Shown: positions 1 through 64,000 of the stretch, in pieces
Layout of the letters: each line of letters starts with the position of its first letter
Position numbering within the stretch: the first letter of the stretch is position 1
NCBI RefSeq assembly: GCF_023650515.1
Contig: NZ_CP096016.1
Span: 1,698,001 to 1,762,000, forward strand
Length of the DNA stretch: 64,000 nucleotides
Direction: 5' to 3'
Origin: Alkalimarinus coralli
GTDB taxonomy: Bacteria; Pseudomonadota; Gammaproteobacteria; Pseudomonadales; Oleiphilaceae
Made by a program: the position numbers and the translations under genes
Notes under the pieces: generated by a model
Seen by the model: the letters and a program-made list of their open reading frames with translations, nothing else
What the model was told of the DNA's origin: nothing
Databases searched by the model: none

Positions 1-561
1 AATATCAATTGCTCGATTGAAGAGAGTATCGAAAGATTCCTACCTCTGATAGAAGAGGCCACTAAACATAATATCAATGTCAGAGGTTACGTCTCATGCA
101 TTATGGGCTGCCCTTACGACGGCGATATAGACCATAAACAGGTTTTAGCTGTTACGAAAAAGCTCATCGAAGCAGGCTGCTATGAGGTCTCTCTAGGCGA
201 TACCATAGGCGTTGGGACGGCTAATAAAGTGACAGCGCTTATTCGTGAATTAAAACAAGAGTTTAACGAGAACCAGCTAGCAGTTCACTTTCATGATACA
301 TATGGCCAGGCGCTCACAAACATCTATGCCTCTCTGGACCAGGGCATTAGAACAGTTGATGCATCAGTCGCAGGGCTCGGTGGCTGCCCCTACGCCAAAG
401 GCGCATCTGGAAATGTCGCCACCGAAGATGTCGTATATATGCTTAGCGGATTAGGCATGCGAACTGGCGTTAACCTTGAAAAGTTAATCAAGGCTGGTCG
501 CTATATATGCCATGAACTCAATCGCCCGAATGGCTCAAAAGTTGCGTTCGCATCACACTAG
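1..561 (+). CDS. mvaB: Hydroxymethylglutaryl-CoA lyase, 3' part (5' end outside window)
   Basis: The reading frame is open from base 1, so only the C-terminal ~186 residues are present. The enzyme cleaves HMG-CoA to acetyl-CoA and acetoacetate, the last step of leucine degradation. Visible family marks are the [10 protein letters not shown] segment (metal-binding His residues) and the lyase signature [19 protein letters not shown] with its catalytic Cys. It stops at 561, 19 bases before the acetoacetyl-CoA synthetase gene, which would activate the acetoacetate it makes. The two are probably the end of a liu-type operon whose first genes lie upstream of the window. Confidence 0.95.
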
Positions 562-580
562 CAAAGAAGAGAACAGTAAA

Positions 581-2557
581 ATGAATAACTTACTTTGGGA
601 GCCAGATACAGCGCGTATTAACAGCGCAACCATCACTCAGTTCCAGAGATTTTTAGCTGAGAGATATAGTATTACGTTTAAGACTTACCCGGAATTTCAT
701 AAATGGAGCATTGACTGTAAAGAACAGTTTTGGAGCGGTCTTGTTGCGTTTTACGATATCAAAGGTGACTTTAGCTCAAGCAATGTTTTTCTTGAAGATA
801 ACGTGTTCAGCCGCTGCCAGTGGTTTCCAGACTCGACCCTCAACTTTGCTGAAAACCTGCTCAGTAAGCGGAACGGCGACTTAGCAATCATTGAACGCAA
901 TGAAAACGACGAACGCCGCGCCATAAGCTATTCATCACTTTACAACGAAGTAGAGCGAGTTTCGGCATCAATGCGCGAACTTGGCATAACAAAAGGTGAT
1001 AGGGTCGCCGGGTTTCTGCCAAATTGCTATGAAGCGATTGCAGCCATGCTTGCCACCGCGAGCATTGGTGCTGTTTGGTCGTCGTGCTCACCTGATTTTG
1101 GCATCAATGGCGTAATTGACCGGCTAGGCCAGATCAAACCAAAGCTATTATTCGCGACCAATGGCTACTTCTATTCCGGAAAGCGCATTAGCACAACAGA
1201 AAGGGTCAAAAGCGTTACTAAACGCCTTTCAGGCCTCGAGCACTTGGTTATTGTAGAAACACTTAACAGCGAGCCAATGCTGGACTACGGCATTGCAACT
1301 ACACGTTGGGACGACTTTTCCCCAGTAAAACCAACTCCCCTTTCATTTACACAGACTAAATTTTCTGACCCGCTATACATTATGTACTCATCGGGAACAA
1401 CAGGCGTGCCCAAGTGCATTATCCATAGCGCCGGGGGCACACTGTTGCAGCATGTTAAAGAGCTATCTCTGCATACTGATATAACTGAAAGCGATAATAT
1501 ATTCTACTACACAACCTGTGGCTGGATGATGTGGAATTGGCTGGTCAGCTCGCTGTCTCTCGGCGCAACAATTACCTTGTTTGATGGCTCTCCATTCCAC
1601 CCTTCTCCAAGTGTTCTGTTTGATATAGCCGAACAAGAAAATATAACGGTATTTGGTGCTAGCGCAAAATACTACTCTGCATGCGAAAAGGCGGGGCTCA
1701 ACCCAAAATCAACACATCGCCTGGGTGCTCTAAAATCACTTCTATCAACCGGCTCTCCTCTTGCGCACGAAACATTTGATTACCTATATGACAAAGTAAA
1801 GTCTGATATTTGTCTTTCGAGCATATCAGGAGGGACTGATATTATCTCTTGTTTTGCCCTTGGAAACCCAACACTCCCCGTCTATAGAGGCGAGCTGCAA
1901 TGCATAGGCCTTGGGATGGATGTTTCGTTTTACAATGAGAGTGGACAAGCACTGCCCGAAGGTAAAGGTGAGTTAGTTTGTAAAACCCCCTTCCCTTCAA
2001 TGCCAACAGGGTTTTGGAATGACGAAAACGATTTGAAATATCAAAAAGCATACTTTAAATCATTCGATAACTGCTGGGCTCATGGCGACTATGGCGAAAT
2101 TGTCACGCACACCAATGACCAGAAACAGATAACACAACAAGGCGTGATAATTCATGGCCGTTCTGATGCCGTGCTTAACCCGGGTGGCGTTCGAATTGGA
2201 ACCGCAGAGATATATCGCCAGGTAGAAAAGGTTGATGCCGTCCTGGAATCAATTGCGATTGGTCAACAGTGGGAGTCAGATGTTCGAGTCATTCTATTTG
2301 TAAAACTTAAACCGGGAATAACGTTGAATACCGTGCTAATCGATGAGATTAAATCTGTCATTAGAACAAATACCACGCCTCGACACGTTCCAGCAAAGAT
2401 AATTCAGGTAGATGATATTCCCAGGACAATCAGCGGAAAAATAGTGGAGCTAGCGGTAAGAAATGTAGTACATGGAGTGGAAGTAAAGAACAAGGACGCG
2501 CTTGCCAACCCAGAGGCTTTAAGGTTTTTTAAAGATATAAAAGAGCTCAAAAGCTAG
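581..2557 (+). CDS. Acetoacetyl-CoA synthetase (acetoacetate-CoA ligase)
   Basis: A 658-residue acyl-adenylate-forming enzyme that should convert acetoacetate, ATP and CoA to acetoacetyl-CoA. Visible motifs are the phosphate-binding loop YSSGTTGVPKCIIHS, the central SISGGTDI region, the hinge HGRSDAVLNPGGVRIG, and the C-terminal ISGKIVELAVRN with the lysine that is acetylated in related synthetases. Length matches the acetoacetate-CoA ligase branch (about 650) and not short-chain acyl-CoA synthetases. The frame is open from 512, overlapping mvaB. I chose ATG 581 because it follows an AGAAGAG-like ribosome site and removes the overlap. Its place after HMG-CoA lyase supports acetoacetate as the substrate. 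Confidence 0.93.
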   Translation: MNNLLWEPDTARINSATITQFQRFLAERYSITFKTYPEFHKWSIDCKEQFWSGLVAFYDIKGDFSSSNVFLEDNVFSRCQWFPDSTLNFAENLLSKRNGDLAIIERNENDERRAISYSSLYNEVERVSASMRELGITKGDRVAGFLPNCYEAIAAMLATASIGAVWSSCSPDFGINGVIDRLGQIKPKLLFATNGYFYSGKRISTTERVKSVTKRLSGLEHLVIVETLNSEPMLDYGIATTRWDDFSPVKPTPLSFTQTKFSDPLYIMYSSGTTGVPKCIIHSAGGTLLQHVKELSLHTDITESDNIFYYTTCGWMMWNWLVSSLSLGATITLFDGSPFHPSPSVLFDIAEQENITVFGASAKYYSACEKAGLNPKSTHRLGALKSLLSTGSPLAHETFDYLYDKVKSDICLSSISGGTDIISCFALGNPTLPVYRGELQCIGLGMDVSFYNESGQALPEGKGELVCKTPFPSMPTGFWNDENDLKYQKAYFKSFDNCWAHGDYGEIVTHTNDQKQITQQGVIIHGRSDAVLNPGGVRIGTAEIYRQVEKVDAVLESIAIGQQWESDVRVILFVKLKPGITLNTVLIDEIKSVIRTNTTPRHVPAKIIQVDDIPRTISGKIVELAVRNVVHGVEVKNKDALANPEALRFFKDIKELKS

Positions 2558-2647
2558 AGAGAACGCTGCGCACGGCGCACCCTATAGTTTTTCCCTCAGT
2601 TTCTGGAAAGATGATCTGTTTCGTGTAATCACTACTATTCAGATACA

Positions 2648-2674
2648 AAAAAGCCCGAATAAATCGGGCTTTTT
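2648..2674. terminator. Bidirectional Rho-independent terminator
   Basis: Perfect 11-bp stem AAAAAGCCCGA / TCGGGCTTTTT with a five-base loop. It has an A-run on one side and a T-run on the other, so it can terminate both the acetoacetyl-CoA synthetase transcript (+) and the etfBA transcript (-), which converge here. Confidence 0.9.
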
Positions 2675-2724
2675 CAATCAGTTGTAATAATTTATTAATC
2701 TAAACTATCACACTAATTAAGCAA

Positions 2725-3657
2725 TTAACCAAGTGCTTTTTCAAGCTCTGGAACTGCTTCGAACAGGTCTGCAACTAGACCGTAATCAGCAACCTGGAAA
2801 ATTGGCGCTTCTTCGTCTTTGTTAATTGCAACAATAACCTTACTACCAGACATACCTGCCAAGTGCTGGATTGCACCAGAGATACCCACAGCAATGTAAA
2901 GGTTAGGCGCTACAATTTTACCAGTTTGGCCAACCTGCATGTCGTTTGGAACGAAGCCAGCATCAACAGCGGCACGTGAAGCACCTACTGCTGCGCCTAG
3001 CTTATCTGCAATCGCTTCAAGCATCTTGAAGTTCTCGCCGTTCTGCATGCCACGTCCACCCGATACAACAACTGATGCACCAGTAAGGTCAGGACGGTCT
3101 GACTTAGCAAGTTCAGCACTAACAAATGCAGAAACACCTGCGTCCTGAGCTGCGTCAACATTCTCTACAGACGCTGAACCACCCTCTGCAGCTACTGGAT
3201 CAAATGCTGTTGCACGAACAGTGATAACTTTAATGCTGTCAGAAGACTGTACAGTTGCTATCGCGTTGCCTGCATATATCGGACGCTTAAATGTATCAGC
3301 AGACTCTACGCTAGTGATATCGGAGATTTGAGCGACATCTAGAAGAGCAGCAACACGAGGCAAGAAGTCTTTACCTGTCGTTCCTGCAGATGCAAGAATG
3401 TGGCTGTAACCTTTACCCAGATCGCTAACCAATGCAGCCAGGTTTTCAGCCAATTGATGGCCATATGCCGCATTGTCAGCCAACAATACTTTACTAACAC
3501 CTTCTACTTTTGCTGCAGCTTCTGCAGCAGCACTGCAGTTTTCACCTGCAACAAGAACTTCAACGTCACCACCAATAGCCTTAGCTGCAGAAACGACGTT
3601 TAAAGTAGCAGCCTTAAGGCTACCATTTTCATGATCAGCAATAACAAGAATGCTCAT
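2725..3657 (-). CDS. etfA: Electron transfer flavoprotein alpha subunit
   Basis: 310 residues, normal length. Together with EtfB it takes electrons from acyl-CoA and other dehydrogenases and passes them to ETF-QO. The C-terminal FAD domain is clear: [41 protein letters not shown] and [23 protein letters not shown]. Its start codon directly abuts the etfB stop with no gap, so the two are translationally linked. Alanine-rich N-terminal domain as usual. A shared terminator lies just downstream. Confidence 0.97.
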
Positions 3658-4407
3658 TTAGATCACCTTCGCTTCATTTTTCAGTTTGTCTACCAGTTCA
3701 GCAACATCAGCCACTTTAATGCCCGCTTGACGCTTAGCAGGTTCTTCAACCTTCAGCGTTGTCAGGCTTGGCTTAAGCTCAACACCCAAATCAGCTGGAG
3801 AAGTCATTTCTAAAGGCTTCTTCTTAGCTTTCATGATATTTGGAAGAGAAGCGTAACGCGGCTCGTTCAAACGAAGGTCAGTTGTAACAACTGCAGGCAG
3901 GTTGAGCGCAACAGTTACCAAACCGCCATCGATCTCACGCGTAACATTTACCTTATCGCCATCAACAGCAACTTCTGAAGCGAATGTGCCCTGAGGCATG
4001 CCGGTCAATGCAGCAAGCATTTGACCCGTCTGATTGTTATCAGAGTCGATAGACTGCTTACCAAGGATAACCAGATTTGGCTGCTCTTTTTCAACAACAG
4101 CTTTAAGAAGTTTAGCTACATCAAGAGCCTGAACTTCTTCGTCGGTTTCAATTAGAATACCGCGATCAGCACCTAATGCCAGAGAAGTACGTACTTGCTC
4201 TTGAGCAACTTTAGGACCGATGGAGACAACTACGATCTCACTGACTACACCCTTCTCTTTTAAGCGCACAGCTTCTTCAACTGCGATTTCACAAAAGGGG
4301 TTCATTGCCATCTTGACATTTGTCAGATCAACACCTGTGTTATCAGGTTTTACTCGAACCTTGACGTTGTAGTCGATTACACGTTTAACAGCGACCAGAA
4401 CCTTCAT
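3658..4407 (-). CDS. etfB: Electron transfer flavoprotein beta subunit
   Basis: 249 residues, the usual length. It begins with the family start [20 protein letters not shown] and contains the beta-subunit segment [28 protein letters not shown] and the AMP-binding region [19 protein letters not shown]. It pairs with EtfA encoded immediately downstream. It is divergent from ETF-QO, and the shared 509-bp intergenic region carries a strong palindrome that may control both sides. Confidence 0.97.
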
Positions 4408-4916
4408 AGATTCCTCGTTTATTAGCGATTGATTGATTATTGACTCTTACGAATGAAGGAGAGATAGCAAAAAGTCCGCAGCATGAAATGCAAAAGGACA
4501 TGCTCAGTAGTTCTCCACCCTACGCAAAGCGCCCTAATACTGACTATAAAAATTGAATTGGTCAATACTAATAAGTCAATTCAGAACAATAAATGCCCGT
4601 TTTTACCGATAATTCGCAGAACAACTGTTCGCTTTTGATGAGTTGCCTACCCGGCAATAGTCTCGCTAAGTTATTGATGTATTGATTATTTAAATAAATA
4701 TTGATGTAAGCTAAGTTTCATTTCAAACAAACGTTTGTTTGAAACTCGTTTTAGTATATCCTTTTAGTGGTCAGGGCGTTATAATCCGCGTCCATAAATT
4801 GGGCTTCTATATAGAACAAAGAAGCTGAAACGATTTAATAATAAGCATAGGCAGTCGTGCGACCCCTTAAGCTGCTTATATACCTAAACGAGAAGAGATG
4901 ACCGAGGAGACCTATA
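4408..4916. other. Divergent intergenic region between etfB and ETF-QO
   Basis: About 509 bases with no convincing gene. It holds a 24-bp perfect palindrome (4721-4744), an AT-rich stretch before it, and a perfect TATAAT hexamer at 4780-4785 with only a poor -35 upstream. This hexamer is a possible -10 for ETF-QO. A GAGGAG ribosome site at 4904-4909 precedes the GTG start of ETF-QO. Confidence 0.6.
4721..4744. promoter_or_regulatory. 24-bp perfect palindrome, candidate TetR/PsrA-type operator
   Basis: The half-site is TTTCAAACAAAC followed directly by its exact reverse complement. It lies about 170 bases upstream of ETF-QO and 310 upstream of etfB. Fatty-acid regulators of the PsrA type (TetR family) recognise CAAAC/GTTTG half-sites and are known to control etf and ETF-QO genes in several gammaproteobacteria. 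Assigning this site to PsrA is my inference. The palindrome itself is seen directly. Confidence 0.6.
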
Positions 4917-6572
4917 GTGGAACGCGAATCAATGGAATTTGACGTCCTAATCGTAGGCGCCGGCCCAGCAGGTCTATCTGCTGCCTGTCGAATACTACAA
5001 CTTGCACAGGAATCTGGTGATGAATTAACAGTCTGTGTTGTGGAAAAAGGCTCGGAAGTTGGAGCCCACATACTAGCAGGGACTGTTTTTGAGCCAAGCG
5101 CTTTAAATGAATTGTTTCCTAACTGGAAAGAACTTGGTGCCCCGCTAAACACCCCCGTTACACGCGATGACATCTTTGTTTTAAAGAATGAAGAAAAAGC
5201 AATTAAGGTGCCAAATGCATTTGTGCCAAAAAACATGCATAACGATGGCAACTACATCGTAAGCCTTGGTAACGTATGCCGCTGGCTAGCAGAACAAGCA
5301 GAAGGCATGGGTGCAGAAGTATATCCAGGCTTTGCAGCATCCGAAGTTCTATATAACGAAGACGGAAGCGTTCGCGGCATCTTAACTGGCGACATGGGTG
5401 TCGATGAAGCAGGCAACCCAAAAGACACTTACATGCCAGGTATGGAACTACTTGCCAAGTACACACTTTTCACGGAAGGTTGCCGCGGCCATTTAGGTAA
5501 GCAGCTTATCGAGAAATTCGAGCTTGATAAAGATTCAGATCCACAGCACTACGGAATTGGCATAAAAGAGCTTTGGGATATCGACCCAGCGAAGCACGAG
5601 CCAGGTCTGGTCGTTCACACAGCCGGATGGCCTCTGGACGAAAATGGTGCGAGTGGCGGTTCTTTCCTATACCACCTCGAGAACAACCAGGTGTACGTTG
5701 GTTTGATTACAGACCTTAACTACTCCAACCCTCACCTTAGCCCATTCGAAGAGTTCCAACGCCTAAAGACCAATAAAGAGATCAAAAAGTATCTGGAAGG
5801 CGGTAAGCGAATCTCTTACGGCGCCAGAGCGATCACCAAAGGCGGTTTTAACGCATTACCCAAGATGACATTCCCAGGTGGTTTAATTCTTGGCTGTGAT
5901 GCAGGAACCTTGAACTTCTCCAAGATCAAAGGCTCTCACACTGCGATGAAGACCGGCATGCTCGGTGCTGAAACTGTGTTTGAAGCTATTAAAGGCGGAT
6001 CGACAGGTGGCGAAGATCTGGTAGCTTACGCTGACAAATACAAATCGTCTTCAGTGTATAAAGAACTATACGATTCTCGTAATTTCGGCCCGGCTATGCA
6101 TAAGTTCGGCAGCACGATCGGCGGCGCAGTGGCATTCTTTGAGCAGAATATCCTTCGCGGAAGCCTGCCATTCACTCTGCATGATACGCACCATGACTAT
6201 GCACAGATGAAACCTGCATCAGAGTGCAAAAAAATAACATATCCTAAGCCTGATAACGTGTTAACGTTTGATCGCCTATCTTCTGTATTTATTTCGAATA
6301 CAAACCATGAAGAAGATCAGCGATGCCACCTTAAGCTTAAGGATCCCGAACTCCCGATTCGCGATAATTTACCAATGTATGACGAGCCAGCTCAGCGCTA
6401 CTGTCCTGCCGGGGTATATGAAGTTGTTGAGAACGATGACGGATCGAAGAAGTTCCAGATCAACTCACAGAACTGCGTACACTGTAAAACGTGCGATATC
6501 AAAGACCCTGCACAAAACATCACCTGGGTCACCCCAGAAGGTGGCGGTGGTCCGAACTATCCAAACATGTAG
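4917..6572 (+). CDS. Electron transfer flavoprotein-ubiquinone oxidoreductase
   Basis: 551 residues. It passes electrons from reduced ETF to ubiquinone at the inner membrane. The N-terminal FAD motif VLIVGAGPAGLSAACRI is at about residues 10-26. The C-terminal 4Fe-4S domain has Cys496 and the CVHCKTC cluster Cys520, Cys523 and Cys526. Length is standard. The start is GTG at 4917, seven bases after GAGGAG; an in-frame ATG at 4932 is less well placed. It is divergent from etfBA and followed by a strong terminator. Confidence 0.97.
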   Translation: MERESMEFDVLIVGAGPAGLSAACRILQLAQESGDELTVCVVEKGSEVGAHILAGTVFEPSALNELFPNWKELGAPLNTPVTRDDIFVLKNEEKAIKVPNAFVPKNMHNDGNYIVSLGNVCRWLAEQAEGMGAEVYPGFAASEVLYNEDGSVRGILTGDMGVDEAGNPKDTYMPGMELLAKYTLFTEGCRGHLGKQLIEKFELDKDSDPQHYGIGIKELWDIDPAKHEPGLVVHTAGWPLDENGASGGSFLYHLENNQVYVGLITDLNYSNPHLSPFEEFQRLKTNKEIKKYLEGGKRISYGARAITKGGFNALPKMTFPGGLILGCDAGTLNFSKIKGSHTAMKTGMLGAETVFEAIKGGSTGGEDLVAYADKYKSSSVYKELYDSRNFGPAMHKFGSTIGGAVAFFEQNILRGSLPFTLHDTHHDYAQMKPASECKKITYPKPDNVLTFDRLSSVFISNTNHEEDQRCHLKLKDPELPIRDNLPMYDEPAQRYCPAGVYEVVENDDGSKKFQINSQNCVHCKTCDIKDPAQNITWVTPEGGGGPNYPNM

Positions 6573-6588
6573 CCCTGTCTGCATGACT

Positions 6589-6625
6589 AAAAAAGGGCTT
6601 CATAGAAATATGAAGCCCTTTTTTT
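6589..6625 (+). terminator. Rho-independent terminator after ETF-QO
   Basis: Sixteen-base perfect stem AAAAAAGGGCTTCATA / TATGAAGCCCTTTTTT with a GAAA tetraloop, followed by Ts. It lies 17 bases after the ETF-QO stop. Confidence 0.93.
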
Positions 6626-6783
6626 CACCTAAGGTAACCGCACTTTTAGCCTTGATGCAGCGAAGCGGAATCAGGGTTTATACTTCACTGCACCCAACAT
6701 CCTTGATTCCAGTCGTGCCTCCTTACATCACGGCTACGATAACCTAAATCATTAGCAGCCCTTGTAGCCTTGATGCAGCGAAG

Positions 6784-8488
6784 AGGCTGTGAAAGTATCC
6801 ATAGGCTCCCCGCTGTATAATATCGTCGCCTAACGACTTCGAAGATATAAGAAAATGGGAAGACAATACAAGAAAACACACTCCCGCGATCAAGGGGATT
6901 TGTTTCCGAGCCATATGGATGACTACGTGCATGAGAGGCATCCCATCAGAGCCCTTGATGCCTATGTTGAATGTTTAGACTTAGGAAAGCTCGGCTATCA
7001 ACATACCTTAGAAAACAAGGTTAATAGCGGGCAGCCTGCCTACCCTCCCGGTGCGTTACTCAAGCTTTACCTCTACGGATATCTAAACCGCATTAAGTCG
7101 AGTCGTCGGTTGGAACAAGAGTGCCACCGTAATATAGAGGTGATGTGGTTAGTTCAAGGGCTTAAGCCAAGCTATAAGACGATCGCTAATTTTCGCAGCC
7201 AAAACCGGCGTGCGATTCGGGAGACTCATAAAGAGTTTATTTTATTCTGCAAGAAACTTTCGTTGTTTGGAGGCCAGTGCATTGCTATTGACGGCAGTTT
7301 CTTTAAAGGAAGCGCGAGCCGCAAGAGCTTTACGACCACCACAGGTCTCAAGAAGAAGCTCAAAAAGCTAGAGGCGCATATCGAGCAATGGCAGAACGAG
7401 CTAGATCAGCAAGATGCGCAGGAAAAGGAAGAAGAAAACAAGCCCAGTGATATTGAACTGGAAAAAGTGCTTCAGCAACTCGAAGACTGGAAAAAAGAAA
7501 AACAAGATAAAGAGAGCGAATTAAAAAGGTTAGAAAAATCTAAAAAAACACAAGAGAGCAGTACAGACAAAGATGCCCGTTTACTGAACAAAGGAACTCA
7601 AAAGGTATCCGGCTACAGCGTACAGATAGCAGTAGATAACAAGCATCACTTGATCGTTTGCGAAGAAGTCACAACGGAGCCAAACGACCTTAAACAATTG
7701 CACCCAATGTCGCTAAAAGCAAAGAAAATACTGAATTCAGATGAGTTAGAAGTGCTTGCTGATGCGGGCTATTACAGCGGGGCGCATATTGCTAAGTGTG
7801 TAAAAGATAAGATAACACCTTATGTTCCCAAGCCTAAAACGGGGGGTAAAGGGAAAAAGGGAAGGTACACAAAAGACCAGTTCATATATGATGCGAGGAA
7901 AAATCATTATGTGTGCCCTGCAGGAGAGTCATTAAACCAACGAGGGTCGCCCCGCACACAGAACGGACAAGTATTTCATCGCTTCAGTGCATCAGAAACA
8001 GTCTGTAAAAGCTGCCCCCAAAAAGCAAGCTGTCTTGGGGAGAAAATACCTTGCCGAGTCGTGTGGCGAAGTGAGAATGCAGACCTGCTCACAGCTCATC
8101 AAGAACGAATGAAGGTAAGCAAAGGAAAAATGCGCGAGCGAAGTACACTCGTTGAGCACCCATTTGGCACGATGAAATCTAGAGCAGGTTGGAGCCACTT
8201 CCTGCTAAGAGGCCAAGAGAAGGTAGCGGCTGAGTTTAGTTTAATGGCGTTATGTTATAATCTCACACGTGCACTTAATGTGTTGGGGTTCGACAGGCTC
8301 CTTGAGGAGATAAAAAATAAAGCTCTGTTTCGCCTTAATAGAAGGAGCCCAGAGCTATATTTAAAGGCCTATAAGTATTACCTGTTTCTACAGACAATAA
8401 TTATAAAGGCCGTTGTAATGACGCCAGATTCGCTTCGAGTTCGTTTTGAAGTCAAAGAATCTCTTGCTTGTTAATACTTTCACAGCCT
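6784..8488 (+). mobile_element. Complete IS1182-family-like insertion sequence, 1705 bp
   Basis: Terminal inverted repeats are perfect over at least 15 bases: AGGCTGTGAAAGTAT at the left end and its reverse complement at the right end. Flanks carry a 5-bp direct repeat CGAAG (6779-6783 and 8489-8493). Because the terminal bases are G and C, the duplication could also be read as GAA with a 1707-bp element. Removing the element restores an intact REP-like unit, so the insertion point is certain to within a base or two. One full transposase gene lies inside. Confidence 0.92.
6855..8474 (+). CDS. IS1182-family DDE transposase
   Basis: 539 residues. The N-terminal DUF772-type domain is typical of the family (DLFPSHMDDYVHERHPIRALD, then QPAYPPGALLKLYLYGYLNRIKSSRRLEQEC). 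Likely catalytic acids are the Asp in CIAIDGSFFKG, the Asp in VLADAGYYSG and the Glu in STLVEHPFGTMK. A charged coiled-coil insertion of about 75 residues separates the first two. A CxxC-type zinc motif (VCKSCPQKASCLG) precedes the third. The frame is undamaged, so the element could be active. The stop codon touches the right inverted repeat. Confidence 0.95.
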   Translation: MGRQYKKTHSRDQGDLFPSHMDDYVHERHPIRALDAYVECLDLGKLGYQHTLENKVNSGQPAYPPGALLKLYLYGYLNRIKSSRRLEQECHRNIEVMWLVQGLKPSYKTIANFRSQNRRAIRETHKEFILFCKKLSLFGGQCIAIDGSFFKGSASRKSFTTTTGLKKKLKKLEAHIEQWQNELDQQDAQEKEEENKPSDIELEKVLQQLEDWKKEKQDKESELKRLEKSKKTQESSTDKDARLLNKGTQKVSGYSVQIAVDNKHHLIVCEEVTTEPNDLKQLHPMSLKAKKILNSDELEVLADAGYYSGAHIAKCVKDKITPYVPKPKTGGKGKKGRYTKDQFIYDARKNHYVCPAGESLNQRGSPRTQNGQVFHRFSASETVCKSCPQKASCLGEKIPCRVVWRSENADLLTAHQERMKVSKGKMRERSTLVEHPFGTMKSRAGWSHFLLRGQEKVAAEFSLMALCYNLTRALNVLGFDRLLEEIKNKALFRLNRRSPELYLKAYKYYLFLQTIIIKAVVMTPDSLRVRFEVKESLAC

Positions 8489-8636
8489 CGAAGCGGAATC
8501 AGGGTTTATACTTCACTGCAACCAACAGTCCTTGATTCCAGTCGTGCCTCCTTACATCACGGCTACGATAACCTAAATCATTAGCAGCCCTTGTAGCCTT
8601 GATGCAGCGAAGCGGAATCAGGGTTTATAAGATAGC

Positions 8637-9215
8637 CTACTGGAGAGCGAAAAATAGTCCGTTACTCCACACACCAATCAACTCCTTACCGTTAACTGTA
8701 TGACTCTCTGCAATATCTGCCAGGCGATAGAACACATTTCTGTTGAGTAACCCCTTCAGGTTTCTTCTTACTGTTAACAGTGGTACCGGCTCTTCAGATT
8801 TCACCCTCCCAACAACCAACTGCCCCTGACTATCCAGAATAGTTTTGTCACCCACATTATTCTCAAAAACAAAAGTAGGCTTACCGTCTATGTCAACAAC
8901 CTCGAAGTCCACAATCGAAAATGGGGCCACATCTACCGTTATCTTCATTTTCTCAACAGGCGTAACCAAGTAGTAGCTACCGTCATCGTCTAAACGAAGA
9001 ATTGAAGAAAAGAGCTTTACCATCTCTTTTCTAGCCATTCTGTCTCCCTGATAGTGCCAGCCTCCCTCCCTATCGATACGAATATCAATTTCGCCTGTCA
9101 ATTCAGGGTTCCATTGATCAACGGGGGGATATTGGCTCTGACCTTTGCTTTGTTCTATATCAGCCAAAACTTGCATTGTTTCATCAAGCTTGTTTACAGG
9201 CTTTTTATCAGTCAT
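8637..9215 (-). CDS. DUF1285 family protein
   Basis: 192 residues. Conserved segments resemble the DUF1285 family: GEIDIRIDREGGWHYQGDRMARKEMVKLFSSILRLDDDGSYYLVTPVEKM in pieces, then a C-terminal VFYRLADIAESH. No signal peptide or membrane segment, so probably cytoplasmic; biochemical role unknown. The frame can extend to a TTG at 9227, but ATG 9215 gives the better start. It follows the radical SAM gene by 28 bases on the same strand and is likely cotranscribed. Its end lies 13 bases from the REP-like cluster. Confidence 0.8.
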   Translation of the reverse strand: MTDKKPVNKLDETMQVLADIEQSKGQSQYPPVDQWNPELTGEIDIRIDREGGWHYQGDRMARKEMVKLFSSILRLDDDGSYYLVTPVEKMKITVDVAPFSIVDFEVVDIDGKPTFVFENNVGDKTILDSQGQLVVGRVKSEEPVPLLTVRRNLKGLLNRNVFYRLADIAESHTVNGKELIGVWSNGLFFALQ

Positions 9216-9243
9216 AAGAACACCCAATTGATGAGTTAAAAGG

Positions 9244-10140
9244 CTAGAGTCCCCTCTGCCACTCCTGCCTCAACGGAATGGCTCCTGGCTTATTCAATGC
9301 CAAGTCAATCTTATCAAGCATTGCTTGCTTATCTTTACCCAGATCTCCTTTCAATACCAGGTAATTGGATGCATGATCAGATCGAAAAACAGTGTTGTTA
9401 AGTTCTAAATTAGAGATAAGCGTTCTAATTTCCTGGAAAAGATCGCTTTGCTGAAGAGGCTCATAATCACCGTTAAATCCTTTTCGAAACCGCTCATCTC
9501 CCATTGGGAAAGACACAACCAGGGTAGAAACATACTCAGGCTGAGTGTCATTCATCAATTTAGCGGTATTAATAGCATGCTGCTCTGAGAACTTTCTGCC
9601 ACCCAAACCATTCAAGATCATAACTGAAGATTTAATACCCGCTGCCTTAAGCTTGAGAAGAGCATCTTTCGACGTTTCAAAGGTTTCGCCCTTTTGCACA
9701 CACTCTAGAACTTTATCATCACCAGATTCGCATCCGACATAAACCATAGCAAGACCAAGAGCCCTCAGTTCAGCTAACTCTTCCACTGTCTTATTTTTTA
9801 TATTCCTCGGCAGGCAATATGCGGTCACTCGCTCACGGTTTGGGAAATACTTATTAATGCACTCCAGTATTTCCTTTAGCCTTCTGAATGAGAGTGTCAT
9901 AGCATCACCGTCCGCAAGGAAAAAGCGGCTCATACCTGGCATGTTTAGGGCAACCTGTTTGAGCTCCTCCTCTACCTTGGATATCGGTTTAGGTTTAAAT
10001 TTTTTTTGGGGCGCTGTGTACATCTCACAAAATGTACACTTGTTGTATGAGCAACCATTGGAAACCTGAAGTATTAATGACCTTGCCTCAGAAGGGGGAC
10101 GGAAAACAGGCTCTATATAATCCATATCTAAATATTGCAT
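9244..10140 (-). CDS. Radical SAM protein with C-x4-C-x2-C cluster motif
   Basis: 298 residues. The iron-sulfur motif GCSYNKCTFCEMY places Cys at 30, 35 and 38, which is one residue wider than the usual CX3CX2C. The rest fits a radical SAM barrel (FFLADGDAMTLSF, MVYVGCESGDDKVLECVQKGET, VMILNGLGGRKFSEQHA). The substrate is not evident. It looks like the short stand-alone group of COG1032-type proteins. It has no auxiliary domain and heads a two-gene unit with the DUF1285 gene. No strong ribosome site is seen at ATG 10140. Confidence 0.85.
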   Translation of the reverse strand: MQYLDMDYIEPVFRPPSEARSLILQVSNGCSYNKCTFCEMYTAPQKKFKPKPISKVEEELKQVALNMPGMSRFFLADGDAMTLSFRRLKEILECINKYFPNRERVTAYCLPRNIKNKTVEELAELRALGLAMVYVGCESGDDKVLECVQKGETFETSKDALLKLKAAGIKSSVMILNGLGGRKFSEQHAINTAKLMNDTQPEYVSTLVVSFPMGDERFRKGFNGDYEPLQQSDLFQEIRTLISNLELNNTVFRSDHASNYLVLKGDLGKDKQAMLDKIDLALNKPGAIPLRQEWQRGL

Positions 10141-10276
10141 TGAATACCATTCTGCGAACGCTTATACGTTCGCCCTTATATTATCAATTATCTAATTTTT
10201 ATTGATCGCCATTGATCATCACTAATTCTGTTTACGCATAATATTCGTGCGCAAATACGGTTATTTCTATAGACGC

Positions 10277-10536
10277 TCATTCATAAAGCTTTTTGATTAT
10301 TTGTGAAGGCTCTATTCCTGCTGCCAAGCAAATATAAGCAAATATAAGCTCATCTAGTCGCCTTTCACAGTTCTCTATTTTTTGAATAAAGCTATGAGTC
10401 ACGTCTAATTCGTCTGCCAATCCCCTCAACGACATCCCTTTATTGGTTCTAGCTTGTTTTAACTCTGCTTTAACTCTGCTTTAAGTGCCGCATATTTATC
10501 AGATAATACGGTTTTATCAAGTGCAAAAATGGGATC
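10277..10536 (-). pseudogene. Xre-type helix-turn-helix regulator remnant
   Basis: On the minus strand the 3' part reads MSLRGLADELDVTHSFIQKI and continues to ENCERRLDELIFAYICLAAGIEPSQIIKKLYE, a textbook HTH_3 fold ending at 10277. Upstream, the frame ...DKYAALKAELKQARTNKG is broken by a tandem copy of the 11-base unit AAAGCAGAGTT, which shifts the frame into a stop. The in-frame upstream end also hits a TAG with no start codon. Translation from ATG 10435 could still give 52 residues containing the HTH, so residual DNA binding is not excluded. Confidence 0.75.
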
Positions 10537-10580
10537 CTATCCTTATAGAGTACCCCATACGGAGACACGTCGCTTTTGTG

Positions 10581-10651
10581 TACCGTAGTTTGTTGCTAGT
10601 ACGAACGCATATCCGCCAAGATGGTTGTTCGTGCTAGCGCAAATTACGGTG
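10581..10651. repeat. Imperfect inverted repeat, about 25-bp arms
   Basis: Arms 10581-10606 and 10627-10651 are near-complementary over about 25 bases (left arm begins TACCGTAGTTTG, right arm ends CAAATTACGGTG), with a 20-base loop. There is no T-run and no adjoining gene. It may be a miniature element or a relic. Confidence 0.55.
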
Positions 10652-11174
10652 CCCTTTATTAGCCTAATAATACTATTTAAAGCTTGATTCACCCAAATAA
10701 AGTTACACCTCAATGTGCCTATCTTAGAATCAGATAGTAAGCCCCGATGGAATATCAGTTTATTGGATCGGAATTAATAAACGATCAAACAAGTATAACG
10801 AATGATCCATTTCGGACAATTTTGCCCACGAAGCAAGCTCCCTTTTTTTGTCTTGACGTATGAGTTGACTGAAGATTCAAGTCGAAGGGTTTTAAGATGG
10901 AAATTGGCCTTGAGGAAGAGATTAAAAGCTCAACAAATGGTCTGCTATGTCTATGAATTACGCAATAGAATAAAAGGTGGCCAGTTGGATAATTTGGCCA
11001 TTTCTCCCCCAAGACGTTTATGATGGAAATGCCGCCAATTTCCTAATACAACCCAATATGAACGTTCAAGAATTGACTTTCATTTCAGATTAACTAGCTT
11101 CAGCGACTAAGAAGCATTCCTTTGTGTATCAATAGTTAATATAGTCACGATCACATCATAAAAAAGTAACATTA

Positions 11175-11204
11175 TTGAAATAATATAAACACTGGACTAT
11201 ACCA
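11175..11204 (+). promoter_or_regulatory. phnR promoter overlapping PhnR-type operator
   Basis: TTGAAA (11175-11180), a 17-base spacer and TATACC (11198-11203) make a plausible sigma-70 promoter. The -10 sits inside TGGACTATACCA (11193-11204), which differs by one base from the near-palindrome before phnS. A repressor bound here would block its own promoter. Confidence 0.65.
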
Positions 11205-11235
11205 AAAGAAAAGAACTAACAGGTCGCTACCACTA

Positions 11236-11955
11236 ATGCAAAAAGCCAACGAAAACCAGTACCTTCAACTTCATCAGCATTACCACTACCTCATACAACA
11301 AGGAGCCTTGAAGGCAGGCGATAAACTGCCCTCAGAGCGGGAGATAGGAGAACAATTCAGCCTTACACGCATTACAGTGCGCCAAGCCTTGCAAACCCTT
11401 GAAGCTGACGGATTAATTTATCGCATGAACCGTAAGGGTTGGTTCGTCTCGCCTCCTACCCTTAGCTACAACCCATCCAAATGGCAGAGCTTCGTTGAGT
11501 ACGCTTCTAGCCAAGGCTTTACTCCTAATACAGAAGTACTGAACCAAACGCTTGTTCCCGCAGATACAAATATGGCTAACGTCTTCCAGATTAGCAAGGG
11601 AACGCTGTTACTCCATCTACACCGCCGCCGGTCCGTAGATGGTCGCCCGATATTGATAGAGCACATATACATTAATCCATGCCTTCTCCCCAATATCGAG
11701 CACGAAGAACTGTCTCAATCTTTGACTCAACTGCTCCGCCGTAACTATGGCGAGACTTATCACAGTATGGATCTTTCGTTTAAGTCCACTGCTCTACCCA
11801 CCACCGCTGCGGCAGATCTGGGAATCCCCACAGGTTTACCTGGCCTTCATATCCAGCGCACTAACTACCGTCCAGATGGCGTGGTATTAGAGCTCGATTA
11901 TGAGTACTGGCGACATGACGCAGTAACCATTGAAATCAACATGAAGGGTGAATAG
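11236..11955 (+). CDS. phnR: GntR/HutC-family regulator of phosphonate use
   Basis: 239 residues. The N-terminal winged helix (residues ~8-72) has the GntR signature GDKLPSEREIGEQFSLTRITVRQALQTLEADGLIYR. The C-terminal ~95-235 is a UTRA ligand domain. It stands directly before a complete 2-AEP transport and degradation set on the same strand, as PhnR does in Salmonella-type clusters. Near-identical TGGNCTATACCA motifs precede both this gene and phnS, suggesting autoregulation and repression relieved by an aminophosphonate. Ligand identity is inferred from context. Confidence 0.87.
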   Translation: MQKANENQYLQLHQHYHYLIQQGALKAGDKLPSEREIGEQFSLTRITVRQALQTLEADGLIYRMNRKGWFVSPPTLSYNPSKWQSFVEYASSQGFTPNTEVLNQTLVPADTNMANVFQISKGTLLLHLHRRRSVDGRPILIEHIYINPCLLPNIEHEELSQSLTQLLRRNYGETYHSMDLSFKSTALPTTAAADLGIPTGLPGLHIQRTNYRPDGVVLELDYEYWRHDAVTIEINMKGE

Positions 11956-12132
11956 TACTTTCGAACTGTTCAGCCTTTGGTTATTGCGCTTCATCTTCTA
12001 TTTTCAAACTCCGCCCAAACAAAGTTCCATTTACACGTCTTAGCGTTCCTGGCCATTCAAAAAAATCTCAATCAATCATTCATAAAGTCGTCACATTACT
12101 GAAACATTATATCTTTAGCCTGACACTTAATC

Positions 12133-12144
12133 TGGTCTATACCA
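12133..12144. promoter_or_regulatory. Candidate PhnR operator before phnS
   Basis: TGGTCTATACCA, a near-perfect palindrome (extends to CTGGTCTATACCAG at 12132-12145), 37 bases before the phnS start. GntR/UTRA regulators such as DasR and NagR bind TGGTCTAGACCA-type sites. The same word with one change occurs before phnR. TATACC within it could be the -10 hexamer. Confidence 0.68.
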
Positions 12145-12181
12145 GTTAACACTAACAACATTTTTAACACGGAGAATACCC

Positions 12182-13204
12182 ATGAAAGGCCTGAATAAAT
12201 TTAAACGCCTGGCGCTACTAGCAAGTACAGCACTTTGCTCTCTAGCCGTTAACGCGACAGAGTTAACGGTTTACACAGCGGTCGAAGCAGAAGACCTAAA
12301 GAAATACGCAGCACGTTTCAACGAGCAACATCCAGACATAAAGGTCAACTGGGTACGAGACTCCACTGGCATTGTGACAGCCAAACTATTGGCTGAAAAA
12401 GAGAACCCGCAAGCTGACGTTATCTGGGGTTTGGCAGCAACAAGCCTGATGCTTCTAGATGAGCAAAACATGCTTGAGTCATACAAGCCTCAAGGGTACG
12501 ACAAGCTTTCTCCGAAGTTCCGTGACAACAGTGAAAACCCTGTTTGGACAGGAATGGATGCGTGGATGGCAGCGGTTTGTTTTAACACAGTAGAAGCAGC
12601 AAAGCACAATCTACCCAAGCCATCTTCTTGGGAAGATTTGACCAAGCCTGTTTATAAAGATCACATCATCATGCCAAATCCAAACTCTTCTGGCACCGGT
12701 TTCTTAGATGTAAGCAGCTGGTTGCAAATGTTCGGTGAAGGCAAAGGCTGGGAGTTCATGGACTCTCTCCATCAGAACATTAGCCGCTACACACACTCTG
12801 GCTCTAAGCCTTGCAAGCTAGCAGCAGCGGGTGAAACGCCAATTGGTATCTCTTTCGCTTTCCGCGCTGCAAAGTCTAAAAAAGCAGGCGCGCCACTCGA
12901 TATCATCTTCCCTTCAGAAGGCCTTGGCTGGGATATGGAAGCGACAGCAATCGTGAAAGGTACCGACAAGCTAGAAGCTGCGAAGAAACTAGTTGACTGG
13001 AGTGTATCTTTAGAAGCTAACAAAACCTACAACGAAGGGTATGCCGTGGTTGCAATGCCAGGCGTAGCCAAGCCAGTTGAGTTCTTCCCAGAGAACGCCG
13101 AAGAGCTAATGATCGACAACGACTTTGGCTGGGCAGCCAGCAACCGAGAAAAAATTCTTGCAAAGTGGCAGCAACGTTATGACAGCAAGAGTGATCCTAA
13201 ATAA
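12182..13204 (+). CDS. phnS: 2-Aminoethylphosphonate ABC transporter, periplasmic binding protein
   Basis: 340 residues with a Sec signal peptide (MKGLNKFKRLALLASTALCSLAVNA, cleavage after about residue 25). The mature part is an iron/thiamine-type periplasmic binding fold (ELTVYTAVEAEDLKKYAARF, then ADVIWGLAATSLMLLDE). It should bind 2-AEP in the periplasm and deliver it to the PhnT/permease complex. First gene of the transport set, with a GGAG ribosome site. A strong stem-loop follows it, which may keep its message more abundant than that of the membrane genes. Confidence 0.9.
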   Translation: MKGLNKFKRLALLASTALCSLAVNATELTVYTAVEAEDLKKYAARFNEQHPDIKVNWVRDSTGIVTAKLLAEKENPQADVIWGLAATSLMLLDEQNMLESYKPQGYDKLSPKFRDNSENPVWTGMDAWMAAVCFNTVEAAKHNLPKPSSWEDLTKPVYKDHIIMPNPNSSGTGFLDVSSWLQMFGEGKGWEFMDSLHQNISRYTHSGSKPCKLAAAGETPIGISFAFRAAKSKKAGAPLDIIFPSEGLGWDMEATAIVKGTDKLEAAKKLVDWSVSLEANKTYNEGYAVVAMPGVAKPVEFFPENAEELMIDNDFGWAASNREKILAKWQQRYDSKSDPK

Positions 13205-13281
13205 TTAGGCTCCTAATCATCGGAAGAGTGTTTTGGGAAAAGGACGTTCCCGTTTTAAAGCATACTACCCATTCATTTCAA

Positions 13282-13322
13282 ATTACCTAAGTAACCAGCT
13301 CACCACCGGTTATTTAGGTAAT
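13282..13322 (+). promoter_or_regulatory. Intercistronic stem-loop between phnS and phnT
   Basis: Fifteen-base arms ATTACCTAAGTAACC (13282-13296) and GGTTATTTAGGTAAT (13308-13322) pair with a single G-T wobble and an 11-base loop. No T-run follows, so it is more likely an mRNA-stabilising or processing element than a full terminator. Confidence 0.7.
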
Positions 13323-13348
13323 CTGACAGACAAGAAGAGACTATACGC

Positions 13349-14425
13349 ATGAGCTCCAAGCCGTATTTGCAACTGAGCGACATCAATCAGTACTTTGGAT
13401 CATTCCAAGCCCTGAAATCCATTTCCCTGGCTATCGAAGAAGGAGAGTTCGTTTGTTTTTTAGGTCCATCCGGTTGCGGTAAAACGACCCTGCTAAGGGT
13501 CATTGCAGGTATGGAGAAACTCTCTCAAGGCTCCATTACACAAGCGGGTCGAGACATTACTCATGCTCCGGTGACAAATCGCGATTTTGGCATCGTATTC
13601 CAATCGTACGCACTTTTCCCGAACCTTAATGTGGCGCAAAATGTTGGTTATGGCCTGAAATCAAAAGGCAAAAATAAATCCGAAATACGCAACCGCGTTA
13701 CAGGACTACTTGAGACTGTAGGTCTCTCCGGTAGCGAAGAAAAATATCCATCTCAGCTGTCCGGCGGCCAACAACAGCGCGTTGCCTTAGCACGTGCGCT
13801 AACCACTTCTCCTGGTTTACTGCTGCTGGACGAACCTCTTTCCGCATTGGATGCACGCGTTCGCGCTCATTTACGACACGAGATAAAGCAGCTGCAGGTT
13901 AAGCTAGGTGTTACTACTATTATGGTGACCCATGATCAAGAAGAAGCCATGACCATGGCCGATAAGATTGTGGTGATGAACCATGGCTGTATCGAGCAAA
14001 TCGGAACACCAGAAGAAATATATAGTCAACCGAACACACCTTTTGTCGCTAACTTTGTCGGTGAGATGAATTTCTTAGATGGCCAAATTGGCGCGAATCA
14101 AACCTTATGCAGCGGAGCACTTAAACTTGAGTATTCCGAGCTAGAGCGACTTGACGAAACCACACCCGTTAAAGTTGCCGTGCGCCCTGAAGACATTCGA
14201 TTACGCCTCAATGGTGATCGTCACAATGTTATTTCAGGCACTGTCCTCGATCTCGAGTTCATGGGATCAAAAGTCAGATCTCACTTAGCAATTTGTGAAC
14301 ATAAAGAGCCTATCATCGCGGATATTTCTATGAATGAAATGGCCGAACTAAAGCTGAGTGCAGGACAGACAGTTGAACTGCAACTTCCGAAAGATCGCCT
14401 GCATTTGTTTTCGGAGTTAGCGTAA
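13349..14425 (+). CDS. phnT: 2-AEP ABC transporter ATP-binding protein
   Basis: 358 residues. The N-terminal ABC ATPase has Walker A GPSGCGKTTLLR, the Q-loop near VFQSYALFPNL, signature LSGGQQQRVALARAL, Walker B LLLLDEPLSALD and the switch His in TIMVTHDQEEAM. The C-terminal ~100 residues form a TOBE domain, as in PotA/MalK-like importers (VAVRPEDIRLR). It energises 2-AEP uptake. Its stop overlaps the permease start (TAATG), so the two are translationally coupled. Confidence 0.92.
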   Translation: MSSKPYLQLSDINQYFGSFQALKSISLAIEEGEFVCFLGPSGCGKTTLLRVIAGMEKLSQGSITQAGRDITHAPVTNRDFGIVFQSYALFPNLNVAQNVGYGLKSKGKNKSEIRNRVTGLLETVGLSGSEEKYPSQLSGGQQQRVALARALTTSPGLLLLDEPLSALDARVRAHLRHEIKQLQVKLGVTTIMVTHDQEEAMTMADKIVVMNHGCIEQIGTPEEIYSQPNTPFVANFVGEMNFLDGQIGANQTLCSGALKLEYSELERLDETTPVKVAVRPEDIRLRLNGDRHNVISGTVLDLEFMGSKVRSHLAICEHKEPIIADISMNEMAELKLSAGQTVELQLPKDRLHLFSELA

Positions 14426-16197
14426 TGATAGTTAGTACCAGCCAAAATTTTACTCATAGCCAAGCCATTAATAGCGAAGGTATCGCAAAAAGGAACTGGC
14501 TAAAAAGTCGTAGTACGGATGAGTTAGTACTCGGTGGTGCAATGGTTTTTGGCCTTATCGCCTTATTCATTCTAGTTGTCTTGCCACTATACAGTCTGCT
14601 TTCAAAAAGTGTTCAAAACCAGAGTGGAGAATTTGTTGGTTTAGCCAATTTCGCGCACTACGTGTCAACGCCAAGTCTCGCTAACTCCTTTGGTAATTCG
14701 TTAACCATGGCGCTAATCAGCACCGTGATTGTCACCTCTCTGGCCTTCGGCGCAGCATACGCGATCAGCCGAACCAGGATTAAAGCCAAAGGCGTTTTCA
14801 AAATGGTTTTAGTTCTGCCCATTTTGGCCCCTTCGTTATTACCTGCTATTAGCCTGGTTTATCTTTTTGGTAATCAGGGCGTGTTAAAAGAGCTATTAAT
14901 GGGTGAAAGCATTTATGGGCCTATCGGTATTGTCATTGGCTCCTGTTTCTGGACATTCCCTCACGCCTTGATGATCATTCTAACGGCTATGGGTAATAGC
15001 GATGCCCGCCTTTATGAATCCGCCAAGGTCTTGGGCGCATCTCCCTTGCGTACCTTCTTCACAGTAACACTACCCAGCGTTAAGTATGGTTTGATCAGTT
15101 CCGCTTTCGTCGTGTTTACATTGGTCATTACTGACTTCGGCGTACCGAAGGTGATTGGAGGCCAATACAATGTGCTAGCAACAGATATCTACAAGCAGGT
15201 TATCGGCCAACAGAATTTCGAAATGGGCGCAGCGGTTAGTGTTATCCTTTTGTTCCCGGCAATTCTGACTTTTCTTGCAGACCGCTGGGTGCAACGTCGC
15301 CAATCGGCCTTATTAACGTCCAAAGCCGTACCCTGGGTACCAGAACCCCGTCCGTGGACAGATAGATGCTTCCTATTGCTACTGACTCTGACATCCATTG
15401 TTATTCTTGGCGTAATCGGAATGGCAATCTACGCATCATTTGTCACCTTCTGGCCTTACAATTTGGACCTTTCGCTCAACAATTATCAGTTTGATTTAAT
15501 GGACGGCGGAGGCTGGGACGCTTACTGGAATTCAATTCGCATGGCCTGCTATACAGCTGTATTCGGTACCTTTTTCATCTTCTTCAATGCCTATCTAGTT
15601 GAGAAGCTAAAGGGATTCATTATTCTAAAACAGGTTTTCCACCTAGTCGCGATCATCCCTTTGGCCGTACCAGGGCTAGTACTGGGCCTAGCGTACATCT
15701 TCTTTTTTAATGCGCCTAACAATCCCTTAAATAGCATTTACGGTACGATGGTTATTCTCGTCATCTGCACCATTACTCACTTTTATACTGTATGCCACCT
15801 TACCGCTGTCACTGCTCTAAAACAGATTGATCCCGAATTTGAATCTGTATCTGCATCCTTAAAAGTGTCTCAGTTCGCCACGTTCTGGAGAGTATCATTA
15901 CCCGTCTGCTTACCAGCAGTGCTTGAAATCGCTATCTATTTATTCGTCAATGCCATGACGACGGTTTCTGCCGTCATATTCCTCTACTCCTATAACACCA
16001 TGCTGGCATCCGTTGCGGTTCTCAATATGGATGATGCTGGAGATATTGCTCCTGCCGCAGCCATGGCCGTCATGATCATGCTGACCTGTATCGTCGCTAA
16101 AAGTCTCCAGTGGCTAGTGGGAAATTTCCTTCTCAAGCGAACACAACGGTGGCGATATCGAGAGCAAAGTGAATCGCTTCAGATAGCACCCAGCTAG
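14425..16197 (+). CDS. 2-AEP ABC transporter permease, fused PhnU-PhnV type
   Basis: 590 residues with about 12 predicted membrane helices and two copies of the binding-protein-dependent permease domain. The first EAA-type loop is near residues 190-215 (YESAKVLGASPLRTFFTVTLPSVK), the second near 475-500 (FESVSASLKVSQFATFWRVSLPVCLPAV). Two domains in one chain make a complete translocation pore, replacing the separate PhnU and PhnV of Salmonella. It overlaps phnT by one base. A 121-bp gap precedes phnW. Confidence 0.9.
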   Translation: MIVSTSQNFTHSQAINSEGIAKRNWLKSRSTDELVLGGAMVFGLIALFILVVLPLYSLLSKSVQNQSGEFVGLANFAHYVSTPSLANSFGNSLTMALISTVIVTSLAFGAAYAISRTRIKAKGVFKMVLVLPILAPSLLPAISLVYLFGNQGVLKELLMGESIYGPIGIVIGSCFWTFPHALMIILTAMGNSDARLYESAKVLGASPLRTFFTVTLPSVKYGLISSAFVVFTLVITDFGVPKVIGGQYNVLATDIYKQVIGQQNFEMGAAVSVILLFPAILTFLADRWVQRRQSALLTSKAVPWVPEPRPWTDRCFLLLLTLTSIVILGVIGMAIYASFVTFWPYNLDLSLNNYQFDLMDGGGWDAYWNSIRMACYTAVFGTFFIFFNAYLVEKLKGFIILKQVFHLVAIIPLAVPGLVLGLAYIFFFNAPNNPLNSIYGTMVILVICTITHFYTVCHLTAVTALKQIDPEFESVSASLKVSQFATFWRVSLPVCLPAVLEIAIYLFVNAMTTVSAVIFLYSYNTMLASVAVLNMDDAGDIAPAAAMAVMIMLTCIVAKSLQWLVGNFLLKRTQRWRYREQSESLQIAPS

Positions 16198-16318
16198 ACG
16201 CCCAACAAGTACAGAATCAGGCCCATACGACATTAACAAATAAAACTCAATTTGGATCACGACGAATTTTCAGTCGAGACCAAGCTGTTAATTAAGAAAT
16301 CAAAGATTAGGTAAAACT

Positions 16319-17431
16319 ATGCGTGAACCCGACTACTACCTTCTGACACCCGGCCCTATCACGACTACACACACAGTTAAGGAGGCAATGCTCACTGATT
16401 GGGGTTCATGGGACGACGATTTCAACGAGGTAACTCGCGAAATAAGAAGCAATCTTCTCAAGGCCGCGAATGCCGACGATGAAAACTATGCCTGTGTACC
16501 ACTGCAGGGCAGCGGCACCTTTGCTGTAGAAGCTACCTTGGCCACCTTGCTTGGCACTGAAGACAAGCTACTCATACTAATGAATGGCGCTTACGGGCAA
16601 CGCATTGGGAAAATCTGTGACTACCTAAACCGCCCCTACGTTAGCATCAACACGGGCGATTATCTGCCTCCTGACCCTGCAGAGGTTAGGAAAATGCTTG
16701 AATCCGACCCGACCATTACGACCGTTGCTATCGTTCACTGCGAAACCAGTTCCGGTATTCTCAACCCTCTTGAAGCGGTAGCGAAAGAGGTGTTCGAGAG
16801 CGGTTGTAAGCTAATTATAGACTCCATGAGTGCTTTTGGCGCATTACCTATCGATGCCGACACACTGCCCTTTGATGCACTGATTTCTTCTGCCAATAAG
16901 TGTTTTGAAGGTGTACCAGGATTTGGTTTTTCCATTATCAAGAAATCTGTTTTAGAACAGTGTTCAGGCAACGCGCATTCCCTGAGCATGGATCTTTATG
17001 ATCAGTGGCAGTATATGGAAAAAACCGGTCAGTGGCGTTACACCCCTCCCACGCATACGGTTGCCGCTTTCTCTCAAGCAATGAAAGAACACGCAGATGA
17101 AGGCGGTGTCTCTGGACGGCTGGCTCGCTACACGCGCAATCGGGATCTGCTTGTTTCCGGGATGAGAGAAATTGGATTCAACACGCTTCTCGATAGTGAA
17201 TGGTTGTCTCCGATTATCGTCACCTTTTTGAGTCCAGCGCATCCTAATTTTGACTTTAAACGGTTCTACCAGGAACTGAAACACCGGGGCTTCGTAATCT
17301 ATCCAGGCAAGCTTACCGAAACCGAGAGTTTCCGCATCGGCTGTATCGGTCAAATTGATACCCCGCAGGTTGCTCGGTTGTTATCCACGATTAGTGAAGT
17401 TTTAAACGTAATGGAGATAGAATTGTCATGA
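16319..17431 (+). CDS. phnW: 2-Aminoethylphosphonate-pyruvate transaminase
   Basis: 370 residues, class V PLP aminotransferase. It converts 2-AEP and pyruvate to phosphonoacetaldehyde and alanine. Lys194 in [12 protein letters not shown] is the PLP lysine and Asp168 in [10 protein letters not shown] is the cofactor-nitrogen partner, at the same numbers as in characterised PhnW. The N-terminus [18 protein letters not shown] is typical. It overlaps phnX by four bases (ATGA), and the two enzymes work in sequence. Confidence 0.95.
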
Positions 17432-18300
17432 GCACAGCTTTTCAACGCGTATTCCAAGGTCAGGTTGAAGCCGTCATTTGCGACTGGGCTGGCACCACCT
17501 ATGACTTCGGTTCGATGGCACCCATCAGGGCATTTCAATCACTTTTTGAATCCAACGGCGTACCAATTACCACTGACGAAGCACGTGAACCGATGGGGAC
17601 TGAAAAACGTGAACACATCACTCAGCTGTTAGCGATGCCGCGAATAAAAAAAGCTTGGTTAGATAAGCATGATAAAGAAGCAGATGAACAGGTTATTGAT
17701 CGACTTTATCATGATTTTCTGCCTTTGCAGCTTGATGCTATTAGAGAATGCGCCCAAGCCATTCCCGGTTGGCTTGATACTGTTAGCATTCTTAAAGATC
17801 GAGGTATCAAAATCGGAGCAAACACAGGCTATAACAGAGAAATGCTTGAGACCTTGTCTGAAATTGCTAGAGGTCACGGCTATGCCCCTGAGAGCAGCGT
17901 TTGCGCATCGGAAGTTGCCAAAGGTCGCCCTTTTCCACACATGAGCCTAAAAAATGCCTTAGAGCTTGGCGTTAGTGATGTGCGTAGTTGTATCAAAGTT
18001 GATGACACAATCCCTGGTATCGAAGAAGGCCTTGCAGCCGGGATGTGGACCGTTGGCGTTGCCGTTTCCGGAAACGAAACAGGCTACAGCATGGAGGATT
18101 GGCAGGCTATTGGGCCAGTTGAAAAACAGAACCTTAGAACAAAAGCCATTCAACGTTTTAAAGCAAATGGAACCCACATCATCATCGATAGCGTTGCAGA
18201 TCTGGCGCTTGCGGTTGATCAAGTTAATGACTGGTTGACCCAAGGGCTATCACCCGATTCTGATCGACTGATGGGGCGCGTCATTAGCGCGGAGTCTTAA
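17428..18300 (+). CDS. phnX: Phosphonoacetaldehyde hydrolase (phosphonatase)
   Basis: 290 residues, HAD superfamily. It hydrolyses the C-P bond of phosphonoacetaldehyde to acetaldehyde and phosphate. The nucleophile is Asp19 in [12 protein letters not shown]. The Schiff-base lysine is probably Lys60 in [11 protein letters not shown]. Later HAD motifs are [10 protein letters not shown] and [15 protein letters not shown]-terminal extension of about 20 residues follows the usual end. Translationally coupled to phnW; five bases separate it from the next gene. Confidence 0.94.
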
Positions 18301-18305
18301 GCCGA

Positions 18306-19229
18306 ATGACCACAACCGCTCTGGTTCTAATCCTGATTTCAGCTGTCGCTCATGCTGGCTGGAATTTCTATGGCAAGAAGTTCAGCCCCACCCTGGCATT
18401 TTTCTTTATAGTGACGCTGGGAGGATCGGCGCTGTTCTCACCTTATTTGCTATGGCATCTGGATTTAATCGGAGCGCTATCAACCGAAATCATCTGGCTA
18501 CTGGTGGCAACAGGCTTATTTCAGAGCCTCTATCTATGGGGGTTAGCTGCAGCTTACCAATCAGGAGATATGTCCATCGCCTATCCCATTGCGCGATCTT
18601 CACCACTGATAATTGTCTGTATCTCAGCCTTTATTCTGGGTCAACGTGACAGCATCTCATTACAAGCAATCATCGGAATAGTACTTATTGTCGGGGGCTG
18701 CTTGCTAGTACCAATGCGGAAGTTCAGTGACCTGAGCCTGGACAACTACCTTAATCGCTCAACCGCCTTCGCAATTCTGGCTGCTTTCTCGACTGCCGGC
18801 TATTCTCTCGTCGACGACAAAGCCACCTCTCTCATGCGGAGTTTAAGCTCACCCGGCACAGAACAGGTACTAACAAGTGCAGGTGATATCGCCTTGGTTT
18901 ATGTCATTTTGCAAGGTATCAGTGCCTCTGTCTGGATGGCTCTTTTCGTTTACTTCTGTCCTAGTGACAAACAGCAAGTGCCCAAGCTTGTCAGAAACTC
19001 ACTACATCACTGCTTACTTACCGCCGTCATGATGTTCGGAACCTATGCCCTCGTGGTAGCCAGCATGGCTTACGTCAGTAACGTCAGCTATGTCGTTGCC
19101 TTCCGTCAGATCAGTATTCCTATTGGAGTGATGATGGGAATAGTTTGGCTTAATGAGCACCTCTACATGCCCAAACTCGTAGGCGTTGCGATCACATTCA
19201 GTGGTCTATTAGCGGTTGCGTTAGGATAG
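18306..19229 (+). CDS. DMT-superfamily (EamA) transporter
   Basis: 307 residues, about ten predicted membrane helices and two EamA repeats (SAVAHAGWNFYGKKFSP near the start; second half from about residue 155). It follows phnX by five bases, so it belongs to the same transcript. Substrate unknown; a role in moving a phosphonate-derived product or precursor is only suggested by context. The segment SGDMSIAYPIARSSPL is the usual EamA helix 3-4 motif. Confidence 0.8.
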   Translation: MTTTALVLILISAVAHAGWNFYGKKFSPTLAFFFIVTLGGSALFSPYLLWHLDLIGALSTEIIWLLVATGLFQSLYLWGLAAAYQSGDMSIAYPIARSSPLIIVCISAFILGQRDSISLQAIIGIVLIVGGCLLVPMRKFSDLSLDNYLNRSTAFAILAAFSTAGYSLVDDKATSLMRSLSSPGTEQVLTSAGDIALVYVILQGISASVWMALFVYFCPSDKQQVPKLVRNSLHHCLLTAVMMFGTYALVVASMAYVSNVSYVVAFRQISIPIGVMMGIVWLNEHLYMPKLVGVAITFSGLLAVALG

Positions 19230-19361
19230 TTAAACAAATATGGAAGGCACACAGAACGTATTTTCCAAGCGTTTTTCAGAACACTTGGTTAATCCCTTTA
19301 ACGTAAAATTTCGCTTAACCTGCGCACCAGCCAGGCAAGGCAAAGTATCTGGATAACACCT

Positions 19362-20015
19362 ATGTCTCTAGCACTATTTGACCTTGATAATACTCTAATC
19401 TCGGGTGACAGTTCTCAATCCTTTTCGGAGTATCTTGCTAACAGCGAGCTACGTACTCCTGAAGATTTTCTCACCGTAAACGAAGCCTATATGGCTGACT
19501 ATGATTCCGGAAATCTGGATCTGTCCGCTTACATGCGCTACACCCTGTCTCCCCTTATCAACCTGGGAAAAATGCAGGTACGAGAACTCATCAATGATTT
19601 TCTAGATCAGATTCTACCTTCCCTTTTGCTTCCCAAGGCATTCGATCTACTGGAATCACATAGGGCAAAAGGCGAAGAACTGGTAATTGTTTCTGCCACT
19701 GGCACGCACCTAGTTGAACCCATAGCAGAACGTCTTAATGTGGATCATGTTTTGGCGGTCAATGTGGAAGTTAAAGATGGCTTTATAACAGGTGAAATTG
19801 AAGGCACGCCAACTTTTCGTGAAGGCAAAGTTGAACGTGCTCAGGAATGGGCAGCTAAACGGGGGCACAATATAGAGCAAGCCAGCTTCTATAGTGATTC
19901 ACTAAACGACTTACCACTACTAAAGGCGGTAAATCGCCCTGTCGCCGTCGATCCCGATCCGGTCTTGGAAAGAATTGCTCGTGAGCAAACATGGGAAATT
20001 ATATCCCTACGTTAA
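19362..20015 (+). CDS. HAD-IB family phosphatase (SerB-like)
   Basis: 217 residues. Motif I is LFDLDNTLISGDSS (nucleophile and acid Asp near residues 7 and 9). Motif II is VIVSATGTHLVEPIAERL. Motif III is SFYSDSLNDLPLLKAV. This is the HAD-IB layout of phosphoserine phosphatase-like enzymes. Position 132 bases after the transporter and 19 bases before the PhnZ-like gene suggests a role at the end of the phosphonate cluster, but the substrate is not determinable. A general phosphatase of serine or lipid metabolism is the alternative. Confidence 0.8.
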   Translation: MSLALFDLDNTLISGDSSQSFSEYLANSELRTPEDFLTVNEAYMADYDSGNLDLSAYMRYTLSPLINLGKMQVRELINDFLDQILPSLLLPKAFDLLESHRAKGEELVIVSATGTHLVEPIAERLNVDHVLAVNVEVKDGFITGEIEGTPTFREGKVERAQEWAAKRGHNIEQASFYSDSLNDLPLLKAVNRPVAVDPDPVLERIAREQTWEIISLR

Positions 20016-20034
20016 CACAAAGAGGGTTCAGATC

Positions 20035-20595
20035 ATGGCAAAACTAACAAACAGCTTCATTACTCAATTAGAACGTTTGTACCGAGACTATGGACAACGC
20101 CATTACGGCGAAAACTGCACACAGTATGAGCACATGGCCCAATGCGGCTGGTGGGCAGATCAAAAAGGTTATGGAGAAGAGCTTGCCATTACAGCTTTTC
20201 TTCATGATGTAGGCCATTTGATAGCAGAAGATCAAGAGATCGAAGGACGTGATGCCCTAGGCTATCCGCAACACGATTCGTTGGCAGAACAATGGTTACT
20301 GGAGCAAGGTTTACCAGAAAAAGTTTGTATTCCCATTGGAATGCACGTAGAAGCCAAGCGTTATCTTGTCACTAGAAATAAGTCTTATGAAAGAGGGTTA
20401 AGTGAAGCCAGCAAAGCCACGTTAGCGCAGCAAGGCGGACCTTTTACCGAAGCAGAATGCCTCAACTTCGAATCATCCCCACACTTTGATCAAGCTATTC
20501 GTCTTCGTGAATTAGACGAATTAGGAAAAGCAGATGATTTCAATCTACCACAACTTGATTATTGGCTTAGGCGTATTGAGAAATACCTTTCTTAA
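20035..20595 (+). CDS. PhnZ-like HD-domain mixed-valent di-iron oxygenase (phosphonate-associated HD protein)
   Basis: 186 residues from ATG 20035, eight bases after AGAGGG; an upstream in-frame start at 19975 overlaps the HAD gene and is less likely. His33, His57-Asp58, His80, His104 and Asp161 fall where the di-iron ligands of PhnZ lie, and the HYGE segment has Tyr24 and Glu26, like the iron-capping Tyr and the Glu of PhnZ. PhnZ splits 2-amino-1-hydroxyethylphosphonate to glycine and phosphate. The usual partner PhnY, which makes that substrate, is not in this window. It may instead act on a related phosphonate. Assignment rests on remembered residue numbering. Confidence 0.78.
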   Translation: MAKLTNSFITQLERLYRDYGQRHYGENCTQYEHMAQCGWWADQKGYGEELAITAFLHDVGHLIAEDQEIEGRDALGYPQHDSLAEQWLLEQGLPEKVCIPIGMHVEAKRYLVTRNKSYERGLSEASKATLAQQGGPFTEAECLNFESSPHFDQAIRLRELDELGKADDFNLPQLDYWLRRIEKYLS

Positions 20596-20623
20596 CCCAA
20601 CTAACCTATGGGTACTCCACTAA

Positions 20624-20788
20624 ATGAGTTTCGTTTTCCTTTCCTTAGCAATTCTTGCTGAGGTCATTGCGACCTTTTCGCAAAAGTATACCGAACAATT
20701 TCGCCTAATCGGTCCAAACCTCATTGTTGTTACAGGTTACTCCTTGGCCTTTCGAAGAGTAACAGTTAAATTCAACTATAATAGCTAA
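20624..20788 (+). pseudogene. Truncated SMR (EmrE/SugE-type) efflux gene
   Basis: A 54-codon frame beginning MSFVFLSLAILAEVIATFSQ. It matches the first helix and the key membrane Glu (E13, like EmrE Glu14) of small multidrug resistance proteins, and continues through the start of helix 2 (IGPNLIVVTGYSLAF). It then runs into unrelated sequence (RRVTVKFNYNS) and stops. Full SMR proteins have about 105-110 residues and four helices, so this is a 3'-deleted remnant. It lies just downstream of the phosphonate set. Confidence 0.78.
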
Positions 20789-20847
20789 ACTCGACAGCCC
20801 AAATTGAGCAAGATTAAACCGTTACTGATCAATAAAAAGGTACTAAC

Positions 20848-22026
20848 GTGAACCACACTCGCCACTCACTCAACGCGCTTGGAACGAAACTAAAAAGTGA
20901 ATTCCCTCTCCATAACGATATCTGTTATCTAAATCATGCAGCGGTTTCCCCTTGGCCGAAAAGAACACAGCTTGCTGTCTCAAGTTTTGCGGAAGAAAAT
21001 GCTATTTTTGGCGCGACAAACTATCTTGAGTGGTTAAAAACCGAGTCTGCGTTGAGAGCACACCTGGCCAAGCTAATCAACGCGCCATCCCCCAGTGACA
21101 TTGCGCTATCAAAAAGCACCTCCGAAGCTTTGTCGATCATTGCCTACGGACTTCAGTGGGAGCAAGGCGATGAGATAGTGATAAGTAATCAGGAGTTCCC
21201 TTCAAATAGAATTGTATGGGAGTCGCTATCAAATAAAGGCGTAAACCTCAAAGTAGTGAATATTGATAAGGATGATCCCGTAAGCGCTATTGAAAAGCGG
21301 TTAACATCCAAAACAAAACTCGTATCTATCAGTTCCGTTCAATATGCATCAGGGTTGAAAATTGATATTGATCGACTTGGAAAGGTTTGCAAACAAAAGA
21401 ACGTACTATTCTGTGTCGATGCCATACAGAGTTTAGGGGCATATAAGTTTGATATTGCCCAAAGCCTGGCTGACTTCGTTGTTGCAGACGGCCATAAATG
21501 GATGATGGGGCCAGAAGGCCTGGCTTTGCTCTATGTAAAGCCAGAAGTACGCGACAGCATGACGTTAAACCAATATGGCTGGCATATGGTCAAACATCGA
21601 GGTGACTACACCCGTAACAGTTGGGAGCTCGCACCCGATGCCACTCGTTTTGAATGCGGAAGCCCAAACATGCTGGGCATTCATGCGTTAAATGCTAGCT
21701 TATCGCTTATAAATGAGATAGGTATAGAGACCATCTCTGAAGCGCTTGATAGCAATATCTCTTACCTCATTGGCAAATTGAAGGACATACCCGGAATCGA
21801 GTTTGTTTCGTCAATTGAACACCCCCGCCTGGCCGGAATCGTCACATTTACCGTTAACGGCATAGAGCCTAATGAACTGTATAGCGAGCTAATGAAAGCG
21901 GGCGTAATTTGTGCCTGTCGGGGTGGCGGCGTTAGATTCTCTCCCCATTTCTACACGCCAGAACATGTGATCGATAGAGCCATTGAAATAGTAAAAACCA
22001 CAGTATGCCAGTTACAAAATCAGTAA
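20848..22026 (+). CDS. Class V aminotransferase-fold PLP enzyme (cysteine desulfurase/epimerase-like)
   Basis: 392 residues. The N-terminus (ICYLNHAAVSPWPKRTQ) and the PLP-lysine region VVADGHKWMMGPEGLALLYV fit the aminotransferase class V fold. CVDAIQSLGA holds the cofactor Asp. The C-terminus CACRGGGVRFSPHFYTPEHVIDRAIEIV is typical of cysteine desulfurase-like and isopenicillin-N-epimerase-like members. No Cys-loop typical of IscS/SufS was recognised, so a desulfurase role is not supported. It stands alone after the SMR remnant; substrate unknown. Confidence 0.82.
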   Translation: MNHTRHSLNALGTKLKSEFPLHNDICYLNHAAVSPWPKRTQLAVSSFAEENAIFGATNYLEWLKTESALRAHLAKLINAPSPSDIALSKSTSEALSIIAYGLQWEQGDEIVISNQEFPSNRIVWESLSNKGVNLKVVNIDKDDPVSAIEKRLTSKTKLVSISSVQYASGLKIDIDRLGKVCKQKNVLFCVDAIQSLGAYKFDIAQSLADFVVADGHKWMMGPEGLALLYVKPEVRDSMTLNQYGWHMVKHRGDYTRNSWELAPDATRFECGSPNMLGIHALNASLSLINEIGIETISEALDSNISYLIGKLKDIPGIEFVSSIEHPRLAGIVTFTVNGIEPNELYSELMKAGVICACRGGGVRFSPHFYTPEHVIDRAIEIVKTTVCQLQNQ

Positions 22027-22123
22027 TTGGCAGATCTAATCTAAACGAGACTTTTGCACGACTAAAGTTAAGATTACAGTTAAGATCTTGAGTGGTAGAT
22101 AACCCTACACGCCATGCGTGCTC

Positions 22124-22606
22124 TTACTGGTTATTATCAACCATTAGTGGCTCAATATGCCTCGCTGTGAAGCAACCATCAAACGGGCTTTCAGCAGTGA
22201 GGCGCACAATCATGCCAGTACCAAACGATACCGGGTGAAGAAGGTCTGCATTAACCATTAAGCTGACAAGCTTTCCAACGAGAGGCATATGAGAGGCGAT
22301 CAACACGGAACTTGCCTCACCATCTAGCTGATAAAGCCATTCAGCCACCTTTGATGGATTGTAATCCGGGGTCAGCCTCTGCTGAATATTTAGCCTGCCC
22401 CCTAGCTCCTCTATGGCAATTTGTGCACTCTGCTTAGCTCGCAGGTATGGACTCGACCAGACTTGATCCACGCTCCCAAATTGCTCTGACAAGCCTTTAA
22501 CTGCGCGGCGAACTTCACTCTGGCCTCGGACGGTCAACTCCCGGTTAATATCGCTATCGGCATTAAATGAAGCCTCACCGTGGCGCATCAAAAAAATGTC
22601 TAGCAT
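22124..22606 (-). CDS. sixA: Phosphohistidine phosphatase SixA
   Basis: 160 residues. It starts with the histidine-phosphatase motif FLMRHGEAS (catalytic His8). Other active-site elements are WSSPYLRAKQSAQIA and ASHMPLVGKL. The family dephosphorylates phosphohistidine in HPt-type domains. It is the last gene of a minus-strand set gpsA - DUF4389 - sixA, an order I recall from other gammaproteobacteria. It is 21 bases from the gene before it. Confidence 0.9.
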   Translation of the reverse strand: MLDIFLMRHGEASFNADSDINRELTVRGQSEVRRAVKGLSEQFGSVDQVWSSPYLRAKQSAQIAIEELGGRLNIQQRLTPDYNPSKVAEWLYQLDGEASSVLIASHMPLVGKLVSLMVNADLLHPVSFGTGMIVRLTAESPFDGCFTARHIEPLMVDNNQ

Positions 22607-22627
22607 AGCCTATCTCCACTAATGAGC

Positions 22628-22900
22628 TTACTTACCCTTCGGCCATTCCGAAAATGGGTAAGGCTTTTTCTCATCGGCATAACTAAGAAAGCGTATTATT
22701 TGTGATACATACGTCGCCAAAGAGGCACCAAACTCAGTTAGCCTTTGGTTTGGCCCAGTCCCAAACGTTGTGACAACAGCTTGAAGTATCAGCATAACAA
22801 TAATTAATAAATCAATTATTTTATAAACGACGTAAAAACCTATCATGTATATAATTCTTAACCAATGTGCTTCTTTATCATACTCTCTGTTATCAGACAT
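22628..22900 (-). CDS. DUF4389 small membrane protein
   Basis: 90 residues. Two hydrophobic stretches (IIYMIGFYVVYKIIDLLIIV and the following LILQAVVTTFGTG) make a membrane hairpin. The tail FASLATYVSQIIRFLSYADEKKPYPFSEWP-like end is the DUF4389 hallmark (here FGASLATYVSQIIRFLSYAD, then KPYPFSEWP). Function unknown. It sits between gpsA and sixA with short gaps on both sides, so probably cotranscribed. Confidence 0.82.
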   Translation of the reverse strand: MSDNREYDKEAHWLRIIYMIGFYVVYKIIDLLIIVMLILQAVVTTFGTGPNQRLTEFGASLATYVSQIIRFLSYADEKKPYPFSEWPKGK

Positions 22901-22959
22901 AATATTCCCTTTTAAAATTTCTTAAGCATTTTCTGTATATTAGACGTTGTCGCACTTAA

Positions 22960-23988
22960 TTAAACTTCGCTTCTTGGAAGAATAAACTCCACATCCGTAC
23001 TCTGCTGAGCCAGCATCATTCCACTGATGATGCTCTTTATTTCTTTCTTTTCAAACAAAATTGAGTAAAGGCCTTGAACAAGCGGCATATAAACTTCAAG
23101 CTCATCGGCTTTATGCTTAACAAAGCGTAGCGTATTAATTCCCTCTGCGACCTCACCTAGCTCAGCTATCGCCTCGTCGAGATTTTGCCCTTTGCCTACC
23201 GCATAACCGACTCTGTAATTCCTGCTAAGAGAAGAACTACAGGTAACCATTAAATCCCCTACTCCCGCCAAGCCGAGAAATGTCATAGGGTTTGCGCCTA
23301 AGCATACCGCAAAGCGACTCATTTCGGCCAAGCTTCGGGTAACCAGCATGGACTTTGTGTTTTCGCCCATCCCATAGGCTTCCGCTAACCCCGACATGAT
23401 GGCATATATATTTTTTAATGCGCCTCCCAGTTCAACGCCGTAAATATCGAGGTTTGCATAGACCCTAAAGTAACTACACCCCAGTAACTCTTGAATGCTA
23501 GACCGCACATCTGGCGACTCGCTTGCAATAACGGTTGCAGTTAATGTTTTTTGCGCGATCTCTTTTGCTAAGTTGGGGCCACTCAACACACCAACAGGGT
23601 TTTGCGGCAACAACTCTTCTAAAATCTGGCTCATTAGCAAAAATGAGTCGCCCTCTATCCCTTTTGTTGTGCTAACAACTATTTGATTAGGCTTAATATA
23701 CTGGCGGGCGTTTTCAACGACTGAGCGAAACGATTTACTGGGTATCGAAACAAAAATAATGTCACTTTGGGATACGGCGCTTTCAAGCTCGGTTGTAGCG
23801 ATGAGGTTGTCATGCAAATGGTAATCTGGCATATACCTTTTATTTTCGCGCATGCGTTGAATATCTTCTGCTCGCTGTTGGTTTCTCATCCACAAAAAAG
23901 CACGATGACCATTGGTGGCGGCAATATTCGCAATTGCAGTACCAAAGCTACCACCACCCAATACAGTAATTGTTCTAGTAACTGACAT
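22960..23988 (-). CDS. gpsA: Glycerol-3-phosphate dehydrogenase [NAD(P)+]
   Basis: 342 residues from ATG 23988; the frame stays open to 24075 but the extra 29 residues do not resemble the family. The Rossmann motif is [17 protein letters not shown]. Then [12 protein letters not shown] and [18 protein letters not shown], and the substrate region [29 protein letters not shown] with its catalytic Lys. It makes sn-glycerol-3-phosphate for phospholipid synthesis. First of three minus-strand genes ending with sixA. Confidence 0.95.
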
Positions 23989-24172
23989 ATCTAAACCAGA
24001 GTTATAATAATAAGAAAGCCCTGACGCCATCGCCCTGTATGATCTATCTGTACAGGATGAGTAGACACAGCGCATGTTCTTGAACGAGCCTGCTGCAACA
24101 CTATCAATATACTAGTGTTGCAATCATTACGTTACATAAAGAATTATAGTATCTAGAAGTGTTCTGAGGATT

Positions 24173-24685
24173 TCAATGAGTTAGCGCTGCCTGCTCAACA
24201 ATATTTTCGCATTCGAGCGCTTGAACCAGGTCTTTAAACTCTTTTTTGTTTGAGTCATTCAGCTCCATTAAAGTGAGATGAGCATCAAGCACTTTCTCTC
24301 TTACCTGTTGCTCGGTCGCTTTAAGGATGGGGATCTCTTCCAGCTCAGATAATTCGGCTGCAGGTTCTTTCATGATGATAAAGATCTCACCAAACCCCAT
24401 AGTTTGAATGATCCGAGTGATATCTGGGTTGGTGGAGATAATAGTAGGTAAAAAAGAGCTTTTCTTACGGGCCAGTACCGCTATCTTGGCTAATAAACCA
24501 AGCGTTGTACTGTCGATGATCGTTGTCTCGGTCAGGTCAATGACAACCGTCTTAAACACAGGGTTTGACGACATTGAGTCAATAATAATATCCAGCGTTG
24601 AACAAAGATATAAGCGTATTTCACCTACGAACTTTAATACATATATACCTTGTTGTTCAGCCTGTAAAATCTTATAGCTAGCCAT
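24173..24685 (-). CDS. STAS-domain anti-sigma factor antagonist (RssC-like)
   Basis: 170 residues. The STAS domain occupies residues ~5-110, with VVIDLTETTIIDSTTLGLLAKI containing the likely phosphorylatable Ser59. A C-terminal extension of about 50 mostly helical residues is extra to a plain antagonist. It overlaps the upstream phosphatase gene by eight bases. A REC-PP2C phosphatase followed by a STAS protein is the layout of the RssB/RssC pair in Pseudomonas; the phosphatase would reactivate this protein by dephosphorylation. Confidence 0.85.
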   Translation of the reverse strand: MASYKILQAEQQGIYVLKFVGEIRLYLCSTLDIIIDSMSSNPVFKTVVIDLTETTIIDSTTLGLLAKIAVLARKKSSFLPTIISTNPDITRIIQTMGFGEIFIIMKEPAAELSELEEIPILKATEQQVREKVLDAHLTLMELNDSNKKEFKDLVQALECENIVEQAALTH

Positions 24686-25865
24686 CTTGATTATCTACCC
24701 CGGAAACAGTCAAAATTGCAATATCGTCTGGTAACTCATTCATTTCATTAAGCTGCACTGATTCAGCCAGAGACTCAATACTATGACCACTATTTTCAAC
24801 TAATGTTAGTAGCTTCTGTTCTTTTTCTGCCAGGCTATCTGCCTTGATTACCTCAAGGATGCCATCTGAAAACATCCATAAGTCAAATTTCTGAGGCAGA
24901 ACACGATCATACACTCTGTATGTTGGATCTTCGAACAAGCCAACGGGCATACCGGTTCCTTCGAGATACTCCGCTTTTCCGTCGACGACCAACACAGGCA
25001 TAGGAAAGTGTGCTCCAACAGAATATGTAAGCTTATTGGTATCATTTTCCAGCACCCCGACAAACATCGTAAGATGTTTGCCAAAGTCATTTTCAAGAAG
25101 CTCGCGATTAATTCGATGCAGAATCTTGTCAGGATAGAGGATATCGTCAGTAGACCCTCTTTTGAAGTTTCTAAGCAAACGGTTGGACAGGTTTTTTAAT
25201 AACACCGTAACAAATGCAGAAGAAGAACCATGACCAGAAACATCGGCAATGTAAAAAATAGCTTTTGTACTATCTATTTTAAAATAATCCAGAAAGTCGC
25301 CACTAAGATAAAGAGAAGGCTTAATTAAATGGTTGCATTTAATTCCCTTCAACTTCTTTTCGCGCTCAGGCAGCATTTTCATTTGAACTTTTAAGCCTGC
25401 TTTCTGGTCAGCCTTTAGTTCTGCAATCCCTGCTTTTAATTCTCTATTAGCATCTTCAAGTTCAACCCTGTAACGCTGGTTTAGCCTAACCAACCGAATT
25501 TGTTCAAAAATACGTTTAATCACTTCTTCAACCAGTGAGAAGTCTTTGATTGGTTTTATAATAAAGTCAGACGCCCCGGCCCTCAATGCTGTTACAACAT
25601 CTGATGCATTGTCAGTATGAGAGAACGCTATCACAGGTGAAGGTGGAAACTGAGGGTCTTTGAGTTTTGACAATAAGCTGATTTCATCGGAGGATAAATC
25701 CCCAAAAATAAGGTCAGGACGACCATTCGCTATGCTGACGAGCGCCTCTTTGATGTTTTTAACTGAGACCACGTAATACCCGACCGCAAGCAAACCATCC
25801 GATAAGTAATGGCGACAATTATCATCCTTATCGATTACGAGCATTCTCTCGGCGTGACTTGACAT
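24678..25865 (-). CDS. Response regulator with PP2C/SpoIIE phosphatase domain (RssB-like)
   Basis: 395 residues. The N-terminal receiver domain (~1-125) has acidic IDKDD, probable phospho-Asp56 in LIFGDLSS and Lys in DFIIKPI. A coiled-coil linker follows (~130-165). The SpoIIE/RsbU-type PP2C domain (~185-390) has SGDFLDYF, YIADVSGHGSSSAFVT, LWMFSDGILE and the closing ELPDDIAILTV. It should dephosphorylate the adjacent STAS protein and so release a sigma factor or other partner. No anti-sigma kinase gene is nearby. Confidence 0.88.
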   Translation of the reverse strand: MSSHAERMLVIDKDDNCRHYLSDGLLAVGYYVVSVKNIKEALVSIANGRPDLIFGDLSSDEISLLSKLKDPQFPPSPVIAFSHTDNASDVVTALRAGASDFIIKPIKDFSLVEEVIKRIFEQIRLVRLNQRYRVELEDANRELKAGIAELKADQKAGLKVQMKMLPEREKKLKGIKCNHLIKPSLYLSGDFLDYFKIDSTKAIFYIADVSGHGSSSAFVTVLLKNLSNRLLRNFKRGSTDDILYPDKILHRINRELLENDFGKHLTMFVGVLENDTNKLTYSVGAHFPMPVLVVDGKAEYLEGTGMPVGLFEDPTYRVYDRVLPQKFDLWMFSDGILEVIKADSLAEKEQKLLTLVENSGHSIESLAESVQLNEMNELPDDIAILTVSGVDNQDG

Positions 25866-26230
25866 AACTAGAAAACCACAAATGTGCTGTTAAGTAACAG
25901 GTTTACATACATTTCAGTATAGGCCTCGTCGATAACAAGTCTAACTTTATTAGAGCGTTTATGAAGGTTAACGTCCGCCGCAGTGAATACCGTGAAAACC
26001 ATCACAACTCGCTGTAAGTTCACACGAGTTAACAAAATTGTTCACTAAAGCCGATGATATTATAAATATCCACTATGTTGTTATGGCGCTTTATTATTTT
26101 AAATTTTAAAAACCATGTGTGAAACCTTATTTTTAAGGTTATGCTCATAATTTAGAGCATGCATACTAATTTCTCTGTTCGACCTTAGGCTACTTGAATG
26201 TTGCGCCTACAATATATAGCAGGTACTTGA
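25866..26230. other. Divergent intergenic region, 365 bp
   Basis: It separates the RssB-like gene (-) from the HD protein (+). Two small hairpins occur back to back before the HD gene (AACCTT/AAGGTT near 26132-26150, and ATGCTC/GAGCAT near 26150-26170) in AT-rich DNA. No gene was recognised. It probably holds both promoters. Confidence 0.5.
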
Positions 26231-27697
26231 ATGGTTATAGATTATTTTCCTGAAGACTTACTTGGGGCTCACACTAAACTGATAATGGATCCCGTTCATG
26301 GCGGTATCCCTCTATTCCCACATGAAGTTGCCATTATAGACCACCCTCTTTTTCAGCGGCTGCGCAATATCTGCCAAAATGACATTCTTTCGCTAGTATT
26401 TCCTGGCGCAACCCATTCTCGTTTTTTACATAGTATTGGAGTAATGCATGTAGGTGAGAGAATTTTCCTTTCAATGGTTAAAAGCTACCTTGAATCAAGA
26501 CGCTACAAAGCTAAAGAAAGCACAACAAAAGAGCAGTTTTTTGCCATTGATTATTTCAACAAGGTTATCAGGCTAGCCTGTCTGCTGCACGACTGCGGAC
26601 ACTCCAGCTTCTCTCACCAGTTCACCAGAACATCAAAAATAAAGAAAATGATGAGGTCTCCCGGCCTTTTTGAACAGCTATGGGACGGGATCGACACAAC
26701 ACCACTGTATTCAACACCGCCCGGCACACTGGAACATGAGCATTACTCGGTACGATGCGCACACCAGTTACTAACAGATGTAGACGTTGAAGAGTCAGGT
26801 ATCTACCCCATAGATGTGCTTGCAATAATGGAAACCACTGACGCATCAACCAGCACCTTATTTAACAAACATGCAGAGCAGTTTTGGCAATTTATTACTC
26901 CTAATAAGTCTATGGAGTGGCAGAACGGCGCTTCCGCACCTCAACTCGTTAAGCAATTGTTATCTTCAATTATTTCCGGTGAAGTCGATGCTGATAGAGC
27001 AGACTACATGCTAAGGGATGGTTTCCATTCATCGGTAACCATTGGAGGTTTCAATCTTGACCACCTGCTAAGCAATCTTCGGTTTGGCTGGGAGCCAAAG
27101 GCACCCTGGCTTGGACTTGCAGTCACCTCGAAAGGGTTGAGCGCGCTGGAAGATTTCGTCTATAGCCGAAACCAGATGTATCGCCACGTTTATGCACATA
27201 AAACAGCACTGGGGTTTGACTGGTTGCTCAGAGAAGCCATAAATGAAGTTCTAGAGAACCCAGAAGTTGAAGCCTATGTAAATGAGTGTTTAACTGACTT
27301 AACAGAGTTCAGACATTTAACAGATAATTATTTCTGGGAATGTTTCAGAAGCCATGCCAGAAAAAGGCCTGATAGCTATTCTTATTGCATTATCAACCGA
27401 GTCAAATTAAAGCACATTGACACCCAGTTTGACCTGCCCTCGACAGAAATTGATCAGCGTAAGCATGAGCTTGCGATTCAGCTCAACGTTGATAAGTCTT
27501 CAGTCGTATCATGTACCATGAATGCAAAATTTTCAGAAATAAGTGATAACTTCGATCAGATGAAAGTGCTTGTAAAAGACCCAATCACCCAAAAACATCA
27601 ATTAAGGTTGATTCCTGAGGTAAGTACTTTTTTTAACAAATTCACAGATGGTACGATTACTCACTTTTATATAAAGCCAAGCCGCCTGGATCAATAG
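26231..27697 (+). CDS. HD-domain phosphohydrolase, SAMHD1/dNTPase-like
   Basis: 488 residues. The N-terminus has KLIMDPVHGGIPLF, the hallmark of the COG1078 group. Metal ligands are likely His62 or His67 (ATHSRFLHSIGVMHVG), His120-Asp121 (CLLHDCGHSSFSHQ) and the Asp in GEVDADRADYMLRDG. Members hydrolyse dNTPs to deoxynucleosides and triphosphate, often with allosteric control; the exact substrate here is not shown. Full-length and intact. Followed 102 bases later by exonuclease III. Confidence 0.85.
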   Translation: MVIDYFPEDLLGAHTKLIMDPVHGGIPLFPHEVAIIDHPLFQRLRNICQNDILSLVFPGATHSRFLHSIGVMHVGERIFLSMVKSYLESRRYKAKESTTKEQFFAIDYFNKVIRLACLLHDCGHSSFSHQFTRTSKIKKMMRSPGLFEQLWDGIDTTPLYSTPPGTLEHEHYSVRCAHQLLTDVDVEESGIYPIDVLAIMETTDASTSTLFNKHAEQFWQFITPNKSMEWQNGASAPQLVKQLLSSIISGEVDADRADYMLRDGFHSSVTIGGFNLDHLLSNLRFGWEPKAPWLGLAVTSKGLSALEDFVYSRNQMYRHVYAHKTALGFDWLLREAINEVLENPEVEAYVNECLTDLTEFRHLTDNYFWECFRSHARKRPDSYSYCIINRVKLKHIDTQFDLPSTEIDQRKHELAIQLNVDKSSVVSCTMNAKFSEISDNFDQMKVLVKDPITQKHQLRLIPEVSTFFNKFTDGTITHFYIKPSRLDQ

Positions 27698-27799
27698 CAA
27701 ACTTATATAAATGCGCGTATTAATTTACGTTACAACAGAACACATTAATTTAACCGTTAAAAACACTATCAGTAACTGGAAACTAAACAAATTACGCAT

Positions 27800-28612
27800 A
27801 TGAAAATAGTATCGTTTAATGTTAATGGACTTCGCTCTAGACTACATCAGCTTGAACATCTTGCATCCACCTATTCGCCAGACATCATTGGCCTTCAGGA
27901 AACCAAAGTTCATGACCCTGAATTCCCGCTGTCTGACGTGGAATCTCTTGGTTATCATGTCGAGTTTTGGGGGCAGAAAGGCCATTATGGTGTTGCACTG
28001 CTCTCGAAACAAAAACCAACAAAAATAATGAAAGGGTTTCCATCTGACAATGAAGAGGATCAAAAACGACTGATCGTTGGACATTTTGAAGTTAACGGCC
28101 AGGAACTTGCGGTAATCAATGGTTATTTTCCTCAGGGAGAAAGCCGGGATCATCCAACTAAATTTCCGGCCAAGAAGAAATTTTATGAAGACCTTCAACA
28201 CCTGCTAACCGAACAATATAGCAACACACAAAACGTTATTGTCATGGGCGATCTAAACATCTCTCCAGAAGATATTGATATTGGAATAGGCCCAGACAAC
28301 GCTAAACGATGGCTACGCACAGGAAAGTGCAGCTTTTTGCCAGAAGAAAGAGAATGGCTGGAAAGAATGAAAAGCTGGGGGCTGGAGGATAGCTATCGCA
28401 AGCTTTACCCGACCGAAGCGGAGTTATACAGCTGGTTTGACTACCGCAGCAAGGGGTTTGATAGAGAGCCAAAACGAGGGTTACGAATTGACCAGATATG
28501 GGCAACCCCCCCTCTAATAAGCACGCTCACCGCTTCAGGAATATATTACGATATTAGGGGTATGGAGAAACCATCTGACCACTGTCCGATCTGGTCAGAC
28601 TTTAACCTTTAG
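27800..28612 (+). CDS. xthA: Exodeoxyribonuclease III (AP endonuclease)
   Basis: 270 residues, normal length. The exonuclease/endonuclease/phosphatase fold shows NVNGLRSRL, the metal-binding Glu34 in GLQETKV, VMGDLNISPEDIDIG, DSYRKLYP and the C-terminal SDHCPIWSDF with Asp260-His261. It cuts at abasic sites and degrades 3' ends of duplex DNA. Single gene with its own upstream region. Confidence 0.94.
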   Translation: MKIVSFNVNGLRSRLHQLEHLASTYSPDIIGLQETKVHDPEFPLSDVESLGYHVEFWGQKGHYGVALLSKQKPTKIMKGFPSDNEEDQKRLIVGHFEVNGQELAVINGYFPQGESRDHPTKFPAKKKFYEDLQHLLTEQYSNTQNVIVMGDLNISPEDIDIGIGPDNAKRWLRTGKCSFLPEEREWLERMKSWGLEDSYRKLYPTEAELYSWFDYRSKGFDREPKRGLRIDQIWATPPLISTLTASGIYYDIRGMEKPSDHCPIWSDFNL

Positions 28613-28754
28613 AGACCTTTAACCCATATACTGCATAAAGGGCTCTGCGATGTGAAGTAGTTATCCTATTTGGTAAGACTTTGCTCAAGCCCTTTGTGTT
28701 AGGCATTTTAAACAGGTTATTATGTCGCTATAGTTACAGGACGTATTTTGAACA

Positions 28755-29369
28755 ATGAAAACCCGAGAGCGGATACTACACACAACACTTGAGTTATTTA
28801 ATGAGTGTGGTGAGCCTAATGTTACAACCCTTCAAATTGCCGATGAAATGGATATCAGTCCAGGCAATCTCTATTATCATTTTAAAAACAAAACTGAAAT
28901 TCTCAGTGAACTATTCAACTGGTACGAGAGAGAAATTGCCGAAATTTTGGACGTACCTGAATCCAGCCTATCTGTTGAAGACCAGTGGCTATTTCTTCAC
29001 TTAATCTTCGAAGTCATTGCAAGGTATCGTTTCCTATATCAAGACTTAGTCAACGTTATGTCGAGGCATGAAAAACTCGCAGGCAAGTTTAAGAAGATAA
29101 TGGCTAAAAAGAAAAACGCTTCTCGGCAGGTCTGCCAAAACCTTGCTCAGCAAGGAATTCTAAAAGCCTCTGAGCAAGAAATAGACGCACTTTGTAAAAG
29201 CATCGTACTTACGGCCACCTACTGGGTAAGCTTTTCGATGGTAATGGATGGCGAGCAGAGTGATGAAACGCTAAACCAGGGAGTTTATCAGGTAATGACT
29301 CTTGTGCTGCCTTACTTACGTGAAGAGGAACGGGCGATATTACGTGAAATGGGCGAAGCTTACCTTTAG
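28755..29369 (+). CDS. PhaD-like TetR-family regulator
   Basis: 204 residues. The N-terminal helix-turn-helix reads TLQIADEMDISPGNLYYHFKNKTEIL, very close in style to PhaD of Pseudomonas, which controls phasin genes and polyhydroxyalkanoate storage. The C-terminal ~140 residues form the ligand domain. The phasin gene lies 190 bases downstream in convergent orientation, with REP-like units between. The PhaD identity is an inference from the HTH and this neighbour. Confidence 0.8.
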   Translation: MKTRERILHTTLELFNECGEPNVTTLQIADEMDISPGNLYYHFKNKTEILSELFNWYEREIAEILDVPESSLSVEDQWLFLHLIFEVIARYRFLYQDLVNVMSRHEKLAGKFKKIMAKKKNASRQVCQNLAQQGILKASEQEIDALCKSIVLTATYWVSFSMVMDGEQSDETLNQGVYQVMTLVLPYLREEERAILREMGEAYL

Positions 29370-29408
29370 GCTCAGCATCTAAAAGTTAAATAACTCTCAA
29401 TTGCCCAA

Positions 29409-29548
29409 CCCTGATTCCAGTCATATCTCCTTTCATCAAGGCTACTCACATATAAACAAACTGGTAGCGGTGAAGCGGAATCAAGGGGGCACCGAAACTC
29501 AAACTACCCGACCCTGATTCCGGTCGTACCTGTTTTCATCAAGGCTAC
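29409..29548. repeat. Second REP-like palindrome cluster
   Basis: Three units of the same family as at 6.6-8.6 kb: minus-oriented at 29409-29445 and 29512-29548 (each begins CCCTGATTCC and ends CATCAAGGCTAC), plus-oriented degenerate at 29463-29487 (GGTAGCGGTGAAGCGG then AATCAAGGG). They fill the gap between the convergent TetR and phasin genes and could act as a transcription or mRNA end signal. Sequence drift is larger than within the first cluster. Confidence 0.78.
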
Positions 29549-29558
29549 AGATACTAAC

Positions 29559-29972
29559 CTAACCTTTGCGAGATTCTTCTAACTGTTTTTTAAGATCTGC
29601 AATTTGAGCTTCCAGTTCTTTTATTTCTGCTCTGGTAGGAATGCCCATTTTTTGGAGCGCTTTTGAAACACGCTGATCAAACACGCTTTCAAGCTTACCA
29701 ATTGTTCCATTAGCTTTTTCTTTGACGCCTTCTACCGTATCTTCTACGACCTTAATCCTTTTTTCGACCACTCCACGGGTCATATTTTCAATTTCTTCGC
29801 CTTCTTTTACGAGTTTATCAAAGATCTTACCTGCATCTTCCTCAGCTTTGTTATAGGCACCTAAGCCCGCTAGCCAAATCTGGCGAGCGGAATCTTTTAT
29901 TTTATTGGAGAGCTGCTTTTCGTCTGAAAGCTCTTCTGAATGAGTATCTTTCATATTTTCTTTATCGGACAT
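29559..29972 (-). CDS. Phasin / polyhydroxyalkanoate granule-associated protein
   Basis: 137 residues from ATG 29972; a TTG at 29978 is also possible because GAGG sits five bases before it. The phasin segment is SARQIWLAGLGAYNKAEEDAGKIFDKLVKEGEEIE. A C-terminal coiled coil (IKELEAQIADLKKQLEES) follows. It resembles PhaI or the N-terminal half of PhaF, without PhaF's histone-like Ala/Lys tail. It should coat PHA granules. Probably controlled by the adjacent PhaD-like protein. Confidence 0.85.
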   Translation of the reverse strand: MSDKENMKDTHSEELSDEKQLSNKIKDSARQIWLAGLGAYNKAEEDAGKIFDKLVKEGEEIENMTRGVVEKRIKVVEDTVEGVKEKANGTIGKLESVFDQRVSKALQKMGIPTRAEIKELEAQIADLKKQLEESRKG

Positions 29973-30034
29973 ATCCAACGAAACCTCAGGATAAAAAACG
30001 TAACAGCACGGACGGTGCCAGCTACAGCTATTCT

Positions 30035-30051
30035 AAATGAACAGTTCATTT
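30035..30051. promoter_or_regulatory. 17-bp palindrome upstream of the phasin gene
   Basis: AAATGAA, three bases, TTCATTT: a perfect inverted repeat 63 bases before the phasin start, in the divergent space shared with the YiiX-like gene. It is a plausible operator for the PhaD-like TetR regulator, but the same word was not found before that regulator's own gene. Confidence 0.45.
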
Positions 30052-30184
30052 TTCTCACTTAAAAAGCGACTAAATTTGTAGTTTGTATCGCGTTTCTCAC
30101 AAATAACTTGGTCAAATACGATTTATTAACTATAAATTTAATAAGTGACAATAAAATAAGCCAATTAAAAACAGGGTGCAGAGA

Positions 30185-31036
30185 ATGGGAATGAGAGCAA
30201 AACACACTCTCATTGAATTAGTTGTAAAGTGGCTAAATCGCGAACACCCTCCTAGTGAAATCCCCCTTAGCGACTTCGAACGTGTTCGTTACGAAATTAA
30301 ACCCGGAGATGTCATTCTGGTCGAAGGGCGTACGCGTGTCAGTGAAGTTATCAAACTGCTAACGCAGAGCCGATGGTCACATGCAGCCCTATACTTGGGG
30401 AGATTGCATGAAATAAATCACCCCATGAGTAGAGAGCGGGTCAAGTCGTTTTTTGATGGGCAACCCGATGTTCAATTAATAGTAGAGAGTGAACTGGGGA
30501 AAGGAACCATAGTACGCCCACTAACCTTCTACGACAGAGATCATATAAGAATTTGTAGACCTCGAGATTTAACCTACAGAGATATGCAAAGCGTCGTCAA
30601 TTACGCCATCAGTAGACTCGGTTCTGACTATGACATTAGACAGATATTTGACTTGGCTCGTTTTTTGTTCCCCTGGCGAGTAATGCCCAGGCGTTGGCGC
30701 TCAAGCATATTCCAGCACAACATTGGGCTAGCAACTAAAACAGTGTGCTCAACAATGATTGCAGAGGCGTTTGCATCAATCCAGTATCCGATACTTCCGC
30801 TCGTTAAGAGAAATGACCAAAATGAAGTAAAAGTGTATAGACGAAACCCAAAACTGTGCACCCCAAGTGATTTCGATTACTCACCTTATTTCGACATCAT
30901 TAAATACCCATTTATCGATTACTCGAAAGCCAAGCCGCACTACCGCCTGATGCCCTGGACCAGAGAAGGTATATTGAAAAGCCACGAAGAGGGTCAGTAC
31001 ATTACCGACAAAAAGCCCTCTTCGCCCACCCAATAA
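30185..31036 (+). CDS. YiiX/YebB-like permuted NlpC/P60 amidase-fold protein
   Basis: 283 residues. The circularly permuted papain-like fold is suggested by KPGDVILVEGRTRVSEVIKLLTQSRWSHAALYLG (catalytic His in WSHAALYLG) and, near residue 190, the Cys motif TVCSTMIAEAF. RLGSDYDIRQIFDLA is also typical. No signal peptide, so probably cytoplasmic or membrane-associated. Members are thought to act on lipids or peptides; substrate unknown. GTG 30176 is an alternative start; AGGG eight bases before ATG 30185 decided the choice. Confidence 0.72.
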   Translation: MGMRAKHTLIELVVKWLNREHPPSEIPLSDFERVRYEIKPGDVILVEGRTRVSEVIKLLTQSRWSHAALYLGRLHEINHPMSRERVKSFFDGQPDVQLIVESELGKGTIVRPLTFYDRDHIRICRPRDLTYRDMQSVVNYAISRLGSDYDIRQIFDLARFLFPWRVMPRRWRSSIFQHNIGLATKTVCSTMIAEAFASIQYPILPLVKRNDQNEVKVYRRNPKLCTPSDFDYSPYFDIIKYPFIDYSKAKPHYRLMPWTREGILKSHEEGQYITDKKPSSPTQ

Positions 31037-31131
31037 CATACCATCGAGCAACGTATAAGCTGTTATGTCGTAATTAACTAGAGCATTAATAATATATGCG
31101 TAAATGTGATTAAAATTTGTACAATTTTAAT

Positions 31132-31159
31132 TTGAAAAATTGAGAACTTCGTCAATACT
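31132..31159 (+). promoter_or_regulatory. Candidate promoter of a small RNA
   Basis: TTGAAA (31132-31137), 16-base spacer, AATACT (31154-31159). The predicted start near 31166 coincides with the base of the first hairpin of the candidate sRNA. Confidence 0.4.
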
Positions 31160-31165
31160 TAGATG

Positions 31166-31267
31166 TGACTGGTTTGCATAACCCTGCTGCCAGTCTAGTA
31201 GGAAGTCTTTCATGGATACTACTCACACTCTTCCCGGCTACCTTCCCCAGGTGACCGGGTTTTTTTT
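31166..31267 (+). ncRNA. Candidate small RNA of about 100 nt
   Basis: It runs from a predicted start near 31166 to a strong terminator. The 5' hairpin pairs GACTGG (31167-31172) with CCAGTC (31190-31195). A mostly unstructured linker follows with two GGA words. The 3' end is a GC-rich terminator with eight Ts. No recognisable protein gene accounts for this terminator: the nearest upstream stop is about 200 bases away. A short frame inside (starts MDTTHTLPGYLPQ) could instead make it a leader. No family assigned. Confidence 0.45.
31233..31267 (+). terminator. Rho-independent terminator
   Basis: Stem CCCGG-ct-ACCT / AGGT-ga-CCGGG around a TCCCC loop, followed by eight Ts. It ends the candidate sRNA, or possibly read-through from the YiiX-like gene. 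Confidence 0.88.
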
Positions 31268-31421
31268 GATCAAGATTAGTAACCTGCATATCAAATAGAT
31301 ATACTCTCTTCAATTATAAAAAAACCGATTGTTAGAATAGGTCACTATTACCGACATCGGGCTTACAATCAAAAACAACAATGAACACCAAAATGCTTAT
31401 TTGGATGACAGGAAGAAACTA

Positions 31422-32237
31422 ATGAGCCTTAAGTCGTATTTAAAGGAAAAGTTCGTGTCTAAGGAGCTAGACGCGCAGTTAGATAAGATCGAAAAATCAG
31501 TCGGTACGCTTGGATATGACCCATGGGGGTTTAACGCCGAAACCAATAAAATTGTTCTTTCCCTTTATAGTGCCGTTTATAACAAGTACTTTCGAGTGCA
31601 AACAGACGGCATAGAAAATATACCAGCAAATGGTCCAGTATTAATTATCGCCAATCACAGCGGCCAACTCCCCATAGATGGAACACTTATTGGCTACGCG
31701 CTAGCCACCAGAAAAGTGTCTCCAAGACTTCCCAGGGCGATGATCGAGCGCTTTTTCCCAACGGTTCCATTTTTAGGCAACTTCTTGAATCAAACCGGGG
31801 CCGTGCTTGGCGACCCTGTAAATTGTGCAAAGATGCTTGAAAATGACGAAGCGGTTATCGTGTTTCCAGAAGGAATTAGAGGGTCAGGTAAGCTCTACAA
31901 AGACCGCTATCAGCTTAAACGATTTGGCAACGGTTTTATGCATTTGGCAATGAAATACAACGCAACCATCGTCCCTTGTGGCGTGGTAGGCTGTGAAGAA
32001 ACCATTCCGGCTATTGCCAATATTAAACCACTGGCCAAGTTGCTGGGTATTCCCTATGTGCCGGTAACGCTCCCGTTCATACTCCCCGCAAAGGTTCGCT
32101 TAAATTTCGGACAACCAATGAAGTTCGAAGGCGGAGATGTCAGGGAAGAAGAAGTCACCCGTCGAGTTGAACAAGTCAAATCTGTTATCAGTGACCTTAT
32201 CGACAAAGGACTAAGCGAAAGAAAAAGGCTTTTCTAA
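31422..32237 (+). CDS. Lysophospholipid acyltransferase family protein (PlsC-like)
   Basis: 271 residues from ATG 31422, eight bases after AGGA; a TTG at 31401 is less likely. The acyltransferase block I is ANHSGQLPIDGTLIGY, with His and Asp spaced wider (HX6D) than the classical HX4D, as seen in a subgroup of PlsC-like proteins. Block III is FPEGIRGSGKLYKDRY. It probably acylates a lipid at the inner membrane. Its stop overlaps the next gene's start by one base (TAATG), so it is tightly coupled to the epimerase. Confidence 0.85.
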   Translation: MSLKSYLKEKFVSKELDAQLDKIEKSVGTLGYDPWGFNAETNKIVLSLYSAVYNKYFRVQTDGIENIPANGPVLIIANHSGQLPIDGTLIGYALATRKVSPRLPRAMIERFFPTVPFLGNFLNQTGAVLGDPVNCAKMLENDEAVIVFPEGIRGSGKLYKDRYQLKRFGNGFMHLAMKYNATIVPCGVVGCEETIPAIANIKPLAKLLGIPYVPVTLPFILPAKVRLNFGQPMKFEGGDVREEEVTRRVEQVKSVISDLIDKGLSERKRLF

Positions 32238-33184
32238 TGAGTAAAAAACAGAAACCAACCGTTCTGATCACTGGTGCAGCAGGTGCGCTGGCGCAACAGG
32301 TGATTAACCGTCTGCGCGATACATACCAAATCGTAGCAGTCGATTTTCGTAAGCAAACATACCTTAGTGACGATATCCCCAGCTATCAAATAAATTTTAA
32401 CAAACGTGTTTTTGAAGACCTGTTTCGTAAATACGACTTCGATGGGGTTATTCACTTGGGGAGAATTACCTCTAGCGAAGAAACCCGTATGAGGCGCTAC
32501 AACGCTAATGTTCTGGGAACCCAAAAGCTACTGGAACTTAGTCACAAGTACGGCATCGAGAAGGTTATTGTTCTTTCCACTTATCATGTCTACGGTGCCA
32601 ACGCTTACAACCCTGCGCTGATCGATGAAACCGCACCGCTTAAAGCTGCCGAACTCACGATGGACTTAATAGATTCTGTCGAACTTGAGAATTTGGCAAA
32701 CATATACCTTTGGAAATATCGTGACCTGAATATCACCATCCTGCGCCCTTGCAATATCGTTGGGCCTGGCGTTCAAAACACGATGAGCTTACTACTTTCT
32801 AGCAAACATGCCCCGGTATTAGCGGGCTTTTCGCCGGTAATGCAGTTTATCCACATCGATGATATGGCGGATGCGATCGTGCTAGCGTACGAAAAAAATA
32901 AGTCTGGCATCTATAATGTCGCTCCCGAAGACTGGGTGTCATATCAACAAGCCTTGGAGTTAGCAGGTTGCAGTAAAGTTCCACTGCCTTCGATCCCCCC
33001 TGGGTTACCGAAATTTCTTACCAAAGTAATGGATCTGAAAATTTTCCCAGCTTTTTTGCTTAATTATTTTAAATACCCGGTTGTAATAGATGGGAGGAGT
33101 TTTAACAGAACATTTGGGTTTAAGGTGAAGCGCCCACTTAAAGAAATATTCCGCTATTACAGGGAGATGAAGAACCCCAGCTAA
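32237..33184 (+). CDS. NAD-dependent epimerase/dehydratase family protein (extended SDR)
   Basis: 315 residues. N-terminal NAD motif LITGAAGALAQQVI, then GVIHLGRITSSEE. The catalytic region VLSTYHVYGANAYNP has Tyr but not the standard YxxxK spacing nearby, which is common in this atypical branch. LRPCNIVGPG and FIHIDDMADAIVLAYE are also typical. Substrate is unclear; a nucleotide sugar or a lipid-linked group is possible. It shares a start/stop overlap with the acyltransferase and ends with a strong hairpin. Confidence 0.82.
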   Translation: MSKKQKPTVLITGAAGALAQQVINRLRDTYQIVAVDFRKQTYLSDDIPSYQINFNKRVFEDLFRKYDFDGVIHLGRITSSEETRMRRYNANVLGTQKLLELSHKYGIEKVIVLSTYHVYGANAYNPALIDETAPLKAAELTMDLIDSVELENLANIYLWKYRDLNITILRPCNIVGPGVQNTMSLLLSSKHAPVLAGFSPVMQFIHIDDMADAIVLAYEKNKSGIYNVAPEDWVSYQQALELAGCSKVPLPSIPPGLPKFLTKVMDLKIFPAFLLNYFKYPVVIDGRSFNRTFGFKVKRPLKEIFRYYREMKNPS

Positions 33185-33196
33185 ATTGCAATATTC

Positions 33197-33224
33197 GATA
33201 CCGCAGCCAATAGGCTGCGGTATC
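33197..33224 (+). terminator. Hairpin after the epimerase gene
   Basis: Perfect 12-bp stem GATACCGCAGCC / GGCTGCGGTATC with an AATA loop, 13 bases after the stop. No T-run, so termination may be partial. Confidence 0.65.
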
Positions 33225-33352
33225 TATGTAGCATGAGTCCGCAACCGCTCTTCCCTGTCTCAATATTTGTACTAATATCCTTACTTATACGATCGCTATA
33301 TTCTCTCTGCATGTCGGCCCTGTTTTACGCAGTAATAATAAGGAGTGGGACT

Positions 33353-33598
33353 ATGTTGGATATCATTCAGTGGGTCAGTAAAGTATTAACTCCCAAATGG
33401 GCCTACCAAAAAAAACCAGACCCCGAGCACTTTTACCGTAGACGATTTACCAAACAATACAGCAGGCGAAAAAAAACGGTGAAAAATATTTGGATTGTGT
33501 CAGGGTTTATGATGCTTGCGTTTCCACTTATTCAATTCATAGTACCGACATTACTTTTTACGTCCTTTGTCGCTTTTTGTATACTCGACGAAACTTAA
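33353..33598 (+). CDS. Small membrane protein, unknown function
   Basis: 81 residues from ATG 33353, seven bases after AAGGAG. The upstream in-frame extension to 33233 lacks such a site and overlaps nothing useful. The N-terminal half is very basic (KPDPEHFYRRRFTKQYSRRKKTVKN). The C-terminal half is one or two membrane segments (IWIVSGFMMLAFPLIQFI, VPTLLFTSFVAFCIL). It sits 32 bases before PrsK, so it may be cotranscribed. I do not recognise the family. Confidence 0.65.
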   Translation: MLDIIQWVSKVLTPKWAYQKKPDPEHFYRRRFTKQYSRRKKTVKNIWIVSGFMMLAFPLIQFIVPTLLFTSFVAFCILDET

Positions 33599-33630
33599 CG
33601 TAGCGGCGGCACCAGGCAAATATAAAAACT

Positions 33631-35682
33631 ATGGATATATCTTTTGGAACCCTCAGTCACGCTATTGGGTTTGGCATCTATTTTTTAGTCACTGCATTTA
33701 TTGCAAAAAGCTACTTAAGACGCAATACCGACCGTTCACTGTTTATTGCTTCACTACTCACATGTGTCTGGCTGGGTTTACTTGCCTATCAGCTACGCTA
33801 TAACTCTCCCCCGTTTTATATCCGCTATTCAATAGAAATATTGAGAAATGCCGCCTGGTTTGGCGTTTTATATGCTCTTCTGGGTATCAAGTTTGTGCCA
33901 ACGAGCAATATAGAAAACTCACGGCGAGTCTTATCACTCGGCTCAATGGTCGTACTATTGCTGATGCTGGTTGCAGTATTAATTGAGGGTATTACCGACG
34001 TAGATCTGGTATCAGGGAAAGTTCTGCTGGCCGGGCAAATTGCATTATCCCTGGTAGGGCTTATTCTGCTCGAACAGATATGGCGCAATGCCAATATCTA
34101 CGGGAGATCTAGCATTAAGTACCTGTCGATCGCGATAGGCGCCATATTTGGCTATGACTTTTTGATGTATTCGGATGCATTTCTGTTTCAGGAAATATCG
34201 AGCCCGATGTGGGACTCCCGTGGCGCAGTCAATGCCGTAGTAGCGCCTCTGATTGCGCTCACTATGATTAACAGCCGTAAGCAGCCGATAGAAGTTCAGG
34301 TCTCCAGGCAGGTCATTTTTTACACCGGGTCACTGGTACTCGCAGGTGGCTACTTGCTCGCTATATCGTTGGGAGGCTATTACCTCCGTACGTTTGGTGG
34401 CACTTGGGGTGATGCGGTACAGGTACTATTTTTCTTTACCGCAGTGACAATACTGACACTTCTCCTTAGCTCGCCTAAATTAAGGGCCAAGCTAATGGTT
34501 TTTATCAGCCAGAACTTCTTTCATTATAAGTACGATTATCGAGAAGAGTGGCTCAAGAGCACCAAGACCCTATCTTTCTCCGACTCAGATGAAGAACTCC
34601 CGGTCAGTATCATCAGGATTTTGGCAAAGCTTGTCGAAAGCAACGCAGGTGTACTCTGGTGCAAAGATGACGAAGGGAATTTTACCGCGAGAGGCTACCT
34701 CAACAGTCCAACGATCAAGCATGATCTGATCGATGCCAACGCGGATATTATTGAGTATTTTCGTGAGCACGACTGGATAATAAATCTCAACGAATACAAT
34801 AACGACCCAACGACATATAACCTTTTGGAAATTCCCGAAATTATACTTAACCATCCGTCTCCCTGGTTGGTTATTCCTCTCTTCCTGGGAAATGAGTTAA
34901 TGGGCTTAGTCCTTGTCGCGCAACCCTATACACGAATGGAACTAAACTGGGAGAACTACGACTTGATAAAAGTTGTTTCCAGGCAGGCGTGTAGCTACCT
35001 ATCGCAGAGCCAGAGTCAGGAGCGGCTTGCAGAATCAAAGCAGTTCGAAGCAGTGAATAGAACCTCCGCTTTTATGGTTCATGACCTTAAAACGATCATT
35101 GCTCAGCTGTCATTACTTGTAAAAAACGCCGACAAGCACAAGAGTAATCCGGCATTTGTAGATGATATGATCTCTACAACAGAGCACGCGGTGCAGAAAA
35201 TGGGCTATTTGTTAAAGCAAATTCGGAACCCCTCAGAAGAAGAAGCCCCCGAGTTGATAGAGCTTGGCCCTTTACTGGAGGATGTTGTCTCACATCATTC
35301 AAAAACACTTCCTGTGCCACAAGTACACCTTCCAGACAGAGAAATTCTAATTCGATCTTCAAAAGAGCAAATTCATACTGTCTTGGGACACCTTATACAG
35401 AATGCGCAGGATGCAACAGATAAAGACGGTGAAGTTATCATTTCAGTCAAAACCTCCCCTGGTTTTGCGGTGCTTTTTATTCAGGATACAGGCATAGGAA
35501 TGAGTGAAGACTTTATCAAAAATCAGCTATTTAAGCCCTTTGAGAGTACAAAAGGGCTTACCGGTATGGGGATTGGAGCCTATCAGAGCCGTGAATATAT
35601 CAAAAAAATAGGTGGCTCACTTGATGTAACAAGCCAGCAAGGAATCGGCTCATGCTTTAGCGTAAAAATACCGACGGCATAG
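33631..35682 (+). CDS. prsK: PEP-CTERM-system sensor histidine kinase
   Basis: 683 residues. The N-terminal ~300 residues have about eight membrane helices. A GAF domain follows (~330-465). The kinase core has the phosphorylatable His in SAFMVHDLKTIIAQLSLL and the ATP-binding domain with HLIQNAQDAT, IQDTGIGMSEDFI and TGMGIGAYQSREYIKKIGG. This is the PrsK layout of exosortase A systems. Its response regulator lies 280 bases downstream. The input signal is unknown. Confidence 0.93.
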   Translation: MDISFGTLSHAIGFGIYFLVTAFIAKSYLRRNTDRSLFIASLLTCVWLGLLAYQLRYNSPPFYIRYSIEILRNAAWFGVLYALLGIKFVPTSNIENSRRVLSLGSMVVLLLMLVAVLIEGITDVDLVSGKVLLAGQIALSLVGLILLEQIWRNANIYGRSSIKYLSIAIGAIFGYDFLMYSDAFLFQEISSPMWDSRGAVNAVVAPLIALTMINSRKQPIEVQVSRQVIFYTGSLVLAGGYLLAISLGGYYLRTFGGTWGDAVQVLFFFTAVTILTLLLSSPKLRAKLMVFISQNFFHYKYDYREEWLKSTKTLSFSDSDEELPVSIIRILAKLVESNAGVLWCKDDEGNFTARGYLNSPTIKHDLIDANADIIEYFREHDWIINLNEYNNDPTTYNLLEIPEIILNHPSPWLVIPLFLGNELMGLVLVAQPYTRMELNWENYDLIKVVSRQACSYLSQSQSQERLAESKQFEAVNRTSAFMVHDLKTIIAQLSLLVKNADKHKSNPAFVDDMISTTEHAVQKMGYLLKQIRNPSEEEAPELIELGPLLEDVVSHHSKTLPVPQVHLPDREILIRSSKEQIHTVLGHLIQNAQDATDKDGEVIISVKTSPGFAVLFIQDTGIGMSEDFIKNQLFKPFESTKGLTGMGIGAYQSREYIKKIGGSLDVTSQQGIGSCFSVKIPTA

Positions 35683-35962
35683 CCCCCAGAAGCGCATTAT
35701 ATGTAGATACGAAATTTGTAGATATAGCCAAATTGACTAAGCAAACGATTAATATCATGGGTTTAGCTTGGTTTGAGTATTGTAAAGCCACTCATTAATT
35801 TATACTCTATGTATTGAATAAGGTTCACACTCTAATCATTCGTGCAAACAACCGCGTTCCCTTTTAGCACCCAAGTTGTTATCTTGCACGCTAGAATTTT
35901 TCAGCTCTCGTCAAATGGGGGCAAGAGAACCTCTATAGACCAAATAAGGAAATAATCTCCCG

Positions 35963-37330
35963 GTGAAAAAAAAGTTACTAATTATCGAAGACGACCCTGG
36001 CTTGCAAAGCCAAATGCGTTGGTGTTTCGAAGATACCGAAGTCTATATCGCCGATGACAGGGAGTCTGCTTTATCTCACTTAAGACGCGTAGAACCTCAA
36101 GTAGTCACATTGGATTTGGGGCTTCCTCCAGACCCAGGTGGTTCATCCGAAGGTTTTGCCTTGCTAGACGAAATCCTTCGCCTCGCCCCAAACACGAAAA
36201 TCATCGTTGTTACCGGGCGAGAGGAAAAAGAAAATGCGGTAAAAGCAGTTGGCAATGGAGCATGCGACTTTTATCAAAAGCCCCTTGATGCCGATATATT
36301 ATCGTTTGTCGTCAACAGGGCTTTTAGGCTGTATGAATTGGAAAAAGAGAACATCGAGTTTAATCGTTCTCAACAGTCTTCTACGCTGAAAGGCCTGATT
36401 GCCAACAGCCCACAGATGCTTAAAATTTGCCGAACAGTTGAAAAAATTGCACCTGCGGACGTCACCACACTCATTTTAGGTGAGACCGGAACGGGAAAAG
36501 AGGTCATTGCCAAGGCGCTACACGACTTGAGCCCACGATGTGACAAAGCCTTTTCTGCGATAAACTGTGCCGCGATCCCTGAAAACTTGCTTGAGAGTGA
36601 ACTTTTTGGCTACGAGAAAGGCGCATTCACCGGCGCTAATCAAACCAAAAAAGGCAAAATTGAAATGACCGACGGGGGAACACTTTTCCTCGATGAGATC
36701 GGTGATATGCCGATGCCTCTACAGGCCAAGCTGCTCAGGTTTCTTCAGGAAAGGGTTATTGAACGCGTGGGCGGCGTTAGAGAGATTCCTGTAGACGTCA
36801 GAGTTGTTTGTGCAACTCACCAGGATATTCAAAACCTAATTTCAATGGGCGATTTTCGCGAAGACCTATATTACAGAGTCAGTGAAATCACCTTAAATAT
36901 TCCTCCACTAAAAGATAGGGAAGGCGATGCAGTTTTAATCGCCCAGTCTCTTTTGCACAACTTTTCAAATCAACTTGATCGCCCAAACCTGAATTTCACT
37001 GATGATGCTATTGGCGCTATTCGTGAGTATAGCTGGCCAGGTAATGTTCGGGAAATGATTAATAAAGTTAAGCGCGCAGCAATAATGGCTGATGGAAAGC
37101 GCGTAACCGCCGAAGACCTTGAACTCAGCGAACCATGCAACACCACAGACTCTGTTCTTAATCTAAGGCAAGTGAGAGAGACCGCAGAGAAACATGCTAT
37201 TCAACACGCGTTACAGATAGCTCAGTACAATATGGCACAAACTGCACGACTATTAGGTGTAACCAGACCTACATTGTACAACTTGACTGATAAGTACAAG
37301 CTAGCAACCAATGAACAAAACACGGATTAA
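35963..37330 (+). CDS. prsR: PEP-CTERM-system sigma-54-dependent response regulator
   Basis: 455 residues, GTG start at 35963. The receiver domain has IIEDDPG and probable phospho-Asp51 in VTLDLGLP. The AAA+ domain has Walker A GETGTGKEV, the sigma-54-contacting loop EKGAFTGANQ, TLFLDEIGDMP and YRVSEITLNIPPLKDR. The C-terminal Fis-type HTH is NMAQTARLLGVTRPTLYNLTDKY. It should activate sigma-54 promoters of exosortase-dependent genes when phosphorylated by PrsK. No clear sigma-54 site was found before the neighbouring genes. It is followed after 11 bases by prsT. Confidence 0.94.
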   Translation: MKKKLLIIEDDPGLQSQMRWCFEDTEVYIADDRESALSHLRRVEPQVVTLDLGLPPDPGGSSEGFALLDEILRLAPNTKIIVVTGREEKENAVKAVGNGACDFYQKPLDADILSFVVNRAFRLYELEKENIEFNRSQQSSTLKGLIANSPQMLKICRTVEKIAPADVTTLILGETGTGKEVIAKALHDLSPRCDKAFSAINCAAIPENLLESELFGYEKGAFTGANQTKKGKIEMTDGGTLFLDEIGDMPMPLQAKLLRFLQERVIERVGGVREIPVDVRVVCATHQDIQNLISMGDFREDLYYRVSEITLNIPPLKDREGDAVLIAQSLLHNFSNQLDRPNLNFTDDAIGAIREYSWPGNVREMINKVKRAAIMADGKRVTAEDLELSEPCNTTDSVLNLRQVRETAEKHAIQHALQIAQYNMAQTARLLGVTRPTLYNLTDKYKLATNEQNTD

Positions 37331-37341
37331 GCGAGACTAGG

Positions 37342-40026
37342 ATGAAGAACAAATCGACCTCCCCTTTAATTGCATTGATTTTGGCTGTATCAGTTGCATC
37401 AATGACTGGCTGTAGTGATGACACAGAAAACGCTTCTCCCTCGCCTAAAGAGGTGCAGTTTCTAAGTCATATCGATCAGGCAAAGTTTTACCAGAACCAG
37501 GGACAGTTAAAAGCCGCTGTTTCAGAGTCAACCAGTGCAATTCAGTTGTACCCTAATCGTTTACAACCGTACACGCTTATATTTGAAACGCTGTTGCTCG
37601 CTGGCAGCCCAGGCGAGGTCGAGACAAGAATTGAAGAGCTGCTCAATAAAGAGGGAGTTAACCTTCAAGGGCACGAACAGCAGCTACGTTTTTTACTCGC
37701 TAAATCCCTATACATTCAACAAAAGCTGGATCAGGCTCAATCTGAACTCAACTATATTGCGTCAAATTTCAAACCTGGCACTATTGAAGAGCAATTACTG
37801 CAGGCTGATATCTACCTCACTAGAGGCGACACTGAAAGTGCAAAGAAGCAGCTTGATTCAATCCTGGCGACTGATAAAACAAACATCGATGCAAAGCTAG
37901 GGCTATCAAAGGTCGCATTTATAAATAAAAACCCAGATCTCGCTCGGGAAATAGTTCTAGAAATCACAGAGTCAGGAAATGCGACAACGGATGTGTGGCT
38001 TTGGAAAGCGAGATTGGCACACATTCAACAAAAGTTTGAAGAGGCGGAAGAGTCTTATATAAGAGCGCTTGAAGATATATCTCAAGTCGACACAATGACG
38101 CCGCAGAAGTATGCCACAATATCATCGCTTATTTATGTATTAAGACAACAAAGCAAAATTGTGGAAGCCAGCCGCTACCAAGAGATATTAGATAAATCGA
38201 TTCCAGGTGAGATCAAACTGCGCTTTGAGACTGCACTGGCAAGCTTCCAGAAGAAACAATACGCCGAAGCTGAAAAGGAACTTAACGCCATTCTTGATAT
38301 TTCATCCGCTCATAATCCCAGTGGTATTTTATTGGGTGTCGTTAAAAATGCACAAGGTGACATTGTAGAAGCCGAGCGCCTCCTCTCCATGTATGTCAAT
38401 GACAATACCAAGCCAGAAATTGTTAAGCTGCTTGCATCGTTACAACTTAAGCTGAACAAGGCATCATCTGCTATCGATACTCTTCAACTGGGGTTGAACA
38501 AAAACGACTCTGATGCATCCATGCGGTCACTCCTTGGAATATCTCAAATCGCTTCCGGGCTTAATGATGAGGGAATTAATAACCTTCAAGACGCTATTTC
38601 CAAAGCACCCAATGACATTGAGCTGAAGATAAAGTATGCCCAAGCGTTGGCCAAAACAGGCGATAAAGAAAAAGCATTGTCCTTTGTAAAAGACACCTAT
38701 AAAGATCACCCAGACAACAGCAAGCTACTTACGCTATACAGCTACCTTTTAAGCGACCTAAATCAAACTGAAGAAGCATTGGTAATTACGAAGGAGTGGA
38801 TCAGTAAAAACAAAACCTCGGCAGAAGGGTACTTAGTGCTTGGGTCACTATACTTGAGCAATGATAACTTCGCTCAAGCGATAAAAGAGTTTGATAATGC
38901 CAAAAAGATTGATACAGAAAACCCTTTAATACACATTAACCTGGGAAAGGCGTATTCGAAAAACAGCCAACCAGAAGAAGCACAAAAAGCGCTATATCAA
39001 GCGGTAGTGGCAGCACCTGACTCAGCAGATGCGAACCGAATACTATATGGTTATCTGAACTCAACCAGAAGTATCGATCAAACAACTTCAATTTATGAGA
39101 AGCTTGTTGCTGAAGTTCCTGATGCGGCTGTTCCAAACCTTGCTCTTGCAGAGCTATATCTAAAGCAGAGCAAAACTGATAAGGCGCTTTCTATTATCCA
39201 GGACCCTCGTTTTAGCAACAACCTTATTGCTAAAAACCTGATAAAAGGCGCAGCTCAACAAAAAGCAAAAAGGTTAGTCTCCGAAGGAAAAACCAAAGAA
39301 GCTAAAGAGTTCATCGACGCCCTAATCGCCAAGCAAAACAGCAATGACATTGACCTGAACATTCTGCTTGCAAATATCTATTTTCTGTCAAATCAAGAAG
39401 AGCTCGGTTTAGAGTTGGTTAATGACCTTAAAAAGTCGCATAAAGATTCTCCCCTGCCCTATGAGTTTATCGCAAACCGTTACTTTCAAAACAAAGACTA
39501 TGAATCTGCCATAAATGAGTACTCCCAAGCCTGGCAATTAAAGCCCTCTGAACTTTTGGCGATCAGGATGTCACAGACACTGAAGAAGCTTGAGAGCAAT
39601 GAGGCTCTCAAACCTCTTGAGGATTGGTTGGAAATTGAAAAGAACAGCCCTCGCGTGATGACAATGCTCGCCATGAGTCATCAAGAAGCCGGAAACAAAG
39701 ACGCTGCAATCGCAATATATGAGCAGCTACTAACAGTGCAAGCGAGTAATGCGGTCGCAATGAATAACCTGGCTTGGTTGTATCATGAAAAACAGAACCC
39801 TAAAGCCGAAGAGTTAGCCAAAAGCGCGTCTGAAATTGCATCACAGAATCCCGCTATTCTAGATACCTATGGTTGGATACTGTTTAAAAACGGCCGCACA
39901 GAAGAGGCTAGTTCAGTTCTTGAAAAAGCCTATCGTCTCGACAAAAACTCACCAGAAATTAAAGAACACCTAATGGCTGCATACAAGTCTTTGGGAAAGT
40001 CTTTTGACCCTGAAAATTTTAACTAA
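37342..40026 (+). CDS. prsT: XrtA/PEP-CTERM-system TPR-repeat lipoprotein
   Basis: 894 residues. Signal peptide and lipobox at VASMTGC (Cys about residue 24) predict a lipid-anchored envelope protein. The rest is a long array of TPR motifs, for example QLKAAVSESTSAIQLYPNRLQPY, FAQAIKEFDNAKKIDTENPLIH and AEELAKSASEIASQNPAIL, ending YRLDKNSPEIKEHLMAAYKSLGK. Length and position directly after PrsR match PrsT. It is probably a scaffold for export or assembly of exosortase-dependent material. Confidence 0.93.
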   Translation: MKNKSTSPLIALILAVSVASMTGCSDDTENASPSPKEVQFLSHIDQAKFYQNQGQLKAAVSESTSAIQLYPNRLQPYTLIFETLLLAGSPGEVETRIEELLNKEGVNLQGHEQQLRFLLAKSLYIQQKLDQAQSELNYIASNFKPGTIEEQLLQADIYLTRGDTESAKKQLDSILATDKTNIDAKLGLSKVAFINKNPDLAREIVLEITESGNATTDVWLWKARLAHIQQKFEEAEESYIRALEDISQVDTMTPQKYATISSLIYVLRQQSKIVEASRYQEILDKSIPGEIKLRFETALASFQKKQYAEAEKELNAILDISSAHNPSGILLGVVKNAQGDIVEAERLLSMYVNDNTKPEIVKLLASLQLKLNKASSAIDTLQLGLNKNDSDASMRSLLGISQIASGLNDEGINNLQDAISKAPNDIELKIKYAQALAKTGDKEKALSFVKDTYKDHPDNSKLLTLYSYLLSDLNQTEEALVITKEWISKNKTSAEGYLVLGSLYLSNDNFAQAIKEFDNAKKIDTENPLIHINLGKAYSKNSQPEEAQKALYQAVVAAPDSADANRILYGYLNSTRSIDQTTSIYEKLVAEVPDAAVPNLALAELYLKQSKTDKALSIIQDPRFSNNLIAKNLIKGAAQQKAKRLVSEGKTKEAKEFIDALIAKQNSNDIDLNILLANIYFLSNQEELGLELVNDLKKSHKDSPLPYEFIANRYFQNKDYESAINEYSQAWQLKPSELLAIRMSQTLKKLESNEALKPLEDWLEIEKNSPRVMTMLAMSHQEAGNKDAAIAIYEQLLTVQASNAVAMNNLAWLYHEKQNPKAEELAKSASEIASQNPAILDTYGWILFKNGRTEEASSVLEKAYRLDKNSPEIKEHLMAAYKSLGKSFDPENFN

Positions 40027-40041
40027 AAAGTGGCCTATAAC

Positions 40042-40062
40042 TAGGGGGATACCTTCCCCCTA
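40042..40062 (+). terminator. Weak hairpin after prsT
   Basis: TAGGGGGA (40042-40049) pairs with TCCCCCTA (40055-40062). It follows the prsT stop but has no T-run. Confidence 0.4.
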
Positions 40063-40255
40063 ATTCCCCTTCAGACGCTTTATTCCAAAGCGACAAAAGC
40101 ACTGACCAAAATAACTAACGCCTATATCCGTAGTACTTTTCATAACAAAAGAATTAGGCTATTCCAGAAGTCTAACTTGATTAGTTACCTTTCTTAACTA
40201 AAACTTACACAAATAATTAGTTCGTTTTTTGAACAAGAATAACAGGACTTTTACT

Positions 40256-42889
40256 ATGCGCTACTTATTTTGCATTACGCTAGCTTTAAGCATTTTGTCC
40301 GGTTGTACAATTCTGGGCACCCAGGATGATGACGTTGATATATCAACGCTCCCCCCCACTGCAGCTGGGCCAGACACTGCAAATAAAGGCACAATCGTTC
40401 AAGAGTTTTGGGATGAAATAAGTGGAACAACAGTCCGTGACCTTACAAAGTCTAACAAGTTCGTTGCGCAACCGGACTCAACTCTTACGCTTAACAGCTT
40501 TAAAGGTGCAACAAACAAAGCAACAAATTATGGCAGTCGAATTCGCGGGTATTTATACCCTGAGACATCTGGCGCATATACATTTTATATTACAAGCAAT
40601 GACTCAAGCGAACTCTGGATATCTACTGGAGAAAGCCCTAATAACAAACGACTCGTTGCCTATATGGATGGTTATGCGGCAGTTGGCGATATACAAAAAT
40701 ACGCAACTCAGAAGTCAGCTCCGATTAATTTGGAATCAAGCAAAGTTTACTATATTGAAGCCCTTCAAAAGCAAGGATCAGGTAGCGATCAACTCGCTGT
40801 TTACTGGGAAGGTCCCGGTATTTCTAGACAGATCATTCCAGGAGAAAACCTCTCCCCTATAGATATGGCAGATGAAGATTCGAGTGCGGGGTACTCAACA
40901 GGGTATCGCCTTGGTTATTATGACGGAGGCTTTGGACAACCATATAACGACACGTTTCCTCCCAGTGATAGTGATGAAGATGGCCTCCCCGATAGTTATG
41001 AACTTGCAGTAGGGCTTGATCCCTTAGATAGCTCAGACGCCATAGCCGACCCAGATGGCGACCTGCTTAACAACCTTGATGAATTTTTGCTTAGAACAGA
41101 TACGTTTAATCAGGATACCGATGGAGACGGCATCGACGATGGTTACGAAGTAGCCTACGGCCTTAATGCTCTGGATTCAAGTGACGCTGCACTCGACCTT
41201 GACCAAGATGGCGCATCAAACTATGAGGAGTATGTCGCCGGCACAGATGCTAATGATAGCGACTCAAAACCAGCCCCTCCTGAACCACCCGCACCTGATA
41301 AGCACCTGGTAGCAGGCTGGTCAACCCAGTTTTTTAGAACAGGCGTTTTAATAGACCCGGTAAAATTCAGAAACGATAGTTCAATTAACTTTGACTGGGC
41401 TAGAGGAGCGCCAGACCAAGATGTGCCTGATGACAATTTCTCAGTACGGTTTACGGGCTTTTACACCGCAACCGAACAAGGCACTTACACCTTTGAGGCT
41501 ACCGCAAATGACTACGTAAAACTATGGGTCGGGGATGTATTGGTTATTGACCACTGGAAGACAGGTTCAACAACCGCTCATAGGGGTACGATCAATCTTG
41601 AAAAAGGTAACGAATACCCAATTAAGCTCGAATACGCAGAAGGTGTTGGAAGCGCCGTTATCAAGTTAAGTTTTAAAACGCCCAGCCGGTCACTTGCATT
41701 GCTTGATAGTTCAAAGATTCAGACTATTGATACCAGCAATGACAAAGTAACTGATAGTGATGGTGATCAGATTCACGATTATTGGGAGCTTATAACCGGC
41801 ACAGACCCTTTTGATCCATCAGATGCCGACGGGGATATCGACGGCGATGGCATTGACAATTTAACCTCGTATCTAAACTCGCAAAAACCAAGTCAGCAGC
41901 TTGCAGGCTTTACAGCTCAGTATTTCTCTGGCATTAAAATGGACAACTTCATTCTCACAAAACAGGAGCCAGTCATTGACTTTGATTGGGGTAAGTCCAG
42001 TCCATATTCAGGGGTTCCAAGTGATAACTTTTCGGTTAGGTTCTTATCCAGACTGACTCCTTCTCATACCTCAGGCAGTGAAAACTATACCTTCTACGTT
42101 ACCGCTAACGACTACACACGGCTTTACGTCAACGGCAATGTTATTGTCGAGCATTGGGAGCCAGGCTCTACATCGACCCATACTGGAACAGTCAACCTAA
42201 ACGCAGGCGAAACCTACGACCTAATACTCGAATACGCAGAAGGCCTAGGCAGTGCGTTTATTAAATTGGAATGGGAGTCAGCCAGTCAAACGCGTAGCCT
42301 GGTAAGTGAAGAGTTCGCAGCCTTTACAGATATAGAAGCCGACCTCTCAACGGATACAGATAAGGATGGAATTCCGGATTTTTGGGAAGTTCAGTATGGA
42401 CTTAACCCTCTCAATAGTAACGATGGGTCACTAGATAATGACGGTGATGGCCTTACAAATAGTGAAGAGTTTGCTAATAACTCAAACCCTGGAGCTACAG
42501 GCCTTGTACCACCACCCAGTGGCTCAGACGGAGGAACGGTCACACCTCCACCAGTAACTCCTCCACCTGTAACTCCTCCAGACGAAACAGATCCACCCTC
42601 AGAAGAAGAGGGTATCGTAATTACAGGTGGAACCGTTACTTTAAGTTGGACTGCGCCCACACAACGAGTTGATGGTAGTTCGCTGCAAACAAGTGAAATA
42701 TCATCGTACACAGTCAGCTACTCAAAAGACTCGGGCTCACTTGTTGATACAAAAATATCTTCTCCCTATCAACTAACACACACCTATGAGGGGCTACAGC
42801 CTGGTATTTATGACTTTTACATTAAAGTAACCGATACCAACGGGCTAACAGGGCCTGCGTCATCGCCAGTGCGGGCTACCCTGAAATAG
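40256..42889 (+). CDS. Large PA14 / thrombospondin type 3 repeat lipoprotein
   Basis: 877 residues from ATG 40256 (AGGACT upstream). Lipobox LSGC with Cys17. Three PA14-like beta domains (about 45-205, 350-485, 547-685), each with the aNDYxxLwv/hW core such as ANDYVKLWVGDVLVIDHW. Between them lie calcium-binding DxDxDG stretches of thrombospondin type 3 style (DSDEDGLPDSYELAVGLDP, DTDGDGIDDGYEVAYGL, DTDKDGIPDFWEVQYGLNP). A Pro/Thr linker (~750-780) and a fibronectin III-like C-terminus (~790-877) follow. It probably binds carbohydrate at the cell surface. No PEP-CTERM motif. Confidence 0.85.
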   Translation: MRYLFCITLALSILSGCTILGTQDDDVDISTLPPTAAGPDTANKGTIVQEFWDEISGTTVRDLTKSNKFVAQPDSTLTLNSFKGATNKATNYGSRIRGYLYPETSGAYTFYITSNDSSELWISTGESPNNKRLVAYMDGYAAVGDIQKYATQKSAPINLESSKVYYIEALQKQGSGSDQLAVYWEGPGISRQIIPGENLSPIDMADEDSSAGYSTGYRLGYYDGGFGQPYNDTFPPSDSDEDGLPDSYELAVGLDPLDSSDAIADPDGDLLNNLDEFLLRTDTFNQDTDGDGIDDGYEVAYGLNALDSSDAALDLDQDGASNYEEYVAGTDANDSDSKPAPPEPPAPDKHLVAGWSTQFFRTGVLIDPVKFRNDSSINFDWARGAPDQDVPDDNFSVRFTGFYTATEQGTYTFEATANDYVKLWVGDVLVIDHWKTGSTTAHRGTINLEKGNEYPIKLEYAEGVGSAVIKLSFKTPSRSLALLDSSKIQTIDTSNDKVTDSDGDQIHDYWELITGTDPFDPSDADGDIDGDGIDNLTSYLNSQKPSQQLAGFTAQYFSGIKMDNFILTKQEPVIDFDWGKSSPYSGVPSDNFSVRFLSRLTPSHTSGSENYTFYVTANDYTRLYVNGNVIVEHWEPGSTSTHTGTVNLNAGETYDLILEYAEGLGSAFIKLEWESASQTRSLVSEEFAAFTDIEADLSTDTDKDGIPDFWEVQYGLNPLNSNDGSLDNDGDGLTNSEEFANNSNPGATGLVPPPSGSDGGTVTPPPVTPPPVTPPDETDPPSEEEGIVITGGTVTLSWTAPTQRVDGSSLQTSEISSYTVSYSKDSGSLVDTKISSPYQLTHTYEGLQPGIYDFYIKVTDTNGLTGPASSPVRATLK

Positions 42890-43017
42890 TGAGTTCATTT
42901 GCGCAGGGACGTGAAGGAGATACCCTCCCCTTAACGGGGAGAGCTTGCTTTCGAATTAAATATGACTAGAACAACAAATAAAAACTTAATAGTCTATTTC
43001 AAAGGACTAGAAGATGT

Positions 43018-44049
43018 TTAACCATCTTTATTCGCTACAGTGAAGAAGCTTATTTTATCAGGCACTTTCTGATAGATCCGCCTAAGAATAATGATGCTAG
43101 GTTTCTCAACCTTATAAGTTAAGATAACAGCAAGGAGTATTGAAACAATGGTGGCTATAGTAATTCCAATTGCAGGCGAAACCCCATACGAATATGCCCC
43201 TTGTATTATCATATAGCCAATATTTTGATGTATTAGATATAACGAATATGAGATTCCCCCCAACCAAACAGTCACGGGATTTCTAAGGAGTTTTATTTTA
43301 TCTGAAATCGCAAGGTAAAATACAAAGTACATTAAGGTTAAGCCTACCGAAACCTTAAAAGAGTAGATAATAAAAAGTAATGCTAATGACGCCCCCAGAA
43401 CTATAGCGGTTAGCACGTTTGCCTTTTGACTCCACACCTTATAAAAACAAATACCCGCTGAAAAAAGAGCAATGAAATCGAACAGAAAAAATTTTGTTAT
43501 TCGTGCATCGGTTTTCTGGTCGAGCCCTGATATAAAAAACATAGCTGCAATTGTGAGCCACAATAACAGCCACTTTTCTATATTTTTGAGCTGATTAAGA
43601 ATAAATAGAAGGAACATCCAGAAGTAAAATGCAAGTTCAAGTGTTAGCGTCCAGTACACGCCATCCACATGCTTGAATCCTAAGTATTCATGAATCATAA
43701 GCAGGTTTGCCACAAAAGTATCTAAGGATACCTCTCGCCCACTTAGACCATAAATAGATACAGCAAGAAACGTTAATGATAAGGCAGCCCAGTAAACAGG
43801 ATATAACCTAGTAAAACGAGACCATATAAAGTCAAAGGGTTTCTCACATTTGCTCAGAGTCCAAAAGATAACGAAGCCACTAACGAGAAAGAACAGATGG
43901 ACGCCATAGTAACCAGCAAATGTCCACTCAGGGACGTTAAAGCCATGTCCGTATAATCGGTTGTAGTGATATATATAGTGAAAAGCTAAAACCGCTACAG
44001 CGGCAACTCCCCTTAATCCATCAAGAGACTCCAATCGTCTAACTGCCAT
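43018..44049 (-). CDS. Acyltransferase 3 family membrane protein (OafA/YrhL-like)
   Basis: 343 residues, about ten membrane helices. It starts with the family marker RLESLDGLRGVAAVAVLAFHY (essential-type His and Arg). FYGVHLFFLVSGFVIFW appears here as YYGVHLFFLVSGFVIFW, and SRFTRLYPVYW is also typical. Members transfer acetyl or other acyl groups to surface polysaccharides. It lacks the SGNH tail. Transcribed against the Prs/exosortase genes, yet it lies between them, so it may decorate the same surface polymer. Confidence 0.9.
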   Translation of the reverse strand: MAVRRLESLDGLRGVAAVAVLAFHYIYHYNRLYGHGFNVPEWTFAGYYGVHLFFLVSGFVIFWTLSKCEKPFDFIWSRFTRLYPVYWAALSLTFLAVSIYGLSGREVSLDTFVANLLMIHEYLGFKHVDGVYWTLTLELAFYFWMFLLFILNQLKNIEKWLLLWLTIAAMFFISGLDQKTDARITKFFLFDFIALFSAGICFYKVWSQKANVLTAIVLGASLALLFIIYSFKVSVGLTLMYFVFYLAISDKIKLLRNPVTVWLGGISYSLYLIHQNIGYMIIQGAYSYGVSPAIGITIATIVSILLAVILTYKVEKPSIIILRRIYQKVPDKISFFTVANKDG

Positions 44050-44395
44050 TCGCTATTCCTAATTTTACAAATGTAGATAAGTGTAAAGTGTGGGGTCAAC
44101 GAAATTCAGTTATTATTTTTATCTCAAAATTCGATTTAGGGATTCTACATAAATAATACCAATATAAATAGTAGTGAAATCAATTTTTTAAACCAAAAAC
44201 ATCATAAGCAAGAGGATAGATCTGCTATGAAGATTACCCTTACAGGCATATAACCAACTCATAAGGAGAAGGTAATCAACGTATTCTTGTAGCAAGTGAT
44301 AACAAACGTAAAATATAAACCGATTGCACTTTAACCGCTAAGCAACATCTGCTAGATTTTGCACTTCATTATGGAGCCCCACAGGGTAAAGGGAT
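44050..44395. other. Divergent intergenic region, 346 bp
   Basis: AT-rich space between the acyltransferase (-) and exosortase (+). It contains a small eight-codon frame at about 44227 and an AAGGAG word near 44262 not followed by a start. No GG-N10-GC sigma-54 element was found on the plus strand. It probably holds promoters for both genes. Confidence 0.5.
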
Positions 44396-45910
44396 ATGCA
44401 GAGTTTAATAGTACAGAAGAAAACATTTTGCTTTTTGTTTATCGCCTTTATGGCGATGTTTGTATATTCCTTTTTCCCAACGCTGACTGACCTTTGGGTT
44501 CGCTGGAATAAGTTTGACGAGTCATATTCTCACGGCATGTTGGTCTTAGCGATAAGCGCCTATTACCTATTCATGGTATTAAGAGAGCTGCCAGAAGCCC
44601 AGTTTAGACCAGCCCCTTGGGGTGTTTTTCTTATTTTTGGCTCAAGTGTTCTATGGGTACTCGCTTACTACGCTAGCATCGAGGCAATACAGCAACTTCT
44701 TCTTCCATGGATAATCTGGCTTTTTTGTTTAACCACTCTAGGCTGGAAAGCATCTAAAAAGCTCATTTTCCCTATTGCATTTCTTTACTTTGCTATCCCT
44801 ATTTGGGATGTACTGATAATTCCTCTTCAATATATCACCACCGATGTTAACGGTGTTTTATTAAGTATTGCAGGTGTCACAGCGCACATAGAGGATGTGT
44901 TCGTCACACTGCCTGTTGGGAAATTTGAAATAGCCGGTGGCTGCTCAGGGCTAAGATACTTGATTATCAGTATGACGCTCACCACACTGTATAGCTACTT
45001 AAACTATACCCGCCTTGCCTCTACAGCCATATTGATCGCATCGGGTATCTTGATAGCACTGGTGGCGAACTGGATTCGAGTCTTTATAATTATTCTGGCA
45101 GGGAATGCCACCAATATGCAGCACTCGCTTGTTAACGAACATGATCACTTTGGATGGCTTGTTTTTGCCGTAACACTGATCCCGTTATTTTTCCTCGCTC
45201 ACAAGCTTGAACGAAACGCAGATAATCAAACAAAGGAAAATAAGTCCGCTGGTAAGCAGACGCCTAACAGCATTAGTAGGAAAGCGGCTATATTAGTTAT
45301 TTTTCTAGCCTTCATTGCAGCGTTTGGCGCCCCTGGATATGCTGCCATATCAATGGCAAACACCTCAAATGATGTAGAAATTAGTAGCTTAGCAGCCCCA
45401 TCAAAACTTGGAGACTGGACACGAAGCTACCTTAAGAAATACTTGATTGAACCTCCACAGTTTAATGCGCCCGATATTGCATTTGATGGTATCTATTCTA
45501 ATCAGGCGCATGACATTCAACTATCAATAAGAAGCTACATACAACAAGCCCCAGGAAAGGAATTAATTAACTTTAACAACCATTTATTTAGCAGTAAGCG
45601 CTATATAAAGTTGTCTTCAGGACAACTTCGCCCGGAAGGCAATACGTATGGTTATATAGTGATTAAAGAAAAAACCGACAAACGAGAACTGATTACCTAT
45701 CAATATAATGTTTCTTACACCGAAACCAGCAGCCGCCTAAACGCAAAACTGCTTGAGGTAATTAGGCCTTTGGTTGGCAGCCCTCCTTCTACCCTAACTT
45801 ATGCACGAATAAAATGTAGCACTGATTGTGCAGATGAAAAACGTATTTCAGCTCAATTCCTTAACTCAGCCAAACTAGAACTAAACCTTTACGTCAATAA
45901 AAATATGTGA
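44396..45910 (+). CDS. xrtA: Exosortase A fused to an EpsI domain
   Basis: 504 residues. The N-terminal ~270 residues are an eight-helix membrane protease-like exosortase with the catalytic set Cys183 (EIAGGCSGLRYL), Arg228 (NWIRVFII) and His249 (NEHDHFGWLVF). After a membrane helix at ~292-320, a periplasmic EpsI/DUF3485 domain follows (LGDWTRSYL, SYIQQAPGKELINFNNHLF). Exosortase A processes PEP-CTERM proteins in step with exopolysaccharide production. prsKRT lies 4-11 kb upstream, but no polysaccharide cluster adjoins it. Confidence 0.93.
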   Translation: MQSLIVQKKTFCFLFIAFMAMFVYSFFPTLTDLWVRWNKFDESYSHGMLVLAISAYYLFMVLRELPEAQFRPAPWGVFLIFGSSVLWVLAYYASIEAIQQLLLPWIIWLFCLTTLGWKASKKLIFPIAFLYFAIPIWDVLIIPLQYITTDVNGVLLSIAGVTAHIEDVFVTLPVGKFEIAGGCSGLRYLIISMTLTTLYSYLNYTRLASTAILIASGILIALVANWIRVFIIILAGNATNMQHSLVNEHDHFGWLVFAVTLIPLFFLAHKLERNADNQTKENKSAGKQTPNSISRKAAILVIFLAFIAAFGAPGYAAISMANTSNDVEISSLAAPSKLGDWTRSYLKKYLIEPPQFNAPDIAFDGIYSNQAHDIQLSIRSYIQQAPGKELINFNNHLFSSKRYIKLSSGQLRPEGNTYGYIVIKEKTDKRELITYQYNVSYTETSSRLNAKLLEVIRPLVGSPPSTLTYARIKCSTDCADEKRISAQFLNSAKLELNLYVNKNM

Positions 45911-45928
45911 CTGATGTCACATATTTTT
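45899..45928 (+). terminator. Rho-independent terminator overlapping the xrtA stop
   Basis: Perfect 13-bp stem AAAAATATGTGAC / GTCACATATTTTT with a TGAT loop. The xrtA stop codon lies within the left arm. Confidence 0.85.
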
Positions 45929-45969
45929 ACACTTCATGTGATTTCTAACAAGAGAGAATACTTCCAGCA

Positions 45970-46009
45970 CAAATATCTATCTGTTTCTTAAAGACTCTAT
46001 AGATATTTG
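45970..46009. promoter_or_regulatory. Perfect 11-bp inverted repeat before the kelch protein gene
   Basis: CAAATATCTAT (45970-45980) and ATAGATATTTG (45999-46009) are exact complements separated by 18 bases. The right arm runs into GTTCGTTTTTTG (46009-46020), a 12-base word also found at 40220-40231 before the PA14 lipoprotein. It is either an operator or a leader hairpin. Confidence 0.5.
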
Positions 46010-46054
46010 TTCGTTTTTTGCTCTATTCCTCACGACCAACATGAGGGAAGAATA

Positions 46055-49000
46055 ATGCAAAAAATAATAAATTACCTTTTATTAACCCTACTATCCACAT
46101 GCTTAGCTGTTCAGGCCAACGCCTCAGAACTCCGGGCGAGTCCAAATGCCAATCGCAGCGCATCGGTATTACTGGAAGGTGCTTCACTAGTCGGCGACAC
46201 ATATATTTATGCAGAACCGACTTCGACAAGCACAAAACAGGTTCGCTTCTACCTTGATACTGGAACAAGCACACAGCCGACAAAAATAGAAAACCTTGAA
46301 CCGTACGATTTTGCAGGAACGCAACTAGACAATACCGCAATTGCATTTGATACCACTACTGTAACGGACGGATACCATAGCTTATCTGTAGAGATAGAAG
46401 ACAACTCCGGCAATATAGAAGTACTAGAGTCACAATTTTTGGTTGCCAATAGCGAGCCTAGCTTGGTACTTGGAAATGCCCTATTAAACGCAAGTGTAAC
46501 CGAAGGCTCCTCTCCGATTACCCTCAGCACCACTGTTTCTGCCAGTGATGGAACTAACTCCGTATATAATGTAACAGAGTCGACGTCTTGGCTTAACGTA
46601 TCCGGATCTTCCAGCACGACACCTTCAAATATTGATGTTGTTATAGATCCATCGTCATTGACGCCCGGTGAATACAATTCAGTTATAAATTTTACAGCGA
46701 CTGGGCTTCACCCCACTCAACTATCCATAACTCTATTGGTTACCGCTCAAGGTACAGGTGCTTATCAACTTTTGGTAAGCGACCAAAGTGATCGATCATC
46801 GCCATCTATATTGAACGATTCAACTCTGTCAGGCGACACTCACATATTTATTTCACCAGAAGATAATGTAAAACAGGTCCAGTTTTTCCTAGACAGCCCA
46901 CTAACAGACCCTGCCACAAAAATAGAGAACGTTAAGCCTTTTGATTTAGGCGGAACTCAAACAAACACAAACGCAATTCCGTATGATACCACCACACTTG
47001 TTGACGGTTTTCATACACTGCAGGCAAAAGTCATCATGAACGACTCTAGCGAAGAAGTCGTAACCGCAAACTTCTCAGTTGCAAACTCTACCAGTGGTTT
47101 TCTGTTTTCACCATCAATAATAAACGAAGATGTCATATCGGGTAGTTCACCACTTCAAATTAACGTATTGCTTGGCCTCAATGCAGCGGCTGACGGTTCT
47201 AGCCCGTTATATAGTGCGGTAAGTAGCGCACCCTGGCTTACCGTTAGCCCTTCCACTGGCTCAGCACCGGAAACCTTATTGGTAACACTTGATCCAACGG
47301 GTTTATCCAATGGAACGCATAACGCAAATATACAGGTTTCTTCACCTGGTTTTGAAACTGCTAGTTTGCCGGTAGCAATGACCGTTTCACAGTTTGGCCA
47401 TATATTGGAAGCCAGTTCCGGTACGATTAACATAAGTAGTACCCCAAACTCTGGCGAAGTATCGCAACTAGTGACCATTTCAACAAGCGACAACACCGCT
47501 ACAAACTATTCAGTAGCAAGTGATTCGAGCTGGTTGACAGTAACTTCACCTACCGGTTTAACTCCCGAAGACATTACCATCAAAGTGAATACCAATAGCC
47601 TGGCTAACGGTAGCTATCAAGGCGTACTGACGGTATCCGCCAGTTCATTCGACTCTATAAGCATTATTGTCAATGTTACAATCTCTGATAGTGACAAATG
47701 CGCCCCAGTGATTTGCTCAGCAATTAAAGTGCCTCTTCCTTATGAGTTAAACTTCGACACAGACAATGGGCACCTGTTAGACAAAAACAACATGGGCACA
47801 GGGTTTACTTATATCCAGCCCAGCAGCAATGGCGGGGGGCTGCTGAATAGTAAATTTGAAGTTGATACCGGCAGTGATAATCTGGTGCTAACCACAACAG
47901 CGGGAATACAATACCTTGCTAACAATAACCTTAACAATGCCTTGGGCGTCGGCTTCGCAGGCCCTAATCAAATAACCGACATATCAACAACGCTAATATC
48001 TCCCCCAGAAGGGTCGGGAAATTATGAGCAAGCCGGGCTGTGGTTTGGGTTTGATGAAGATCATTACGTTAAGCTAGTACTGCTTTCAACTCCCTCAGGC
48101 GCTACCGTTGAGTTAGCCTACGAGAGTGGCGGGGTAATCAGCAGTAGCACGTACGTTAATGTTCCCAACGTTTCATCCTCAGATCTTACGTTTAGAATAA
48201 TTGCAACGCCATCCAGCAAAACTGTCACCGGTTATTATTCAATTAATGGCGGCTTTGAACACAAGGTCGATACCTTAACCGTATCACCTGAAATGTTTAG
48301 CTTTGACGCAGCCGGTATTGACCCGGAAATTGGAACCCGATCTTTTGCAGGCATATTCGCAACAAACCGTCATAGCACGACAGAGCTGACCTATACATTT
48401 GATCACTTTACCGTTAAAGAAAACCTAACGCCTCCTGGCGGAACTAATTTTGACTTTACACGCAAGTCTTATGATATCAGCTTTCCAACCAGCATGGTCT
48501 GGGCTCCTGATGGCCGACTGTATGTAACTGAGCTATTTGGAACCATTCATGCGCTGACCTATGATGACAATCTTAACGTCATTGATGACGAAGTTATCAG
48601 TTCTTTAACCAGTACGCATGGGGGCAGACTTACATTAGGAATCACTTATCATCAAGATAGTGCGTCGGATCCTAGTGACTTTTCGCTTTGGGTTTCTCAT
48701 TCCAGCCCCTCAATTGACAATGGGGTTGCCAACTCAGGCACAGTATCAAGATTAAGCGGTACAGGTTTTGGCGTTGTTGAAGATATTGTCACGGGCCTCC
48801 CTAGAGCCAAAGCCAATCATGCACCAAACAGTCTACACTTTGGCCCAGATGATAGGCTATATATTGCAATTGGCGGAAACACTGGCGCAGGAGCTCCGGT
48901 TAACGTACCAACGGAATTCGGAGATCGAGCAGAGCAACCTCTTTCCGCAGCATTGGTGGTAGCTGATGTATTTGCTAGCGGGTTTGATGGAAGCTGCGCG

Positions 49001-50524
49001 AATAATGCTGATATTTATGGCCCAGCGCCTTGCGATGTGACCGCTTATTCTACCGGTCTTAGAAATACCTACGATTTTGTATTTCACTCGAATGGTTCAA
49101 TTTACGCCCCTGACAATGGTTTAGGCGTTACTGGCGCCTTCCCGGCGCAACCATTCCCAGACTGCTCTGGTTTTGCCAGCCCAACACCATGGACTCAAGG
49201 AGGTCAAAATCCACTTGAACAACCAGACTTACTACTACAATTAAAAGAAGGGATGTTTTATGGCCACCCAAACCCCTCTATAGACGAGTGCGTATTTAAA
49301 GATGGCAGTTACCAGGGAGTTACGCCTTCTCTAAATTATGAACCACCTCTTGCCATTATAGGAGCCCATACATCTTCAAATGGCATTATTGAGTATCAGT
49401 CAAATGCGGTCTGCGGTCAGCTTAAAGGAAACCTGCTAATTACCAACTACTCACTGGGCGATAACATTGTAAGAGTTCGGCTTGATGAGAGTGGGAATTC
49501 CGTGCTATCGCAGGAGAGTTTGGTCGGTAATTTTAATGACCCTCTAACACTCTCAGAAAACTCAAGTGGAGACATATTTGTAGCCGAGTTTGGAAGTGGA
49601 AAAATTACCTCGCTACGAGCTGTTTCTAGCGGATGTTGGGAGTCGCTTTCTGATTCACCAGAATCGCTGTTAGATTCAGGTAGTACCTCTTACAACGGAA
49701 AACTCTACACTGTTGGCGGTAAAACACCTTCTGGCCCAGTTAACAGCGTATTCGAATATTCGACCTCAACTGATACCTGGAGCCAACTTACCAACAAACC
49801 AGGAACCCCAGTAGAAAATCCTGCCGCAGTTGCGTTTAACAATGCGATATACGTTTTCGGCGGCTCCACTCTTCCCTTTTCTGGTGCAACTCATGAGGCA
49901 TATAGATACGACATCGCAAGTGACTCATGGAGCGCTATAGCCAATATGCCAACAGCGAGAGGGGGAATTAGAGCCGAAGTCATCAACGGCTTGATTTATA
50001 TTGCTGGCGGTATGGATCAATCTGGAGCCTCTATTAATACTCTAGAAATATATGATCCTGTTAGCAATTCCTGGTCGTCAGGCTCACCAATGAATGAGGT
50101 GAGGGATAACCCTGGAACAGCAGTCATAAATGGCAAGTTGTACGTTATTGGTGGACGAGAGCGTACATCAAATGGCGTAACAATAAATGGAACCAAGTCA
50201 TCAGGCGAGGTATACAACCCAGCAAACGATAGTTGGAACAGTATAGCCAATATGCCAACAGGAAGAAGGACAATGGTGGTTGGCGCACTCAACGAAAAAA
50301 TACAAGTAATTGGAGGAGAGTATAACCCCGCAGCTCCCGACTTTATGTTCAGGGAAAATGAAGAATATGACCCTGTTTTCGACACGTGGACGGCCCTCCC
50401 TATAACGCCTTATCCGAGGCACGGAGCTGCATTTTCTACAATCAATAATGCGCTTTACATAAATGGTGGCGGAGAAAAAGGAGGCAGTTCTTTTACAAAT
50501 ACAACCGAGAAGTTTACCCGCTAA
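46055..50524 (+). CDS. Very large secreted protein: Ig/BACON-like repeats, concanavalin-like domain, sorbosone dehydrogenase-like propeller, kelch repeats
   Basis: 1489 residues from ATG 46055 (GAGGGAAG upstream). Signal peptide ends near VQANA (residue ~24). Residues ~25-560 hold two copies of an Ig-like module followed by BACON-type beta modules (SSWLNVSGS-, APWLTVSPSTG-, SSWLTVTSPTG-like cores). About 570-805 is a concanavalin/DUF1349-like domain. About 810-1205 resembles glucose/sorbosone dehydrogenase propellers (FPTSMVWAPDGRLYVTELFG, GPDDRLYIAIGGNTG). About 1210-1489 has five kelch repeats (GKLYVIGG-type). No anchor or PEP-CTERM signal is visible at the C-terminus. Catalysis is unproven; carbohydrate binding or oxidation is plausible. 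Confidence 0.82.
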   Translation: MQKIINYLLLTLLSTCLAVQANASELRASPNANRSASVLLEGASLVGDTYIYAEPTSTSTKQVRFYLDTGTSTQPTKIENLEPYDFAGTQLDNTAIAFDTTTVTDGYHSLSVEIEDNSGNIEVLESQFLVANSEPSLVLGNALLNASVTEGSSPITLSTTVSASDGTNSVYNVTESTSWLNVSGSSSTTPSNIDVVIDPSSLTPGEYNSVINFTATGLHPTQLSITLLVTAQGTGAYQLLVSDQSDRSSPSILNDSTLSGDTHIFISPEDNVKQVQFFLDSPLTDPATKIENVKPFDLGGTQTNTNAIPYDTTTLVDGFHTLQAKVIMNDSSEEVVTANFSVANSTSGFLFSPSIINEDVISGSSPLQINVLLGLNAAADGSSPLYSAVSSAPWLTVSPSTGSAPETLLVTLDPTGLSNGTHNANIQVSSPGFETASLPVAMTVSQFGHILEASSGTINISSTPNSGEVSQLVTISTSDNTATNYSVASDSSWLTVTSPTGLTPEDITIKVNTNSLANGSYQGVLTVSASSFDSISIIVNVTISDSDKCAPVICSAIKVPLPYELNFDTDNGHLLDKNNMGTGFTYIQPSSNGGGLLNSKFEVDTGSDNLVLTTTAGIQYLANNNLNNALGVGFAGPNQITDISTTLISPPEGSGNYEQAGLWFGFDEDHYVKLVLLSTPSGATVELAYESGGVISSSTYVNVPNVSSSDLTFRIIATPSSKTVTGYYSINGGFEHKVDTLTVSPEMFSFDAAGIDPEIGTRSFAGIFATNRHSTTELTYTFDHFTVKENLTPPGGTNFDFTRKSYDISFPTSMVWAPDGRLYVTELFGTIHALTYDDNLNVIDDEVISSLTSTHGGRLTLGITYHQDSASDPSDFSLWVSHSSPSIDNGVANSGTVSRLSGTGFGVVEDIVTGLPRAKANHAPNSLHFGPDDRLYIAIGGNTGAGAPVNVPTEFGDRAEQPLSAALVVADVFASGFDGSCANNADIYGPAPCDVTAYSTGLRNTYDFVFHSNGSIYAPDNGLGVTGAFPAQPFPDCSGFASPTPWTQGGQNPLEQPDLLLQLKEGMFYGHPNPSIDECVFKDGSYQGVTPSLNYEPPLAIIGAHTSSNGIIEYQSNAVCGQLKGNLLITNYSLGDNIVRVRLDESGNSVLSQESLVGNFNDPLTLSENSSGDIFVAEFGSGKITSLRAVSSGCWESLSDSPESLLDSGSTSYNGKLYTVGGKTPSGPVNSVFEYSTSTDTWSQLTNKPGTPVENPAAVAFNNAIYVFGGSTLPFSGATHEAYRYDIASDSWSAIANMPTARGGIRAEVINGLIYIAGGMDQSGASINTLEIYDPVSNSWSSGSPMNEVRDNPGTAVINGKLYVIGGRERTSNGVTINGTKSSGEVYNPANDSWNSIANMPTGRRTMVVGALNEKIQVIGGEYNPAAPDFMFRENEEYDPVFDTWTALPITPYPRHGAAFSTINNALYINGGGEKGGSSFTNTTEKFTR

Positions 50525-50901
50525 ACAGCAATACTCCGGTAAAGGGACTCCCCTTTACCGGAGCAGTCAATGCAGCTATTACCCCGTTAGCAACATCATA
50601 AAGTCTGTTTTAGGTTCAAATAAAGATTAGGATACGGAAGTCACGTTTACTCGAAGAAATATACTTACTGAATGTCTTCGTCACAGTTAAGCCCCTCGCC
50701 CCCAACAGCACACGTAATAAGTCATTAGTGCTTCTTCAACTACGACCCACCAATTAGCCCAAAAAATTGATTTTGCAGCTATTAAAGTAAAAATTATTTT
50801 GTGATAGTCGATAGTAATTTTTACACTATGGCCACTCTATGCGGTATATTGATTACTCGTTTTACCGTTAGGCAACAATAAGACTCAAAGAGCAAATAGC
50901 G
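50525..50901. other. Intergenic region, 377 bp
   Basis: Besides a stem-loop right after the kelch gene (50534-50563) it has a second inverted repeat, GTAAAAATTA (50787-50796) and TAATTTTTAC (50815-50824), about 80 bases before the recombinase start. No gene was recognised. Confidence 0.55.
50534..50563 (+). terminator. Strong hairpin after the kelch gene
   Basis: Perfect 13-bp stem CTCCGGTAAAGGG / CCCTTTACCGGAG with an ACTC loop, 10 bases after the stop. No T-run follows, so it is terminator-like only. Confidence 0.65.
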
Positions 50902-52152
50902 TTGAAATATAAACATAAAAGCCCCCTCCCCCTGTTCGACACGCTTAAAGTGATGCTAGAAGAGAAGTACGAGAAAAACCCAACTGTGCTGGCTCGTATA
51001 AAGTCAGATGCACCAGCCAATGCCGAATCAGATTATAATATTGCCTGTGAGTTTTTATGCAGTTATCGGGGTAGTGCCGATACGTTTGCGTCGTATCGCC
51101 GAGAAGTTGAGCGTCTATTGCAATGGGCCTGGTTCGTGGCAGGTATTAGCCTCAAAGACATACGACGTTCTGAAATAGATGACTTTCTGGACTTTTGTCA
51201 ACATCCCCCTAAGGAGTGGATTGGTTTGAAAACGGTTTCTCGCTTTGTTGACCAGCATGGGCAACGCGTTATTAACCGGGAGTGGCGACCTTTTGTTTCT
51301 AAAGTGGGTAAAGTTGAGTACTCGTCTGAACATACGCCAGATATCAATAACTGGGTATTATCACAAAAATCATTTCAAGCGATCTTTTCAATTCTCAGTA
51401 GCTTCTTTAACTTTCTGATTCAGGAAGAACACAGTGACGTCAACCCTATTGCCCTTATTCGCCAAAAGAGTAAATTCATCCGCAAAAAGCAGAGCGAAAA
51501 GATTCGCCGCTTATCTGATTTACAATGGGAATATGTAATTGAAACAGCAGAAATAATGGCGCAACAAAACCCGCTTGTGCACGAGCGAACGCTGTTTGTC
51601 ATGAACGCGCTGTATGGCATGTATCTGCGTATTTCCGAACTGACACAAAGTGAGCGCTGGTACCCCAAAATGGGAGACTTTCAGCTAGATATGGATGGCA
51701 ATTGGTGGTTTATCACTGTTGGTAAGGGTAACAAAGAGCGATCAGTTTCTGTCAGTGATGAAATGCTGGCCGCTTTAAAGCGCTACCGAACCTATAGGAA
51801 TTTATCTGTTTTACCCTACCCGGGAGAGCAGACTCCACTCATCCCAAAAACCAGGGGAACGGGTGCTGTATCAAGCACGCGTCAGATCAGAAATATTGTA
51901 CAAACTTGTTTTGATGCAGCCGTCAAACGGATGGTTGAAGATGGGTTCATTGAGGATTCTGAGCGGCTAAAAACAGCGACGGTTCACTGGCTCCGCCACA
52001 CAGGAATCTCCGACGATGTTAAGCGCCGCCCAAGAGAACACGTAAGAGATGATGCCGGGCACGGCTCAAGCGCAATTACTGACAAGTATATTGACGTTGA
52101 ACTGCGTGAAAGGCATGCGTCGGCGCGAAAGAAGTCTATTAAGCCAAGCTAA
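50902..52152 (+). CDS. Tyrosine recombinase/integrase
   Basis: 416 residues from a TTG at 50902, the first possible start after an upstream stop; an internal start is possible. The N-terminal ~60-210 is a SAM-like core-binding domain (ASYRREVERLLQWAWFVAG). The catalytic domain has the first Arg in LYGMYLRISELTQSERW, Lys in VGKGNKERSVSV, the box HWLRHTGISDD, GHGSSAITDKYIDVE with the nucleophile Tyr. All expected residues are present. Larger than XerC/D (about 300). No phage or island genes are beside it. Confidence 0.88.
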   Translation: MKYKHKSPLPLFDTLKVMLEEKYEKNPTVLARIKSDAPANAESDYNIACEFLCSYRGSADTFASYRREVERLLQWAWFVAGISLKDIRRSEIDDFLDFCQHPPKEWIGLKTVSRFVDQHGQRVINREWRPFVSKVGKVEYSSEHTPDINNWVLSQKSFQAIFSILSSFFNFLIQEEHSDVNPIALIRQKSKFIRKKQSEKIRRLSDLQWEYVIETAEIMAQQNPLVHERTLFVMNALYGMYLRISELTQSERWYPKMGDFQLDMDGNWWFITVGKGNKERSVSVSDEMLAALKRYRTYRNLSVLPYPGEQTPLIPKTRGTGAVSSTRQIRNIVQTCFDAAVKRMVEDGFIEDSERLKTATVHWLRHTGISDDVKRRPREHVRDDAGHGSSAITDKYIDVELRERHASARKKSIKPS

Positions 52153-52249
52153 CAGTCGGCTAATCTAAAAGAATATAAGCATACGCAGCATTAACCTACG
52201 TTATTTACTAAAGCGACTTACACACCGTAGGAATTATTGCTACAATTTT

Positions 52250-52510
52250 GTGTCGCTCAACTCAATGTATGGTTATATTATGGATGATTGGAAAGTTTCA
52301 ATAAAACAGCAACTTGTGACACATAGTTCAGGTAGTGTCTTTAAGTTTAATGGTCGACCCGGGTCAACAAATTACGGCGTTTCCCCCTCATTTAATAGTA
52401 CAAACCTCACTGCACTGGAACAGGTTCAGTTGATCCGAAAAGCGGTCAGCGTGTATCAACAATCGACTGAGGAAATAAATGCACACCTTCAAGAGCTTGA
52501 GACATCATAA
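52250..52510 (+). CDS. Hypothetical small protein
   Basis: Up to 86 residues from GTG 52250, or 76 from ATG 52280; none of the starts has a strong ribosome site. The C-terminus is helical and acidic (ALEQVQLIRKAVSVYQQSTEEINAHLQELETS). No signal peptide, membrane segment or known motif. It lies about 100 bases after the recombinase. I do not recognise it. Confidence 0.45.
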   Translation: MSLNSMYGYIMDDWKVSIKQQLVTHSSGSVFKFNGRPGSTNYGVSPSFNSTNLTALEQVQLIRKAVSVYQQSTEEINAHLQELETS

Positions 52511-52564
52511 ACGCTGTTGTTAAACAAATAGTCTTCGGTTCTGAGAAAATTTGAACTTCTGCGG

Positions 52565-53191
52565 CTATATCCGGGCTGAAAGCTCGTATATTTCATTCCA
52601 CTGTTTATCCGCAATAAGCTTGCGTGAAGCAACCCAGGAACCACCAATAGACTTCACGTTGCTCAGTTCAAGGTACTTAAGGTAGTCCAGCTCACTGATC
52701 CCCCCTGTCGGGCAAAAGATAACGTTAGGAAAAGGCCCGGAGAACGCTTTCAACATATCAACACCGCCGGCCTGGGCCGCCGGATAAAACTTTAAGAAAT
52801 TAAACCCATTACTTGTCGCTGTCATAATTTCTGTTGCTGTAGCAACGCCGGGTAAATAAGCTAATCCATGTTTCTCGGCTTGTTCGGCAATATCAAGTGA
52901 AAAGCCAGGGCTTACAATAAAACGCCCACCCGCTTTTGCAACGTCTGCGACCTGTTCAGGCCTCACTACTGTTCCTGCACCCACAATAATATCGGGAAAA
53001 CTGCCAGCCAGGATATGTATTGCTTTAAGCGCTGCGGGTGTTCGTAACGTAATTTCAATTAATCGAATTCCGCCTTTGGTAAGTGCGCCTGCAAGTGATA
53101 TTGCATCTTCAGCATCATCAATCACAATAACCGGAATAACGGGCTTGGTATGCAATAACCAAGCATCAAACATAGCATCGGATTTATTCAT
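52565..53191 (-). CDS. eda: 2-Keto-3-deoxy-6-phosphogluconate aldolase
   Basis: 208 residues from ATG 53191, eight bases after AAGGA; the frame extends to 53221 without better support. It splits KDPG to pyruvate and glyceraldehyde-3-phosphate. Visible motifs are the catalytic Glu in LIEITLRTPAAL, GAGTVVRPEQV, the Schiff-base Lys in FNFLKFYPA and CPTGGISELDY. Last gene of zwf-pgl-edd-eda, 40 bases after edd. Length is normal. Confidence 0.94.
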   Translation of the reverse strand: MNKSDAMFDAWLLHTKPVIPVIVIDDAEDAISLAGALTKGGIRLIEITLRTPAALKAIHILAGSFPDIIVGAGTVVRPEQVADVAKAGGRFIVSPGFSLDIAEQAEKHGLAYLPGVATATEIMTATSNGFNFLKFYPAAQAGGVDMLKAFSGPFPNVIFCPTGGISELDYLKYLELSNVKSIGGSWVASRKLIADKQWNEIYELSARI

Positions 53192-53231
53192 CAGTTGTTT
53201 CCTTATATCCTTGAAGGGCAAGTAATTGTCG

Positions 53232-55037
53232 CTATTGAAACGTTGTAGCCCCCTCCTCTGCTGATGTTGCTCTCGATCTCATGCCTTGAAACAACCCTCT
53301 TCCCAGACTGCTTGAACTTTGCTTGAGACTCTCATTGGTAAACTGCTTCAGTCTGGACTGGAGGTCTGCATTAACTGACAGAGTGCCTTTAACCGCATCA
53401 ATGTCTATAACATCTCCCTCAGCGATCACTGCAATAGCCCCCCCTGCATTACTTTCCGGGGTGACATGAATCACCGATAACACTTTACCCGATGCACCCG
53501 ATAAACGCCCATCCGTCACTAACGCAACGTTATAGCCTCTATCCTGTAATACGCCCAACACAGGCATAAGCTTATGCAGTTCGGGCATTCCGTTCGCGCG
53601 TGGCCCCTGCTCTTTTACCACTACAACACAATCTTTATCTAGCAACCCTTCTTCAAAGGCCTGTTTAACGGCTTCCTGCGAACAAAAGACGGCTGCTGGA
53701 GCTTTGATTTTGTGATGCTTTTCGGGCACAGACGATAGTTTTACAATGGCCCGTCCAATATCTCCGGCAATCAAACAGAGGCCGCCGCTGGCTGCAAAGG
53801 GGTCAGAACCTATTCTGATAATACTTTTATCAAGGCTCTCAGTGGAGGCTGTCCAGGACAAAGTTTGATTGCCCAATGAAGGTCTCTGAGTATACTTTTC
53901 AAGTCCTTGCCCCATAATCGTCGCTACATCGCGGTGCAGCATACCAAGCTCAAGAAGCTCCTTAATAACCAGTGGGACACCTCCTGCGTGATGAAACTGA
54001 TTAATATCAGCATCCCCACTAGGGTAGACCCGAGCGAGCAAAGGAACGACGGCTGACAATGCTGAAAAATCATCCCAATTGATCACTATCCCAGCGGCAC
54101 GAGCAATCGCAACAAGATGAATGGTATGATTGGTAGAGCCTCCAGTGGCAATAAGCCCAATCATTGCGTTTACAACGGACTTTTCGTCAATCATTTTTCC
54201 CAGTGGGGTATAGTGATCAGTAAGTGCTGTAATTTTGCATATTTGTTCCGCGGCCGATACTGTCAGTGCATCCCGCAATTCAGTGCCAGGCGGAATAAAA
54301 GATGAACCAGGAAGATGCAGACCAAGAAACTCCATCAGCATCTGATTACTATTCGCCGTCCCGTAAAACGTGCAAGTACCAGGAGAGTGGTAGGACTTAA
54401 CTTCTGCTTCGAGCAATTGGTCTTTACTTATTAAACCTTCTGCATACTGCTGCCTGATGTGCGCTTTTTGTTTATTCGGTAAACCTGTTGGCATAGGGCC
54501 TGCTGGTACAAATACCGCTGGCAGGTGACCAAACTCCAAAGCCGCGATTAGCAGGCCGGGCACAATCTTGTCGCAAACTCCCAAGTACAGAGCGCCGTCA
54601 AAAACGTTGTGGCTCAATGCAACTGCGGCGGACATCGCTATGACATCACGGCTCAGTAGCGAAAGCTCCATACCTGGCTGGCCTTGAGTAATGCCATCGC
54701 ACATTGCCGGAACACCAGCGGCAAACTGCGCGACATGCCCCTTTCTAGCAACGGCTTCCTTTATAAGTTTCGGGTATGCGCTATACGGTTGGTGCGCTGA
54801 AAGTAACTCATTATAGGCAGAGATAATAGCGATATTTGCATGCTGCTCACGCTGTTTAAGAATTAACTTTTCGTGGTCTGTGGACGCCGCCACATCATGC
54901 GCCAAGTTGGTACAGCTTACCTGGCTTCTTGCTGGGCCTTGCACAAACGCCGTCTCAACCTTGTTAAGATAGGCAGCCCTGCTTTGCGCACTGCGATGCA
55001 AAATTCGATCTGTAATCATAGATATGGTTTTGTTCAT
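53232..55037 (-). CDS. edd: 6-Phosphogluconate dehydratase
   Basis: 601 residues, close to the usual 608. It dehydrates 6-phosphogluconate to KDPG using an iron-sulfur cluster. Features are the IlvD/Edd signature around [55 protein letters not shown] and [22 protein letters not shown]. It begins one base after the pgl stop, so the two are coupled. Confidence 0.95.
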
Positions 55038-55038
55038 A

Positions 55039-55761
55039 TCAGCTCGCCTTGTTATCGCTAGTAGCCGCCCAAAATACGGTTACCGGAACAGCGTCTTGTT
55101 TGAGTACTGCTGTAATGGGTAAGTTTGGCACCGCACTTGCGTTAATCTCTTTGCAAGCACGCCTATATACGGCCAATTTATCTTCACCTGTCATTAGCAG
55201 ATAGATTTTCTTTGCTGTTAGAATTTTGGCTAGAGTAAGAGATATTCGCTCCTTTGGCTCTGACGGAGCAAAGGTCGCCAGGCACTGCCTGGAACTGCTT
55301 AGATCCAACCCTTTTGCTAAAACATCGGAATGCGGAAACAGCGAAGCAAAATGGCCATCAGCCCCCATCCCTAATATGACCAAGTCTAAAGATGGGAGTT
55401 CATTTTGAAGATACTTTTCGAGCTCAGCTTCAGCCTTTTCTGCTGAAGGATGATGAGTTTTAAGGCTGATAAAACGAGCACCTTGAGCGCTATTCTGTAA
55501 TAAGTGCTGCCTAACCATTCTCTCATTACTCGCAGTATGATCAACAGGTACCCAACGCTCATCTGTTAAGGTTATCGTGACGTTATGCCAGCTCAAATCG
55601 ACTAAGGAAAGACCGTCGTATAGGTTAACAGGTGTTGTTCCGCCACTGACCGCGAGACTAGTTTCGCCCGACTCTTTTATAGACCTCGAAATATCTCGTG
55701 CAATTGTATCTACAAGCTCGTTGAGCATTTCCTGATGGTTATTAAATAATCGCTCAATCAC
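55039..55761 (-). CDS. pgl: 6-Phosphogluconolactonase
   Basis: 240 residues, DevB/SOL-type. [20 protein letters not shown] near the start, [19 protein letters not shown], and [19 protein letters not shown] with the active-site His. It hydrolyses 6-phosphogluconolactone. The start overlaps the zwf stop by four bases (ATGA) and the end is one base from edd, so all are on one transcript. Confidence 0.94.
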
Positions 55762-57260
55762 TCTTCCCCCTCGTTAAGCATACTCTCTTGTAGAGGGCTG
55801 CTTGTCTCATCCCACAGACGACCGTCTTTAGCCAGCAATAGTGTGGCAGCAGCTGGCCCCCAGCTACCGGCAATATAGGGTTCAGGCTCCTGCTCTGACT
55901 CATCCCAGTGCTTCAAAATTGGGTCAAGCCACTCCCAGGCAGCGATTAGTTCGTCCTGCCTGACAAATAGCGTTTGATTATTACTAATGACATCACCAAG
56001 CAGTCTTTCGTAAGCATCAGGTATATGTTTACGGTTAAGGTAGTCAGGGCTTAAACTAAGCTCGGTTGACCGCACACTAACACCTGGGCCTCTTTTCTTT
56101 TCACACAGTTTTAACCTGATTCCTTCATCAGGCTGGAGTCGAAATACCAGCTTGTTGGCCATGGTATTTTTATGCTGTAAGTCGAAAATTGAGTGGGGAA
56201 CTTCCTTAAAGTGGACAACAATTTCACAGGCTCTATGAACTAACCGCTTCCCCGTTCGAAGGTAAAAAGGAACCCCAGCCCAACGCCAATTATCAATTTC
56301 AACTTTCATGGCGACGAATGTTTCTGTTTCACTCGAAGGAGCTACGCCCTCCTCGTCCAGATAACCAGCGACGGCGACGCCGTTCGAAATACCTGAACTG
56401 TATTGGCCCCTAACGACTTTTTTTTGTACGTCCTGATCGCCCAGTACTCGAAGCGCTCTAAGCACTTTTACTTTTTCATCACGAACGGCATCCGGGTTAA
56501 ACCGGGCAGGAGGCTCCATGGCGACAATACACAGCAGTTGCAAAAGGTGGTTTTGCCCCATATCCCTAAGCGCACCCACGTGATCGTAAAACTGTGCTCG
56601 CTCCTCAACCCCCAAGGTTTCAGATATCGTAATCTGAATGTTATCGATATATTTCTGATTCCACTGAGACTCAAATATTGTGTTGGCAAACCGCAAAACC
56701 AGCAGATTTTGAACAGTCTCCTTCCCCAAGTAATGATCGATTCTAAAGATCTGCTGCTCTTTAAAGTGGCGGCACACCAGTTGGTTTATTTTTTTCGCAG
56801 AAGCCAAATCTGAACCAATAGGCTTTTCCAACACTATTCTACTTTTTAAGCTATTTAAGCGGGCCTTGGCTAACCCATTACATATTTTTCCGTACAGCGC
56901 TGACGGCGTAGCAAGATAAAATATCTTATTGCTGTCGGCTTGCTGTTCAACCAGCTCCTTTAGCTCACCGTAGTTATCAGGCTCTGTTGCGTCAAATGAC
57001 AAGCAGACAACATGTTTTGTGAAAGACGCCCACTTTGATTTTAATTTTTTATCATTAAGGTCGTGTTTAACCCCGACAGACTTGTGCAACGTTTCGATAA
57101 AGTCTTTGTGCTCTCGTCTAAATAAAGCAACCAGCCTCCACTCATTAGGAAGCCTCGCGTCAGCGTATAGCGAAAACAGTGCTGGCAAGAGTTTGCGGGT
57201 AGATAGGTCTCCAGTTGACCCAAACAACACTAAGTCAAATGGCTCATTTAACGGCATCAT
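55758..57260 (-). CDS. zwf: Glucose-6-phosphate 1-dehydrogenase
   Basis: 500 residues from ATG 57260; the frame continues to 57329 with unrelated residues. NAD(P) motif DLVLFGSTGDLSTRKLLPALF. Active-site motif RIDHYLGKE. Also VLEKPIGSDLASAKKIN, VAGYLDEEGV and FYLRTGKRL. First gene of the Entner-Doudoroff operon zwf-pgl-edd-eda. No glk or hexR gene is attached in this window. Confidence 0.95.
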   Translation of the reverse strand: MMPLNEPFDLVLFGSTGDLSTRKLLPALFSLYADARLPNEWRLVALFRREHKDFIETLHKSVGVKHDLNDKKLKSKWASFTKHVVCLSFDATEPDNYGELKELVEQQADSNKIFYLATPSALYGKICNGLAKARLNSLKSRIVLEKPIGSDLASAKKINQLVCRHFKEQQIFRIDHYLGKETVQNLLVLRFANTIFESQWNQKYIDNIQITISETLGVEERAQFYDHVGALRDMGQNHLLQLLCIVAMEPPARFNPDAVRDEKVKVLRALRVLGDQDVQKKVVRGQYSSGISNGVAVAGYLDEEGVAPSSETETFVAMKVEIDNWRWAGVPFYLRTGKRLVHRACEIVVHFKEVPHSIFDLQHKNTMANKLVFRLQPDEGIRLKLCEKKRGPGVSVRSTELSLSPDYLNRKHIPDAYERLLGDVISNNQTLFVRQDELIAAWEWLDPILKHWDESEQEPEPYIAGSWGPAAATLLLAKDGRLWDETSSPLQESMLNEGEE

Positions 57261-57501
57261 AATCAATACGGCCCCTATTACAAATTGACTCGCTGAACAA
57301 CTTCGGATGTAACAACGGTAAAGCCACAAAACTGAAAAAGAGACATGCTTACCGCAGTCAGACTTATCGTTATACCATAGTTTATTAGGGTAAGGCCAAA
57401 CAGCATCCTAGCCAAGCATTTAAAGATTATGTCGATCAATAGAGACCAGCCTGACGATAGTGATCAGCTAGAATAACATGCCAAGGCCTTTGCTTGATGC
57501 G

Positions 57502-57518
57502 TGCACAAAAGGTGTGCA
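57502..57518. promoter_or_regulatory. NtrC-like enhancer site
   Basis: TGCACA-AAAGG-TGTGCA is a perfect 6-bp inverted repeat with a five-base spacer. It has the same length and core (TGCAC-N7-GTGCA) as the NtrC consensus TGCACC-N5-GGTGCA. It lies 128 bases upstream of the -24 element of the sigma-54 promoter, a normal enhancer distance. Confidence 0.72.
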
Positions 57519-57646
57519 GGATGCGAAATATCTTAAGTTGAATGTCTTAATATCGCCCGTAAATTGATTCTGGCTGCTCGTTAAAAATCACTATTTTCTG
57601 CATATAAAATAGCGTATCCCTCTGTTATTTCGTAATATTTTATATC

Positions 57647-57662
57647 TGGCATATCAATTGCG
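57647..57662 (+). promoter_or_regulatory. Sigma-54 promoter of the FNT-kinase-cyanase operon
   Basis: TGGCAT-ATCAA-TTGCG. The GG (57648-57649) and GC (57660-57661) are exactly ten bases apart, as required at -24 and -12. The predicted start near 57672 leaves a leader of about 55 bases before the FNT start. Confidence 0.78.
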
Positions 57663-57727
57663 TTTACAGGAATATGGTTAGAACCATTTGCACTTAAACA
57701 AATGATACTAGTGAAGAGAGAAACGAT

Positions 57728-58561
57728 ATGTCATATCTAGCGCCTTCCGAGTTTGCCACCAAGATGGTGGACGCCGGAGAATCAAAAATATTTATGTCTA
57801 CCAGAGACACCTTAATCCGAGCGTTTATGGCCGGAGCAATATTAGCTTTAGCTGCGGTGTTCGCAATTACCGTCGCAGTTAAAACAGGAATGTTTTTACT
57901 CGGAGCAATATTATTCCCGGTCGGCTTTTGCATGCTCTACCTAATGGGCTTTGATTTGCTAACGGGAGTGTTTGTGTTAGCGCCTTTAGCGCTACTCGAT
58001 AAGCGCCCAGGCGTTACAGCCAAGGGCGTGTTGAGAAACTGGGGACTAGTCTTTGTAGGCAACTTTGCTGGAGCCCTCACCGTCGCGTTTATGATGGCGT
58101 TTATTTTCACCTACGGGTTTAATGTCGAGGCTGGCCCTATCGGAGAGAAGGTAGCAGGCATTGGCGAAGCACGCACACTAGGCTATGCACAATACGGCGC
58201 TGATGGTTGGTTAACTATTTTTATACGCGGAATGCTGTGTAATTGGATGGTATCTCTCGGTGTTGTAGGCGCAATGATCTCAACGTCAGTTAGCGGCAAG
58301 GTTATTGCGATGTGGATGCCAATATTTCTATTTTTCTTTATGGGGTTCGAGCACTCAGTCGTAAACATGTTCTTATTCCCCTTTAGTATCATCATGGGGG
58401 GGGACTTCTCGGTTATGGATTACCTAATCTGGAATGAAATTCCAACAGCGTTAGGCAACCTAATCGGCGGTCTCGCCTTTACAGGGTTAACCTTGTATAC
58501 AACACACGTCAAAACGGCACCAAAGCGCTCAGCTGAACCCTACATGAGCAAAGTGGCATAA
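57728..58561 (+). CDS. Formate/nitrite transporter family channel (FocA/NirC-like)
   Basis: 277 residues, six predicted membrane helices. Start YLAPSEFATKMVDAGESKI fits the family's pore-lid helix, and NMFLFPFSIIMG and GNLIGGLAFTGLTLY match the helix-5/6 region; a central pore His is expected in GFEHSVVNMF. Because cyanase follows and the promoter is sigma-54/NtrC-like, nitrite or another nitrogen anion is the likelier cargo than formate. That choice is inferred. Confidence 0.9.
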   Translation: MSYLAPSEFATKMVDAGESKIFMSTRDTLIRAFMAGAILALAAVFAITVAVKTGMFLLGAILFPVGFCMLYLMGFDLLTGVFVLAPLALLDKRPGVTAKGVLRNWGLVFVGNFAGALTVAFMMAFIFTYGFNVEAGPIGEKVAGIGEARTLGYAQYGADGWLTIFIRGMLCNWMVSLGVVGAMISTSVSGKVIAMWMPIFLFFFMGFEHSVVNMFLFPFSIIMGGDFSVMDYLIWNEIPTALGNLIGGLAFTGLTLYTTHVKTAPKRSAEPYMSKVA

Positions 58562-58574
58562 CCTTCAATAGGTT

Positions 58575-58613
58575 AAACAAGCCTAAACCCGGTAAATCTG
58601 TTTAGGCTTGTTT
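58575..58613 (+). promoter_or_regulatory. Stem-loop between FNT and kinase genes
   Basis: Perfect 14-bp arms AAACAAGCCTAAAC (58575-58588) and GTTTAGGCTTGTTT (58600-58613), ending six bases before the kinase start. It could partly terminate transcription or occlude the start, lowering kinase expression relative to the channel. Confidence 0.7.
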
Positions 58614-58618
58614 ATACA

Positions 58619-60349
58619 ATGAGTATTATGAAAGAAAAGCTCAAGGTTTCCCTTGGACAATGCTCTGATCGCGGCAGAAAGTCAGAAAACCAGGACAATC
58701 ATGGCGCCCGCCTTCCCAATGATTCACTACTAGCACTGAAAGGCGTTGCGATCGCAATGTCTGACGGCATTAGTTCCAGCGATGTAAGTCATATAGCGAG
58801 CGAAACTGCCGTTAATGCATTTCTTGAAGACTACTACTGCACGTCAGAAGCCTGGTCGGTAAAAACCTCAGCCGAACGAGTGTTAAAAGCGACAAATTCC
58901 TGGCTAAACTCTCAGTCCTTAAAGGATTCAAGTCGCTACGACAGAGACAAAGGATATGTTTGCACTTTTAGCGCAGTCATTCTAAAAAATCTCACCGCTC
59001 ATATTTTTCATGTGGGCGACTCAAGAGTCTATCGCCTCAATGAGAACGGCCTTGAACAACTAACTCACGATCACCGCTTATGGGAAACTGAAGAAAAAAG
59101 TTATCTTAGCCGGGCAATGGGCATGGCTGCCCAGTGCGAGTTCGATTATCAAGCGCTTCCCCTTCAAAACAACGACATTTATATCATCTGCACTGACGGG
59201 GTCTATGAATTCGTTAAGACACAACAAATAGTTGAAACAGTCAGACATTATAATGATGACCTGAATAAGGCCGCCCGCACGATTGCAGAGCATGCATATA
59301 ACCAAGGTAGCGAGGATAACCTAACCATACAAATTGTTAAAATTGAATCACTTCCCACAGACGTTCACAACGACATTAAAAAAACTGCTGAAGCATTAAA
59401 TCTTCCGCCAGCACTAACAGCCGGTGTTGAATTTGACGGATACGAAGTTCTGCGCCAGATCCATACAAGTAGCCGCAGCCTGGTTTACTTAGCGCAAGAC
59501 AAGGTGTCTAAAAAGAACGTTGTCTTGAAGATACCGACATCAAATTCCCACGACGATAAGCGTTATATAGAGAGCTTTTTACTTGAAGAGTGGATAGCCA
59601 GACGCCTCAGCAGCGCTCATGTACTTAAGGCTAAACGGCCCGACCGGGAACGCCAGTACATTTACACTGTGTTTGAATTTATAGAAGGCCAAACCCTTGC
59701 TCAATGGGCAATAGACAACCCAAAACCATCGCTTGAAACGGTTCGCGGTATTGTAGAGCAAATTGCAAAGGGTCTACATGCATTTCATCGAATGGAAATG
59801 CTGCATCAAGATTTAAGGCCAGAGAATATTATGATCGATACGGAGGGTACCGTAAAAATTATAGATTTTGGTTCTGTTAGCGTTGCTGGCCTGGTTGAAA
59901 CAGAAGTACAACAGCCACTGACCTATTTAAAAGGAACTGCGCTCTATAGTGCACCGGAATATTTTTTGGGTTGCTCGGGTACGGTCAAATCCGAGCTGTT
60001 TTCACTCGGCGTCATCACCTATTTCTTACTTTCTGGACGCTACCCATATGATACTGACGTAGCCAAAGCCAAAACTCGAGCAGCGCAAAAAAAACTTTGG
60101 TACCGCACGATTATCAATGACGAGGTAGAGATTCCAATATGGGTTGACGATGCAATACATAGAGCCGTTCACCCTTTCCCGGAAAACAGGTATGAAGAGG
60201 TTTTCGAGTTTATCCATGACTTGAAGAAGCCAAACCGCAGGTTCATAGAAAAAACACGGCCTCCTCTCATACAGCGAAACCCAGTAAGGGTATGGCAAGG
60301 TATTTCAGCAATACTCGCCATGATAGTCGTTTACCTGATCAGTCAATAA
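58619..60349 (+). CDS. Bifunctional PP2C phosphatase / serine-threonine kinase, membrane-anchored
   Basis: 576 residues; ATG 58628 is an alternative start. The PP2C domain (~8-245) has NQDNHGARLP, AMSDGISSSDVSHIAS, HVGDSRVYRL, CTDGVYEFV and SEDNLTIQIV. The kinase domain (~270-530) has VVLKIP (ATP lysine), an HQD catalytic loop in HQDLRPENIMID in place of HRD, and DFGS. A membrane helix ends the protein (~553-574). It probably phosphorylates and dephosphorylates a partner at the membrane; the adjacent channel is a candidate. No strong ribosome site. Confidence 0.9.
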   Translation: MSIMKEKLKVSLGQCSDRGRKSENQDNHGARLPNDSLLALKGVAIAMSDGISSSDVSHIASETAVNAFLEDYYCTSEAWSVKTSAERVLKATNSWLNSQSLKDSSRYDRDKGYVCTFSAVILKNLTAHIFHVGDSRVYRLNENGLEQLTHDHRLWETEEKSYLSRAMGMAAQCEFDYQALPLQNNDIYIICTDGVYEFVKTQQIVETVRHYNDDLNKAARTIAEHAYNQGSEDNLTIQIVKIESLPTDVHNDIKKTAEALNLPPALTAGVEFDGYEVLRQIHTSSRSLVYLAQDKVSKKNVVLKIPTSNSHDDKRYIESFLLEEWIARRLSSAHVLKAKRPDRERQYIYTVFEFIEGQTLAQWAIDNPKPSLETVRGIVEQIAKGLHAFHRMEMLHQDLRPENIMIDTEGTVKIIDFGSVSVAGLVETEVQQPLTYLKGTALYSAPEYFLGCSGTVKSELFSLGVITYFLLSGRYPYDTDVAKAKTRAAQKKLWYRTIINDEVEIPIWVDDAIHRAVHPFPENRYEEVFEFIHDLKKPNRRFIEKTRPPLIQRNPVRVWQGISAILAMIVVYLISQ

Positions 60350-60393
60350 CGATGATGAATCCTTCTAGTCAATCTAAATAATCGGAGAATATA

Positions 60394-60843
60394 ATGATTA
60401 ACAGTCGTGAAGAGGTAACAAACCTGATTCTTTCAAAAAAAGTAGCGAAAGGTATCAAGTGGAGTGAAGTAGCAGCCTCTATTGAACTTTCAAAAGAGTG
60501 GACGACCGCAGCTTGCCTGGGGCAGATGACCTTTAGTAAGCAGCAAGCAGAGATCGTTGGCAATATTTTTGAGCTCCCAGACGAAGCCATTGCATGGTTA
60601 CAAATTCCTCCCTATAAAGGGTCTTTGCCCACCGCCGTTCCTACAGACCCTCTTCTGTACCGATGGTATGAAGTGGTAAATGTATACGGGTCAACGATTA
60701 AAGCCCTTATACACGAAGAGTTTGGTGATGGAATAATGAGCGCTATTGATTTTTCGATGGATATCAAGCGAGAAAAAAACCCAAACGGAGACAGAGTTGA
60801 TGTGACCCTGTCAGGTAAATTCTTACCCTATAAAACCTACTAA
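60394..60843 (+). CDS. cynS: Cyanate hydratase (cyanase)
   Basis: 149 residues. It converts cyanate and bicarbonate to ammonia and carbon dioxide. The catalytic triad is visible as Arg90 (LYRWYE), Glu93 and Ser116 (GIMSAIDF), offset six from E. coli Arg96, Glu99 and Ser122. The N-terminal helical domain and C-terminal DRVDVTLSGKFLPYK are typical. Third gene of the sigma-54-preceded unit, 44 bases after the kinase gene. No carbonic anhydrase gene accompanies it. Confidence 0.95.
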   Translation: MINSREEVTNLILSKKVAKGIKWSEVAASIELSKEWTTAACLGQMTFSKQQAEIVGNIFELPDEAIAWLQIPPYKGSLPTAVPTDPLLYRWYEVVNVYGSTIKALIHEEFGDGIMSAIDFSMDIKREKNPNGDRVDVTLSGKFLPYKTY

Positions 60844-60857
60844 CTTTGTATATAAAA

Positions 60858-60885
60858 GAAAGGCAGCCTCATCAGGCTGCCTTTC
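60858..60885. terminator. Hairpin terminator between cynS and hsp20 (convergent)
   Basis: Perfect 12-bp stem GAAAGGCAGCCT / AGGCTGCCTTTC with a CATC loop; an A-rich stretch precedes it, giving Us on the minus transcript. It serves both converging genes. Confidence 0.8.
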
Positions 60886-60912
60886 GGTCATGTTGCAGAC
60901 AACAATATAGCG

Positions 60913-61473
60913 TTAACTCGCCTTTTTAATATCAATATGCCTTACATTAGTCTTTGCAACTTCCTTGCGAGGTATATTGATCGTCAAAACCCCATTTTTG
61001 AAGTCTGCTTTAATATCATCCTGCGAAGCATCTTCTGGAAGGGATAAGACCCTTTGGAATTTCCCGTAAGTCCGTTCCATACGGTGATACTCTTTATTTT
61101 TATCCTCTTTCTCCTGCTTCTTTTCACCCTTTATTACCAGCGTATCATTTGACACCTCAAGTTCTACCGCGTCTTCATCTACGCCTGGCACTTCCAGCGA
61201 GATCGTGTAGTTCTTGCTATCTGATTCAATATTAATATTGGGCTTTAGCAAGTTAGTCTGCTCGCTGAAAAAGGACGTATCCCAACCTGTTGGCAAAGTG
61301 CCAAATCCCTTAAATGCTTCATCAAACAAACGGTTAATATCCTGATGCAAACGCATTATAGGGCTTTGCATCATAGGGCTGGGCGCCAAAGAGTGTTCGT
61401 TACGTTCCCTTTCACGCCTTTCACCTTCTTCATGATTTAGCCAGTTCCAGGGGTTTAGTTGTTTAAGATCCAT
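60913..61473 (-). CDS. Small heat shock protein (Hsp20/alpha-crystallin)
   Basis: 186 residues. The alpha-crystallin domain is at ~75-175: NYTISLEVPGVDEDAVELEV, DTLVIKGEKKQE, RTYGKFQRVLSLPEDASQDDIKADFKNGVLTINIP. The A-x-x-x-n-GVL and C-terminal IxI-like anchor (IDIKKA follows) are present. An unusual N-terminus is rich in Glu/Arg (NHEEGERRERERNEHS). Chaperone holdase. GAGAGGAGG ribosome site; long structured leader upstream. Confidence 0.93.
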   Translation of the reverse strand: MDLKQLNPWNWLNHEEGERRERERNEHSLAPSPMMQSPIMRLHQDINRLFDEAFKGFGTLPTGWDTSFFSEQTNLLKPNINIESDSKNYTISLEVPGVDEDAVELEVSNDTLVIKGEKKQEKEDKNKEYHRMERTYGKFQRVLSLPEDASQDDIKADFKNGVLTINIPRKEVAKTNVRHIDIKKAS

Positions 61474-61844
61474 AGCGCACCCTCCTCTCGTTACTATTAC
61501 TAAGGACTCTGAGCCATCTTATCGTCGACTATCGGTAGACCAACCAGCTCAGAGACAACCTCTACCCTAAAGCTCTAACGTCAACTCTCAACTGACGTTT
61601 GTTGCTTCCTGTTGAGTATATAATTGCGGCATGAGTGTTATTCAAGAAGCACTGAAAGACCAATTTTTATTATGGATACAGCTGTTTATAGCTAGATGAT
61701 TTATACGCCAAAGAGTGACGAGTATTCAGCAACTTAAATAGGAACTCACGCTTTACTGGCGTACTTGAGTGGGCGATAATCGCCGAACTGATAACGCATA
61801 TTAAGATAATGCACTTAGTCTGAGTATCCAATACAGGAATAGCT
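61474..61844. other. Divergent region between hsp20 and the Crp-family gene
   Basis: 371 bases. On the minus strand it has the hsp20 promoter and a leader of about 136 bases with two hairpins: AACGTCA/TGACGTT (61577-61583, 61593-61599) and CTCTGAGC/GCTCAGAG (61507-61514, 61547-61554). Nothing else was recognised. Confidence 0.6.
61617..61645 (-). promoter_or_regulatory. hsp20 promoter
   Basis: Reading the minus strand: TTGAAT (61640-61645), 17-base spacer, TATATA (61617-61622). The -35 is within CTTGAAT, which also resembles a heat-shock sigma-32 -35, but no CCCCAT-type -10 follows at the right distance. Confidence 0.55.
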
Positions 61845-62435
61845 GTGAATCAACATTTTTTAAAAATGCGTGAAACACTCGAACAACGCTTTAAAGCTGA
61901 ACTTTCTGACTGGAGCCGGTTCATAGACTTTTTTCATCTGCAGCAACTCGATGAGGGTGAACACTGGATCAAAGCGGGCCAGAGTTGTGAAGAGTTCTTT
62001 TACATCGCAGAAGGTCTGGTTCGAATTTACTATGTCGACCAGGAAGGAAACGAAGTAAACGAAGGCTTTTATGAGGAAGGGATGCTACTGGGACCTATCT
62101 CTAGCTTCGTAAGCGGAGCTCCCTGCCCGTACTACATTCAGACTATTGAACCAGCCACCTTACTGATCGCAAACTATCCAAAGTTTCACGCATATGCTCT
62201 GGATAAACCGGAAATACTGAACTTTGAAATAACCTTTATGCATAGTTTGTTTGTCAGCAACGCCAAGCGCGATGCCAAACGTTTAATATGCAATGGTGAG
62301 CAGCGTTATCGTTGGTTTTGCAAAGAATACCAACATCTACTGGATCGAATTCCTCAGTATCACATCGCTTCATTTTTAGGTATGACGCCAGTCAGTCTAT
62401 CCAGACTAAAGAAGAATCTTAACCAGACTAATTAA
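61845..62435 (+). CDS. Crp/Fnr-family transcription regulator
   Basis: 196 residues, GTG start. The cyclic-nucleotide-binding-type beta domain is at ~25-115 (IKAGQSCEEFFYIAEGLVRIYYVDQEGNEVNEGFYEEGMLLGPISS). The C-terminal HTH is short (YHIASFLGMTPVSLSRLKKNL). No FNR-type Cys cluster. Effector and targets are unknown. It stands alone between divergent hsp20 and convergent fadH. Confidence 0.82.
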   Translation: MNQHFLKMRETLEQRFKAELSDWSRFIDFFHLQQLDEGEHWIKAGQSCEEFFYIAEGLVRIYYVDQEGNEVNEGFYEEGMLLGPISSFVSGAPCPYYIQTIEPATLLIANYPKFHAYALDKPEILNFEITFMHSLFVSNAKRDAKRLICNGEQRYRWFCKEYQHLLDRIPQYHIASFLGMTPVSLSRLKKNLNQTN

Positions 62436-62494
62436 AAAGAAGAAGCCAGGAGTGCGGGCAGCCTGACTAGCTGCCCGCAACGCAATGGCCTATA

Positions 62495-64000
62495 TTAGAC
62501 TGCCAACGCGAGTCGTGTGCCCTGATCAATAGCACGCTTTGCATCAAGCTCAGCAGCGTAGTCGGCACCGCCGATTAGTTGATAAGGCTTGTTTAACCCT
62601 TCTGCCAAATCCCTTAATGGGTCTTGTCCTGCACAGATCACCACATTATCAACATCAAGAACGCGTTTTTCGCCCGCTACATCAATATGTAACCCTTGAT
62701 CATCAATCTTTTCATACGAACATGCAGGAATCATGTTAACCCCTTTGTTCTTAAGTCCGGTGCGGTGAATCCACCCCGTTGTTTTACCGAGCTTGGCACC
62801 CACCTTCGATTTCTTCCTTTGCAGCAGATAAACCTTGCGCGCAGAGGGCGCTACTTCAGCGTCAATGCCTTCAATGCCACCGCGGGCTTTAAGGGTCATA
62901 TCGACGCCCCACTCTTTCATGAACGCCTCAATATTCTGACTGGTTGCTTCTCCGCTATGACACAGATACTCAGAGACATCAAAGCCTATGCCACCTGCGC
63001 CAATCACCGCAACCTTCTTGCCAACATCAGCCTTGTCTCGAAGAACATCAAGGTAACCCAGTACTTTAGGGTGGTCGATGCCTTCAATTTCCGGCAAACG
63101 CGGCTGAATGCCTGTTGCAATAATAACTTCGTCGAAATCATTATTGTTTAAATCATCAACAGTGACTTTGCGCCCTAGCTCTAAATGAACCCCCGTTTTT
63201 TCAATTTGTTTACCAAAATAGCGAAGTGTTTCGTAAAACTCTTCTTTACCTGGAATTTGTTTTGCGATGTTGAACTGGCCACCGATTTGATCAGCAGCAT
63301 CAAATAGTGTGACTTGATGTCCTCGCTCTGCGGCGGTTGTCGCAAAGGCCAAGCCAGCAGGCCCTGCACCAATTACAGCCAGTTTTTTAACGGTTTCGAC
63401 TGGCTTAAGAACCATTTCTGTCTCATGACATGCCCGAGGGTTAACCAAACAGCTGGTTAGTTTGCCGCTAAATACATTATCGAGACAGGCCTGATTACAA
63501 CCAATGCATGTATTGATCTCTTCGCTCTTACCCTCAATCGCTTTCTGTACGAAAAACGCATCAGCCAGGAATGGGCGTGCCATCGATACCATATCGGCAT
63601 CACCACGCTCCAAAACCTCTTCAGCCACTTCGGGCGTGTTGATACGATTAGAGGTAATAAGTGGTATGTTCAGCTCTTTCTTGAACTTCGCAGTCACCCA
63701 TGTAAATGCCGCGCGAGGAACTTTGGTCGCAATGGTCGGAACACGCGCTTCGTGCCAGCCAATGCCGGTATTAATAATCGTTGCACCGGCTTTTTCAATC
63801 GCTTTGCCTAATTGAAGCACTTCTTCATAAGTACTTCCGCCTTCTACAAGGTCTAGCATTGACAGGCGGTAGATAATGATAAACTCTTTGCCAACTGCTT
63901 CGCGCACCCGTCTGACAACTTCAACGGCCAAGCGCATTCTATTTTCGTACTCACCACCCCAGCGGTCATCTCGATGGTTAGTTCGTTTGGCCAAAAACTG
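62495..64000 (-). CDS. fadH: 2,4-Dienoyl-CoA reductase (NADPH), C-terminal part; 5' end outside window
   Basis: At least 501 residues, open at the window edge (reads QFLAKRTNHRDDRWGGEYENRMR at its start, split here as QFLAKRTNHR and DDRWGGEYENRMR). The old-yellow-enzyme barrel C-terminal half includes MVSMARPFLAD. The 4Fe-4S Cys set is CIGCNQACLDN plus the Cys in SCLVNPRACHE. FAD motif VIGAGPAGLAFATTAAERGH and NAD(P) motif VAVIGAGGIGFDVSEYL follow. It reduces 2,4-dienoyl-CoA during oxidation of unsaturated fatty acids. A related trimethylamine dehydrogenase-like enzyme is less likely. Confidence 0.92.
   Translation of the reverse strand, partial: QFLAKRTNHRDDRWGGEYENRMRLAVEVVRRVREAVGKEFIIIYRLSMLDLVEGGSTYEEVLQLGKAIEKAGATIINTGIGWHEARVPTIATKVPRAAFTWVTAKFKKELNIPLITSNRINTPEVAEEVLERGDADMVSMARPFLADAFFVQKAIEGKSEEINTCIGCNQACLDNVFSGKLTSCLVNPRACHETEMVLKPVETVKKLAVIGAGPAGLAFATTAAERGHQVTLFDAADQIGGQFNIAKQIPGKEEFYETLRYFGKQIEKTGVHLELGRKVTVDDLNNNDFDEVIIATGIQPRLPEIEGIDHPKVLGYLDVLRDKADVGKKVAVIGAGGIGFDVSEYLCHSGEATSQNIEAFMKEWGVDMTLKARGGIEGIDAEVAPSARKVYLLQRKKSKVGAKLGKTTGWIHRTGLKNKGVNMIPACSYEKIDDQGLHIDVAGEKRVLDVDNVVICAGQDPLRDLAEGLNKPYQLIGGADYAAELDAKRAIDQGTRLALAV

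Follow-up and report, generated by a model that had tools for sequence, protein, structure and literature searches.

An FNT channel, PP2C-kinase and cyanase locus of Alkalimarinus coralli as a probable nitrogen-starvation unit with relatives in other bacteria

Results

Gene content and layout of the FNT-kinase-cynS locus

The window, the whole 64,000-nucleotide stretch of Alkalimarinus coralli DNA that was analysed, carries genes for an FNT channel, a PP2C-kinase fusion and cyanase. A preliminary description had placed them in this order on a common strand, and the coordinates and Pfam cut-offs bear this out, all three lying on the plus strand:

57502-57518, no strand assigned: NtrC-like palindrome TGCACAAAAGGTGTGCA, a presumed enhancer, 0 mismatches
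57647-57661, plus strand: sigma-54 -24/-12 box TGGCATATCAATTGC, 0 mismatches to TGGCAYRNNNNTTGC
57728-58561, plus strand: FNT-family channel, 277 aa; PF01226, 1e-64, 218.7 bits (cut-off 34.6)
58574-58614, plus strand: stem-loop between the FNT and kinase genes, resembling a terminator or attenuator or else stabilising the mRNA; -22.5 kcal/mol, z -6.7 (58559-58622)
58619-60349, plus strand: PP2C phosphatase - Ser/Thr kinase fusion, 576 aa; PF13672, PF00481 and PF00069 above cut-off
60394-60843, plus strand: cyanase CynS, 149 aa; TIGR00673 equivalog, 163.1 bits (cut-off 113.3)
60858-60885, no strand assigned: stem-loop where cynS and hsp20 converge; 12-pair stem, T-run on the minus-strand side only

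The channel reached none of the curated NCBIfam cut-offs for FocA (125.3 against 290.1 bits), NirC (45.6 against 293) or TIGR00790 (148.7 against 232.3), and the solved chain closest to it by sequence is that of algal LCIA (9v2a), a bicarbonate/nitrite channel. The PP2C-kinase fusion is tail-anchored by a C-terminal hydrophobic segment and has catalytic residues D26, D49, D193 and D233 together with K304, E323, D398, N403 and D416; both active sites are invariant in every row read, FNT-linked (39, from a set of 43) and NarK-linked (17/17). The stem-loop 3' of cynS, for which folding of 60841-60900 gave z -6.8, is likely to be the end of the FNT-kinase-cynS unit.

A conserved sigma-54 box and NtrC-like site upstream of FNT genes

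The sigma-54 promoter consensus is TGGCAY-N5-TTGC, with GG-N10-GC at -24/-12, and NtrC sites have the form TGCAC-N7-GTGCA, strong enhancers having two neighbouring sites. Both motifs that had been described upstream of the channel gene are present, namely TGCACA-N5-TGTGCA at 57502-57518 (0 mismatches) and the GG-N10-GC promoter near 57647, where the box spans 57647-57661 (0 mismatches) with its GG at 57648-57649 and its GC at 57660-57661. The NtrC-like site starts 145 bp before this box, and no second good NtrC-like site was found in the 400 bp searched, the next best (7/10) overlapping the first. Across the whole window, the palindrome with at most 2 mismatches shows no excess (2 found, 2.94 expected) and the -24/-12 pattern with at most 1 mismatch occurs 10 times against 4.6 expected, a count of 10 or more being reached in 2 of 100 shuffles; neither stands out, and we therefore rejected any claim of motif significance from the window alone.

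The case for the promoter and the NtrC-like site is instead made by their conservation across relatives. A sigma-54 box lies upstream of FNT at 38 of 54 loci in the host's order, whereas shuffles give 2.6 and the reverse strand 2, and at 23 of the 54 an NtrC-like site is present as well, 60-180 bp above the box (0.2 in shuffles, 1 on the reverse strand); the score thresholds for these counts were chosen after an initial look at the data, loci within a single order are not independent observations, and the 54 omit L050 (contig edge), L112 (a fragment) and G288. Where cynS or nirB lies upstream of FNT, a sigma-54 box precedes that upstream gene in 9/12 cases.

The genome also encodes RpoN and NtrC (749 bits, cut-off 558.6). 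Perfect TGCAC-N7-GTGCA sites occur at 5 places genome-wide, the one at 57502-57518 included, against 1 for a reversed control pattern. One of the five lies upstream of glnK-amtB-like genes and is accompanied by a sigma-54 box, and another (L033) overlaps an amt-like gene at its start, with no good sigma-54 box within 300 bp downstream (genes named by eye in both cases). At the perfect site L036, boxes scoring 15.4 and 15.1 are found on the other strand too. Two further sites, L032 and L035, were rejected as NtrC targets, as they accompany cytochrome bc1-like and nitroreductase-like genes (by eye) with no good sigma-54 box, and they look like chance occurrences. The conserved footprint, the NtrC and RpoN genes and the palindrome shared with glnK-amtB-like genes thus support the proposed sigma-54/NtrC-type control, and we infer that NtrC binds at the locus.

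A recurrent stem-loop between the FNT and kinase genes

Of 69 FNT-kinase gaps, 52 contain a hairpin (16.4 in shuffles) and 29 a stem-loop of terminator type that has a T-run (1.3 in shuffles), with shuffles that preserve base content only, gap ends that are approximate because gene ends were taken from alignments, and kinase-cynS control gaps that are shorter (mean 34 bp) than FNT-kinase gaps (mean 74 bp). This recurrence, which is a new finding, suggests that the kinase is made in smaller amounts than the channel. The earlier view that the three genes are one unit stands as regards their shared strand and probable common promoter, but the strong stem-loop at 58574-58614 splits FNT from the kinase and could be a sign of separate transcripts. 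We consider it improbable that FNT is monocistronic with its own terminator and that a sigma-70 promoter drives kinase and cynS as a separate unit: the T-run stem-loops are in keeping with such an arrangement, but only 4 bases separate the window's stem-loop from the kinase ATG, which therefore leaves no room for a promoter after it, the mean gap is 74 bp, and sigma-54 boxes are not enriched upstream of the kinase (4/68 against 8 on the reverse strand). On this last count a separate sigma-54 promoter for the kinase was likewise rejected. Given how common the terminator-like stem-loop is at this junction, the three genes probably share one promoter and are expressed at unequal levels.

The kinase follows the transporter

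A kinase gene lies beside FNT at 43 of 55 FNT loci from the host's order that were complete or nearly so, being absent from the remaining 12, and at 32 of 33 loci in other orders and classes with an FNT of 68% or more; the other-class loci were found via FNT, so that their FNT label, but not their position in the kinase tree, reflects selection. In a tree of 123 kinases (81 FNT-linked, 31 NarK-linked and 11 unlabelled), the FNT-linked and NarK-linked sequences split cleanly with one change of partner, compared with 27.3 when labels were shuffled, and the split (SH-aLRT 99) holds without two long branches. Linkage to cynS, in contrast, changes 18 times on an FNT tree of 91 loci, which omits L226-L228 and L113-L115, with L050 and L112 dropped for length; both trees come from quick searches. 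One change against 18 indicates that the kinase follows the transporter and not the enzyme. This locking of the kinase to transporter type across 112 labelled kinases is new, and among the open-access papers that our searches listed we recognised none that treats this kinase together with FNT or cyanase.

The membrane anchor is found in both the FNT-linked and the NarK-linked kinase types, and a second kinase copy in the host genome adjoins two NarK-family genes and nirB. Among 20 further, hand-picked kinases of the host's order, 13 lie by NarK, 3 near nirB only and 4 by neither; one of these four (L235) is at a contig end, and the readable surroundings of L241, L242 and L249 contain no FNT, NarK or nirB. 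The last three speak for an alternative that we regard as unlikely, in which the kinase/phosphatase does not target the channel but, for example, cyanase or a nitrogen regulator, and stands beside the transporter by co-regulation only. The kinase-less FNTs within the same subfamily (12/55) point the same way, as do the FNT sequences themselves: no Ser/Thr column clearly separates 74 kinase-linked from 17 kinase-less channels, and a kinase-specific phosphosite in FNT was rejected for this reason. Candidate sites for phosphorylation of the channel are MST[RK]DT, conserved near the N terminus (residues 23-28), and the T residues within THVKT (259-263). Against a non-channel target stand the single partner change over the labelled kinases, compared with 18 for cynS, and the membrane anchor common to both kinase types, and we favour the channel as the probable substrate.

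Cyanate, nitrite or bicarbonate

Within the host's order, cynABD accompanies none of the 26 FNT-linked cynS loci but 15 of the 40 others (p 0.00018). Here FNT takes the place otherwise held by the cyanate ABC transporter CynABD, which is a new observation; outside the order the exclusion is unclean, as 12 FNT-linked cynS loci include one with CynB/CynD-like matches (L216) and one with a CynD-like match (L223). Genomes having both cynS and FNT carry them side by side in 27 of 42 cases and apart in 15. Kistimonas asteriae (L255) is a relative that carries all three genes of the unit. In addition, 5 of 91 loci (L102, L106-L109) are two-gene FNT-cynS units with neither kinase nor nirB within 5.5 kb, three of them beside the regulator CynF, and CynF lies divergently beside FNT-cynS, with no ABC transporter, at L067, L106, L108, L109, L208 and L215. 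In Pseudomonas pseudoalcaligenes, CynF is essential for cynABDS expression (PMC6627978).

NirB-like matches occur near the same FNT subfamily at 18 of 91 loci (12 of them reaching at least 57% against the NirB query and 6 lying at 36-40%), for example in the order nirB-nirD-FNT at L045, L049, L100, L101 and L111. Nitrite should therefore be at least as good a substrate at those loci, and it is the likely FNT substrate there. That the window FNT is a nitrite channel too, with cyanase as a second nitrogen-scavenging gene sharing the NtrC promoter, strikes us as rather unlikely: these nirB neighbours and the sister kinase clade, which adjoins NarK-family nitrate/nitrite transporters, agree with it, but the way FNT and CynABD exclude each other around cynS in the host's order and the two-gene FNT-cynS units, three by CynF, do not. 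NitM, a nitrite FNT of cyanobacteria, was not inhibited by cyanate (PMC4390861), which counts against cyanate as the substrate.

Cyanase has bicarbonate as its second substrate, but a role of FNT in supplying it is highly improbable. LCIA as the best solved chain would suit this role, as would cynT carbonic anhydrase, found in the host's order at 6/40 non-FNT cynS loci and 0/26 FNT-linked ones. However, FNT-kinase and FNT-nirB units exist without cynS, CO2 enters cells freely, and a weak carbonic-anhydrase match (30%, 89 bits) does occur near the FNT-kinase-cynS unit of Kistimonas. The wider theme of nitrogen-anion uptake, already proposed for this locus, is supported.

Discussion

We believe, with modest confidence, that the locus is a unit for nitrogen-anion uptake under NtrC/sigma-54 control, with a kinase/phosphatase dedicated to its channel. 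When nitrogen is limiting, phosphorylated NtrC would bind 57502-57518 and activate sigma-54 RNA polymerase at 57647-57661, with a predicted start at about 57672. The resulting transcript would yield much FNT channel, and the stem-loop behind the FNT gene would limit how much of the message, or of its translation, extends into the kinase. A small nitrogen anion would pass through the FNT pentamer; in A. coralli this is most probably cyanate, which would be converted to ammonia and CO2 by the cyanase encoded alongside. The close relatives of the channel beside nirB are probably nitrite carriers. The tail-anchored PP2C-kinase would work specifically with this channel type, just as the sister clade would with NarK-family transporters; most likely it phosphorylates and dephosphorylates the channel, which may thereby be opened or closed according to nitrogen status.

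More tentatively, a proteobacterial FNT channel for cyanate and nitrite may be gated by a private tail-anchored kinase/phosphatase, the kinase being kept low by the stem-loop and NarK-family transporters being gated likewise by the sister clade, which would make a phosphorylation-gated family of nitrogen-anion importers; we regard this as possible and fall short of calling it probable. To our knowledge, physiological targets have been identified for few bacterial Ser/Thr kinases, and a kinase family that stays with a single transporter type across about 100 loci points to a target that can be tested. The unit might in addition let cyanate into cyanase-bearing bacteria that lack CynABD, the role of FNT in cyanate entry being left uncertain in the available text of the nitrifier literature (PMC10753782). 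It would moreover connect cyanate use to nitrogen starvation and to the gating of a channel.

The same kinase/phosphatase family stands by a nitrogen-anion transporter in the NarK - PP2C/kinase loci of nitrate assimilation, such as that of PA1782 in Pseudomonas aeruginosa; unlike these, the window has a kinase of the sister clade and an FNT instead of an MFS transporter. The window channel belongs to the FNT family, as do LCIA and the nitrite channels NitM and NAR1 (PMC4390861), but it has a kinase partner, of which the available text makes no mention for those channels. In the nitrifiers Nitrososphaera gargensis and Nitrospira, FNT adjoins cynS as it does here, and cyanate permeability has been proposed with a role termed uncertain (PMC10753782); the kinase of the window unit has no counterpart mentioned in the available part of that source. 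In cynFABDS of Pseudomonas pseudoalcaligenes, too, cyanase and an uptake system are under sigma-54-linked control, repressed there by ammonium (PMC6627978), a likeness extended by the CynF genes beside some FNT-cynS pairs. No CynF was found within the searched surroundings of the window's own FNT-cynS; unlike cynFABDS, the window has an NtrC-like site, FNT replaces the ABC transporter, and a kinase/phosphatase has been added. We conclude that FNT-kinase-cynS of A. coralli is a probable nitrogen-starvation unit with relatives in other bacteria.

Results

The palindrome, the promoter box and the three genes were all found where the preliminary description had placed them:

57502-57518: NtrC-like palindrome TGCACAAAAGGTGTGCA (sequence match)
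57647-57661: sigma-54 -24/-12 box TGGCATATCAATTGC (sequence match)
57728-58561, plus strand: FNT channel
58619-60349, plus strand: PP2C-kinase fusion
60394-60843, plus strand: cyanase (cynS)

An Entner-Doudoroff entry set (edd-like and pgl-like by eye, zwf by Pfam) lies divergent to this unit on the minus strand (53232-57329). An Hsp20 chaperone gene (60913-61473, minus strand) is convergent with cynS, and the next gene noted encodes a Crp-like regulator that carries a cyclic-nucleotide domain (61845-62435, plus strand).

Counted inside the window alone, neither the palindrome nor the sigma-54 box was clearly above chance, so the evidence for nitrogen control comes from the whole genome and from relatives. 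The genome holds one match to RpoN and one protein above the curated cut-off for NtrC, and its 4.83 Mb contain five copies of the perfect palindrome, compared with one of a reversed control pattern. Besides the window's own copy, one is found upstream of glnK-amtB-like genes (named by eye) with an intervening sigma-54 box scoring 16.1, the opposite strand there also carrying boxes scoring 15.4 and 15.1, and another overlaps the start of an amt-like gene (also named by eye). Two of the five, judged from neighbours named by eye, look like chance. Only one good NtrC-like site precedes the FNT gene in the window.

The NtrC/sigma-54 control proposed in the preliminary description is well supported by conservation of this footprint within the order Pseudomonadales. 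With thresholds chosen after a first look, and at loci that share kinship and are not 54 independent events, a box scoring at least 15 lies upstream of FNT in 38 of 54 cases (2.6 in shuffles, maximum 8; 2 on the reverse strand), and in 23 of the 54 it is joined, 60-180 bp upstream of the box, by an NtrC-like site matching 8 or more of 10 letters (shuffles 0.2; reverse strand 1). In units led by cynS or nirB, a box scoring at least 16 precedes the lead gene at 9/12 loci.

Judged by identity, the channel belongs to a distinct subfamily: the FNT matches from 293 genomes of the order comprise 56 at 61% or more and a remainder at 36% or less, bar a fragment of 57 residues at 70% in one genome (G259). 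The window FNT scores under the TIGR00790, FocA and NirC cut-offs, and algal LCIA is its best solved chain by sequence. A kinase gene lies within 3 kb of FNT at 43 of the 55 fetched loci, and cynS is present at 25, or 26 counting locus L112 (G259:C4), where the FNT remnant of about 57 residues adjoins a cynS. The three genes occur as FNT-kinase-cynS, cynS-FNT-kinase or FNT-cynS-kinase, sometimes with cynS or the kinase on the opposite strand; FNT-cynS without kinase and nirB-nirD-FNT with or without kinase also occur. At 40 loci from other orders and classes, the kinase accompanies 32 of the 33 FNTs at 68% or more and none of the remaining seven, and cynS is present at 12. On a tree of 91 FNTs the kinase label changes 6 times, cynS 18 and nirB 10.

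All three genes are present in Kistimonas asteriae, and 5 of the 34 plasmid records looked at carry the pair or triad. The FNT-kinase pair is on plasmids of Azospirillum lipoferum, Methylobacterium nodulans and Cupriavidus pinatubonensis; a Sulfitobacter pontiacus record begins with the tail of an FNT followed by kinase-cynS; and an Acinetobacter junii plasmid has cynS-FNT-kinase with cynS on the opposite strand and insertion sequences nearby. The records' sole name for the kinase is bifunctional protein-serine/threonine kinase/phosphatase. Since the A. junii plasmid pA (L231) is mobilizable and has IS630, IS6 and IS5 elements near the three genes, the unit may travel.

The segment 58559-58622, between FNT and kinase, folds at -22.5 kcal/mol (z -6.7). 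Hairpins of at least 7 pairs occur in 52 of 69 FNT-kinase gaps (16.4 in shuffles), 29 of them with a T-run (1.3 in shuffles); the window stem-loop, with 3 T in its tail, falls below the T-run criterion. Control gaps gave 0/14 for kinase-cynS, which are shorter (0.6 expected), 3/9 for cynS-FNT (1.9), 4/7 for FNT-cynS (0.8), 2/4 for nirD-FNT (1.4) and 11/30 for NarK-kinase (5.7). From these counts the stem-loop seems tied to the 3' side of the FNT gene, whichever gene follows. Sigma-54 boxes are not enriched upstream of the kinase (4/68, reverse strand 8). The window stem-loop ends 4 bases ahead of the kinase ATG, which by eye has no ribosome-binding site, while FNT and cynS each have one. A single promoter probably serves the unit, with unequal output between genes.

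Discussion

Across the kinases read, 39 FNT-linked and 17 NarK-linked, neither domain shows any change in its catalytic residues, which indicates that both activities are under selection; 52 of the 59 tails read carry an R-x-P-x3-W motif followed by a hydrophobic C-terminus. Labelled by neighbouring transporter (NarK by similarity to the L080 protein, itself above the TIGR00886 cut-off), 81 FNT-linked and 31 NarK-linked kinases require one label change on the tree, where shuffles need 27.3, and the split (SH-aLRT 99) is unchanged after removing two long branches. The window's genome has both types; the second copy, 39% identical, lies downstream of two NarK-family genes and a divergent nirB (L082, G000:C1:160784-174466). 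One further locus (L077, G136:C6) holds a kinase by NarK and another by FNT, each clustering with its own partner type. We regard this partner-locked pattern as the strongest hint that the transporter is the kinase target. Two results count against such a target: kinase-linked channels are not distinguished by any Ser/Thr site in FNT, and a hand-picked set of 20 other kinases has 13 adjoining NarK, 3 near nirB only and 4 near neither. The phosphorylation step is still an inference, but it has gained a specific partner that can be tested.

The proposed theme of nitrogen-anion uptake is supported, and the anion probably differs between relatives. Where genomes of the order hold both FNT (or its fragment) and cynS, the two are adjacent in 27 of 42 and apart in 15. 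At 40 cynS places without FNT, the cyanate ABC transporter genes cynABD occur at 15, every one with CynF, the regulator of cynABDS, and cynR with cynT at 6; neither cynABD nor cynT was found at the 26 FNT-linked cynS loci of the order (cynABD 0/26 vs 15/40, Fisher p 0.00018, treating related loci as independent). The separation is less tidy beyond the order, where two of the 12 FNT-linked cynS loci have CynB- and CynD-like (L216) or CynD-like (L223) matches, perhaps nitrate transporters. CynF is divergent beside FNT-cynS at L067, L106, L108 and L109, and at L208 and L215 of other orders. The subfamily is paired with nirB at 18/91 loci (12 being strong matches), which points to nitrite. We consider nitrite the likelier substrate of the nirB-linked relatives and cyanate the likelier one of the window FNT. 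Counting against cyanate, NitM, a nitrite FNT, is not inhibited by it in the available part of its description (PMC4390861). FNT adjoins cynS in a few nitrifiers, for which the accessible text proposes cyanate transport and terms it uncertain (PMC10753782). In P. pseudoalcaligenes, according to the available portion of that study, cynABDS requires CynF, which is essential, and a second cyanate route via nitrate/nitrite transporters is proposed (PMC6627978).
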